Assembly: GCA_016200045.1 (NCBI GenBank)
Contig: JACQFN010000005.1
Coordinates: forward strand, 1-38,204
Direction: 5' to 3'
Source of the DNA: Nitrososphaerota archaeon
Lineage (GTDB): Archaea > Thermoproteota > Nitrososphaeria > Nitrososphaerales > Gagatemarchaeaceae
DNA: 38,204 nucleotides
Position numbers and translations under genes: made by a program
The notes under the pieces: model-generated
Seen by the model: the letters and a program-made list of their open reading frames with translations, nothing else
Told to the model about the DNA's origin: nothing
Databases searched by the model: none
Shown here: positions 1-38,204 of the stretch, one piece after another
Layout: the number at the start of each line of letters is the position of its first letter
Position numbering within the stretch: the first letter of the stretch is position 1

Positions 1-327
1 GATGTGGACGGAGATCGCGTCGGCGCCCAGGCGGACTCCCTCGTCCACGGAGGAGACCAGGACCTTCCTGTTGGGAGAGGGGCCGAAGCTCGTGCTTGCC
101 GACAGATGGAGGATCATGCCGATTCTCGGCGGAGTTTTCAGGGCCTTCAGGACTCCCCTGTGGGCAAGGAATGCGGTCGCTCCTCCCCGGGCTACCGCCC
201 TGACCATCACTTCAGGCTCTTCGAGGCCCCTGATCGGGCCGTTTGTTATCGAATGGTCCATGGGAACACAGAGCATCCTTCCCCTGCGGGTTGTTCTGGA
301 AATCCTGACCGACTTGCCAGAGACCAA
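1..327 (-). CDS. 2-amino-3,7-dideoxy-D-threo-hept-6-ulosonate (ADTH) synthase, partial
   Basis: This is the N-terminal 109 codons of a class I aldolase-fold protein; the rest lies left of the window. The VPMDHSITNGPIRGLE stretch and the following GGATAFLAHRGVL match archaeal ADTH synthase (the MJ0400 type), where VPMDHGVxxGPIKGL is typical. The family condenses L-aspartate semialdehyde with a sugar phosphate to start the archaeal shikimate pathway. I chose the TTG at 327-325 because GGGGAG lies 6 nt upstream and the protein then begins at the usual point before GKxVRxxR. It begins 2 nt after the stop of aspartate-semialdehyde dehydrogenase, the enzyme that makes its substrate, so operon position supports the call. 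The Schiff-base lysine is outside the window. A fructose-bisphosphate aldolase paralogue of the same fold is the main alternative. Confidence 0.85.
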   Translation of the reverse strand, partial: MVSGKSVRISRTTRRGRMLCVPMDHSITNGPIRGLEEPEVMVRAVARGGATAFLAHRGVLKALKTPPRIGMILHLSASTSFGPSPNRKVLVSSVDEGVRLGADAISVHI

Positions 328-329
328 GT

Positions 330-1394
330 CTATCTCCCCAGTCTCCCCTGGGCCGCCATCAGCTCCGCTGTGAGGATCGCCGTGCCTGCGCCCCCCCTGA
401 TGGTGTTGTGCGAAAGAAGTGTGAGCTGAATCGAATTCCTGCCGATGCCGTTGCGGACCCTTCCCACCACCACGCTCATGCCCGGAACGCTCCCGGCGAA
501 CCTGTCGAGCCTCGGCTGCGGCCTGTCGTGCTCAGTGCGCACGATGATAGGATGCTCAGGGGCGGTTGGAAGGTGGAGCTCCTGTGGGGCGCCCCGGAAT
601 CGGGTCAATGCTTTCGTGGCTGCGGCTGGAGTCACTGCGCCCGAGAACTCTGCGTAGAGAGTCTCCAGGTGTCCGTCGACGACGGGGACGCGGTTGCAGG
701 AGATCGCCAGTTCGAGGTTTGCGGGGGATACGCTGCCACCGGCTGCGACTCCGAGGATCTTCCTTGATTCGTCGGCGACCTTCTCCTCCTCGTTCTTGAT
801 GTAAGGTATCACGTTGTCGGTGATGAGGAGGGAGGGGACCCCGGGGAAGCCGGCGCCGGAGATCGCCTGCATGGACGTGACGACTACCTTCCTCAATTTG
901 AAACGCCCGAGGAGGGGCTTCATCACCATTGTGAGTCCGGTGACGGTACAGTTGGGGGTAGCGACGATGGACCCTCTCCAGCCCGTGCGCTTCCTCTGGA
1001 CGTCGAGGAGGGAGAGATGGGAGGGATTGACCTCTGGGATTATGAGTGGGACGTGTTCATCCATCCTCCGGGCCGAGGCCTCGGTGATCACGTTGAACCC
1101 TGCCTTGGCGAATCTGGGTTCGACCCTTTCTGCAGCCTCCGAGGGGAGGGCGGAGAAGACGAGGTCGCACCCCTTGGCATTCTCCGGGCTGGTGGAGCGG
1201 ACCTTCATCCTTGCCGCCGCCCGCGGAATCTCGGTGGGCGATAGCCACCTTGCGGCCTCGCCGTACATCTTGCCCGCAGACTCGCCGCCCATGAGCGTCT
1301 CTAACCTGATGAACGGGTGGTCGTCTAGCATTGCCACGTATCGCTGCCCGACTGCGCCGGTGGACCCTAGGAGGCCCGCCGTCAGTTGTTTCAA
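330..1394 (-). CDS. asd: aspartate-semialdehyde dehydrogenase
   Basis: This 354-residue protein reduces aspartyl phosphate to aspartate semialdehyde with NADPH, the branch point for threonine, methionine, lysine and, in many archaea, aromatic amino acids. The N-terminal Rossmann motif GSTGAVGQRY is at about residues 10-19. The catalytic cysteine is Cys149 in ATPNCTVTG, SGAGFPGVP follows at about 179-187, and the substrate-binding histidine is probably His242 in RVPVVDGH. The pattern is that of the archaeal/fungal subtype. The start is TTG and overlaps the lysC stop in a TTGA quartet, so translation is probably coupled. It lies between aspartokinase and ADTH synthase in one transcription unit. 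Confidence 0.95.
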   Translation of the reverse strand: MKQLTAGLLGSTGAVGQRYVAMLDDHPFIRLETLMGGESAGKMYGEAARWLSPTEIPRAAARMKVRSTSPENAKGCDLVFSALPSEAAERVEPRFAKAGFNVITEASARRMDEHVPLIIPEVNPSHLSLLDVQRKRTGWRGSIVATPNCTVTGLTMVMKPLLGRFKLRKVVVTSMQAISGAGFPGVPSLLITDNVIPYIKNEEEKVADESRKILGVAAGGSVSPANLELAISCNRVPVVDGHLETLYAEFSGAVTPAAATKALTRFRGAPQELHLPTAPEHPIIVRTEHDRPQPRLDRFAGSVPGMSVVVGRVRNGIGRNSIQLTLLSHNTIRGGAGTAILTAELMAAQGRLGR

Positions 1395-2614
1395 GAATCT
1401 GCCACCATCATGGCTTCCCGGATTAGCTTGGAGGCCCTTTGGGACTGGTCTGCGGAGACGAAGACGCGGATTGAAGATTGGATGGTAACGATGCCGTATA
1501 GGTTCATTCCAGACCTCGCGAGGGGCTGGGTTATCCTTTGGATCACTCCCGGCTGGGTCTCCAGAGCCTTGCCCTTCACTGATACCATCGCGAGGCCGTC
1601 GAAGGAGGAGACGGCCTTGCCAAGCTTCCCTCCGATGAGGACGTCGTGGACCCCGTCTAGGACCCCGGCGCCGCCGGAGACGTAGAAGATCGCCGCTGTC
1701 GATTCGAAGGAGAGGGCCAGAATCGACGCCTGCGCCTCGTGTATCGCCTCGGCGATGGTCGTCATGGTGTCGAGCCGTTCCGGGTCGATGCCGACTATAG
1801 TGATCATGGAGACCCCGAGACGCGTGACCTCGACCTGGACGTCGGGGACGTCCCCCTCGATGACTGTCCCGGCGTCAAGCCTTCCGAGGCTGGTCACCCT
1901 GATCTTCAGGCCCGGAGGCTGGTACCTGAGGGCCTTCAGCTGGAGGAACTTCGCCCCGCCGGCTGCGAGCATCTCGGCCTCCTCGCCGTTGAGGCTCTCG
2001 ATGAAGAGGGGGTTCTTCACTCTGTCTGGGTCGCTGGTGTAGACGCCCTCGACGTCCTTGATGAGGACCACTTCGCTGGCCCCCAGGCAGTTTCCGAGCA
2101 CGACCGCAGTGGTGTCGCTCCCTCCCCTGCCGAGGGTAGTTATCTTGCCAGTCCGGGTCCGGCCGAGGAAGCCGCAGACCACGGGAATCTCCCCCCGCTC
2201 CAGCGCAGGGGAGAGCACCTGGAGGGCCTTCTCGCGCGTGATGTCCATGAGCGGGTTGGCGTCCTGGTGCCTGTCGTCTGTGATCACGGGCCAGGAAGGC
2301 GTGTCCGGGTCTATGACCACCGGCTGCAGCCCTTGGGTCGCAAGCGCTGCGGCGACGAGGCGGGCGCTGGCCTTCTCCCCCGAGGAGAGCAATTCGTCGA
2401 GCAGGGAGGCGTCCATGTTCGGGTTGACCCCCTTCGACAGCGAGAGCAGGTTGTCTGTGACTCCCTTCATCGCTGAGACTACGACGACGACCCCGACTCG
2501 CCGGGCATGGGCCTCCTTGATCAGTCGGGCGGCTTGGCCCATGGACCGTTCGTCCTCGAGGACAGAGCCGCCAAACTTGACGACAATTGTTTCCTGGTAT
2601 CCAATCTTGTTCAT
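1391..2614 (-). CDS. lysC: aspartate kinase
   Basis: This 407-residue protein phosphorylates L-aspartate, the first step of the aspartate family and here also the supply of aspartate semialdehyde for the ADTH route. The amino-acid-kinase signature VVKFGGSVLEDE is at about residues 12-23, and GRGGSDTTAV lies in the nucleotide/substrate site near the middle. The last roughly 140 residues look like tandem ACT domains (VSMITIVG and GMNLYGIVTIQSS), so feedback inhibition by an end product is likely, though the effector cannot be read. The ATG is preceded by GGAGGG at 2624-2629, 9 nt away. It is monofunctional, with no homoserine dehydrogenase fusion. Confidence 0.95.
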   Translation of the reverse strand: MNKIGYQETIVVKFGGSVLEDERSMGQAARLIKEAHARRVGVVVVVSAMKGVTDNLLSLSKGVNPNMDASLLDELLSSGEKASARLVAAALATQGLQPVVIDPDTPSWPVITDDRHQDANPLMDITREKALQVLSPALERGEIPVVCGFLGRTRTGKITTLGRGGSDTTAVVLGNCLGASEVVLIKDVEGVYTSDPDRVKNPLFIESLNGEEAEMLAAGGAKFLQLKALRYQPPGLKIRVTSLGRLDAGTVIEGDVPDVQVEVTRLGVSMITIVGIDPERLDTMTTIAEAIHEAQASILALSFESTAAIFYVSGGAGVLDGVHDVLIGGKLGKAVSSFDGLAMVSVKGKALETQPGVIQRITQPLARSGMNLYGIVTIQSSIRVFVSADQSQRASKLIREAMMVADS

Positions 2615-2931
2615 GTATGAAATCCCTCCAAAATAGCGAGAGAGTTGGAGAGTTATCTACCAACTATAGCCGTACACAGGCCAGTGGTACGCGGTGATGC
2701 CTCGTGTCGCAGCTTCCTTCAAACTTCTCGCACTACGTTCTGGCTTCGTTACTTATTTATTCATTCGTGCGCATAAGTGATCATTGTCCCGTTGCCAGTT
2801 GTTCGTCCGGTTCTTCCATTGGTCGGAAGAGTGAAATTCGCAGGATCTATGCTAAACTGTGTCTGGCAAAAGGGGCGGCATTTGACTCGGGGGATCTAAG
2901 CCGGCCCGCGGCATCGCACTTACTGAACAGG
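2615..2931. other. intergenic region upstream of lysC
   Basis: About 317 bases separate the lysC start from the hemH stop. It holds the lysC Shine-Dalgarno (GGAGGG, 2624-2629 on the minus strand) and a short inverted repeat, AGTTGG at 2643-2648 with CCAACT at 2660-2665, which could be an operator near the lysC promoter. An A/T-rich patch around 2750-2765 (AATAAATAAG on minus) is a possible TATA element. A plus-strand reading frame from about 2704 runs into the end of hemH and has no recognisable features; I do not call it a gene. I see no tRNA or convincing structured RNA. Confidence 0.5.
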
Positions 2932-3837
2932 TCACACGAAATCCCTGGCCTCGACTACTGAGAATAAACAGTCGATGAACTCAGGGCTGGCGTTCAAGGA
3001 CCTGCATCTATCGAGGCCTGCCCCTACCCCTTTTGCCCACTCCCTACACTCGACGTCGATGTCGTAGAGTATCTCCAGGTGATCGGCGACGAACCCGACG
3101 GGCGCGATCAGGAATTTCCGTTTCCCTGCGTCGTGAAGTACATTGAGATGTTCCAGGATGTCTGGGCCCAACCAGGGTTCACCAGTCTTGCTCGCGCTCT
3201 GGAATGAGAAGCTCCAATCTTTGTACCCGGCGCTGTCGGCGACAAGGCCGGATGTTGCCAGTAGCTCGTCACGATATGGGTCTCCTTCCTGAAGAATCCT
3301 TGCTGGGAGACTGTGGGCGGTGAAGACAAGCCAAGTCTCGTCCCCCATTTTGGCGCTCGCCTCTTTCACCCTTTGATGCCATGCGCTGACGAGGACTGGG
3401 TTGTCGAACCATGACTCAACAGATTCGACTTCCATCTTCTTCGGCAGACTCTCGTTCGCGGCGTTGACAGCGGAGATGTAGGAGTCGATGCTCATGCGGG
3501 AGTAGTGTGGGGCCAGGGCAATCGTCAGGATGCTGTCGACACCCTCCTCAGAAGCTTGCCTGACGACATCGGCGATGAAGGGTGGGGAGTGCTTCATCGC
3601 GGCGTAGACTCTGGTCTCCGACCCTGCCTTCCTGAGAGCCCCTTCAAGGCCCTGCCTCTGCCTTTGAGTGATTTCAATCAGAGGCGAGACTCCACCAATC
3701 GCTTTGTAGCGGGCAACGAGGTCTGCAAGCGCCTCCTCTGAGGGCTTCAGTCCTCCTCTGATGTGAGTGTAATACGCCTCCACGTCGTCGAGTGTCCGTG
3801 GGGTTCCGTACGCCATCAGCAGGACCGCCTTGTTCAT
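2932..3837 (-). CDS. hemH: coproporphyrin III / protoporphyrin ferrochelatase
   Basis: This 301-residue protein inserts Fe2+ into a porphyrin. It resembles the Firmicute coproporphyrin ferrochelatase (CpfC): it opens with VLLMAYGTP, whose Tyr10 corresponds to the axial tyrosine of Bacillus CpfC, and continues with DVEAYYTHIR and YKAIGGVSPL. The catalytic histidine is His175 in AHSLPARILQEGDPY, and the conserved acidic residue is Glu255 in VGFVADHLEILYD. It ends with PEFIDCLFSVV, as Bacillus homologues do. The frame is open upstream to 4053, but that part overlaps hemE, so the ATG at 3837 (ATGA overlap with the hemE stop) is chosen. With hemQ in the same operon, coproporphyrin III is the likelier substrate. 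Confidence 0.93.
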   Translation of the reverse strand: MNKAVLLMAYGTPRTLDDVEAYYTHIRGGLKPSEEALADLVARYKAIGGVSPLIEITQRQRQGLEGALRKAGSETRVYAAMKHSPPFIADVVRQASEEGVDSILTIALAPHYSRMSIDSYISAVNAANESLPKKMEVESVESWFDNPVLVSAWHQRVKEASAKMGDETWLVFTAHSLPARILQEGDPYRDELLATSGLVADSAGYKDWSFSFQSASKTGEPWLGPDILEHLNVLHDAGKRKFLIAPVGFVADHLEILYDIDVECREWAKGVGAGLDRCRSLNASPEFIDCLFSVVEARDFV

Positions 3838-4871
3838 TTTCTGCTCCTTGTTTTCTCGTGCACGATGTTGACTAGCTGTTTGAGGTTGCTTGGAGAGGTG
3901 ACCTTGAGGACGCCATGGCCCAAGCTGAAGACGTGCCCTCTGTGAATTTGCGCCTGTTGGAGAATATCGCCCGTCTGTCTTCTCATTGTCTCTCCACCAA
4001 CTGCCGCGACCACAGGGTCGAGGTTCCCTTGTACACCGACCCTGTCCGCGCATCTCCTCCAGACATCGTCTACTGCCACCCGCCAGTCCACACTCAGAAC
4101 ATCAGCCTTCGTAGACTGGAATCGCTCGATCAATGGGCCCGAGTTGGCACAGAAGTGAATCGTCGGCACCCTTCCACCGATGGACTCGATGATTTTTCGG
4201 GTGTAAGGGAGGACGTAGCGGTCGTAGTCCGCGGGGGAGAGGCATCCGACCCAGCTGTCGAAGAGTTGCACTGCATCGACCCCATGCTTGATCTGGCGGT
4301 CCAGGTACGATTCCACCATCGATGTCAACTTCCCCATCAGGGCCTTCCAGGAGTCGGGGTCGTCGTACATCATCATCTTGGTCCTCTCGAGCTCCCTGCT
4401 GGGTGCACCCTCAACGACGTAACCGGCGAGCGTGAATGGAGCGCCTGAGAAGCCGATTAGCGGAGTGCCGTCGAGCTTTCTGACAGTTTCATCAATCCCT
4501 TCGTAGACTTCGACGGCGTCACTCCGGGAATCGAAGTCCTTCAGTTGGGAGACGTCATCGGGTGTGCGGATCGGACCCGAGACCACTGGGCCGACGTCTT
4601 CCTCGATTCTGAACTTCACCCCCATGCCTTCCAGGGGCAGCATTATGTCTGCGAAGATTATCCCCGCATCGACCCCGAGCTCGCGGACCGCCCCGACCAC
4701 GGCCTCAGAAGCAAGTCCAGGGTCTTTGGCGATCTCCAGCACGTTCCGCGATCCTTTGAGGCTACGGTAGCTCGGGAGATATCTGCCTGCCTGCCGCATG
4801 AACCAGACGGGCGTGTACTCGGCCTCCTTCCGCCGACAGGCGTCTATGAAGACACTCAATTCAATGCGCAC
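3834..4871 (-). CDS. hemE: uroporphyrinogen III decarboxylase
   Basis: This protein of about 345 residues converts uroporphyrinogen III to coproporphyrinogen III. Signature motifs are PVWFMRQAGRYLPSYR near the N-terminus (substrate-binding arginines), FADIMLPLEGMGVKF, GFSGAPFTLAGYVVEG and QLFDSWVGCLS in the middle, and FSLGHGVLKVTSP near the C-terminus. All are typical of genuine HemE rather than methyltransferase paralogues. A GTG at 4871 is the outermost start and overlaps hemL by 16 nt. A TTG at 4859 is an alternative that would remove the first four residues. It sits between hemL and hemH. HemE marks a porphyrin route through coproporphyrinogen, rather than the siroheme-dependent (Ahb) route known from many archaea. 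Confidence 0.96.
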   Translation of the reverse strand: MRIELSVFIDACRRKEAEYTPVWFMRQAGRYLPSYRSLKGSRNVLEIAKDPGLASEAVVGAVRELGVDAGIIFADIMLPLEGMGVKFRIEEDVGPVVSGPIRTPDDVSQLKDFDSRSDAVEVYEGIDETVRKLDGTPLIGFSGAPFTLAGYVVEGAPSRELERTKMMMYDDPDSWKALMGKLTSMVESYLDRQIKHGVDAVQLFDSWVGCLSPADYDRYVLPYTRKIIESIGGRVPTIHFCANSGPLIERFQSTKADVLSVDWRVAVDDVWRRCADRVGVQGNLDPVVAAVGGETMRRQTGDILQQAQIHRGHVFSLGHGVLKVTSPSNLKQLVNIVHEKTRSRK

Positions 4872-6145
4872 TCTTTGAACGCTGTCGATGCAGCCCTGAT
4901 TGTCTGACTGATCTCAGACTCGGTATGAGATGTGGATAGGAAGATCGTCTCGAAAGGCGAGGGGGGAAGGTAGAATCCTCGCGAGAGCATCGACCTGTGG
5001 AACTTCGCGTAGGAAGCGGCGGTGCTTAGCTTGGAGTCTTGGAAGTTTCGCACTGACTTTTCCGTGAAGAAGAGGCCCAGCATCGAACCGACCCGATTGA
5101 TTGAGACCCGGGCTGAGTTCTTGGAAGCGGCTTCGGCAAGGCCTTCTTCAAGGCCGCATGAGAGTTCCTCAAGCATGGTGTATGCCTGGCCAGTGAGGTT
5201 GTCCAGCGTGGCGAGGCCCGCGACCATGGCCACTGGATTGCCGGACAGCGTCCCTGCCTGGTACACCGGGCCTTCGGGGGCCACTAGGCGCATGACTTCC
5301 TTCCTCCCTCCGTAGGCCCCCACGGGGAACCCTCCACCGATGACCTTCCCAAGGCAAGTTATGTCGGGCGAGACACCGAAGAGCCCCTGGGCCCCTCCCC
5401 TAGCCACCCTGAAGCCCGAAATCACTTCGTCGAAGATCAGCAGGGAACCGTTCTCCTTCGCCAGCTTTCGCAGTCCGGGAAGGAAACCATCATCAGGAGG
5501 TACGACGCCCATGTTGCCTGCGACCGGCTCCACAATTATTGAGGACACGTCAGCTCCGTCCTTCGTGAGCACATTCTCCACGGACTCGAGGTCATTGAAA
5601 GGGAGGGTGATGCTGTCTGATAGCACTCCACCTGTAATTCCTGAGGAACTTGCGAGGTCGAGGGTGGCAAGGCCTGACCCTGCCATGGTCAGAAACGGGT
5701 CGGCGTGGCCGTGATAACAACCCTCGAACTTGACGACCTTGGTCCTGGAAGTGAAGGCCCTGGCCAGTCGCAGGGCAGACATCGTGGCCTCAGTACCCGA
5801 GTTGACGAACCTCACAGCCTCAACGGACGGCATGGACCGGCGAATCTCTTCGGCGAGTCTGAGCTCGGGTTCCGTCGGTGCTCCGAAGCTCGTACCTTTC
5901 TTCACTTGACCGAGGACCGCCGAGATCACGGCAGGGTGGGCATGACCAAGGATCAGAGGTCCCCATGAGAGGACGTAGTCGATGTAGCTGTTTCCATCCG
6001 CGTCCCAAACCCTGGGACCCCTTCCCCGGTCGATGAACAATGGCTCTCCGCCCACTGCCTTGAAGGCTCGGACAGGGCTGCTCACACCCCCCACCATGAC
6101 TTGCCCGGCGCGTCGGAACATGTCGGCGGATTTTGTTGTGTCCAA
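4856..6145 (-). CDS. hemL: glutamate-1-semialdehyde 2,1-aminomutase
   Basis: This 429-residue PLP enzyme converts glutamate-1-semialdehyde to 5-aminolevulinate, the step after HemA. The PLP-binding aspartate lies in LLIFDEVISGFRVARGG, and the Schiff-base lysine is Lys267 in CLGKVIGGGFPVGAYGG. VNSGTEATMSALRLAR (phosphate-binding) and YQAGTLSGNPVAM (the GSA-specific gate) distinguish it from ordinary class III aminotransferases. The start is TTG at 6145, 7 nt after the hemQ stop. Length and motif order are normal. Confidence 0.96.
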   Translation of the reverse strand: MDTTKSADMFRRAGQVMVGGVSSPVRAFKAVGGEPLFIDRGRGPRVWDADGNSYIDYVLSWGPLILGHAHPAVISAVLGQVKKGTSFGAPTEPELRLAEEIRRSMPSVEAVRFVNSGTEATMSALRLARAFTSRTKVVKFEGCYHGHADPFLTMAGSGLATLDLASSSGITGGVLSDSITLPFNDLESVENVLTKDGADVSSIIVEPVAGNMGVVPPDDGFLPGLRKLAKENGSLLIFDEVISGFRVARGGAQGLFGVSPDITCLGKVIGGGFPVGAYGGRKEVMRLVAPEGPVYQAGTLSGNPVAMVAGLATLDNLTGQAYTMLEELSCGLEEGLAEAASKNSARVSINRVGSMLGLFFTEKSVRNFQDSKLSTAASYAKFHRSMLSRGFYLPPSPFETIFLSTSHTESEISQTIRAASTAFKECALN

Positions 6146-6152
6146 CCGCTCA

Positions 6153-6872
6153 CTACCCTACAAGATCGAGCATCCGCACCGGAGTGACCCTCAAGCAGGT
6201 GAAGATCGGAGTCTCCAGCTGGGTGTACTTGCTGGCGTCGGAGCCCCGGAGTTCCTCAACAAGAGCGAGGAATTCGCTGGGGTCATCGCCCTCGAAAGAG
6301 AGCACGAACTCCTGATCATCTAGACCGAAGGAATATCCTGTGTTGATCTTGATCTTCGGGTATTTGTGGCCGATCTTGAAGTGCTCTGCCATCATCCTCT
6401 GGCGCTCTTGGAAAGCGATGCTGTACCACTCCCTCTTCTTCACGAATGGGTACACGAACAGGTACTTGGAACCAGATAGGGACTGGGGACCTGACCCTTC
6501 TTGGCCGGGATGGCTGTGGCTCCCCAGATAGGTAGAACGGCGGGTCATCGCGAGGTAGGAGTACGGAGTCTCCAGATATCGGCCCAGCGAGGTTGACACC
6601 AAGTCTGAGAAGAGGCCCAGGAAGCTCTGGACGTCAGGGGAGCCCGCCGTCACCATGAAGTCGACGTCCCGCCTGAGGCCCACTAGCGAGAAGTATTGGA
6701 GTTCGATGTCAGAGGCGTGTCTGTTGAGTATGGTGAGGAATTCCTGCCTCGCCACCGCCTTCTCCTTAGGGCCGAGGAATCGCCACTCGCGGGCGACCTT
6801 GAAGAAATTGTACTTGATGAAGCGTTTGACAACTACATCTTCTGAAGGCTTCTGGGTCTCTTGGTCTGTCAA
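6153..6872 (-). CDS. hemQ: HemQ-type coproheme decarboxylase (chlorite dismutase family)
   Basis: This 239-residue protein belongs to the chlorite dismutase fold and resembles HemQ/ChdC, which oxidatively decarboxylates coproheme to heme b. Tyr141 in FVYPFVKKREWY corresponds to the catalytic tyrosine of Firmicute enzymes. His164 in MMAEHFKIGHKYPKI is the probable proximal heme ligand, and INTGYSFGLDDQEFV follows, as in Bacillus HemQ. A peroxide-type chlorite dismutase would have a distal arginine and not sit in a heme operon. The start is TTG (6872), 4 nt after hemB ends. With the CpfC-like HemH, it implies the coproporphyrin-dependent pathway. Function is inferred from motifs and context. 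Confidence 0.88.
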   Translation of the reverse strand: MTDQETQKPSEDVVVKRFIKYNFFKVAREWRFLGPKEKAVARQEFLTILNRHASDIELQYFSLVGLRRDVDFMVTAGSPDVQSFLGLFSDLVSTSLGRYLETPYSYLAMTRRSTYLGSHSHPGQEGSGPQSLSGSKYLFVYPFVKKREWYSIAFQERQRMMAEHFKIGHKYPKIKINTGYSFGLDDQEFVLSFEGDDPSEFLALVEELRGSDASKYTQLETPIFTCLRVTPVRMLDLVG

Positions 6873-6876
6873 ATTC

Positions 6877-7863
6877 TCACTCCGCCAACCAGTTCGAAGC
6901 CTGCTCTGCTGAATAGGTGATTATGATGTCCGCTCCGGCCCTCTTTATCGAAGTAAGGATTTCCAGTGTGGCTCTCTTCTCGTCGAGCCAGCCTCTGGTC
7001 GCGGCCGCCTTCAGCATGGCGAACTCCCCGCTGACATTGTAGGCTGCGATTGGAAGGTCGAATCGTGAACGGGCTTTCGCAAGGACGTCGAGGTAGGCCA
7101 GGGCTGGCTTGACCATCAGGATGTCCGCCCCTTCCTCTGCGTCGCTTGAGAGCTCTCTCATTGCCTCCCGCGAGTTCGGTGGGTCCATCTGGTAAGCACG
7201 CCTGTCTCCGGAGGAAGGCGCTGAGCCTGCGGCTTCCCTGAACGGCCCATAGAACGACGAAGCGTACTTTGCAGAGTAGCCCATAATGACCGTGTCCCCC
7301 AGTCCTTCAGAGTCAAGGGCCGCCCGAATCGCGGCGACTTGCCCGTCCATCATCGCACTGGGTGCCACGACGTCGGCACCTGCCTTCGCGTACTCGACTG
7401 CGGCGCGGGCCAGAAGAGGAAGGGTCCGGTCGTTGTCGACAGAACCCTCGCGAAGGACGCCGCAGTGGCCGTGATTGGTGTACTCGCAGAGGCAGACGTC
7501 GGCCATTACTACTTCATCGGGGAACCGACGCTTTATCTCAGCGACCGCCCGCGGGATTGTTCCGACAGGTGAGTAGGCCTGCGACCCCACCTCGTCTTTC
7601 GAGCCGGTAATCCCGAAGAGCAGGACGGAGTTGACGCCCGCGTCGCGAAGCCTGGCAACGTAGTTCGTAAGCCTGTCGACTGCGTACCTGTTGACTCCTG
7701 GCATGGACTCGATGGGCTCGATGATTCCCGAACCTTCTGTCACAAAGACGGGTGAGACGAATCTTCCTGGGTCCAGGGCAGTCTCCCTTACCAGCGCTCT
7801 AATCTGCTCCGACTGCCTCAGACGTCGCAGGCGGTCCGTTGGTCTCGGCTTCTCCTCAAGCAA
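6877..7863 (-). CDS. hemB: delta-aminolevulinic acid dehydratase (porphobilinogen synthase)
   Basis: This 328-residue protein condenses two 5-aminolevulinate molecules to porphobilinogen. The two active-site lysines are Lys199 (GYSAKYASSFYGPFREAA) and Lys252 (ILMVKPALAYLD). Cys124, Cys126 and Cys134 in ADVCLCEYTNHGHCG form the zinc site, so this is the zinc-dependent subtype rather than the aspartate/Mg type. The start is TTG at 7863: an in-frame TGA lies three codons upstream and GGGAGG lies about 10 nt before it, so no longer form is possible. It overlaps the 3' end of hemD by 8 nt. Confidence 0.97.
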   Translation of the reverse strand: MLEEKPRPTDRLRRLRQSEQIRALVRETALDPGRFVSPVFVTEGSGIIEPIESMPGVNRYAVDRLTNYVARLRDAGVNSVLLFGITGSKDEVGSQAYSPVGTIPRAVAEIKRRFPDEVVMADVCLCEYTNHGHCGVLREGSVDNDRTLPLLARAAVEYAKAGADVVAPSAMMDGQVAAIRAALDSEGLGDTVIMGYSAKYASSFYGPFREAAGSAPSSGDRRAYQMDPPNSREAMRELSSDAEEGADILMVKPALAYLDVLAKARSRFDLPIAAYNVSGEFAMLKAAATRGWLDEKRATLEILTSIKRAGADIIITYSAEQASNWLAE

Positions 7864-8590
7864 GCCTTGTCATCCTCCCGATTGAATAGACTAGGGCGTC
7901 GAATGTCTGAGATTCGGGCTGCACCACTTGGTGGAAGCCCCGTTTCCTTGCGGCCTCAGCCGTGATTGGTCCAATGCAAGCCGCGGGCTTGGAGATGATT
8001 TTGACCAAGTCCTCGGGTGACAACTGTGCGCAGAGAGCCTCCACCGCGGAGGGGCTTCCGAAGACCACGACATCGACGGCCAGCAGGGATGCAGGGTCCC
8101 CGATGGGCCTCCGTCTCGTCCTATAGATCGTCAGGTCCTCGACTGTGAAGCCTCGGTCCCTGAGGTGGTCGCTAGTATTCTTGTCTGCGATGTCGGTTCT
8201 GAGCATGAGGATTCGACCCGCAGGGCCGGGTAGCTCGCGGGCGAGTTGGACTAAGAGGGACTTCGTTGGTGTAAAGTCAACCCGAACACCTTGCTTTGTT
8301 AGGGCAGCGCCGGTCCTCTCCCCGACCGCGCCGACTTTTGGCCGGCCGTCCCAAACCATAGCATGCCCGAGGAGAACCATTCGCTGGGCGAAGAAGCGCA
8401 CTCCTGTTGGTGAAGTGAAAAGCAACCAGTCGTAATCATGCAGTCGTGAGAGGCCCATGTCAACCGGCGACCAATCTTCGGGAGGTAGAAATTGGAGAAG
8501 GTCCATAGGTATGGCCTCGATTCCTATAGCCTCAAGCTTCGGGACGAGCTCGGCGTTGCCTTCCTGGGAACGGGTGACCAAGACTTTCAA
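7856..8590 (-). CDS. hemD: uroporphyrinogen III synthase
   Basis: This 244-residue HemD cyclises hydroxymethylbilane to uroporphyrinogen III with D-ring inversion. The family is weakly conserved, but the two-lobed pattern is visible: VLVTRSQEGNAELVPKLEAIG at the start, then DWLLFTSPTGVRFFAQRM, VGERTGAAL, the second lobe with VVVFGSPSAVEALC, and CIGPITAEAARKRGF near the end. The start is TTG at 8590 in a TTGA overlap with the hemC stop. Its position between hemC and hemB makes the assignment firm. Confidence 0.93.
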   Translation of the reverse strand: MKVLVTRSQEGNAELVPKLEAIGIEAIPMDLLQFLPPEDWSPVDMGLSRLHDYDWLLFTSPTGVRFFAQRMVLLGHAMVWDGRPKVGAVGERTGAALTKQGVRVDFTPTKSLLVQLARELPGPAGRILMLRTDIADKNTSDHLRDRGFTVEDLTIYRTRRRPIGDPASLLAVDVVVFGSPSAVEALCAQLSPEDLVKIISKPAACIGPITAEAARKRGFHQVVQPESQTFDALVYSIGRMTRLA

Positions 8591-9507
8591 CTCGAGATGG
8601 CCTCCAGAATCTGTCTTCCTCCTAACCTGAGGAGTTGGTCGGCGAAGTCCTCCCCCGCGGCCGTAGGGTCAGAAGACGAGGCCTCAGAAACATGTCTGAC
8701 GACCTGACTCCCATCAGGACTGAGCACGGCTCCGACGAGCTTCAGGCTTGGTTCTTCGAATGAGGCATGGAAGCCGACCGGGATGTCGCAATCTCCGCCA
8801 AGGCGAGTGGCGAACGAGCGCTCACATATGGAGACGATGTGTACAGCTTTGTCGTCCACTGCCTCGAGAAGCCTCAGTGTCGCTCGGTCGTCCTCTCTTG
8901 CTTCCAGCGCTATGGTGCCTTGGCAGGGGGCGGGGACCATCTCGTCGATGTCAAGGTACTCTGTAATCTCGTCGCGCCGGCCAAGCCTTTCGAGTCCGGC
9001 GGCTGCGATTACAATCCCATCGATTCCCAGTTCGGTCATCCTGCGGAGTCTTGTGTCAACGTTGCCGTGCAAGTCAGACACCCTGAGGTCCCTCCTCAGG
9101 GCCAACAGCTGGGCCTTTCTTCTGATGCTGCTGGTCCCCAAGGTGGCACCGGGTCTTAGCGAAGCAAGATCGGCTTTCTCTCTTGAGACGAGTGCGTCTC
9201 TAGGGTCGGCCCTGACCGGAGTGGCGGCTATCACTAACCCAGAGCCGAGATTCATTGGCAGGTCCTTCATGCTGTGAACGACGATGTCCACGGTTCCCTT
9301 CGCAAGCATGGTCTCCAGGTCCTCTGTGAAGGCTCCCTTGCCCTCGAGTTCGGCCCTCTTCTCCAGCGGGAGCCTGTCACCGAGCGTCATTACCGGGACG
9401 ACCTCGAGTTCGGTGGTCGGGTGATTCGCGCGAATGAGGCTGACGGCTATTTTGGTCTGGGCCATGGCAAGGCGGCTTGTGCGCGTGCCAATGCGGACCT
9501 TGGTCAA
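8587..9507 (-). CDS. hemC: porphobilinogen deaminase (hydroxymethylbilane synthase)
   Basis: This 306-residue enzyme polymerises four porphobilinogens to hydroxymethylbilane. IGTRTSRLAMAQT opens the protein, and VHSMKDLP (about 78-84) contains the conserved lysine-aspartate pair. LGTSSIRRKAQLLALRRDL supplies the substrate-binding arginines. Cys240 in RLGGDCDIPVG carries the dipyrromethane cofactor. The start is TTG at 9507, in a TTGA overlap with the hemA stop. Confidence 0.97.
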   Translation of the reverse strand: MTKVRIGTRTSRLAMAQTKIAVSLIRANHPTTELEVVPVMTLGDRLPLEKRAELEGKGAFTEDLETMLAKGTVDIVVHSMKDLPMNLGSGLVIAATPVRADPRDALVSREKADLASLRPGATLGTSSIRRKAQLLALRRDLRVSDLHGNVDTRLRRMTELGIDGIVIAAAGLERLGRRDEITEYLDIDEMVPAPCQGTIALEAREDDRATLRLLEAVDDKAVHIVSICERSFATRLGGDCDIPVGFHASFEEPSLKLVGAVLSPDGSQVVRHVSEASSSDPTAAGEDFADQLLRLGGRQILEAISS

Positions 9508-10724
9508 GAGGAGTCCTCCATGAAGACCGCACGAATGATACGGGACCTCTCCTCCTGCGGGAGGTCTGTCGACGACTCCTTGGCGAAGGCCGCTGGCCGC
9601 GCGAGAATCTTGCTTGTTATTCGCTTCCCCATCGCTTCAATGAGCCTCCTTTCTCGGTATGAAAGGGTCCGGAAGCTGCGGAGGACAGTTTCGGTCTCCT
9701 CCGTGCGGACCTGATCAGCCCACCTGAACAGTTGAGGTATCTCGGGCGAAAGTTTACTGGCCCTGAGCCACCTATCGAACCTTGACGCCTCTGCCTGGAC
9801 CATCTTTTCAACTCGGGCTGTTCCGGGGACTCGTCTGAGTCCGGCCATGGCGGACAGGTCGTCGAGGTCGAGGAGGCGGACTCCGGCCATGCTCCTGACT
9901 GATGGCTCGATGTTCCTGGGAAACCCGAGGTCTACTAACACCCGTCTTTTCCTGTCGGACAGGTCTCTGGCCTTGATCGAGAAACCCGGGTGACTCGTTG
10001 CGGATACGACGAGCTCCGACCTTCTGAGCACTTCGGGAATCGCGGGCCAGCTGACCAAGGAGGCACCCGCAAGGGCCTGGGGGAGTTCTGAACGGCGGCT
10101 TACCACGTGAATCTTGCTGCCTTCCAGGAGTGAGGCAACGATCTTCGACATCTTGCCCGTGCCTATCAGGAGAACATTACGGGGGGCGTGACCCAGCTCC
10201 TTCAGGGCGAGTTCAACGGCAAATTCGGCAACAGATGTCGAGGCTTCTCGATAGGCGGGCCGGACCCTCATGCCGGCGTTGACAGCTGCATCGAAAAGTG
10301 GAGAGAGCACGGCGCGAGAAGAGCCTGTCCTCTTCGCCTGCTTGCCGGCGGCCCTGAGCTGAACCAGTATCTGCCCGTCGCTCACCATCATGGAGTCTAG
10401 TCCCGCTGCCAATCGGAAGAGATGAGTGACGGCATCAGCACCCTCGTAGAAGTAGAGACGAGCTTCCCCTAGATTCGACTCTGCCCACTCATGGATTCGG
10501 CCGGCCGCGGCCCTCGGGTCCTCTGAAGAGAGCACGAGCTCCACCCGGTTACACGTCTTTAGAAGTGCCCACTCGCTGGCTGGCAGATTCATCCGCCACG
10601 GGCTGGACTCGAGAAGTCTCACGAGCCTTTCCCTGTATTCAATGGAGGAATTCTTGTGAGAACTCGTCACAATCAGAGGCGTAGCAAGAACCTTGCCTGG
10701 TCGGTGACTTGGTAGGAGTGGCAC
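9504..10724 (-). CDS. hemA: glutamyl-tRNA reductase
   Basis: This 406-residue protein is the first gene of the heme operon and makes glutamate-1-semialdehyde from glutamyl-tRNA-Glu with NADPH. The catalytic cysteine is Cys58 in LLKTCNRVELVLSS. The SHKNSSIEYRERL motif (about 22-34) is the family's SHKxxxxxxRE element, LFRLAAGLDSMMVSDGQILVQ follows at about 110-130, and the NADP domain has VLLIGTGKMSK. The C-terminal dimerisation helices extend to the end. The GTG at 10724 is the first possible start because an in-frame TAG lies two codons upstream. It adds about ten residues before the usual N-terminus. A TATA element lies at 10761-10773. Confidence 0.96.
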   Translation of the reverse strand: MPLLPSHRPGKVLATPLIVTSSHKNSSIEYRERLVRLLESSPWRMNLPASEWALLKTCNRVELVLSSEDPRAAAGRIHEWAESNLGEARLYFYEGADAVTHLFRLAAGLDSMMVSDGQILVQLRAAGKQAKRTGSSRAVLSPLFDAAVNAGMRVRPAYREASTSVAEFAVELALKELGHAPRNVLLIGTGKMSKIVASLLEGSKIHVVSRRSELPQALAGASLVSWPAIPEVLRRSELVVSATSHPGFSIKARDLSDRKRRVLVDLGFPRNIEPSVRSMAGVRLLDLDDLSAMAGLRRVPGTARVEKMVQAEASRFDRWLRASKLSPEIPQLFRWADQVRTEETETVLRSFRTLSYRERRLIEAMGKRITSKILARPAAFAKESSTDLPQEERSRIIRAVFMEDSS

Positions 10725-10760
10725 GAACTACGCTTCCGGACTTTGGCCCGGCCGCCACTT

Positions 10761-10773
10761 CTTTTATTTAACG
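10761..10773 (-). promoter_or_regulatory. probable TATA box of the heme operon
   Basis: The minus strand reads CGTTAAATAAAAG about 40 nt before the hemA GTG. It is the best archaeal TATA match in the gap and would place transcription start about 10-15 nt before hemA. Confidence 0.6.
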
Positions 10774-10814
10774 CTTGTTAGTATTTTGTTGTGGTCTGGA
10801 TTGGCCCCGTACTT

Positions 10815-10847
10815 TTTCGCTTTAGTGTTCGTTAAACGTTTCGCTTT
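10815..10847. repeat. direct repeat flanking a palindrome upstream of hemA
   Basis: TTTCGCTTT occurs at 10815-10823 and again at 10839-10847, 24 nt apart start to start. Between them lies the palindrome CGTTAAACG (10830-10838). The block sits about 45-85 bp upstream of the hemA TATA box, a plausible place for a regulator of the heme operon. No regulator is identified. Confidence 0.4.
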
Positions 10848-10860
10848 TTATTGGGAGAAT

Positions 10861-10982
10861 TGTCAATGCAGAACGGATTTGAACCAACCTACGCAGCCTC
10901 AGGTCCGACCCACGACTTCAGATGCCCTTTGCATGGAAGGTTAGCGGGCCCAGCGAATGACCCGAGCGAGTTCGATTCTTTG
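10861..10982. other. unassigned structured stretch between tRNA-Lys and hemA
   Basis: No protein-coding frame is credible here. On the minus strand it contains a T-arm-like GGTTCAAATCC (around 10876-10886), and AACCTACGCAG (10886-10896 on the plus strand) is perfectly complementary to CTGCGTAGGTT at 11122-11132 beyond the tRNA. A second GGGCCCGC (minus) repeats the end of tRNA-Lys. I could not fold it into a full cloverleaf. It may be a degenerate or heavily interrupted tRNA, another small RNA, or a repeat scar. Confidence 0.35.
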
Positions 10983-11087
10983 CGGGCCCGACGGGAATCG
11001 AACCCGTTGAGGGGCTTGCGCTGACCCTCGGGTTAAAAGCCCGATGCTCTACCTGATTGCTCTCTTTTCGAACTAAGCTACGGGCCC
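10983..11087 (-). tRNA. tRNA-Lys (anticodon UUU) with two non-canonical inserts
   Basis: A cloverleaf can be read once two segments are removed. The acceptor GGGCCCG (11087-11081) pairs perfectly with CGGGCCC (10990-10984), with discriminator G at 10983 and no encoded CCA. The anticodon arm is TCGGG-CTTTTAA-CCCGA, anticodon TTT, and the T-arm is ACGGG-TTCGATT-CCCGT. The D-loop holds about 16 extra nt (CGAAAAGAGAGCAATC) between GCTTAGTT and AGGTAGAGC. About 15 extra nt (AGCGCAAGCCCCTCA) lie between C48 and the T-stem. Without them the tRNA is 74 nt and all D-, anticodon- and T-stems pair. Both positions are non-canonical intron sites; exact splice points are uncertain. Confidence 0.88.
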
Positions 11088-11131
11088 GCCTCAGGGTTCC
11101 GAATGACTGAGCTATTTTACTCTGCGTAGGT

Positions 11132-11983
11132 TCAACGCAGCAGCTTTCGTGCGGCTGCCATGCTCCTTTTCATCCCTTCCAGGTCGTCGTATGGCGTCTC
11201 CATTATAATCGGCTTGTCTCTGATCCACCGGTGTTTTAGGAAGGCCCTAAGGCCCTGAGTTCCTATCTTCCCCTCGCCCACGAATTCATGTCTGTCCAAC
11301 TTCGCACCTAGTGTCCCTTTGGAATCGTTCAGGTGGACCACCTTCAGAAACTCATTGCCGACCGATTCGTTGAAGATTTCCATCGACCTTTCCACCGCGT
11401 CTTTGCTCGAGAGGTCGAACCCGGAGGCGAAAGCATGACAAGAATCAAAACAGACTCCGACCCTTTCCCTTTCTTCTACCTTGTCGATGATGAGACGTAG
11501 TTCCTCGAACCGCGAGCCAACGCTGTTCTTTTGCCCGGCCATGTTCTCCAGAAGGATGGTCGATTCCCCTGAACTCTGCGCGAGCGCCAGGTTACAGGCT
11601 TCGGCTACGTTTCTGACCCCCACCGCGATTCCACTCCCGAGATGACTCCCAAGATGGGCTACCAGGTAATCGACCGCCAAGGCATCGCACCGTTTGAGCT
11701 CTTCCTGGAGGGTATATCGGCTGATCTTCATCGTTGGCCCAAGCGGGGAGGCTAGATTGGGCAGGTACGGCATGTGGTCGACGATACGTCGGAACCCAGC
11801 CTCCTTCCGTTTCGTCTTGAACAGCTTGATAGTCTCATCAGCTAGGGGGTTGAACTTCCATTGGTTAGGATTCCTGGTGAATATCTGGAAGGTTGTGGCG
11901 CCTACTTCCGAAGCTCTGTCGACGGCCAGGTCGAGGGAGTCTGCAATCGAAACGTGGAGGCCAAGCATCGCCTCTCCTGGCAT
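11132..11983 (-). CDS. nfo: endonuclease IV (AP endonuclease)
   Basis: This protein of about 283 residues is a TIM-barrel apurinic/apyrimidinic endonuclease of base excision repair. It starts with GLHVSIADSLDLAVDRASEVGA and FQIFTRNPNQW. Metal-ligand motifs follow: VDHMPYLPNLAS, LVAHLGSHLGSG, ILLENMAGQ, VCFDSCHAFASGFDL, and the signature VVHLNDSKGTLGAKLDRHE with VGEGKIG. The outermost ATG is used (MPGEAML); the ATG five codons later is equally plausible. A CATAAA element on the minus strand about 33 nt before the ATG may be its TATA box. Its stop codon overlaps one arm of the inverted repeat around tRNA-Lys. Confidence 0.95.
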   Translation of the reverse strand: MPGEAMLGLHVSIADSLDLAVDRASEVGATTFQIFTRNPNQWKFNPLADETIKLFKTKRKEAGFRRIVDHMPYLPNLASPLGPTMKISRYTLQEELKRCDALAVDYLVAHLGSHLGSGIAVGVRNVAEACNLALAQSSGESTILLENMAGQKNSVGSRFEELRLIIDKVEERERVGVCFDSCHAFASGFDLSSKDAVERSMEIFNESVGNEFLKVVHLNDSKGTLGAKLDRHEFVGEGKIGTQGLRAFLKHRWIRDKPIIMETPYDDLEGMKRSMAAARKLLR

Positions 11984-12049
11984 TGTTAAAACAGGTGGAG
12001 GGTGGGTTTATGGGCCTTTCCGACCGAAACCCACACCTTCGCTATTCGT

Positions 12050-12460
12050 TTATCGCTTCTTGGTCTTCGTCGTCCTGGTTGCCTTGGATACCGTCGTGCT
12101 TCTGGCGGGGGCTGACCTGCGCCTGTAGTTGCGGGTCGGCTTCTTCGCGATCGATGGAGCTCCGAAGCTGCTAGACGTCGGCGGGGTGTATGTCACCGGT
12201 GCTGGGGCTGGCTGAACAGTCTCATACATTGGTGGGGCTGATGACGGAGCAGGCACGACCGCGACTGGCACATCCACGGTCGGTGTGTTTTTGGCCTGCT
12301 CCGTCGCTGTAGTGTAAGTCTTGAGTGACGCCACCGCAGCGCTCGATGCCTTTCTCCTCGGGTGTCCTAGGTAACCTCTCGGTGCAGCGTATAGCACTGC
12401 CACTGCGCCAACGCACGCCCCAAGCAAGACCGTCGCTAGTTCAAGGACCATTGTCAGCAT
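12050..12460 (-). CDS. small membrane-anchored protein with Pro/Thr-rich basic tail
   Basis: I do not recognise a family. The protein has about 136 residues: a single N-terminal hydrophobic segment (roughly residues 4-24, VLELATVLLGACVGAVAVLYAA), then a low-complexity tail rich in Pro, Ala, Thr and Ser that ends in a very basic stretch with several Arg/Lys runs. An outside or inside anchor with a nucleic-acid- or cell-wall-binding tail would fit, but this is speculation. The frame is open to 12529, but a TATA-like TTGTATATCA at 12501-12510 lies inside that extension, so I take the ATG at 12460 (or 12451). It is divergent from the gene at 12614. Confidence 0.6.
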   Translation of the reverse strand: MLTMVLELATVLLGACVGAVAVLYAAPRGYLGHPRRKASSAAVASLKTYTTATEQAKNTPTVDVPVAVVPAPSSAPPMYETVQPAPAPVTYTPPTSSSFGAPSIAKKPTRNYRRRSAPARSTTVSKATRTTKTKKR

Positions 12461-12500
12461 GATACGAGTCCTCGGGGCTCTTCTAAAGCGATGTCTAAGA

Positions 12501-12510
12501 TGATATACAA
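12501..12510 (-). promoter_or_regulatory. TATA box of the membrane-anchored protein gene
   Basis: TTGTATATCA on the minus strand, about 40 nt upstream of the ATG at 12460. It argues against the longer reading frame. Confidence 0.5.
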
Positions 12511-12579
12511 ACGCATCATCGATTATCAACCAATCGGGGGCGGTTCCGAACTCGACCAGCCGTCTCGGACGGGAGCGGA

Positions 12580-12587
12580 CTTATATC
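12580..12587 (+). promoter_or_regulatory. TATA box of the DUF6659-like gene
   Basis: CTTATATC lies about 30 nt before the ATG at 12614. It falls inside an upstream extension of that frame and so supports the shorter start. Confidence 0.55.
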
Positions 12588-12613
12588 TGCGGGGTCGAAT
12601 ATCGGAGGATGGT

Positions 12614-12991
12614 ATGATGCAGATTCAGTACGAGAAGGTCTGCACTGAGATGTACAAGTTCGACAGGAGGGTCAGGTTCGCTGCCATCCTGGACGACTCA
12701 GGGAGGCAGATAGCAGGGGGCATGAAGAGAGGCATCCCTCCGCTCGAGCCCCAGAGCGAGGACCTCAGGCTGATCGCGAACATCACGATTCAGCTCAGCA
12801 CCGACAAGACGTGGGACAAGTACTTCGGAAAGACGCAGTTCACGTTCATCAAGAGGGAGAAGCTGAACATACTAACCTTCTACATGGGCGGGAAACTCAT
12901 CCTCGTGTCGACGGAGCCCGACTTCACGCTCCAGCAGGCGCAGGACCTAAGGAACCAGATTGTAACCAATCACGCGGCGGAGTTCGGATAA
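12614..12991 (+). CDS. DUF6659-like small protein
   Basis: This protein of about 125 residues has a pattern I associate with a small family seen in Thaumarchaeota (DUF6659): CTEMYKFDRRVRFAAILDDSGRQIAGGMKRG near the start, then a PLEPQSEDLRLI segment, hydrophobic beta-rich stretches (FTFIKREKLNILTFYMGGKLILVST) and a closing helix. Function is unknown; the layout suggests a roadblock/profilin-like sensory fold. The frame extends upstream to 12491, but a TATA box at 12580-12587 and GGAGG at 12604-12608 just before ATGATG favour the start at 12614 or 12617. The family name is from memory. Confidence 0.65.
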   Translation: MMQIQYEKVCTEMYKFDRRVRFAAILDDSGRQIAGGMKRGIPPLEPQSEDLRLIANITIQLSTDKTWDKYFGKTQFTFIKREKLNILTFYMGGKLILVSTEPDFTLQQAQDLRNQIVTNHAAEFG

Positions 12992-13010
12992 AATAAGGGA
13001 TGAGTTAGGT

Positions 13011-13190
13011 CTACATCAGACCTAGCTCAGGGAACTTCGCCTGTTCGAGGCCCAGCTCCTTCTGGAGGGTGCGGATTCGCTCTGCGTATTTCCTCATGTC
13101 GGCCGCGTTCTTCTGGATCTTTGCCACCTTGTACCCTCTCCAGGCCTTCTTCAGGGCCCCCCATGTCTGACCCTTCGTGTACTGTGACAT
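13011..13190 (-). CDS. 59-residue charged helical protein
   Basis: This short gene begins MSQYTKGQTWGALKKAWRGY and ends FPELGLM. It is rich in Lys, Arg, Gln and Glu with heptad-like leucines (ERIRTLQKELGLEQ), so a mostly helical or coiled-coil protein is likely. I do not recognise a family. Support for a real gene is a good TATA box, GGCTTATATTCAAA on the minus strand at 13211-13224, which predicts a near-leaderless transcript at the ATG at 13190. It fills the gap convergent with the DUF6659-like gene, 19 nt from its stop. Confidence 0.6.
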   Translation of the reverse strand: MSQYTKGQTWGALKKAWRGYKVAKIQKNAADMRKYAERIRTLQKELGLEQAKFPELGLM

Positions 13191-13210
13191 GAGACAAACA
13201 CCCTTCGTCC

Positions 13211-13224
13211 TTTGAATATAAGCC
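13211..13224 (-). promoter_or_regulatory. TATA box of the 59-residue gene
   Basis: GGCTTATATTCAAA on the minus strand, centred about 27 nt before the ATG at 13190. Confidence 0.55.
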
Positions 13225-13265
13225 TTCGCGTCTCATGTAGAGGTTCTGTCCCATAGTCGAGGTGT

Positions 13266-13543
13266 CTAGTTCATCGTCCCGCTTGGGGTGGTGAGCGCAG
13301 CTTTCATCAGCGAAAGCCACTTGTTCTCTGCCTCGATTCCCACCCCCGCCCTCTGCGCTGGCGTCTGGTTCTCCAGCGCCGCGTGAGGCCACACGAAGTT
13401 ATAGTGAATCCGCGCTCCCTCGGCCAACGGGGTCTTCATCGTCTTCCAACCACGCTGAACTTTCACCCGTTCCCTCAGAGTCCCGTTGAGACGTTCAAGG
13501 GGATGCGGTTGTTGTTGGCGTGGGGTTTCTTGATTCCCGTCAT
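13266..13543 (-). pseudogene. DDE transposase C-terminal remnant
   Basis: The conceptual product contains ERLNGTLRERVKVQRGW, then HYNFVWPHAALENQTPAQRAG and NKWLSLMKAA. These match the catalytic-glutamate end of archaeal DDE transposases with an integrase-core domain (ERLNGTxRxRxKVxRG, YNFVRPHQAL, KTPAExAGI). Only about 90 residues of an expected 300 or more remain. The segment just upstream (TGIKKPHANNNRI) is in a different frame from ERLNGT, so there is also a frameshift near 13505. The remnant stops where the JAMM gene begins. No inverted repeats or target duplications could be recognised. Confidence 0.75.
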
Positions 13544-13561
13544 TCTCCCACGTCCAGGCCC

Positions 13562-13912
13562 TCACTCGGCCTGACTACGCCTGACCTCGAACGGCACTTT
13601 GTTGCCGTTGTGGTCGAAAACCCCTAGGCAAGACTCGTTCGCGTACGGATACCCCATGATCACCATGATCTTCCCTGAGGCATGAAGGAGGTCCTGGTGG
13701 GAAGGCTCGGCGACCCCCGAAGGGTGCGAATGGGCGACGCCGAGGTAGGAGAAATCCACCGGAAGCATCCACCAGTTGAAGGAGGAGTAGCCCTGTGAGT
13801 GCACGGCGGCGGGAGGGACGACGACCCCCGTGACTTCGACCACTCCTTTCTTCGACTTCCCCCTCAGGAGTAGAATCCCTTCTTCAGGGTACGCCATCCG
13901 GGAGTAGGACAT
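13562..13912 (-). CDS. JAMM/MPN-type metalloprotease-like protein
   Basis: This 116-residue protein carries the JAMM zinc motif: an early glutamate (PEEGILLLRG) followed by GVAHSHPSGVAEPSHQDL, which fits HxHP-x6-SxxD. Archaeal members remove ubiquitin-like modifiers (desampylase type) or act on similar substrates. A proteasome subunit gene lies nearby, but no ubiquitin-like gene is visible here. The first standard start is the ATG at 13912. However, the same frame upstream encodes IQKVVFESHVFDSLMSYSRMA, which looks like the missing first strand and helix of the fold, with no ATG, GTG or TTG before the in-frame TGA at 13973. Either an ATC at 13954 is used or the N-terminus has been lost. Confidence 0.75.
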   Translation of the reverse strand: MSYSRMAYPEEGILLLRGKSKKGVVEVTGVVVPPAAVHSQGYSSFNWWMLPVDFSYLGVAHSHPSGVAEPSHQDLLHASGKIMVIMGYPYANESCLGVFDHNGNKVPFEVRRSQAE

Positions 13913-13967
13913 CAGGCTGTCGAAGACATGGCTCTCAAAGACTACCTTCTGGATTGGCGAGGACGAC

Positions 13968-14555
13968 TCACCTCAGGGAGCGGACGAAGTTGCCGACGAG
14001 CCGGAGGCCGTCGGGGTTCGCCTCGGTGTACCGCTCAGGATGGGACTGGACGCCATAGAGCGGCAGGTTCCTGTGCCTCATTCCAGCAATCGAGCTTGTA
14101 GCGCTCTTCGCAATGAGCTCAAACCCGACGGGAAGCGACTCGACCACCTGGTGCCTGGACTCCAGCAACATGGTCTGCCTAGGGAGGCCCTGGAAAAGGG
14201 GGTCGTCCGTCAGCAATTCTGTGCGAACGAATTCGAGAACATGTTGTTTGTCCTCGACCACCCTCGACCCGAAGGCGACAGCCATGAGCTGGTGGCCGTA
14301 ACAGATTCCAAGGATAGGGGCCTTCGACTCCCTTATGGACTCGATTTCCTTTGCGAACTTGACGAGGGCGGAAGGCTTCGATGCCATGTCCGGGGAACCG
14401 CTCAGGGCCACACCATCAAACGAACTGAATTTTCCCGGGGATACGTCTGTCCAGTCGGCCTTCTCGACGGCCGCGCCTCCGTCCTCCAGGGCTTTCACGA
14501 GCCTTACGAAACGCTCCGTAGCCGGATAGTTGTTCACCGCGAGGATACTTGGCAA
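13968..14555 (-). CDS. class I glutamine amidotransferase
   Basis: This 195-residue protein has the triad glutaminase fold. The nucleophile is Cys85 in LGICYGHQLMAVAFGS, and the histidine and glutamate are in YGVQSHPERYTE near residue 172. The oxyanion strand is probably VALSGSPDM. It resembles the stand-alone glutaminase subunit of archaeal GMP synthase (GuaA-A) and related amidotransferases. Because no synthetase subunit is adjacent and the sequence departs from typical GuaAa, I leave the acceptor open. The start is TTG at 14555. A TTCATATCA element on the minus strand near 14575-14590 may be its promoter. It is divergent from psmA. Confidence 0.8.
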   Translation of the reverse strand: MPSILAVNNYPATERFVRLVKALEDGGAAVEKADWTDVSPGKFSSFDGVALSGSPDMASKPSALVKFAKEIESIRESKAPILGICYGHQLMAVAFGSRVVEDKQHVLEFVRTELLTDDPLFQGLPRQTMLLESRHQVVESLPVGFELIAKSATSSIAGMRHRNLPLYGVQSHPERYTEANPDGLRLVGNFVRSLR

Positions 14556-14619
14556 CTTCGTGACTGGCGCCTTTGTTTCTGATATGAACTTTCAGTAAAT
14601 CTTCGAGTCCGGCAAAAGG

Positions 14620-14628
14620 GTTTATAAC
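14620..14628 (+). promoter_or_regulatory. TATA box of the proteasome/exosome operon
   Basis: GTTTATAAC lies about 45 nt before the psmA TTG start. An AAGGAG at 14651-14656 follows as the likely ribosome-binding site. Confidence 0.7.
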
Positions 14629-14669
14629 CAGACGACCGCGCGTCGGACAAAAGGAGCAAAGAAAACAAC

Positions 14670-15419
14670 TTGTTTGCACCTTCGGCAGGATACGACAGGG
14701 CGATCACGATTTTCTCGCCCGACGGAAGGCTGTATCAGGTCGAGTACGCGCTCGAGACGGTCAGGAGAGGGAGCCTGGCAGTGGGCATCCGCACCAGTCA
14801 GGGAATCGTCATGGCGGTCGAAGAGAAGGGACGGAAACTCCAGAGCGACGATTCAGTCATAAAGATGTTCCAGATCGACGACCATGTCGGGGCCGTCGGT
14901 GCGGGGTACATCCCCGACGCCAGAATCCAGGTGGACAGCGCCAGAGTCATGGCGCAGAGCAATAGGCTGATCTACGACGAGCCTGTCGACGTCGAAGCGA
15001 TAGCGAAGAGGATAGCCGACATGAACCAGCAGTATACCCAGTACGCTGGGGTCAGGCCTTTCGGCGTTTCCCTCATCATCGCCGGCGTAGACGAGAACAA
15101 CGGTCCGGTGGTCTACCTAGCCGACCCTACAGGCACGTATTCAGGCTTTCACGCCATCGCCATCGGACAGGGGAGCGACCAGGTGAACGACTACCTGGAG
15201 AAGAACTACAGCCACGACCTGTCGTTGGACGGAGCAGTGACGCTTGCCATCGAATGCATCTACCTCGTCAGCGAGGACAAGGCAGGGACCGCGCACATCA
15301 AAGTGTCGGTCGTCGAGGCCGAGTCCAAGAAGATGAGGCGGCTGACTGACCAAGAGGTCGGCAAGTCCGCATCCGGTGCCAAGACAAGGTCAGACAAGCC
15401 CCCCGCAAAGAGCTCCTAG
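14670..15419 (+). CDS. psmA: 20S proteasome alpha subunit
   Basis: This 249-residue protein forms the outer rings of the archaeal 20S proteasome. The alpha signature GYDRAITIFSPDGRLYQVEYALE is near the N-terminus, with Tyr8 and Asp9 of the gate segment present. SLAVGIRTSQGIVMAVEEK starts the body, and RPFGVSLIIAGVD and LADPTGTYSGFHAIAIG are typical. The C-terminal 25 residues are a low-complexity Lys/Ser/Ala tail, longer than in many archaea. The start is TTG, with AAGGAG about 14 nt upstream. It leads the superoperon that continues to the DHH gene, a known archaeal pairing of protein and RNA turnover machines. Confidence 0.97.
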   Translation: MFAPSAGYDRAITIFSPDGRLYQVEYALETVRRGSLAVGIRTSQGIVMAVEEKGRKLQSDDSVIKMFQIDDHVGAVGAGYIPDARIQVDSARVMAQSNRLIYDEPVDVEAIAKRIADMNQQYTQYAGVRPFGVSLIIAGVDENNGPVVYLADPTGTYSGFHAIAIGQGSDQVNDYLEKNYSHDLSLDGAVTLAIECIYLVSEDKAGTAHIKVSVVEAESKKMRRLTDQEVGKSASGAKTRSDKPPAKSS

Positions 15420-15434
15420 GATCGATGCGTTCAG

Positions 15435-16175
15435 TTGAGCGGCGGGTTCGGCCACAGCTCTGGTTACAGTAAGCCAAGGACAAAGGAGTCGACGAAGTAC
15501 ACCACCGTGAGGCTGGTCATAGACGGGGAGCGCTTTGAGGTCCTCGTGAACCCCGATTCCGCCCTGAGCTTCAAGCAGGGGAAGAACGTCGAGCCCTCCC
15601 AGGTAATCGCGATGGAGGAGGTGTTCTCCGACTCGAACAAGGGGCTCAGGGTCGGGGCCGAGAAGCTGAAGAAGTACTTCGAGACCGACGACGAATCGAA
15701 GGCCGCGCTGGAAGTCTTGAAGCGGGGGGAGCTCAACCTCACCCAGGACCAGAGGAAGCGGCTCACGGAGGAGAAGAGAAAGGCGGTCGTCGCGATGATC
15801 TCGAAGACTTACGTCGACCCGAAGACGATGCTCCCTCATCCTCCCCTGAGGATAGAGCAGGCCATGCAGGATGCGAGGGTGACGATTGACCCGTTCCAAG
15901 ACGCGAACGAACAGATGAAGATAGTGATCGAGAAGCTCAGGACGATACTGCCTCTGAAGTCTGAGAAGATCAAGCTTCAGGTGAAGGTCACCGCCCAATA
16001 CTCGGGGCAGTCGATTGGGATCCTGAAGAATTTCGGGGAGATAATCAAGGAGGACTGGGGGGCGGACGGGACGCTCTCTGCAATAGTAGAAATACCCGCC
16101 GGCGGACAGCCAGGCCTGCTGGACCGGCTCGGTTCGACGACGAAGGGGGCCGCCCAGGTTTCGGTAGTGAAGTGA
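15435..16175 (+). CDS. SBDS/Sdo1 ribosome maturation protein
   Basis: This 246-residue orthologue of Shwachman-Bodian-Diamond protein releases eIF6/aIF6 from the large subunit during ribosome assembly. The N-terminal FYSH domain contains YTTVRLVIDGERFEVLVNPDSALSFKQGK and GELNLTQDQRKRLTEEKRK. The central helical domain has DPKTMLPHPPLRIEQAM, and the C-terminal ferredoxin-like domain covers about the last 85 residues. The start is TTG at 15435, 15 nt after psmA. Its stop overlaps the rrp4 GTG start. This gene order (psmA-SBDS-rrp4-rrp41-rrp42) is conserved in archaea. Confidence 0.96.
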   Translation: MSGGFGHSSGYSKPRTKESTKYTTVRLVIDGERFEVLVNPDSALSFKQGKNVEPSQVIAMEEVFSDSNKGLRVGAEKLKKYFETDDESKAALEVLKRGELNLTQDQRKRLTEEKRKAVVAMISKTYVDPKTMLPHPPLRIEQAMQDARVTIDPFQDANEQMKIVIEKLRTILPLKSEKIKLQVKVTAQYSGQSIGILKNFGEIIKEDWGADGTLSAIVEIPAGGQPGLLDRLGSTTKGAAQVSVVK

Positions 16176-16864
16176 AAAAAATGCCAATGATAGAGAGGAA
16201 GCAGGTGATTCCGGGGGACGTGATAACCAGGGGAGACTTTCAGTGGGGGAGCTACATCGAGAAGAGGGGGGACGAGTTCATCGCCCTTCGCGTCGGGCTC
16301 GCCGAGGTCGGCCGGGAAGGGGTCAAGCTCAACCCGCTCTCAGGCCCGTACCTACCGCACCCCGAAGACCAGGTTATCGGGAAGGTCGTCGACATAAACG
16401 GGTTCGGCTGGGTGGTCGACATCAACTCCAGCTTCGACGGGTTCCTGCCCGCCTCGTTCGTGTTCGGGAGGGAGTTCTCGCCTTCTACGCACGACCTGAC
16501 CACGAAGTTCGGGGTCGGGGACATCATAGGTGCGAGGATAGAGTCGTCCGAGAGGTCGAGGGACCCGCAGCTAAGCATCCGCGGACACGGTTTCGGAAAG
16601 ATTGACAGGGGCGAAATCGTTAAGATATCACCCACAAAGGTGCCGAGGCTAATCGGGAGGAGAGGTTCGATGATAAATTTGATCAGCGAAAGGACCGGGT
16701 GCGATGTCAAGGTCGGTCAGAACGGCGTGGTGGTGGTCTCCGGGCCGCCCGAAGCTGTCGGCAGGGCAGTCAACGTGATCAAGATGGTCGAGGAAGCGGC
16801 GCATTCGGCAGACCTGATGGGGAGGGTCGACCAGTACCTTGGAGGGGTCGAGGATGGAGCCTAA
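16172..16864 (+). CDS. rrp4: exosome RNA-binding subunit Rrp4
   Basis: This 230-residue protein caps the archaeal exosome and binds substrate RNA. Domain order is an N-terminal strand domain (VIPGDVI to [10 protein letters not shown]), an S1 domain (about 70-140, [21 protein letters not shown]) and a KH domain (about 147-215, with [21 protein letters not shown] as the GxxG-like segment, here GRRG). Csl4 is not adjacent. The GTG start at 16172 overlaps the SBDS stop (GTGA); the ATG at 16181 is a possible alternative. The end overlaps rrp41 by 11 nt. Confidence 0.96.
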
Positions 16865-17609
16865 GAAGAAGCTCATCGACGCAGCCGGGAATAGGCTCGA
16901 CGGTCGAAAGTGGGACGAGCTCAGGCCGATCAGGCTGGAGGTCGGGACAGTCAAGAACGCGGACGGTTCAGCGTACATCGAATGGGGGAAGAACAAGATC
17001 ATGGTAGCAGTCTACGGGCCCAAGGAGGTCCACCCCAAGCACCAGGTACTCCCCGACAGGGCCCTGCTCAGGGCGAGGTATCACATGGCCCCGTTCTCGG
17101 TGGACGACCGGAAGAACCCCGCTCCCTCAAGGCGGGAGATCGAGATATCGAAGGTGACGAGAGAGGCGCTCGTCCCGGCCGTCATCGTAGAGGACTATCC
17201 GAGGACCGCGATCGAGGTCTGGATAGAGGTGCTCCAGTCCGACGGAGGCTCGAGGGTAGCTGGGATCACAGCGGCTTCGCTGGCCCTCGCCGACGCCGGA
17301 ATCAACATGAGGGACCTCGTGGTCGGGTGCTCCTGCGGAATCGTGGACGGGCAGGTCGTCTCTGACCTTGACGACACCGAGGACAAGGAGGGACAGGGGG
17401 ACATGCCGGTCGCCATCATGCCCAACTTGAACCAGGTGACGCTGCTCCAGGTCGACGGGATCTATTCCAGAGAACAGTTCCAGAAGGCGTTCGAACTAGC
17501 CATCGCTAAGGGAAGGGAGATCTACGCCATGCAGAGGGAGGCGCTCGCGAAGAAGTACTTCGGAGGAGAGGCGATGACCGTCCAGGCGGAAGAGGAGGTC
17601 TCTGAGTAG
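16854..17609 (+). CDS. rrp41: exosome catalytic subunit Rrp41
   Basis: This is the RNase PH-like active subunit of the archaeal exosome (3'-5' phosphorolytic exoribonuclease), 251 residues from this start. [19 protein letters not shown] opens the fold, [31 protein letters not shown] carries RNA- and phosphate-binding arginines, and [19 protein letters not shown] holds the catalytic aspartates. The frame reaches back to a TTG at 16839, but GGAGG 8 nt before the ATG at 16854 favours the shorter form. The acidic C-terminal tail (QAEEEVSE) is probably disordered. It pairs with Rrp42, encoded immediately downstream, to form the hexameric ring. Confidence 0.97.
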
Positions 17610-18422
17610 ATGTCTATGAAAAAGAACTACGTCGTTGAGACCATCAGGAAAACGCAGATGCTCGAGTTGCTGGCGTCCGGCCAGAGGCTCGACGGGAGGA
17701 CCCCGGAGCAGCACAGGCCGATAACGCTGAAGGTCGGAGTCATACAGAAGGCGAACGGGTCGGCGAGCGTCACGCTCGGGAATTCCGAAGTTCTTGCCGG
17801 AGTCAAGGTCGCCACCGGAACTCCGTTCCCCGACACACCCGACAAGGGCCTTCTCGTCGTGAACGCGGAGATACTGCCGCTTTCCTCTCCCTACGCAGAG
17901 CCCGGGCCGCCCAGCGAGGACGCGATCGAGCTCGCGAGGGTTGTTGACAGAGGGATCAGGGAGTCGGAAATGGTCGACCTGACAAAGCTGTGCCTAATCC
18001 CGGGGAAGACGGTCTACACGGTGTTCGTCGACGTAAACGTGATGAACGTGGACGGGAACCTGTTCGACGCCATGAGTTACGCCGTGGTTGCGGCGCTCAG
18101 GTCAGCCAAGATGAAGAAGTTCATAGTAAAGGACGATAAAGTCGAGGCCACGGATGAGATGGTCCCGATTCCGGTCGAGAAAATCCCGGTATCGGTGACC
18201 CTCGCGAGGATAGGGGAGTCGCTGGTGGTGGACCCGAACGCGGAAGAAGAAGGTGCGATGGACATGAGGATAACCATAACGACGGACGACGAGGGGAACG
18301 TGTGTGCAAGCCAGAAGGGGGAGGCGGCCGGAATAACCCCGGAGCACGTCCTGCAGGCAGCGGACACATCGATCATGGTAGGCAAGGAGATCCGGAAGAC
18401 GATCATCGAGGCGACGAAATAG
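17610..18422 (+). CDS. rrp42: exosome non-catalytic subunit Rrp42
   Basis: This 270-residue RNase PH-fold protein alternates with Rrp41 in the ring and shapes the active site without catalysing. It has QRLDGRTPEQHRPITLKVG near the start, then GTPFPDTPDKGLLVVNAEILPLSSPYAEPG and VFVDVNVMNVDGNLFDAMSYAVVAAL, a hallmark of Rrp42. The catalytic aspartate pair of Rrp41 is replaced (DPNAEEEGAMDMRITIT). The ATG follows the rrp41 stop with no gap. Confidence 0.97.
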   Translation: MSMKKNYVVETIRKTQMLELLASGQRLDGRTPEQHRPITLKVGVIQKANGSASVTLGNSEVLAGVKVATGTPFPDTPDKGLLVVNAEILPLSSPYAEPGPPSEDAIELARVVDRGIRESEMVDLTKLCLIPGKTVYTVFVDVNVMNVDGNLFDAMSYAVVAALRSAKMKKFIVKDDKVEATDEMVPIPVEKIPVSVTLARIGESLVVDPNAEEEGAMDMRITITTDDEGNVCASQKGEAAGITPEHVLQAADTSIMVGKEIRKTIIEATK

Positions 18423-18647
18423 TTGCCTCGTGGGAAGCAAGCCTTCAAGGGGCTTGGCGCGAAATACGGGGGGACGCTGAGGAAGAGGTACGCCAGGATC
18501 TTTCGCACGCTGAAGGCGGCCAGGGAGTGCCCGTCGTGCTCCAGCATGAAGCTCAGAAGGTCATCGTCGGGGATATGGAAGTGTAAGGCCTGCGGTTTCG
18601 TCATAGCGGGAGGTGCCTTCGATGTCACCCCGCCCAAAGTCAGGTAG
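18423..18647 (+). CDS. rpl37ae: ribosomal protein eL43 (L37Ae)
   Basis: This 74-residue large-subunit zinc-ribbon protein has the Cys pairs CPSC (about 36-39) and CKAC (about 54-57), which bind one zinc. Basic N-terminal KYGGTLRKRYARI is typical of the family. The start is TTG immediately after the rrp42 stop. Its 3' end overlaps pcc1 by 26 nt. Confidence 0.95.
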   Translation: MPRGKQAFKGLGAKYGGTLRKRYARIFRTLKAARECPSCSSMKLRRSSSGIWKCKACGFVIAGGAFDVTPPKVR

Positions 18648-18885
18648 GCCCATAGAATCGGTCGAGCTGAAGGTCACCTTCAGGATCGACGCTGCAGCCG
18701 CGAAGAGAATCAAGGAGCTGATCCCTTCTGCTTCGATCCGCAGCGACGGATGCAGGATTGTCTTGTCCGGGGAAGCGCCGGCTGAGGTGGCGCTAAGGGC
18801 GAGGGAGATCCTGGAAACCGTCAGAAAGGTCGTCACCCCCCAGAAAGACTTTAAGGCGTCAGGAGGGGCGACAGAGTCGAATTGA
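18622..18885 (+). CDS. pcc1: KEOPS complex subunit Pcc1
   Basis: This 87-residue protein is the dimerisation subunit of KEOPS, which makes N6-threonylcarbamoyl-adenosine at position 37 of ANN-decoding tRNAs. The pattern VELKVTFRIDAAAAKRIKELIPS, RSDGCRIVLSGEA and ALRAREILETVRKV fits Pcc1, and Pcc1 is a regular resident of this operon. I chose the ATG at 18622 because GGAGGTG lies 7 nt upstream; a GTG at 18613 would add three residues. The short frame overlaps the end of rpl37ae. Confidence 0.88.
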   Translation: MSPRPKSGRPIESVELKVTFRIDAAAAKRIKELIPSASIRSDGCRIVLSGEAPAEVALRAREILETVRKVVTPQKDFKASGGATESN

Positions 18886-19259
18886 GCCAGCCTGAGCTTC
18901 CACCCTACCTCAAGGAGCAGCTCGCGAGATACGACCAGGTGCAGCAGAACCTACAGGCGGTCCTGGTACAGAAGCAGCAGGTGGAGCTTGAACTCACCGA
19001 GACGGCGAAGGCCCTCGAAGAGCTAGGAAGGGCGGCCGATTCGGAGGCGGTCTACAAGTTTGCGGGGAACCTCCTCGTAAGAGTACAGAGGGACGTTGTC
19101 CTGAAGGAGCTCAACGAGAAGAAGGAGCTTGTCAACACCAGGAAGATGGTACTTGCCAAGCAAGAGACGCGGTTCAGGGAGAGTCTGAAGGACCTCCAGA
19201 CCAAGATCGACGACGCGGTCAAGGGGAAGACGGCCGCCCCGCCCCCCGGCGACAACTAG
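18882..19259 (+). CDS. pfdB: prefoldin beta subunit
   Basis: This 125-residue chaperone subunit delivers unfolded proteins to the thermosome. Two long coiled-coil helices (about 8-50 and 75-112) flank a beta hairpin (about 52-72, DSEAVYKFAGNLLVRVQRD), the beta-type architecture. The tail GKTAAPPPGDN is low complexity. The TTG start forms a TTGA overlap with the pcc1 stop, preceded by AGGAGGGG about 14 nt upstream. Confidence 0.93.
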   Translation: MSQPELPPYLKEQLARYDQVQQNLQAVLVQKQQVELELTETAKALEELGRAADSEAVYKFAGNLLVRVQRDVVLKELNEKKELVNTRKMVLAKQETRFRESLKDLQTKIDDAVKGKTAAPPPGDN

Positions 19260-19274
19260 GGCTGACTCTTCCCG

Positions 19275-20282
19275 TTGGACAACGAAGCCCCCGACTGGAA
19301 GTTCCCGTTCGTGGACCCGGCCACGATAAAGAGAGCCGTGGTCATATGCCATCGCAACGCCGACGCCGACTCCTACCTGTCCGCCTACGCGATTTCCGCT
19401 CTGCTGAGGTCCGTCTCCCGAGGCTGCGAGGTCGACCTGGCCACCCCCGAGGGGATGACCGTCCTGACGGCTAAGCTGGCCGAGAAGTTCCCGCACAGGG
19501 TCACCGAGGTTGCCGCCGGGACGTACGACCTGTACGTGGCAGTCGACGTTGGTGACGCAGAGCTCCTGAAAGGATGGAAGGGGGTGATGCAGCTCGGACG
19601 TGGGACGAGATTACTCGTCGACCACCATCCACTCCGGGACGGGAGTCTCTACGACAGGGTGGTCGTTGACGAACTGGCGACCTCAGCGGCGGAAGTGGTG
19701 TTCGGGCTCTTCGAAGCATCGGGGGTGAAGCCTGACAGGACAACCGCGCAAGCGCTCCTGGAGGCAATAATGTTCGACTCTTCGCATTTAGCGATCGCAA
19801 CGGGGAGCGGCCTCAGGGCCGTGGTCAAGCTGCTCGACCTTGGAGCCGAGATCCAGGAGGCCAAGAAGGACCTGCGGTCGGAGCCGGACTACGGGGAGGT
19901 CCTCGCCAAGCTCAAGGGGGCGCAGAGGCTGAAGATCTACAAGCTGGGCGAGTGGGTGATGGCAACCACCCTCGTTGGATCGTTTCAGGCGCACGTCGCC
20001 CGGTCACTCGTCTTCCTAGGCGCGGACGTAGCAGCGGTAGGGGGGGAGACCGACGGAGAAACGAGGGTGAGCCTCAGGTCGACGCAGAGGTTCGCAGAGC
20101 GGACCGGGATTCAGCTTGGGACTCAGGTGGCTGAGGACGTGGGGAAGTCGAACGGCGGTCACGGAGGGGGGCACGCCACTGCGGCTTCACTGACGGCTGC
20201 GGTCGGGGAAGAAGAAGCGATGAAAATCATCGCGAAGAAGCTTTCGGAGCTCGTCGGCTCTATGCCCAGCGAGATCGACTGA
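19275..20282 (+). CDS. DHH/DHHA1 family phosphoesterase
   Basis: This 335-residue protein has the DHH phosphoesterase architecture: AVVICHRNADADSYLSAYA (motif I, about 21-39), DLYVAVDVGD (motif II), RLLVDHHPL (the DHH triplet, about 117-123) and a C-terminal DHHA1 domain ending in SNGGHGGGHATAASLTA. Related archaeal proteins are RecJ-like exonucleases (GAN/Hel308 partners) or nanoRNases that degrade short RNAs. Placement at the end of an exosome operon favours RNA turnover, but this is inference. The start is TTG, 15 nt after pfdB. Confidence 0.85.
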   Translation: MDNEAPDWKFPFVDPATIKRAVVICHRNADADSYLSAYAISALLRSVSRGCEVDLATPEGMTVLTAKLAEKFPHRVTEVAAGTYDLYVAVDVGDAELLKGWKGVMQLGRGTRLLVDHHPLRDGSLYDRVVVDELATSAAEVVFGLFEASGVKPDRTTAQALLEAIMFDSSHLAIATGSGLRAVVKLLDLGAEIQEAKKDLRSEPDYGEVLAKLKGAQRLKIYKLGEWVMATTLVGSFQAHVARSLVFLGADVAAVGGETDGETRVSLRSTQRFAERTGIQLGTQVAEDVGKSNGGHGGGHATAASLTAAVGEEEAMKIIAKKLSELVGSMPSEID

Positions 20283-20290
20283 CCCAGGGG

Positions 20291-20827
20291 TCAGCGCCGA
20301 TTGCCCGTAGCCTTGACAGTCTTCGCGTATCCTTCTAGACTGAGCCTGAACCACGGGGTGTATGACTCTGGGTGCTTCTCCAGGTCGGCCTTCGCTTCGT
20401 CGAGACTGGCCCATCTCACCGCCATGATCTCGTCGGGGTTGGGGGAGATTCTTCCGTCGAAGTTTCCCACGAGCAGCTTGCAGAACTCGTTTTCCGCGTA
20501 GTCCCCCTGGGGCGCGAAGTAGACGAAGGAGTGCACGTCGGAGAGAGAGCCGACCTTCGCGTTGAGCTCTTGCGCCGCCTTTCGTTCTGCGGCGTGCTGG
20601 TAGGTCTCCTCAGGGTAGACGTGGCTCGTGAAGGAAACGTCCCATGCCCCAGGCCACAGCTGCTTCCCCTTGCTGCGCTGCTGCAGCAGGACCTTCCCGT
20701 CCTTGAAAAGGAAGACGGTGAACGCCCGGTGTCGCCTGCCGGGACCCCTATGGCAGTTCTCCCTGGTGTCGGTCCCTATCTGGTTGTCCCTCTCGTCTAC
20801 GAGCACGAGGACTTCCTGAGCAGGCAA
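20291..20827 (-). CDS. NUDIX hydrolase related to type I isopentenyl-diphosphate isomerase
   Basis: This 178-residue protein has the IDI-1-like NUDIX layout: CHRGPGRRHRAFTVFLF, VLLQQRSKGKQLWPGAWDVSFTSH, then YQHAAERKAAQELNAKVG (Nudix box-like helix), AENEFCKLLVG and NPDEIMAVRWASLDE. In true IDI-1 a catalytic cysteine lies before the SHP/GHP motif (TCCSHP or SVCGHP). Here the sequence is SFTSHVYP, so that cysteine is absent, while the ENEFC glutamates remain. Either it is a hydrolase of the YfcD-like branch or an isomerase with altered chemistry. The start is TTG at 20827, about 30 nt after a TATA box (20852-20863). It is divergent from ribK. Confidence 0.8.
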   Translation of the reverse strand: MPAQEVLVLVDERDNQIGTDTRENCHRGPGRRHRAFTVFLFKDGKVLLQQRSKGKQLWPGAWDVSFTSHVYPEETYQHAAERKAAQELNAKVGSLSDVHSFVYFAPQGDYAENEFCKLLVGNFDGRISPNPDEIMAVRWASLDEAKADLEKHPESYTPWFRLSLEGYAKTVKATGNRR

Positions 20828-20851
20828 TCTAGCCGCGTCTGAAGCCGACTC

Positions 20852-20863
20852 CCTACATAAGCG
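20852..20863 (-). promoter_or_regulatory. TATA box of the NUDIX gene
   Basis: CGCTTATGTAGG on the minus strand, centred about 30 nt from the TTG start; nearly leaderless. Confidence 0.45.
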
Positions 20864-20872
20864 AATCGATGG

Positions 20873-20880
20873 TCTTTAAC
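20873..20880 (+). promoter_or_regulatory. TATA-like box of ribK
   Basis: TCTTTAAC lies about 33 nt before the ribK ATG at 20910, back to back with the NUDIX promoter. Confidence 0.4.
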
Positions 20881-20909
20881 AGGAGCGTATTCGGCTGCGC
20901 TGCTCCAGC

Positions 20910-21308
20910 ATGGAAATCAGAGGGCGGGTCTTCACCGGCATGGGGAAGGGTAGATATTACGTGGGGCATCCGGAATATCAGCGGAGGTTCGAGGCCGCGC
21001 TTGGATACCGCCCGTACCCCGGGACTCTGAACGTCAAGGTCGAAGAAGGCGACTCGGCAAAGGCTCTCCAAGAGCTGAGGCGGATGGATGCGATCCGCGT
21101 TGACGGTTTCAAGCTGGGGGAAGAAACCTTCAGCTCGCTGAGGTGCTTTCCTGGGGCCCTGGGCGAAGAGAAGGTCAATCTACTGATCATTGACATTACC
21201 TACTATAACGAAAGGGTTGCAGAACTCATCTCCCCAACCTACCTCAGGGGGAAGCTAGGCCTGCGTGACGGAGACCTGGCGACCTTTGTCCCGGCCCTCG
21301 GCGGTTAG
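20910..21308 (+). CDS. ribK: CTP-dependent riboflavin kinase
   Basis: This 132-residue protein of the archaeal RibK (DUF120) family converts riboflavin to FMN using CTP. Family motifs are IRGRVFTGMGKGRYYVGHPEY (glycine-rich nucleotide loop), LGYRPYPGTLNVKV (the PGTLN metal/nucleotide signature), SLRCFPGALGEEKVNLLIID and ELISPTYLRGKLGLRDGDLATF. It consists of the kinase domain alone. It runs tail to tail into the RbkR-like gene, overlapping it by 4 nt. Confidence 0.93.
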   Translation: MEIRGRVFTGMGKGRYYVGHPEYQRRFEAALGYRPYPGTLNVKVEEGDSAKALQELRRMDAIRVDGFKLGEETFSSLRCFPGALGEEKVNLLIIDITYYNERVAELISPTYLRGKLGLRDGDLATFVPALGG

Positions 21309-21997
21309 TTCACGAAAACGTCAACGGCGCACCGGTCGCCCTCCTTCAGTCCCAGCGTGTCTCTGAGCCGCTCCGGAGCTATGACCTCGAGGACCGAGTA
21401 GTCGTAGTGCGTCCGTTGTATGGCAAGGGCCGCCGCCTTTCGATTCTTCACCTTCGCCCTGAAGCACTTCACCGGGCCATACGTCCTGGCCTTGTCCTTG
21501 AACCCGAGGACCTCGATCCCTTCCAGGAACTGGAGCCTGCGCCTCTGCTCGACCTGCTCGGGCGAAGTGAGCCGCAGGTTCAGCGTCCCCGGGTACGGTT
21601 TGAACCCCAGAGTCCCGACGAATTGTCGTTCGTACCCTTTCTGGGAAACGTAGTATCCGCCTTCGCCGAGCCCGGCGAACACGGTCCCCTCGAAATGGAG
21701 TGGTCCCGTCGGGCGGTCCAGGACATCGGACAGCCCGGATTGGAACGAGCGAAGCTCGTCCACCCCCTTGATGGTGAGCCGGACGAGAAAACCTCTTCCT
21801 GAACGCGACCGTTCGAGGTAGCCTCCCTCTTCTAGTCTGAGCAGTCTCGACGACGCAGCCTGTTGGGTCAGGCTAAGGGCCCTCCCGACCTCTGCGGTAG
21901 ACAGCGGCTTTCCAACATGGTCTATCTCGTGCTTCAGGACCTCGACCAAGGTCGCAACCTCAGCGGGGCCGACTTCTTCCTTCCTGTTCTGAGCCAT
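21305..21997 (-). CDS. rbkR: RbkR-type HTH regulator fused to riboflavin kinase domain
   Basis: This 230-residue protein has an N-terminal winged-helix domain (about 10-78, STAEVGRALSLTQQAASSRLLRLEEGGYLE) followed by a complete RibK domain (about 98-230: GTVFAGLGEGGYYVSQKGY, GFKPYPGTLNLRL, PVKCFRAKVKNRKAAALAI). This matches RbkR, an archaeal bifunctional riboflavin kinase and repressor of riboflavin genes. The PGTLN signature is intact, so kinase activity may remain even though a separate RibK lies next door. The ATG (21997) abuts a perfect palindrome at 21998-22015, a likely autoregulatory operator that also faces the ECF transporter genes. Confidence 0.9.
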   Translation of the reverse strand: MAQNRKEEVGPAEVATLVEVLKHEIDHVGKPLSTAEVGRALSLTQQAASSRLLRLEEGGYLERSRSGRGFLVRLTIKGVDELRSFQSGLSDVLDRPTGPLHFEGTVFAGLGEGGYYVSQKGYERQFVGTLGFKPYPGTLNLRLTSPEQVEQRRRLQFLEGIEVLGFKDKARTYGPVKCFRAKVKNRKAAALAIQRTHYDYSVLEVIAPERLRDTLGLKEGDRCAVDVFVN

Positions 21998-22015
21998 CTA
22001 CAATATGGCTTGTAG
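21998..22015. promoter_or_regulatory. perfect palindrome, probable RbkR operator
   Basis: CTACAA-TATGGC-TTGTAG is an 18-nt inverted repeat with 6-nt perfect half-sites. It lies immediately 5' of the rbkR ATG and about 10 nt upstream of the TATA-like element of the divergent ECF operon. Position and symmetry suit a dimeric HTH regulator controlling both directions. That RbkR binds it is inferred. Confidence 0.65.
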
Positions 22016-22023
22016 CTACCAAA

Positions 22024-22032
22024 GCATAATAA
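22024..22032 (+). promoter_or_regulatory. TATA box of the ECF transporter operon
   Basis: GCATAATAA is centred about 29 nt before the TTG at 22057, predicting a leaderless or nearly leaderless mRNA. Confidence 0.5.
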
Positions 22033-22056
22033 GGGTTCCATTCAGGCGATGCAAAG

Positions 22057-22644
22057 TTGATCACAGGAAGGTCCCGGAGGATTGCTTTGGTAGCACTCTT
22101 CGCCGCACTCGCGGTCGTCCTCACTGAGGTATCGTTTCCAGCTCCCTACGCCTGATTCCTCTTCTACGGCTTCTGGGAAATCCCCGTCCTGCTCGCCCTT
22201 CTTGTGCTTGGTTTCTCGGGAGGGGTGAGCGTCGCAGTACTCAACGCTCTTGTCCTTGAGGCGGTGAAACCAGGGCCCCTGCCCACCGGCCCACTCTACA
22301 ACCTCCTGGCTGAACTCTCTATGTTCATCGGGGTCGTGGCGGTCCAAGCGGTCGCCAAGAAGGGGAGGTGGAAGGCACTGTCTGTCGTCACGGTTGCCAC
22401 TGTGACGGCGGCGGTGACGCGAGTCGGAATAATGACGCTCGTCAATTGGCTGGTGCTCGCTCAGCCCTACCCCGTAGGATTCGGGAGCTTCGGAGTTACA
22501 GAGGGAGACGTCCCTGGACTCCTCTGGCTCATCGGGATTTTCAATTTCACTGTGGTGTTGTACACGGTGCCGGCTTCATACAGCGTAAGCAGGGCGATAA
22601 GTTCCCGGTACTTCAAGTCCGACCCGCTCAGGTCGGAAGCCTGA
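22057..22644 (+). pseudogene. ECF transporter S component (riboflavin-type), in-frame TGA
   Basis: From the TTG at 22057 the frame reads 32 hydrophobic codons (RIALVALFAALAVVLTEVSFPAPYA), then a TGA at 22153-22155. It continues in the same frame without further stops as FLFYGFWEIPVLLALLVLGF and four or five more membrane segments to 22644. The pre-TGA part plus FWEIP is the usual start of ECF substrate-binding (S) proteins, so this is one gene of about 195 codons with an internal stop. The product after the stop could restart at a GTG (22204), lacking the first helix. Context (RbkR, palindrome, EcfAA'T downstream) suggests riboflavin uptake. It may be a real nonsense mutation, a sequencing error or readthrough. 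Confidence 0.75.
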
Positions 22645-22694
22645 CGCAAGGTTTACCACCTGATTCCATGTCTCGAAGCCGAAGGTGATGTGTC

Positions 22695-23540
22695 TTGGCA
22701 AACGTCCTTGAAATCGAGAAACTGAACTTCACTTACGTGGACACTTGGAAGAAGGTGGTGTCGGACTTCGACCTCGCCGTGCCGGAGGAAGAGGTCGTCG
22801 TCCTCGCCGGTCCTTCAGGGTGCGGAAAGTCGACACTCCTGAGGGCGGTCAACGGCCTCATCCCCCACATGTACGGGGGCCAGTACTCTGGGTCGGTAAC
22901 CGTCGCGGGGAAGTCCGTCAAGGACACCCCGATGCGGGACCTCGCGCAGACGGTGGGATTCCTCTTCCAGAACCCGGAGAACCAGATCTTCATGTTCAGC
23001 GTGGAGAGGGACATCGCCTTCGGACTGGAGAACCTAGGGGTCCCGAGGCCCGAAATGAGGAAGCGGGTTGACGAAGCGATTTCCCTCCTCGGGATCGAGC
23101 ACCTGGCCCAGCGGGCCCCTCACGAGCTTTCCGACGGGCAGAAGCAGCGGGTGGCCCTGGCAGGAGTCCTCGCCATGAGGCCGAGGCTTGTCATCCTCGA
23201 CGAGCCCACATCGCTTCTCGACCCCCGGACGGCGGCGGAACTGGTGGAGCTTGTGGGGAGACTTAGGAAGGAGACGGGGGCGACTTTCGTGATAGTCGAG
23301 CACCGGCTTGACCTCGTCACGCGGGTGGCCGACAGGATGGTGGTCATGGACAGGGGGGCGAAGGTGCTGGACGGGACTCCGAGCCAGGTCCTGTTCGGAG
23401 ACGAGGCCGAGCTGTATGGCATCGCGGTCCCCGCAGCAACAAGGCTCCAGAAGCTGCTTGCCAAGGACGGGGCTGTCGGCACGGACAGGCTTATGGGCCC
23501 CGAGGAACTGGCCGCGGAGACCGGGAGGGGCAAGAAGTGA
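22695..23540 (+). CDS. ecfA1: ECF transporter ATPase, first subunit
   Basis: This 281-residue ABC ATPase of the energy-coupling-factor module powers uptake of vitamins via S components. Walker A is GPSGCGKST (about 39-47), the Q-loop FLFQNPENQIF is typical of ECF ATPases, the signature is LSDGQKQRVALAG and Walker B is LVILDEPTSLLD. The TTG start has GGTGAT about 7 nt upstream. It lies 50 nt after the S component and overlaps the second ATPase by 4 nt (GTGA). Confidence 0.94.
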   Translation: MANVLEIEKLNFTYVDTWKKVVSDFDLAVPEEEVVVLAGPSGCGKSTLLRAVNGLIPHMYGGQYSGSVTVAGKSVKDTPMRDLAQTVGFLFQNPENQIFMFSVERDIAFGLENLGVPRPEMRKRVDEAISLLGIEHLAQRAPHELSDGQKQRVALAGVLAMRPRLVILDEPTSLLDPRTAAELVELVGRLRKETGATFVIVEHRLDLVTRVADRMVVMDRGAKVLDGTPSQVLFGDEAELYGIAVPAATRLQKLLAKDGAVGTDRLMGPEELAAETGRGKK

Positions 23541-24349
23541 TTCGGTTCGAGGACGTCGTCTTCGTCCACCAGAACGGGGTTAGGGCCCTTGACGGCGTGA
23601 GCCTAGACATACCGGATGGTGAGACAGTCGCGATTGTCGGAGAGAACGGAGCAGGGAAGACCACGCTGGTCAAGCACGTGACAGGCCTGCTGAAGCCCCG
23701 AGAAGGGCGGGTCCTCGTGGACGGGGTCGACACCACGAGCGTCAGCACCGCCCGGCTCTCGCGCAAGGTCGGGGTGGCCTTCCAGAACCCGGACCACCAG
23801 CTGTTCTCGGAGAGCGTCCGGGAGGAGGTGGCGTTCGCACTGAGGAACTTCCAGTTTCCGGAAGACATGATCGAGAAGAGGGTCAAACTGGAGCTCGGCC
23901 AGTTCGGGCTCGCCGAATACGAGAGGTCGTCCCCTCTGGTCCTGAGCGGAGGGGAGAAGAAGAGGCTCACCCTCGCGTGCATCCTCGCGTGGGACCCGGG
24001 GATCGTAATTCTCGACGAGCCCACCGTGGGTCAGGATGCGATCCAGAAGGAGAAGCTTTCCGAGACAATCAGGATGCTGAGGTCGCAGGGGAAGACCGTA
24101 ATCGTGGTGTCCCACGACATAGAGTTCCTCTGGCCGCTCCAGCCGAGGACCATCGTCATGAAGTCCGGGAAGGTGGTCGGGGACGGGCCGGCGAAGGAAT
24201 GCATGCTCGACTCCGAGGTCCTAAGGTCTGCCCGGGTCGCCCAGCCTCAGCTCGTCTCGTTCTATCGGCATCTCTCGGAGAGGCCAGCCGACCCGTTCGT
24301 GGACCCGCTGGATGCGAAGCGCTGGTTGAGCGGAGGGAGAGCAGGATGA
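23537..24349 (+). CDS. ecfA2: ECF transporter ATPase, second subunit
   Basis: This 270-residue partner ATPase has Walker A GENGAGKTT (about 36-44), Q-loop VGVAFQNPDHQLF, signature LSGGEKKRLTLACIL, Walker B IVILDEPTVGQD and an H-loop VVSHD. The two different ATPases form the usual EcfA-EcfA' heterodimer. The GTG start overlaps ecfA1, and the stop overlaps the ecfT ATG (ATGA), so all three are translationally coupled. Confidence 0.94.
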   Translation: MIRFEDVVFVHQNGVRALDGVSLDIPDGETVAIVGENGAGKTTLVKHVTGLLKPREGRVLVDGVDTTSVSTARLSRKVGVAFQNPDHQLFSESVREEVAFALRNFQFPEDMIEKRVKLELGQFGLAEYERSSPLVLSGGEKKRLTLACILAWDPGIVILDEPTVGQDAIQKEKLSETIRMLRSQGKTVIVVSHDIEFLWPLQPRTIVMKSGKVVGDGPAKECMLDSEVLRSARVAQPQLVSFYRHLSERPADPFVDPLDAKRWLSGGRAG

Positions 24350-25092
24350 TGTGGCTCAGCGGGGGCTTCGTGTTCAGGCGAGGCGAGTCCGCCTACCACC
24401 AGCTAGACCCCAGGGTCAAGCTCCTGATCTCCATCCTGATGTTCGCGACCACCCTCCTGGCGAAGGCGGTGTATGAAATGGGGCTGGTGATCGCGTTCAT
24501 GCTTGCGGTTGCGACCGTGGCCACCGTGCTCCGGAGGGTCGCCCGGACGATGCTCCTCACTGCCACCTTCTCGGCGTTCATATTCATCGTCAACATACTG
24601 GTCACCAAAAACCTCGAGACCTCATCCCTTTACGCAACGAGGTTCGTAGCAATAGTTGTCTCTACCAGCCTGTTCTTCATCACCACTTCTCCCGACGAGC
24701 TTGAGCAGGTGATGAAGACGTTCAGGCTCCCCAGGGACGTCGTCTTCGCCTTCGTCACGGCGGTGAGGTTCATCCCGGTGATGATGCTCGACACGGTCCA
24801 GATCATGGACGCCCAGAAGTCGAGGGGGCTGGAGCTGGACAAGGGGAACGTCTTCAGGAGGGTGAGGAACATGATCCCCATACTGATTCCGCTCGTCGTC
24901 AACTCGGTGATCAGAAGCGGTGAGCTTGCCGAGGCGATGGAGTCACGGGCCTACGGTGCGGTCCCGAAGCCGACGTCGCTCGTGGAATACAGGGCGAGCA
25001 CGAGGGACAGGCTCGTGGTCCTCGCGTCCATCGCGTTCTTCGTGGTGGTTGCCTATTCCTTTTATTTTGTGCCGCCGCTGCAACTGCCGTGA
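24346..25092 (+). CDS. ecfT: ECF transporter transmembrane component T
   Basis: This 248-residue membrane protein couples the ATPases to the S component. It has about five hydrophobic segments and begins with HQLDPRVKLLISILMFATTLL, the typical EcfT opening. The cytoplasmic coupling helices show the Ala-Arg-Gly-type motifs as AQKSRGLEL and MESRAYGAV. The frame is open to 23977, but the upstream part is antisense-like and overlaps ecfA2, so the ATG at 24346 is chosen. Confidence 0.93.
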   Translation: MMWLSGGFVFRRGESAYHQLDPRVKLLISILMFATTLLAKAVYEMGLVIAFMLAVATVATVLRRVARTMLLTATFSAFIFIVNILVTKNLETSSLYATRFVAIVVSTSLFFITTSPDELEQVMKTFRLPRDVVFAFVTAVRFIPVMMLDTVQIMDAQKSRGLELDKGNVFRRVRNMIPILIPLVVNSVIRSGELAEAMESRAYGAVPKPTSLVEYRASTRDRLVVLASIAFFVVVAYSFYFVPPLQLP

Positions 25093-25775
25093 TTCCCGCC
25101 CGTGTCGTGGCCGACGAGAGAGAGAAGGCGAGCGGGGTCCCCGAGGAGCTCTCAAAGCTCAACGTGCGGGTCTACTTCAGCAGGCTCTCTGTCGCAGACT
25201 ACGTTCTCAGCCCCGAGATCGCGGTCGAAAGGAAGGCGGTGAGGGACCTTGTGTCGTCGGTATACGATTCGAGGCTATTCTACCAGGCAGCCCGGCTTTC
25301 CTCGTCATACGCCAAGCCGTACCTATTGGTCGAAGGAGATTCGAGGGAGGTCGAGAAGCTCGTCAAGAACCTGAAGTCGTACTACGGCGCGATAGCCAAC
25401 GTCACGCTGGCATACGGGCTCAGGGTCCTGTTCACCGCGAACCCCACGGAGACCGCGATCGCCATTGCAGAACTCCTCAGCCACGCGAGGGCCAAGCCCC
25501 TCACACGGATGCCTGCCGAGACTCCCCCTAAGGCGAAGGCCATCGCCGTGCAGCAGGTATACGCGGTGTCTTCCATGCCAGGGGTCGGGAGGAAGCTCGC
25601 GGAGAGGCTCCTGGCGAAGTACGGGACTCCGAGGAGGATAATGAGCCTCACGGCAGGGGAGCTCGCGATGACGCCGGGAATCGGCTGGAAGAGGGCCGAG
25701 AAGATCAAGGAGATGCTTGACAGCAAGTACACGAAGTTCGAAAAGGGGAAGGACCAGATGAGGCTGGAAGAATGA
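25089..25775 (+). CDS. xpf: XPF/Mus81-family structure-specific endonuclease (short form)
   Basis: This 228-residue protein has an N-terminal ERCC4 nuclease domain (VADEREKASGVPEEL at about 8-22 and IAVERKAVRDLVSSVYDSRLF with the ERKxxxD active site) and C-terminal tandem helix-hairpin-helix motifs (SSMPGVGRKLAERLLAKYG and MTPGIGWKRAEKIKEML). It lacks the helicase domain of the euryarchaeal Hef type, so it is the short, PCNA-dependent form known from Crenarchaeota and Thaumarchaeota. A PCNA-interacting motif could be at the C-terminal tail but is not obvious. GTG start in a GTGA overlap with ecfT. Confidence 0.93.
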   Translation: MIPARVVADEREKASGVPEELSKLNVRVYFSRLSVADYVLSPEIAVERKAVRDLVSSVYDSRLFYQAARLSSSYAKPYLLVEGDSREVEKLVKNLKSYYGAIANVTLAYGLRVLFTANPTETAIAIAELLSHARAKPLTRMPAETPPKAKAIAVQQVYAVSSMPGVGRKLAERLLAKYGTPRRIMSLTAGELAMTPGIGWKRAEKIKEMLDSKYTKFEKGKDQMRLEE

Positions 25776-26389
25776 AGGTGGGAATCCTGGGCGGGACCGG
25801 CGCGATGGGGGCAGGGCTCGCGACCCACCTCGTTCGGCGGAACAAGGTGATGCTTGGGTCCAGGAGCACCGACAAGGCGCGTTCTGCCGCCGCGAAGATA
25901 GAGGGGGTCTCCGCGGGAAGCTACGAGGAGGCAGCGAGGTGGTGCGACGTCGCGATAGTCGCCGTCCCCTACTCGTCCATCGGGGCGCTCCAGGCCCTCG
26001 CAGGCCCGCTTTCCGGGAAGCTCGTCATCTCCATCGTCAACCCGCTGAGACTGGAGGGCGGGGTGCTCCAGTACAGTCTGGAGGAAGGGTCGGCGGCCGA
26101 GCGGCTTGCCTCCCTGCTGCCGAAGAGCAGGATCGCAGCCGCGTTCAACAACGTCCCCGTGGCCTTCTTCCGAAAAGCCCCGAGCGAAGAGGTCGATGTC
26201 CTCGTCGCTGCCGACACGAGAGAGACATTCCAAGAGGTCGCCGGGCTGGTGAAGAACTTCGCGATGATGAGGCCGGTCTACGTCGGGCCGCTTACTCAGG
26301 CGCAGTCGGTGGAAAGGCTGACGGTCATGGTCCTCAACGCGGCTAAGCTGAGCGGCGGGCCGAAGTATTCCGTCAGGTTCGTGTCGTAA
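25772..26389 (+). CDS. fno: NADPH-dependent F420 reductase (F420H2:NADP oxidoreductase-like)
   Basis: This 205-residue Rossmann protein has VGILGGTGAMGAGLATHLVRR at the start, LGSRSTDKARSAAAKI (NADP-binding serine/arginine after strand 2), AIVAVPYSSIG and FNNVPVAFF, as in archaeal Fno and NpdG. The family transfers hydride between F420 and NADP. ATG start, ATGA overlap with xpf. The following gene is an F420-type LLM oxidoreductase, which fits. Confidence 0.87.
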   Translation: MKVGILGGTGAMGAGLATHLVRRNKVMLGSRSTDKARSAAAKIEGVSAGSYEEAARWCDVAIVAVPYSSIGALQALAGPLSGKLVISIVNPLRLEGGVLQYSLEEGSAAERLASLLPKSRIAAAFNNVPVAFFRKAPSEEVDVLVAADTRETFQEVAGLVKNFAMMRPVYVGPLTQAQSVERLTVMVLNAAKLSGGPKYSVRFVS

Positions 26390-26402
26390 GAAAGATAACG
26401 CG

Positions 26403-26421
26403 GGCCCTGCGGCCGAGGGCC
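26403..26421 (+). repeat. inverted repeat just before the LLM start codon
   Basis: GGCCCT and AGGGCC flank a 7-nt loop and end directly at the GTG at 26422. A TATA-like AAAGATAACG at 26391-26400 precedes it, so the LLM gene may have its own promoter with an operator or 5' hairpin. Confidence 0.35.
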
Positions 26422-27300
26422 GTGAAGTTCGGATACATACTTCCCAACTACGGAGACAAGATCGGCCCGAGGGAGCTTGTCGAGCTCGCTCTTTCATGCG
26501 AGGAACAGGGTTTCGACTCTGTGTTTGCGACGGACCACGTCATCATGCCGGCCGAGCTCAGGGAACCTTACGGTCGGCTCCTGGAGCCCCTTACCACCAT
26601 CTCGTTCATAGCCTCGAGGACGGAGAGACTGAAGGTAGGGACTTCAATCCTCGTCCTTCCGCAGAGGAACCCGGTCATAGTCGCCAAACAGGCCGCTACA
26701 ATCGATGCCTATTCCGGGGGGAGGTTGATCCTAGGTGTCGGGGCTGGCTGGGCCGAAAAGGAGTTCGGTTTTCTGAACAGCGACTTCCGCAACAGGGGGA
26801 AGGTGCTCGACGAAAGCATCCGGCTCATGAAGGCCCTCTGGAGTGAGGAAAGCGTGGAATTCAAGGGCAGGTACTTCCGAATCAGTGACGCTGTCTTCCT
26901 GCCCAAACCTGCAAAGCGCGACATTCCTGTGTGGGTCGGCGGAAACGACGGGCACGCGATTCGCAGGGCCGAGACCCTGGGGGACGGATGGCACCCCGTG
27001 GGCATCGGGCTGGAGGCGTTCTCCAAAGGGACGGAGGCCGTCCGTGCCTCCGGGGGAACGAAGACCATTTCGATCAGGATGACGACGGACGTGAGGAAGA
27101 AGCGGGAGCTGGTGACCCTCCCGAGCGGGGAGAGGAGGATGGTCGCATCGGGGAGCGCTGCGGACATCAGGAAGGTGATAGGGGACTACGAGAAGGCGGG
27201 CCTCGACTACTTCTGCGCCTCCATAATGCATCCGAGCGCGGAAGAGACCCTGAAGGACATCAAGAGATTCGGCCAGGACGTCGTCCGCTCGTACTCCTAG
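26422..27300 (+). CDS. LLM-class F420-dependent oxidoreductase
   Basis: This 292-residue TIM-barrel protein of the luciferase-like family begins MKFGYILPNYGD and contains DSVFATDHVIMP, TSILVLPQRNPVIVAKQAATIDAYSGGRLILGVGAGW and IPVWVGGNDGHAIRRAETLGDGWHP, all standard LLM elements. F420 rather than FMN is inferred from the adjacent F420:NADP reductase. The substrate is unknown. GTG start. The end overlaps the convergent flavin reductase gene by 4 nt. Confidence 0.88.
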   Translation: MKFGYILPNYGDKIGPRELVELALSCEEQGFDSVFATDHVIMPAELREPYGRLLEPLTTISFIASRTERLKVGTSILVLPQRNPVIVAKQAATIDAYSGGRLILGVGAGWAEKEFGFLNSDFRNRGKVLDESIRLMKALWSEESVEFKGRYFRISDAVFLPKPAKRDIPVWVGGNDGHAIRRAETLGDGWHPVGIGLEAFSKGTEAVRASGGTKTISIRMTTDVRKKRELVTLPSGERRMVASGSAADIRKVIGDYEKAGLDYFCASIMHPSAEETLKDIKRFGQDVVRSYS

Positions 27301-27824
27301 GGCCCGGGATAGACCGTCATCCCGTCTCGCCAGCCCGTATAGAGGATCGGATGGTACCTTTCGAAGTCCCATGACCCGGAGAATTTGTCGTTCGTCCGAG
27401 CAGATGCGACCCGGCCGATGACCAGGACGTGGTCCCCCGTCTTCCTCCTTGACGCCACTCTGCACTCCAGCGTTGCTTCGGCCCCGTCGATGAGAGGGAC
27501 TCCGAGCACCGGCCCCTTCGAGTGCGAGAACCCGGCCTTCCTCAGCTTGTCCTTGACCCCGGACCCGCTCAGGGCCGCGAGCCTCCCGACGGCAGCCAGG
27601 TGTCTTCTCCCGAGTACGCAGATGGAGAAGGCCCCAGACTTCACCGCCAGGCTGTAGGTGAACCCTCCCGGGTAGCAGCTCACGACGATAATCGGGGGCG
27701 ACGCGGACACGGCCGAGTAGGAGACCACGGGCATCGCGGAGACCCTCCCTCCGTGGGCGGCCGCCATCACCACAGGGACCTGAGGATAGAACAGCCTGTG
27801 CACGAGGCCGTCGTCGACCTTCAT
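27297..27824 (-). CDS. flavin reductase-like (FMN-binding split barrel) protein
   Basis: This 175-residue protein starts MKVDDGLVHRLFYPQVPVVM and has GGRVSAMPVVSYSAVSASPP followed by IIVVSCYPGGFTYSLAVKSGAFSICVLG, the typical order of flavin reductase-like FMN-binding proteins (serine-rich phosphate loop, then strand). The partner is unknown; the convergent LLM gene is a candidate. The frame is open to 27992 over EF-2, but the ATG at 27824 has a TATA element (CCTTATCTATTCC) about 25 nt upstream and matches the family N-terminus. Confidence 0.85.
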   Translation of the reverse strand: MKVDDGLVHRLFYPQVPVVMAAAHGGRVSAMPVVSYSAVSASPPIIVVSCYPGGFTYSLAVKSGAFSICVLGRRHLAAVGRLAALSGSGVKDKLRKAGFSHSKGPVLGVPLIDGAEATLECRVASRRKTGDHVLVIGRVASARTNDKFSGSWDFERYHPILYTGWRDGMTVYPGP

Positions 27825-27843
27825 GCGCCAGTCGGGGGCCACT

Positions 27844-27856
27844 GGAATAGATAAGG
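27844..27856 (-). promoter_or_regulatory. TATA box of the flavin reductase-like gene
   Basis: CCTTATCTATTCC on the minus strand, just downstream of the EF-2 stop and about 25 nt from the ATG at 27824. Confidence 0.5.
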
Positions 27857-27859
27857 GGA

Positions 27860-30052
27860 CTACTCGTTGTCTATGAACTCGGACGCCTTCGGCGGGTCCG
27901 GGGGGAGCCCCTTCCGCTTCCGGATTTCGGTGACCAGGCCCGGCAACATGTTCGACGGGACGGCCTGCCAGAGCTTGAAGTGGGTGTTCCATACCGCCTT
28001 TCCGGCGGTCGCACCCCTCATCTTCTCGCTCAGGTCGAACGTCTCCGAGGCGGGAATCTCCCCCTCGACCACGGTCATTACCTCCTTCTGGTCGATCTTG
28101 ACGAGCTTCCCCCTCTTGGAGCTGATGACGCCGGTGACGGCGCCGATCTGGTCCGACGGGCCCTTGACCTCGATTCCGAGTATGGGTTCGAGGAGGGTCG
28201 GGTTGGCGGTGAGCATCGCGCCCAGGATTGCGCGCCTCGAGGCGGGCATCAGCTGCGCGTAGGTCCTGTGGGCCGCGTCCTCGTGGGGGACGTAGTTGGT
28301 CAGGACCACCTTGACCCCCCTGGCGAACTCGTAGGCGAGCGGGCCGTTCTGCATGATGTCGTTGAAGCCGGCGCGTATCGAGTCCATCGACTCCTGCAGG
28401 AACTGGACGCCCTTCGTCAGCTCGGTCATGATGTTCCCCCTGTTGTCCACCGCCTGGAAGTTCCTGGCTTCGTCAGGGTCCCATCCGTGGTCTCTCAGGA
28501 GCTTGATGACGGCCTTCTTCTCCGTGTTTTCCGTGATCGTCCCGTTCCTGATCAGCTCGACTACGTCCGGTCCGAGAGGCTCGACCTTGATGAAGATCTT
28601 GTTGTGCCGGTTGGGGGACCTGGCCATTATCGGGCCCGCCGGGGTCCTGATCGTCTCCCTGTAGTTGATGATCGGAGGAGACGTGACTATCTCGAGCCCA
28701 GCCTGCTGCAGCAGGGTGGTAGCGATTTCGAGATGGAGGACCCCCATGCCGGCCATGAGTGTCTCCCCTGTCTCTTCGTTGATCGTCATCACGAGGTTCG
28801 GGTCCTCGATGTTCAGCCTCCGCATGGCCTCGACCAGCTTCGGGAGGTCTCTCGGGTGCTTGGCCTCGACCGCGATGGTAACAACGGGTTCGGAGACGTA
28901 GTGGATCCCTTCGAAGGGGACGACGTCTTTCACCGAGGCGATCGTCTCCCCCGCCCTTATGTCAAGCCCTAGGAGCGCAGGGATGTTTCCAGCTGGCAGG
29001 CTGTCGACTATCTCTCTCTGGAAGCCCATGAAGATCTGCACGGACTGAATGCGTCCTTCCCTCTTGGAGTCGATGAGGTAGATCATGTCTCCGTTGGAGA
29101 CGCTCCCCGAGAAGAGACGACCGGTGGCGACTAGGCCCGCCGCCGGGTCCACCACCACGTTGGTGACCATCATGACGGCCGGACCATTCTCGTCGCAGGT
29201 CAACAGCGATTTCCCGAGGTCGCTGTTCAGGTCCCCTGCAGGCCAGATCTTCGGGATGCGGTAGGCCTGCGCTACGTGAGGAGGCGGGTGGTGCTTGATC
29301 ACCATGCCTAGGAGCGCCTCGTGGAGGGGGAGCTTCTGCGAGAGGCTCTGAGGGCCCTCTCCCTGGTACGCTTCGAAAATGCTCTTGAAATTCATCCCGG
29401 CGGCCTTCGCCATGTCAGAGTTGAACCCCCACCTGTCCTTGGATGACCCGAAGGCGACCTGCGCGTCCTGGACGGAGACCTTCCACTTCTGCTTGTACTC
29501 GGGCTCGGCGTAGGTGTCGATCAGTTTGTTGAACTCCTTGACTATATTGAAGATCCATTCCTGCATCTTGTCGGGCGGGAGCCTGAGCTCCTTGATCAGG
29601 CGGTCTATCTTGTTGACGTAGAGCACAGGCCTCACCCTCTCCTCCAGCGCCTGCCTGGTGACCGTCTCGGTCTGCGTCATCACCCCTTCTACAGCGTCTA
29701 CCACCACGATTGCCCCGTCGACGGCCCTGAGGGACCTTGTGACCCTCCCGGTGAAATCGATGTGGCCGGGGGTATCGATCAGGTTGATGACGTAGGGCTT
29801 CCCTTCCTGTTCGTAGTAAAGCGTGACGTTCGCTGCCTTGATCGTCATCTGCCTCTGCTGCTCGAGCTCCATGTAGTCCAGGGCCAGAGCCTGCCCTGCG
29901 ACGGAGGGGGAGAGCATCCCGGTCGCAGCGAGCAAGGAGTCGGACGTGGTGGTCTTCCCGTGGTCCACATGAGCAATGATCCCTAGGTTTCTGATCTGCT
30001 CCCTGTTGTGGACTATCTTCAGAGCCTCAGTGGTTGTCTTGAACTTCGGCAT
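27860..30052 (-). CDS. fusA: translation elongation factor EF-2
   Basis: This 730-residue GTPase drives ribosomal translocation. The GTPase domain has IIAHVDHGKTTTSDSLL (G1, about 24-40), DTPGHIDF (G3) and VNKID (G4). The C-terminal domain IV segment RAGFNDIMQNGPLAYEFARGVKV is diagnostic of archaeal/eukaryotic EF-2. Near the C-terminus, ANPTLLEPILGIEVKGPSDQ is typical. The diphthamide histidine should lie in the domain IV loop; DAAHRTYAQLMPA fits that position. ATG start with GAGGT 4 nt upstream. It appears monocistronic. Confidence 0.97.
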   Translation of the reverse strand: MPKFKTTTEALKIVHNREQIRNLGIIAHVDHGKTTTSDSLLAATGMLSPSVAGQALALDYMELEQQRQMTIKAANVTLYYEQEGKPYVINLIDTPGHIDFTGRVTRSLRAVDGAIVVVDAVEGVMTQTETVTRQALEERVRPVLYVNKIDRLIKELRLPPDKMQEWIFNIVKEFNKLIDTYAEPEYKQKWKVSVQDAQVAFGSSKDRWGFNSDMAKAAGMNFKSIFEAYQGEGPQSLSQKLPLHEALLGMVIKHHPPPHVAQAYRIPKIWPAGDLNSDLGKSLLTCDENGPAVMMVTNVVVDPAAGLVATGRLFSGSVSNGDMIYLIDSKREGRIQSVQIFMGFQREIVDSLPAGNIPALLGLDIRAGETIASVKDVVPFEGIHYVSEPVVTIAVEAKHPRDLPKLVEAMRRLNIEDPNLVMTINEETGETLMAGMGVLHLEIATTLLQQAGLEIVTSPPIINYRETIRTPAGPIMARSPNRHNKIFIKVEPLGPDVVELIRNGTITENTEKKAVIKLLRDHGWDPDEARNFQAVDNRGNIMTELTKGVQFLQESMDSIRAGFNDIMQNGPLAYEFARGVKVVLTNYVPHEDAAHRTYAQLMPASRRAILGAMLTANPTLLEPILGIEVKGPSDQIGAVTGVISSKRGKLVKIDQKEVMTVVEGEIPASETFDLSEKMRGATAGKAVWNTHFKLWQAVPSNMLPGLVTEIRKRKGLPPDPPKASEFIDNE

Positions 30053-30085
30053 GGTACCTCAGCTTTTGATTCGCCCGTTCACCTT

Positions 30086-30097
30086 CGGTTATGAAGG
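30086..30097 (-). promoter_or_regulatory. TATA-like box of EF-2
   Basis: CCTTCATAACCG on the minus strand about 40 nt upstream of the EF-2 ATG. Confidence 0.4.
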
Positions 30098-30142
30098 TTT
30101 CTTCGCCAGGATTTCGTCTGCGGATGAGACGGTCGGCCGACC

Positions 30143-31177
30143 CTACGGGTACATTCGCACCAGCGCCCTGACCTGGGCGCGCGACAGGGTGACCTTTTCG
30201 CTCCCGGGCGCCTGGACCTCGACCGAGCCATCCTTCACCGGCTCCAGAAGGAGTTTCTCCCCGACCGACTCCCCACGGGTGACGTGCATCGAGTTCAGGA
30301 AGACCGCTATGGCGTCAGGCGGGATGGCCGCTGCGTCACCCATCAGGTGCCGAAGGACCTCAAGGGTCAGAGGCCTGGTGCGGAGCCTCTTGGAGGCGGT
30401 CGGGACGAGCAGCGTGTTCCCCTCGTCGGGGCCCGAGTAGAAAGAGACCCGCTCGACGAAGTCTCCGACCGCCTTCAACACCGTTGTTCCTCGGCTCGGA
30501 AACCCAAGACCGGTGACGTCTTGGGAGGCGATCGGTTCAGTGTCATGGTGCAGACGGAGGACGTCCTTCGCTCCGTCGCCGTCCAGGGGAAGCGCGTAGG
30601 CGCCCAGCTCCGCAGCCGACGAGGCGATCTTTGAGACACGGCGAAGGACCCCGTCCTCTGCCTCCCGGGCACCGAGGGCGAAGACTGTGAGAACTGAATA
30701 TACCCTTGGCGGCCCCCTGGCGTCAATGACATGGACCCCAGGCAGTGCCGGGAGCCCCCTGAAAGTCCGCCCGGCGACCTTGAACTCCACGACCGCACTC
30801 CACCTCATAGGGATGTATCTCCAGCGGAACAGGATAGTGTCCTTGACGTGTACAACCTCGGCGACCCGTCGGAACAACGGGAGCCTTGGCGCGGCCAGGA
30901 GCCCTGCACCGAGGACGAAGAGGACCAGGCTTGAGGCCCTGCCCCCCAAGCCCAAGGCTACCAGTGAGGCCATAACCAAGATCGCACCGCCCAGTTCCCT
31001 CGCCGGCAGTCCTTGGAAGGAGGAGACCTTGCGTGACAGCAGCGGTGAGTGGTCGGCGGGTTTTTTCCTTAGGGAGAAGTAGAGATACAACACACAGCCG
31101 AAGGCTATGAGCCACGAGCCCAGGGTCATCGACATGACCAGCAGCAGGACCGCCCCCAGCTTCAGGAGCCAGCCCAT
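30143..31177 (-). CDS. unrecognised membrane protein, third gene of the HerA-like/RadB-like operon
   Basis: I do not recognise this 344-residue protein. The N-terminus has two hydrophobic segments (about 3-35), a basic loop (SLRKKPADHSPLLSRK), then two more (about 62-98), and a soluble region of about 245 residues with mixed alpha/beta character that ends YP. In the soluble part VVEFKVAGRTFRGLPALPG and VYSVLTVFALGAREAED are the most structured stretches, and no catalytic signature is visible. Its ATG overlaps the upstream stop by a single A (TGATG), so it is translationally coupled to the ATPase. It may anchor the two soluble partners to the membrane. Confidence 0.7.
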   Translation of the reverse strand: MGWLLKLGAVLLLVMSMTLGSWLIAFGCVLYLYFSLRKKPADHSPLLSRKVSSFQGLPARELGGAILVMASLVALGLGGRASSLVLFVLGAGLLAAPRLPLFRRVAEVVHVKDTILFRWRYIPMRWSAVVEFKVAGRTFRGLPALPGVHVIDARGPPRVYSVLTVFALGAREAEDGVLRRVSKIASSAAELGAYALPLDGDGAKDVLRLHHDTEPIASQDVTGLGFPSRGTTVLKAVGDFVERVSFYSGPDEGNTLLVPTASKRLRTRPLTLEVLRHLMGDAAAIPPDAIAVFLNSMHVTRGESVGEKLLLEPVKDGSVEVQAPGSEKVTLSRAQVRALVRMYP

Positions 31178-32178
31178 CAGTGAAAGCCCTCCGTGTCGAG
31201 CGTGGAGAGCGCATGGACCGAATAGTCTTCGAGGGCAGGGTGTCGCGCGACCCAGAAGGTCCTCGCGGAGCGGCTCTCCTCCCTCTCTATCTCCTCTGCT
31301 TCCCCGTTCCTCCGCGCGCCCGCCTTCGTGAGCTCGAGGGAGAACTTCGCGTCGTGCCCCAGGATTACTCCGCCGTAGGGCCGCCTATTCCAAGCCTTGA
31401 TCGGGTCTATCGAGACATGGCTGACGACGAGCACCGCGATCCCGAACTCCACGCAGAGCCTCTGCGCGTGGGAGAGGATCATGGCGAGACCCGCGCTCCT
31501 GGCCGGGAGGTCCTGAGTGCTGGGGAAGGACGCCTTGAAGGGGGCGGAAATGGAATCGTAGATGAGGAGCTTCGCGCCGGTTTCGCGGATGACCTGGTGA
31601 AGGGCCGACTGGAAGACGGGGGTCTGCCTGAGCCTGAGCTCCACCCGGCCACCGCTGGAGACCTCCTTGGACGCATCTACCCCGTGGAGGTTGAGGAGGT
31701 CTACGACGTCAGGCGTCTGCAAGACGAACACCGACGGGTCTTTGGAAGGGACTCCGACCGCGAAGTTTGGAGAGAGGATGTCGGCGATGGGCCCGAGATG
31801 GGCGTCGGTGTAGGATATGCCGAGCCTGTCGAGCGTCCCGCCTATCGCTGTAATTAGCTCCCCTCTTGTCACTCCCTTCTTCTTCCCGCCCGTCCGCGCA
31901 ACCCGTTCGAGTTTGACATCCAGGACGGAAACATCCCTTCCGAAGCGCTTGCTCATCCCTCCGAGCCTGTAGGGGACTAGGTAGCTCGAATAGGACTGCT
32001 CGGTGTCTAGCACGATGGCGCTGTGTCCGGACGCCGCGGCCGAACAGGCAGCTTGGAAGGAGAAGATGCTTTTCCCGAGGGCCTTCTCCCCGAAGATTTG
32101 GGTGATTGTCCCCGTGGCTAAACCTCCGTCAAGGAGCCCGTCCACCGCATCACACCCGGTGCGTACTCTTTCGATCAT
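31177..32178 (-). CDS. RadB/RadA-like RecA-fold ATPase
   Basis: This 333-residue protein has a RecA-type core without the N-terminal helix-hairpin-helix of RadA. TGCDAVDGLLDGGLATGTITQIFGEKALGKS includes Walker A GEKALGKS (about 30-37); AIVLDTEQSY is the strand-2 motif, KLLIYDSISAPF is Walker B (about 220), and ILSHAQRLCVEFGIAVLVVSHVS plus RPYGGVILGHDAKFSLEL are RadA/RadB-type. An insertion of roughly 70-80 residues (ADILSPNFAVGVPSKDPSVF and nearby) separates Walker A and B relative to RadB. It could be a recombination mediator or KaiC-like switch. It lies between the membrane protein and the HerA-like gene with 1- and 4-nt overlaps. Confidence 0.82.
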   Translation of the reverse strand: MIERVRTGCDAVDGLLDGGLATGTITQIFGEKALGKSIFSFQAACSAAASGHSAIVLDTEQSYSSYLVPYRLGGMSKRFGRDVSVLDVKLERVARTGGKKKGVTRGELITAIGGTLDRLGISYTDAHLGPIADILSPNFAVGVPSKDPSVFVLQTPDVVDLLNLHGVDASKEVSSGGRVELRLRQTPVFQSALHQVIRETGAKLLIYDSISAPFKASFPSTQDLPARSAGLAMILSHAQRLCVEFGIAVLVVSHVSIDPIKAWNRRPYGGVILGHDAKFSLELTKAGARRNGEAEEIEREESRSARTFWVARHPALEDYSVHALSTLDTEGFH

Positions 32179-33395
32179 CTTCTGAGCGCCTCAAGCCTCC
32201 GTCTACCCGCCTCGGTCACAGTGTACGCGAACACGCTCGGCCCGGTCCCCGAATCCTTCGGCTCCAGGATCAGGAGCCCGTCCGTGTATAAATCGTCGAG
32301 TTCGACGTTCACGTCCGCCGGCAGGAATTCTGGCGACAGGTACTGGACGAGCGACTCTCGGGTCGTCAGCGGGAAACGGTCGACCTCCTCGAGGATCATC
32401 CTCACGAGCTGAGGGTTCGATGTCCCGTGAGGCACAGGTTCCGGGGAGAGCGGGCTCCCCTCCGGGATCCAGCGGGGCACGAAGACGGTCTTGGAACCAG
32501 TCCGGTCCGACTCCATGACGAAGGAGTTGGACAGCACCGTCTGCCCAGATTCCGGGCGGATCGAATTCCAGTAGCCTCCGGAATAGAACCTGAGGCGGGC
32601 CGCGTCCCTAAGCACGGGGCTCAGGGCGTGGGGGTGCTCAGACGAGAAGACCTCGAAGAGGGGGGCCTCCAGAAGGTGCTGAAGGAGCCTGTTCCCGTGG
32701 GTGGTCCTCGGTGACGAACGGAAGATGCGATGAGCCCCTGTGACGAACACAGACCCTCCTTTGCCTCCAGACGCGTGCAGCTTGGATACGACCTTCGCTG
32801 CGAACAGGGCGACGGCGAGCTCAGCGGCCAGCGGATACGCTGCCCGGTGGAAATCCACCAGGACGTTGCCATCGGAAAGCCTTTCGAAGTTCTCGTCGTC
32901 GGCAGCGTCAAGGAGCTTGAGGGAACTGACCCGCCCCTTCAGTTTGTCCACGTAGAAGCCTCTGAAACCCTCCACCGCCCCCAGTACGTCGCAGAGCGAG
33001 GCGGGGCTGATGGTGTTGTCCTGGCCCGCCATCTTCAGGGCGGCGGAGTTGATGATGGCCTCCTCCTCGGAAGTCAGGTCGAGAGCCGCGGTATACGCGG
33101 AGGCGACTAGCTGCGCGTGCCATGGCCCAGGCTCGACGAGCCTGAAGGAGTCGTAGAGAAACGACCTGAAGTCGTAGGTGTCGAGGATGCCCGAAAGCGA
33201 CCTGACCTCCTCCCCTCCGAGGTCGAATACTATCGGACGAAGCCCCGACTCGTGCGCAGAATGTGCCGCGACCGAAGCCAGCCTGTCGGCCCTCTCGCCG
33301 AGAATGAGCGCCTTCGTTTCTCGGCCGACCGACCCGAAGCGCGCCCGCCCCGATGACTGCGAGTATCCGAGGAACGACCGGCCCGAGTCGTGCAT
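32175..33395 (-). CDS. inactivated HerA/VirB4-like P-loop protein with C-terminal winged helix
   Basis: This 406-residue protein is a weak match that I place by layout. ALILGERADRLASVAAH occupies the Walker A position of HerA/VirB4/FtsK ATPases but lacks GK[ST]. IVFDLGGE looks like their second strand, NVLVDFHRAAYPLAAELAVALFAAKVV precedes SVFVTGAHRIF, which sits where DEAH (Walker B) is expected but has TG for DE. FSSEHPHALSPVLRDAARLRF then resembles the sensor strand region. The last 75 residues (PQLVRMILEEVDRFPLTTRESLVQYLS to TVTEAGRRRLEALRR) look like a winged helix. It is probably a non-hydrolysing partner of the RadB-like ATPase. Family assignment is inference. Confidence 0.55.
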   Translation of the reverse strand: MHDSGRSFLGYSQSSGRARFGSVGRETKALILGERADRLASVAAHSAHESGLRPIVFDLGGEEVRSLSGILDTYDFRSFLYDSFRLVEPGPWHAQLVASAYTAALDLTSEEEAIINSAALKMAGQDNTISPASLCDVLGAVEGFRGFYVDKLKGRVSSLKLLDAADDENFERLSDGNVLVDFHRAAYPLAAELAVALFAAKVVSKLHASGGKGGSVFVTGAHRIFRSSPRTTHGNRLLQHLLEAPLFEVFSSEHPHALSPVLRDAARLRFYSGGYWNSIRPESGQTVLSNSFVMESDRTGSKTVFVPRWIPEGSPLSPEPVPHGTSNPQLVRMILEEVDRFPLTTRESLVQYLSPEFLPADVNVELDDLYTDGLLILEPKDSGTGPSVFAYTVTEAGRRRLEALRR

Positions 33396-33417
33396 GACCG
33401 TCGAAAAGGGGACCGCG

Positions 33418-34304
33418 CTAAAGGGCGTTGCTCACTTCAGGTCCGGACCTCAGGTCACTATGAGATGAGACGGCGAACTTCTTCCCGAGCGTCGAAAGCA
33501 TGAGCTCGACCGCAAGCTGCGCGGTATGGTTCGCCGAGTCGAGGATGGGATTTACCTCGACGAATTCAGCCGAGGTCAGCTCTCCTGACTCGTGAAGAAG
33601 TTCCATGGCCAGGTGGGCTTCCCTGTAGGTAAGTCCTCCTTTGACGGGAGTACCGGTACCTGGAGCCTCCATCGGGTCGAGTGCGTCGACGTCGAAGCTG
33701 AGGTGCACTTCCTTCACCCCGCGCCCCGCTACCTTCACGGCCTCCTTCATGACGCTCGCCATCCCCAACTCGTCGATTTCCTTCATCGTGGAAAAACCGT
33801 GACCTTCGAACGGGATAGCGCCTTCGCCTCACCTCTGTCGAAACTCCTCCCACCGACAAGTACCGTGTTAGCTTCGAGCGCCTTCGGAGATACGCCGCCT
33901 AGCTTGGAAAGACCCGGGTGGCCGTACCCTAGAACGGCGGCGAGGGCCATGCCGTGGATGTTGCCGCTCGGCGTCGTCCTGTTGGTGTTGAAGTCTGCGT
34001 GGGCGTCCACCCAAGTGAGCCCCCGCTTTCTCCCGCCTCTCGCGAGGCCGGCAGCGGTGCCGATGGAGATGCTCTGGTCCCCGCCGACAACGAGGGGGAA
34101 GGCTCCTCCTTCGATGCACGCCGAGACCTTTTCCGCAAGCAACTCGCAGGCGCCGATGATGTCCGAAAGGCACCGGGCACGCACGTCGCCCATCGGAGCG
34201 GTCGACATGTCCGAAGCCCTGATATTGCCATGGTCCGTGACATCGTGTCCGAGCTCCTCCAGCTTGTCCTCCAGCCGCGCGATGCGAATCGCGCTGGGGC
34301 CCAT
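33418..34304 (-). pseudogene. arginase/ureohydrolase, truncated and frameshifted
   Basis: Two frames together make an arginase-like protein. The first (34304 to 33783) holds MGPSAIRIARLEDKLEELG, GGDQSISIG, WVDAHADFNT and GNIHGMALAAVLG; the second (33786 to 33418) holds KEIDELGM, LSFDVDALDP and VEVNPILD. They are joined by a -1 event at a run of five T (minus strand near 33790-33798): one extra T restores VFSTMKEID. The usual N-terminal strand is missing, and upstream GGVD before MGPSAIR has no start codon. The metal-ligand histidine of GGDHS is Gln here; the other ligands (DAHAD, DVDALD, HG) remain. Three lesions make a pseudogene likely. A sequencing error or frameshifting could account for the frame change only. 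Confidence 0.8.
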
Positions 34305-34348
34305 GTCGACCCCTCTCCTCTTCTGTCAGGTGTCCGGTGCCCGCGTTA

Positions 34349-34951
34349 TTAGCGGAGCGAGCCTTCTGGTGACCGGATCATGCGAGAAAGCCAGGCCTCC
34401 CCCCAGTCCTTGTGGAACCTGGTCTGGAACCTTGCCCTCCTGACGTACTCCACCCGCCATCCCTCGGAGAACGAGTCCCTGATCTCCTGCTGGGTGACCC
34501 GTCGAGGCCCGCCCCAGTCTGCGCGTTCGTTTTCGCTGAAGCAGAGGACCAAGAGTCCGCCTCCCGGGCGGACGGCCTCCCCGAGGCTCCATACGTAGGC
34601 CGCCCTCTCCGTGTCTGGGAAGGTGTGGAACAGACCAGAATCTAGGGCCGTGTCGAATTTCCTGCCAAGTGAGCCGAGCCTGAGCGCGTCCCATACGAGG
34701 AACTCCGCGTCCGACCCCCTCTCCTGCGCCTTGTTCACTGCCTTCTGTATCGCAGTAGGAGACCAGTCCACCCCAAGGGCCGCATGACCTAGCTTGGCGA
34801 AGTGAATAGCGTGCTCGCCGGTGCCGCACCCGACGTCGATGACTTTCCCCAAGACCTCCCCGCGCTCCCCCGCCATCACGAACTCGTCCTGGGGTTTCCC
34901 GGTGTCCCAAGGCGGAGGGATCCCCTTGTAGGCGTCGTCCCAGGTGCTCAA
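34349..34951 (-). CDS. class I SAM-dependent methyltransferase (TPMT-like)
   Basis: This 200-residue protein begins STWDDAYKGIPPPWDTGKPQDEFV, a pattern seen in thiopurine S-methyltransferase-like bacterial and archaeal enzymes, and has motif I VIDVGCGTGEHAIHFAKLG at about 37-55. LGVDWSPTAIQKA is motif II, and FDTALDSGLFHTF and GGGLLVLCFSENE follow. The substrate cannot be read. The start is TTG at 34951. It lies 45 nt from the arginase remnant and 5 nt after the LLM gene ends. Confidence 0.85.
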   Translation of the reverse strand: MSTWDDAYKGIPPPWDTGKPQDEFVMAGERGEVLGKVIDVGCGTGEHAIHFAKLGHAALGVDWSPTAIQKAVNKAQERGSDAEFLVWDALRLGSLGRKFDTALDSGLFHTFPDTERAAYVWSLGEAVRPGGGLLVLCFSENERADWGGPRRVTQQEIRDSFSEGWRVEYVRRARFQTRFHKDWGEAWLSRMIRSPEGSLR

Positions 34952-34955
34952 GGCG

Positions 34956-35891
34956 TCAGAACCCGTCTTTCAGGGTGTCGGCGAGGAGTCGGAGCATCTC
35001 CGTGTTCTCTGGGACCAAGGTCTGGAAGTAGAACCTCTGAATCCCCGCGTCAAGCTTCGAGCGGACCTGCTCCACGAACTCGTCGACGGAGCCGCAGGGC
35101 GCGTTTCTCGCCTTCAGCCGCCTGAACAGGTCATCAGGTGACATGTCCAAGCCGTACTTCGCTATCTGCTTCCTCGCGCTCACCTCCAACTCTGAACGAT
35201 TCCTTCCGATCAGGAAGGGGCCCATCTCGGAAATCAAGATGTCGCGACCCCCGGACGCGCCTTCAAGCACGGACTTCAGAGCGACGAAGGCGTCGGGAGC
35301 CGAGCCGAGAAGGTTCCATTCGTCGGCTTCCTTGGCAGCGAGGCGGACCATGGACTTCGTCTTCCCGCCGATGATCAGGTGCAGGTCCCCCGAAGGCCGG
35401 GGGAGGCAGTCGGTGTGTGCCGAGAAATGCTCCCCGTCGAAGTCCGCCCTCCCGTCCCTTATCATGGCCTTGACTATCGCGAGGGCCTCGCGGAACTGGG
35501 AGAGCCTGACCCGGAGCGGTGGGAACGGATAGCCATGGGCCGAATATTCATCCTCGTACCACCCGGCACCCATCGAGAGTTGCAGCCTTCCTCCGGAAAA
35601 TGAATGTAGGGTGCAGGCCATCCGGGCTAGAAGTGCGGGGTTCCGGAACCCCACGGGAGAAACCATCGGGCCGAACTTCAGCTTCGTGGTCGACGCGGCA
35701 ATCGCTCCAAGGCTGGTCCAACACTCGGGCGAATCCATCCCCCGCCTTCCGTCCGTCGGGAGAAGGTGGTCGGACCTGAACAGGTACCCGAATCCCAGGT
35801 CCTCGGCGAGCCGCGCGGTGCCGACGAGCTGGTTCATCGCCATTCCGTGCTGGGGCTCTAGCATCACCCCGCACGTACTGATTGAGGACAA
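34956..35891 (-). CDS. LLM-class oxidoreductase
   Basis: This protein of about 311 residues has the luciferase-like fold: CGVMLEPQHGMAMNQLVGTARLAEDLG, FGYLFRSDHLLPTD, FGPMVSPVGFRNPALLARMACTLHSFSGGRLQLSMGAGWYEDE and DLHLIIGGKTKSMVRLAAKEADEWN. It is distinct from the one at 26422 (PMVSPVGFRNP versus SILVLPQRNP). A longer frame reaches 36068 but overlaps the divergent rhodanese gene; the TTG at 35891 gives a normal N-terminus. F420 or FMN cofactor is unknown. The gap to the rhodanese gene (35892-35967) must hold both promoters. Confidence 0.85.
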   Translation of the reverse strand: MSSISTCGVMLEPQHGMAMNQLVGTARLAEDLGFGYLFRSDHLLPTDGRRGMDSPECWTSLGAIAASTTKLKFGPMVSPVGFRNPALLARMACTLHSFSGGRLQLSMGAGWYEDEYSAHGYPFPPLRVRLSQFREALAIVKAMIRDGRADFDGEHFSAHTDCLPRPSGDLHLIIGGKTKSMVRLAAKEADEWNLLGSAPDAFVALKSVLEGASGGRDILISEMGPFLIGRNRSELEVSARKQIAKYGLDMSPDDLFRRLKARNAPCGSVDEFVEQVRSKLDAGIQRFYFQTLVPENTEMLRLLADTLKDGF

Positions 35892-35967
35892 CGACGCGAC
35901 CTCCGCGGGATGGAGGGAGAAGAATCTTCCCAAAGCACTTTTAGGAGGCTGCTGTAGAACGCGTGCC

Positions 35968-36351
35968 ATGAAAACAGTCACCAAGGAGGAGCTCGTCCGC
36001 CTCATGGCTGGAGGGAGCGTAACAGTGGTGAACGTGCTGAAGAAGGAGACGTACGACAAGATCCACATCGATGGGTCTGCGTCGATGCCAAGGGCAGAGT
36101 TGGAGGCAGGCAGGTGGCAGGAGCTGGACAGGAGGAGGACGACCGTGGTCCACTGTTCGAGCTACTCCTGCGGGGCCTCGAAGGTCGCGGCGGAATTCCT
36201 GGAGGCGAAGGGGTTCGACGCCAGGACCTACGAAGGAGGGATGCAGGAATGGGCGGAAGCAGGACTCCCGACGCAGGGGCAGATGACCCCCCGCCAGTAC
36301 CTAGAAGAAAGGGCTGCGAGGCAGGCGGCCCTCTCGGGCATCTCCCACTGA
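35968..36351 (+). CDS. rhodanese-domain protein
   Basis: This 127-residue protein has one rhodanese domain. The active-site loop is VVHCSSYSCGASKVAAEFL with the catalytic cysteine in HCSSYS (about 62), preceded by the GSASMPRAEL segment. TYEGGMQEWAEAGLP is the standard closing strand and helix. Such proteins carry persulfide sulfur for sulfur transfer or tRNA thiolation. The loop has a second cysteine, which may form a resolving disulfide. The ATG follows a TATA-like CACTTTTAGG near 35936-35945. Confidence 0.88.
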   Translation: MKTVTKEELVRLMAGGSVTVVNVLKKETYDKIHIDGSASMPRAELEAGRWQELDRRRTTVVHCSSYSCGASKVAAEFLEAKGFDARTYEGGMQEWAEAGLPTQGQMTPRQYLEERAARQAALSGISH

Positions 36352-36367
36352 CGCAAAATGTGGCTCG

Positions 36368-36377
36368 GATAAATAAC
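36368..36377 (+). promoter_or_regulatory. TATA box of the small membrane protein gene
   Basis: GATAAATAAC is centred about 25 nt before the GTG at 36397, favouring a leaderless mRNA from that codon. Confidence 0.55.
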
Positions 36378-36396
36378 GGGCCAGAGCGTGGGGCGC

Positions 36397-36612
36397 GTGC
36401 ACTGGTCTCAGATAGGAGGGGCAGCCATGATTGTCGTCGGCCTTGCCGTGCTCTTCTTCTTGCGAGGCGCTCTGTGGCACTTCATAATCAGAGTATTGGA
36501 GCTTCTGGGGATTTTCATCGGGTTCGTGCTGGTCATAGTGGGAGTCGCGCTCCTGGTGGGAGGGGCCTGGATGAAGAGGGGTCCCTTCGGCTGGGGCAAG
36601 GTCGGGACGTAG
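36397..36612 (+). CDS. small two-helix membrane protein
   Basis: This protein of about 71 residues has two hydrophobic helices: IGGAAMIVVGLAVLFFLRG (about 5-24) and LELLGIFIGFVLVIVGVALLVGG (about 34-56), with a basic tail. No family is recognised. A GTG at 36388 is possible, but the TATA box at 36368-36377 favours the GTG at 36397. Confidence 0.6.
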   Translation: MHWSQIGGAAMIVVGLAVLFFLRGALWHFIIRVLELLGIFIGFVLVIVGVALLVGGAWMKRGPFGWGKVGT

Positions 36613-36642
36613 GTCTCTCGTGCAACAGAACTGAAGAATTCC

Positions 36643-36652
36643 GTAAATAACG
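36643..36652 (+). promoter_or_regulatory. TATA box of the ABC exporter operon
   Basis: GTAAATAACG is centred about 25 nt before the ATG at 36673; it shares TAAATAACG with the preceding promoter. Confidence 0.55.
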
Positions 36653-36672
36653 CTCAAAGTCGCGGCCCTTCG

Positions 36673-37608
36673 ATGCGCGCGATCGAGGTCGAATCACTCG
36701 AGAAGTCATACGGTAGCCTGAAGGCGGTCGGCGGCATTTCGTTTTCAGTGGACGAGGGGGAGGTGTTCTCCCTGCTTGGACCGAACGGGGCGGGGAAGAC
36801 GACCACCATCGAAATCCTGGAAGGGCTCAGGGACGCTGACTCCGGGAAACGGAGGGTCTTGGGCTTCGACCCTTGGAAGCAGGGGTACGAGCTCCACAGG
36901 AAGATCGGAGTGATCCCTCAGGGCTTCAAGTTCTTCCTTTATCCTACCCCGAGAGAGGCGGTCCGCTACTACTCGGCGCTCTTCGGGGTGAAAGCGGACG
37001 TGGACAAGCTGCTCCAGAGGGTACTGCTGACCGAGTCCGCAGACACCTACTTCCTGAAACTCTCGGGGGGACAGAAGCAGAAGCTGGGCATGGCCCTCTC
37101 GCTGGTGAACGACCCGGAGCTGGTGTTCCTCGACGAGCCGACGACCGGGCTTGACCCGGCCGCGAGGAGGGCCGTCTGGGAGGTAATCAGAGGTCTGAGG
37201 AAGGAAGGCAGGACTGTCCTCCTGACAACTCACTACCTGCAGGAGGCAGAGGAACTCGCAGACAGAGTGGCGATAATGGACCATGGGAAGATCATCACCT
37301 CGGGGACCCCTGGAGAGATAATCGCGAGGCACGGGTCTGGGGACAGGCTTACTATAAGGGCGGACGAGAAGCTCGGCGCGTACCTCAGGGAGAAGGCGGG
37401 ATTGGCCGCCGAATTTGACGGTCACGGGCGCGTGTCCGTCCGTTTGAAGACAAAGAACGACGCCCTTAGCGCGCTCAAGGCAATCGAGGAGTCTGGGCTG
37501 GACTGGAGCGACCTTTCAACCCGGAGGGACAGCCTGGAAGACATCTTCATCAGGATGGTCGGTGAGAACCCTGACGATCAGGGAAACGGGCGCCACCCCC
37601 CGGGTTAG
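36673..37608 (+). CDS. ABC exporter ATP-binding protein (DrrA/CcmA-like)
   Basis: This 311-residue ATPase has Walker A GPNGAGKTT (about 37-45), signature LSGGQKQKLGMALSL, Walker B LVFLDEPTTGLD and H-loop LLTTHYLQEAEEL. The C-terminal domain of about 80 residues (HGRVSVRLKTKNDALSALKAIEESG, SLEDIFIRMVG) is typical of ABC-2 exporter ATPases that move drugs, lipids or polysaccharides. The permease begins 4 nt downstream of the stop. Confidence 0.92.
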   Translation: MRAIEVESLEKSYGSLKAVGGISFSVDEGEVFSLLGPNGAGKTTTIEILEGLRDADSGKRRVLGFDPWKQGYELHRKIGVIPQGFKFFLYPTPREAVRYYSALFGVKADVDKLLQRVLLTESADTYFLKLSGGQKQKLGMALSLVNDPELVFLDEPTTGLDPAARRAVWEVIRGLRKEGRTVLLTTHYLQEAEELADRVAIMDHGKIITSGTPGEIIARHGSGDRLTIRADEKLGAYLREKAGLAAEFDGHGRVSVRLKTKNDALSALKAIEESGLDWSDLSTRRDSLEDIFIRMVGENPDDQGNGRHPPG

Positions 37609-37612
37609 GGCC

Positions 37613-38204
37613 ATGGTAAGCACGAAGAGGCTGCTCGCTGACCTGAGCGTCTTCGGAAAGGGGTACCTCAGGAGCCGCGTCGGGGTCTTCTTCGCTCTGA
37701 TCTTCCCTGTCATACTCATCTTGCTCTTCGGGGCCATCTTCTCCGGGGGCGGGTCGAGCCCGATCAGCGTGTACTACCAGAACCTCGATTCGGGTCAGGT
37801 CGGGGCCCGGTTCGTGTCGGCAATGAACGACACAGGGGCGGTCGTCATGGTCCAGGTCCCCGACTCTCAGAACTTCTCTCAGTACCTGCTTTCCCAGTCA
37901 GCGAGCCAGGGGATCGTGGTGCCTGCCAGCTTCTCGCAGAGCTTCCTCACGGGCGGAAATGCGAACGTGACCGTCTATCAGAACCCGTCGTCAACCACGA
38001 GCCAGATCGTGCTCGGGATAACGCAGGGGGTGGTGGACAGGTTCAACCTCTACCACGCGAACGCGAACGCAACCGACGTCTTCGGTGTGCAGACCGTGAC
38101 CGTGGCGTCGGGGTCCTACAAGTACGTCGATTTCCTGGTCCCGGGTCTGGTCGGGTTCTCGATACTTACGAGCCCCATGTTCGCGCTGGTGAACATAAGC
38201 TCGG
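37613..38204 (+). CDS. ABC-2 type transporter permease, partial
   Basis: The first 197 codons of the permease partner are present; the gene runs past the window end. A short cytoplasmic start (VSTKRLLADLSVFGKGYLRS) is followed by a first membrane segment (VFFALIFPVILILLFGAIF, about 23-41) and then a long extracytoplasmic region of about 125 residues (SVYYQNLDSGQVGARFVSAM onward). A second membrane region begins with FLVPGLVGFSILTSPMFALV. This layout is the usual ABC-2 exporter plan with a YhgE/DrrB-like ectodomain. Confidence 0.87.
   Translation, partial: MVSTKRLLADLSVFGKGYLRSRVGVFFALIFPVILILLFGAIFSGGGSSPISVYYQNLDSGQVGARFVSAMNDTGAVVMVQVPDSQNFSQYLLSQSASQGIVVPASFSQSFLTGGNANVTVYQNPSSTTSQIVLGITQGVVDRFNLYHANANATDVFGVQTVTVASGSYKYVDFLVPGLVGFSILTSPMFALVNISS

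Follow-up and report, generated by a model that had tools for sequence, protein, structure and literature searches.

What might be done by an archaeal gene set that joins a HerA-type protein apparently deprived of its ATP site, a predicted ATPase of the RadA family and a membrane protein? The question is raised by three genes, called here P1, P2 and P3, in the window, by which we mean the whole 38,204-nt stretch of DNA, from a soil archaeon of the Nitrososphaerota, that was analysed. The genes and the features discussed below are located as follows.

32175-33395, minus strand: P1 gene, ORF of 406 aa
33276..33299, minus strand: degenerate Walker A of P1, GERADRLA, residues 33-40, read from the sequence
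32730..32750, minus strand: degenerate Walker B of P1, VFVTGAH, residues 216-222, read from the sequence
32181..32414, minus strand: C-terminal winged helix of P1, residues 328-405, from the model and weak PadR/MarR-type matches
31177-32178, minus strand: P2 gene, ORF of 333 aa
32068..32091, minus strand: Walker A of P2, GEKALGKS, residues 30-37, with GK[ST] in 25/25
31552..31569, minus strand: Walker B of P2, LLIYDS, residues 204-209, with Asp in 25/25
31417..31419, minus strand: His254 of P2, where RadA/RecA has the switch glutamine, invariant in 25/25
30143-31177, minus strand: P3 gene, ORF of 344 aa
30878..31177, minus strand: four short membrane helices of P3, residues 1-100, homologous to the anchor of a HerA-like ATPase

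The ORF coordinates bear out the overlaps of 4 nt (P1/P2) and 1 nt (P2/P3) given in the preliminary description of this DNA. Just upstream of the trio on the minus strand (33418-34304) lies an arginase/agmatinase-like gene broken into overlapping frames at 33418-33786 and 33783-34304, of which a frameshift or an assembly error is the probable cause, and EF-2 is found close to the trio in the window's genus; no RNA feature or tRNA was found in the window. A functional tie to EF-2 or other neighbours was rejected because the flanks differ among genera and orders. A viral origin was likewise rejected, as a viral scan with P2 returned Walker A stretches only, and so was a known anti-phage defence system, with 0 PADLOC hits for P1, P2 and P3.

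P1 had been read as HerA/VirB4-like in layout, with LGERADRLA at Walker A, VTGAH at Walker B and a winged helix at its end, and structure comparison upholds this reading. The AlphaFold model of P1 (pLDDT 85.8, pTM 0.73) matches DndH, HerA, VirB4 and TrwB in Foldseek (E 2.6e-8 to 2e-5, TM about 0.5), and all of the top 50 PDB matches listed, which comprise DndH, HerA, VirB4, TrwB/Cag coupling proteins and a viral packaging NTPase, lie inside the FtsK/HerA superfamily. Pfam and NCBIfam give no match save the weak C-terminal winged helix, the part of P1 that is recognisable over the whole class. Both nucleotide motifs are degenerate as described, and GK[ST] is found at Walker A in 0/26 P1 relatives, with the P-loop lysine absent from all of them. 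The Walker B aspartate is lost in all 26, whereas the glutamate is retained in some, and xEAHR is kept by some at this place; since several P1s have an acidic residue followed by A-H/N-R, the pattern fits decay from a DEAHR-like ancestor. With a model strand at residues 28-32 and a helix at 36-49, the phosphate-wrapping loop would be reduced to ~3 residues. The idea that P1 might be an inactivated copy of P2 was rejected on the indirect ground that its structural matches are of the HerA/FtsK type instead.

Profile comparison points the same way. A class-wide P1 profile aligns over residues 8-267 to the active HerA of the same lineages (E 1e-4), the degenerate Walker B falling over EEAH, and in the genome search the P1 profile reaches HerA frames on G076:C1 and G063:C4 (E 2e-4 to 4e-4), which adjoin NurA and were also picked out by the DUF87 and NurA searches. 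The P1-HerA link predicted at the sequence level is independent of the P1 model. Like the HerA of the HerA-NurA system of archaeal DNA end resection, P1 has the motor fold, the Walker B strand position and the aspartate-glycine segment after strand 2 (IVFDLGGEE aligned over IVFDLNDEY). Unlike HerA, it is without P-loop, Walker B aspartate and HAS barrel (no Pfam match at the N-terminus, where only 27 residues precede the first motor strand), and the genes next to it encode a RadA paralog and a membrane protein, not NurA. Fold and motif loss together, as judged with the help of the model, make P1 a HerA-type protein without a working ATP site. No description of an inactive HerA or of a HerA-RadA paralog pair was met in open-licence papers.

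P2 had been labelled RadB-like, which holds as far as the RadA family is concerned (Pfam Rad51, E 3.7e-19), while RadB proper does not apply: P2 scores 66 bits against an equivalog cut-off of 172.4 and belongs to a separate clade. Its scores also lie below the RadA cut-offs (70.9 vs 259 bits for PRK04301, 58.4 vs 361 for TIGR02236). In an IQ-TREE analysis of 25 P2, 11 RadA and 5 RadB-like proteins, in which long branches were flagged, the 25 P2 rows are split from all the others by a branch with 100/100 support and stand outside both the RadA and the RadB-like clades. Scores and tree rule out an ordinary RadB or KaiC; the best matches are RadA-type rather than KaiC-type, although KaiC-type matches also occur, and the RadA C-terminal signature is retained. 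An intact Walker A followed by a large insertion before Walker B had been noticed earlier, and the comparison gives its size: 172 residues separate the Walker A lysine from the Walker B aspartate in the window's P2 (168-176 over its relatives) vs 89 in the RadA of related genomes, an insertion of ~83 residues. P2 begins at the ATPase core, the N-terminal helix-hairpin-helix domain being missing. It accordingly resembles RadA, RadB and the AOA RadB-like paralogs in RecA core, Walker A and B and RadA-type C-terminal cap, and differs from them in the insertion, the histidine for glutamine, the missing helix-hairpin-helix and the clade. The archaellum ArlH-type RecA-fold regulators provide a further comparison, in that a RecA-fold ATPase stands beside a membrane protein, but P2 scores 23 bits, far under the ArlH cut-off of 215, and the operon is without ArlI/ArlJ.

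On sequence grounds, P2 is an intact RecA-fold ATPase of a new clade of the RadA family, with predicted activity. Canonical RadA and DUF87/HerA proteins are also present in genomes with the trio, so that the trio comes on top of them and does not take their place. In the window's genome RadA is encoded by a frame of 859 aa (L163 1703-4279, C24) whose Walker A site seems to be interrupted by an intein, and split RadA hits suggest a similar interruption in G013, G016 and G063.

P3 had been called an unrecognised membrane protein with a soluble domain. The two parts are confirmed by its model (pLDDT 78), with helices at 3-19, 22-36, 59-76 and 80-98, predicted to form two membrane hairpins, followed by a soluble alpha/beta region; an Arg/Lys-rich stretch between the hairpins suggests that the soluble domain is cytoplasmic. 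Neither Pfam nor NCBIfam matches P3, and its structure finds no significant match in PDB or among viral folds, nor does Foldseek find a structural relative of the soluble domain there. A strand-helix pattern hinted at a VirB4 N-terminal domain, which was rejected because VirB4 ranks only 14th, at a non-significant Foldseek E of 0.38. "Unrecognised" does not hold for the membrane half, which P3 has in common with an intact membrane-bound HerA-like ATPase. The first ~98 residues alone of the P3 profile match ~920-aa frames in several genomes of the genus (E 5e-15 to 1e-11), and profile-profile comparison of the two anchors gives E 7.4e-13, including a common GGTFSPxVF segment. Three of these frames (L165-L167) are membrane HerA-like ATPases of about 900-920 aa with GMTGSGKTT and EEAHRL. 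There the anchor and a working HerA motor are fused in one chain, while here the anchor has a gene of its own beside a dead motor, which by the logic of domain fusion argues for a P3-P1 interaction; the sequences thus hint that P3 may anchor P1.

The ~900-aa ATPase, of which no published description was found, resembles P3 in its N-terminal four-helix part and has a HerA-type motor. It differs from the trio in being one chain with both motifs intact, and its partner is a gene with a nuclease-like end, not a RadA paralog. On G016:C1 (L165 2669-7433), L166 and L167 it overlaps this ~700-aa gene, whose C-terminal GPDL..E.K pattern is like that of PD-(D/E)XK nucleases; PADLOC calls the ATPase HerA and gives no match for the partner. 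The two are possibly an undescribed membrane HerA-nuclease pair. On C19 (L168 7369-10059), the window's genome also encodes a further ATPase, of VirB4/TraC type and 897 aa long, whose motifs are intact and which perhaps comes from a conjugative element.

How widely is the trio kept? Gagatemarchaeaceae are non-ammonia-oxidising Group I.1c Thaumarchaeota, to which the MAGs SubAcS15-57, SubAcS15-15, AcS1-13, AcS1-27 and palsa_1368 have been assigned (PMC10640624); the window's family (f1), which includes relatives bearing those names, is taken here as Gagatemarchaeaceae on the strength of these names and of shared genes. P1 occurs in 32/61 genomes, all in this family and spanning all seven of its genera, and in 0/24 genomes of the order's other families. 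The pattern is the same for P2 (30/61) and P3 (31/61, including G014 and G019, where only the ~920-aa ATPase matched). Differences in presence among the three are mostly due to contig ends, and G003, which is 96% complete, is without P1, P2 and P3 alike. P1 and P2 are adjacent in 28/28 loci of the family that hold both (gaps of -20 to +1 nt), a number that includes near-identical genomes and does not represent 28 independent cases. Of the 26 loci with both P2 and P3, 24 have the two genes overlapping or abutting; of the remaining two, one has an in-frame stop and the other a 736-nt spacer. Adjacency across the family's loci indicates that the trio is not a chance arrangement, and the gene order is kept in all genera with enough sequence, and beyond. 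A third copy of the trio, its P1 and P2 broken by several in-frame stops, is seen in a contaminated MAG (G024:C66, L033 6740-8862); it is a pseudogene or an assembly error.

Co-occurrence in other Nitrososphaeria, a point raised by the preliminary description, is seen in other orders as P1-P2 pairs. The P2 profile finds full-length relatives in four families that belong to other orders of the class: those of f18, f20 and f24 score 265-307 bits and those of f19 109-123 bits. In ammonia oxidisers and a 300-genome phylum sample, P2 similarity stays at P-loop level (best 59 bits), and the trio was not found in either. In f18, f20 and f19, P2 is directly preceded or overlapped by a frame of ~400 aa that ends in a winged helix. 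Profile-profile comparison gives full-length homology to P1 in f20 (E 2e-14) and f18 (E 1e-8), and in f19 aligns the winged helix alone (E 3e-7), where the assignment rests on position and winged helix. A membrane-protein gene comes after P2 in f18, f20 and f24. That of f18 has the C-terminal pattern of P3, LSSPxI..LSxxQL...IY, at a weak E of 0.0035; no P3 homology was found in f20 by profile comparison. The one MAG of f24 has P2 and a P3-like gene with no P1 upstream, from which it follows that P1 may be dispensable. In f18 the flanks hold ELP3 and GatD/E-like genes (GatD/E names read by eye), and in f20 they hold genes for an MFS transporter and a histidine phosphatase. Downstream of the trio in two f18 genomes (L112/L160, L110/L161; G071, G061), NurA and HerA follow at a distance of 6-8 kb, past the GatD/E-like genes.

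We propose, with a probability of roughly 0.4, that the trio is a membrane-docked complex of a dead HerA-type scaffold and its own RadA-paralog ATPase, probably handling DNA. The composition of the trio is strongly supported; we infer a physical complex, its orientation, a ring, DNA as substrate and the task. P3 would insert in the membrane via its two helix hairpins and hold P1 at the cytoplasmic face. As P1 keeps the HerA/FtsK motor fold and cannot bind ATP in the usual way, it would be a structural platform, possibly still a ring, whose winged helix may grip DNA or a partner. P2, as the set's only ATPase, would drive or switch the complex through its ATP cycle. The most likely task is DNA handling at the membrane, in the sense of tethering, moving or protecting DNA in repair, segregation or uptake. 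Co-inheritance is in support, both in the joint loss of all three genes in G003 and in the P1-P2 pairs of f18 and f20; a further pair in f19 is counted by position, and the genes flanking the pair differ among f18, f20 and f19. The NurA-HerA genes near the trio in two f18 genomes speak for the proposal as well. On the other hand, winged helices bind proteins too, no conserved DNA-repair neighbours were found in Gagatemarchaeaceae, the soluble domain of P3 is without a structural relative, and the weak P3 homology outside the family and the missing P1 of f24 also count against it. It is a more doubtful proposition that the class at large has a new kind of archaeal membrane machine, in which a dedicated RadA paralog, acting in trans, powers or gates a HerA-type ring that is permanently without ATP binding.

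The winged helix of P1 could also be the functional part, with the dead motor domain merely carrying it to promoters: P1 would then be a transcription factor, P2 a KaiC/RadA-type switch and P3 a sensor of membrane or envelope. The PadR/MarR-like fold is indeed the sole P1 feature in sequence libraries and the one best kept across the class, and P2 does draw KaiC-type matches. We nevertheless hold such a membrane-linked regulator to be unlikely, because P2 is closest to RadA-type proteins and keeps their C-terminal signature, Pfam finds no sensor domain in P3, and the P3 anchor is common to a HerA-type ATPase, not to a sensor. HerA-family proteins, moreover, often bear C-terminal DNA-binding helices. 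A Rad51-paralog-like recombination mediator, in which P2 helps to load RadA with P1 as a DNA-binding cofactor and P3 as a membrane tether, would suit a RadA paralog that coexists with canonical RadA and, as is typical of paralogs, departs from it in the missing N-terminal domain and the switch glutamine. We know of no Rad51 paralog complex with a membrane protein or a HerA-like partner, however; the operon holds no repair genes and many RadA-bearing relatives are without the trio, so this is the reading to which we attach the least probability.

Matches of P1 to VirB4 and TrwB structures, together with the anchor that P3 shares with a full-length membrane HerA-like ATPase, would agree with a reduced DNA import or conjugation machine, in which P3 and P1 are a split and decayed VirB4/CedB-type ATPase and P2 supplies energy or loads incoming single strands. 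The Ced/Ted systems do import DNA with a VirB4/HerA-like ATPase (PMC9905601), and the trio resembles these and the VirB4 type IV secretion ATPases in VirB4-type motor fold and membrane association. It departs from them in its dead motor, split gene and RadA paralog partner. Such systems run on a motor that in the trio is dead, the P1 motifs being lost, and the operon has no active VirB4-like ATPase in its place; no pilin, VirB6-like or polytopic channel gene lies within the trio, and the poor rank of VirB4 among the P3 structure matches gives no help. We consider this derivation improbable.

The trio looks like an undescribed molecular machine that has long been kept together across the class. 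The analysis gives an identity to P1 and P3, both of which are unrecognised by Pfam, NCBIfam and PADLOC. HerA and RadA belong to the core DNA motors of archaea, and a long-conserved pairing of a dead HerA-type protein with a live RadA-type partner, next to a membrane protein whose anchor is joined elsewhere to a working HerA motor, would show how DNA motors come to be scaffolds. For these almost entirely uncultivated archaea, the trio offers a testable lead on membrane-linked DNA handling.
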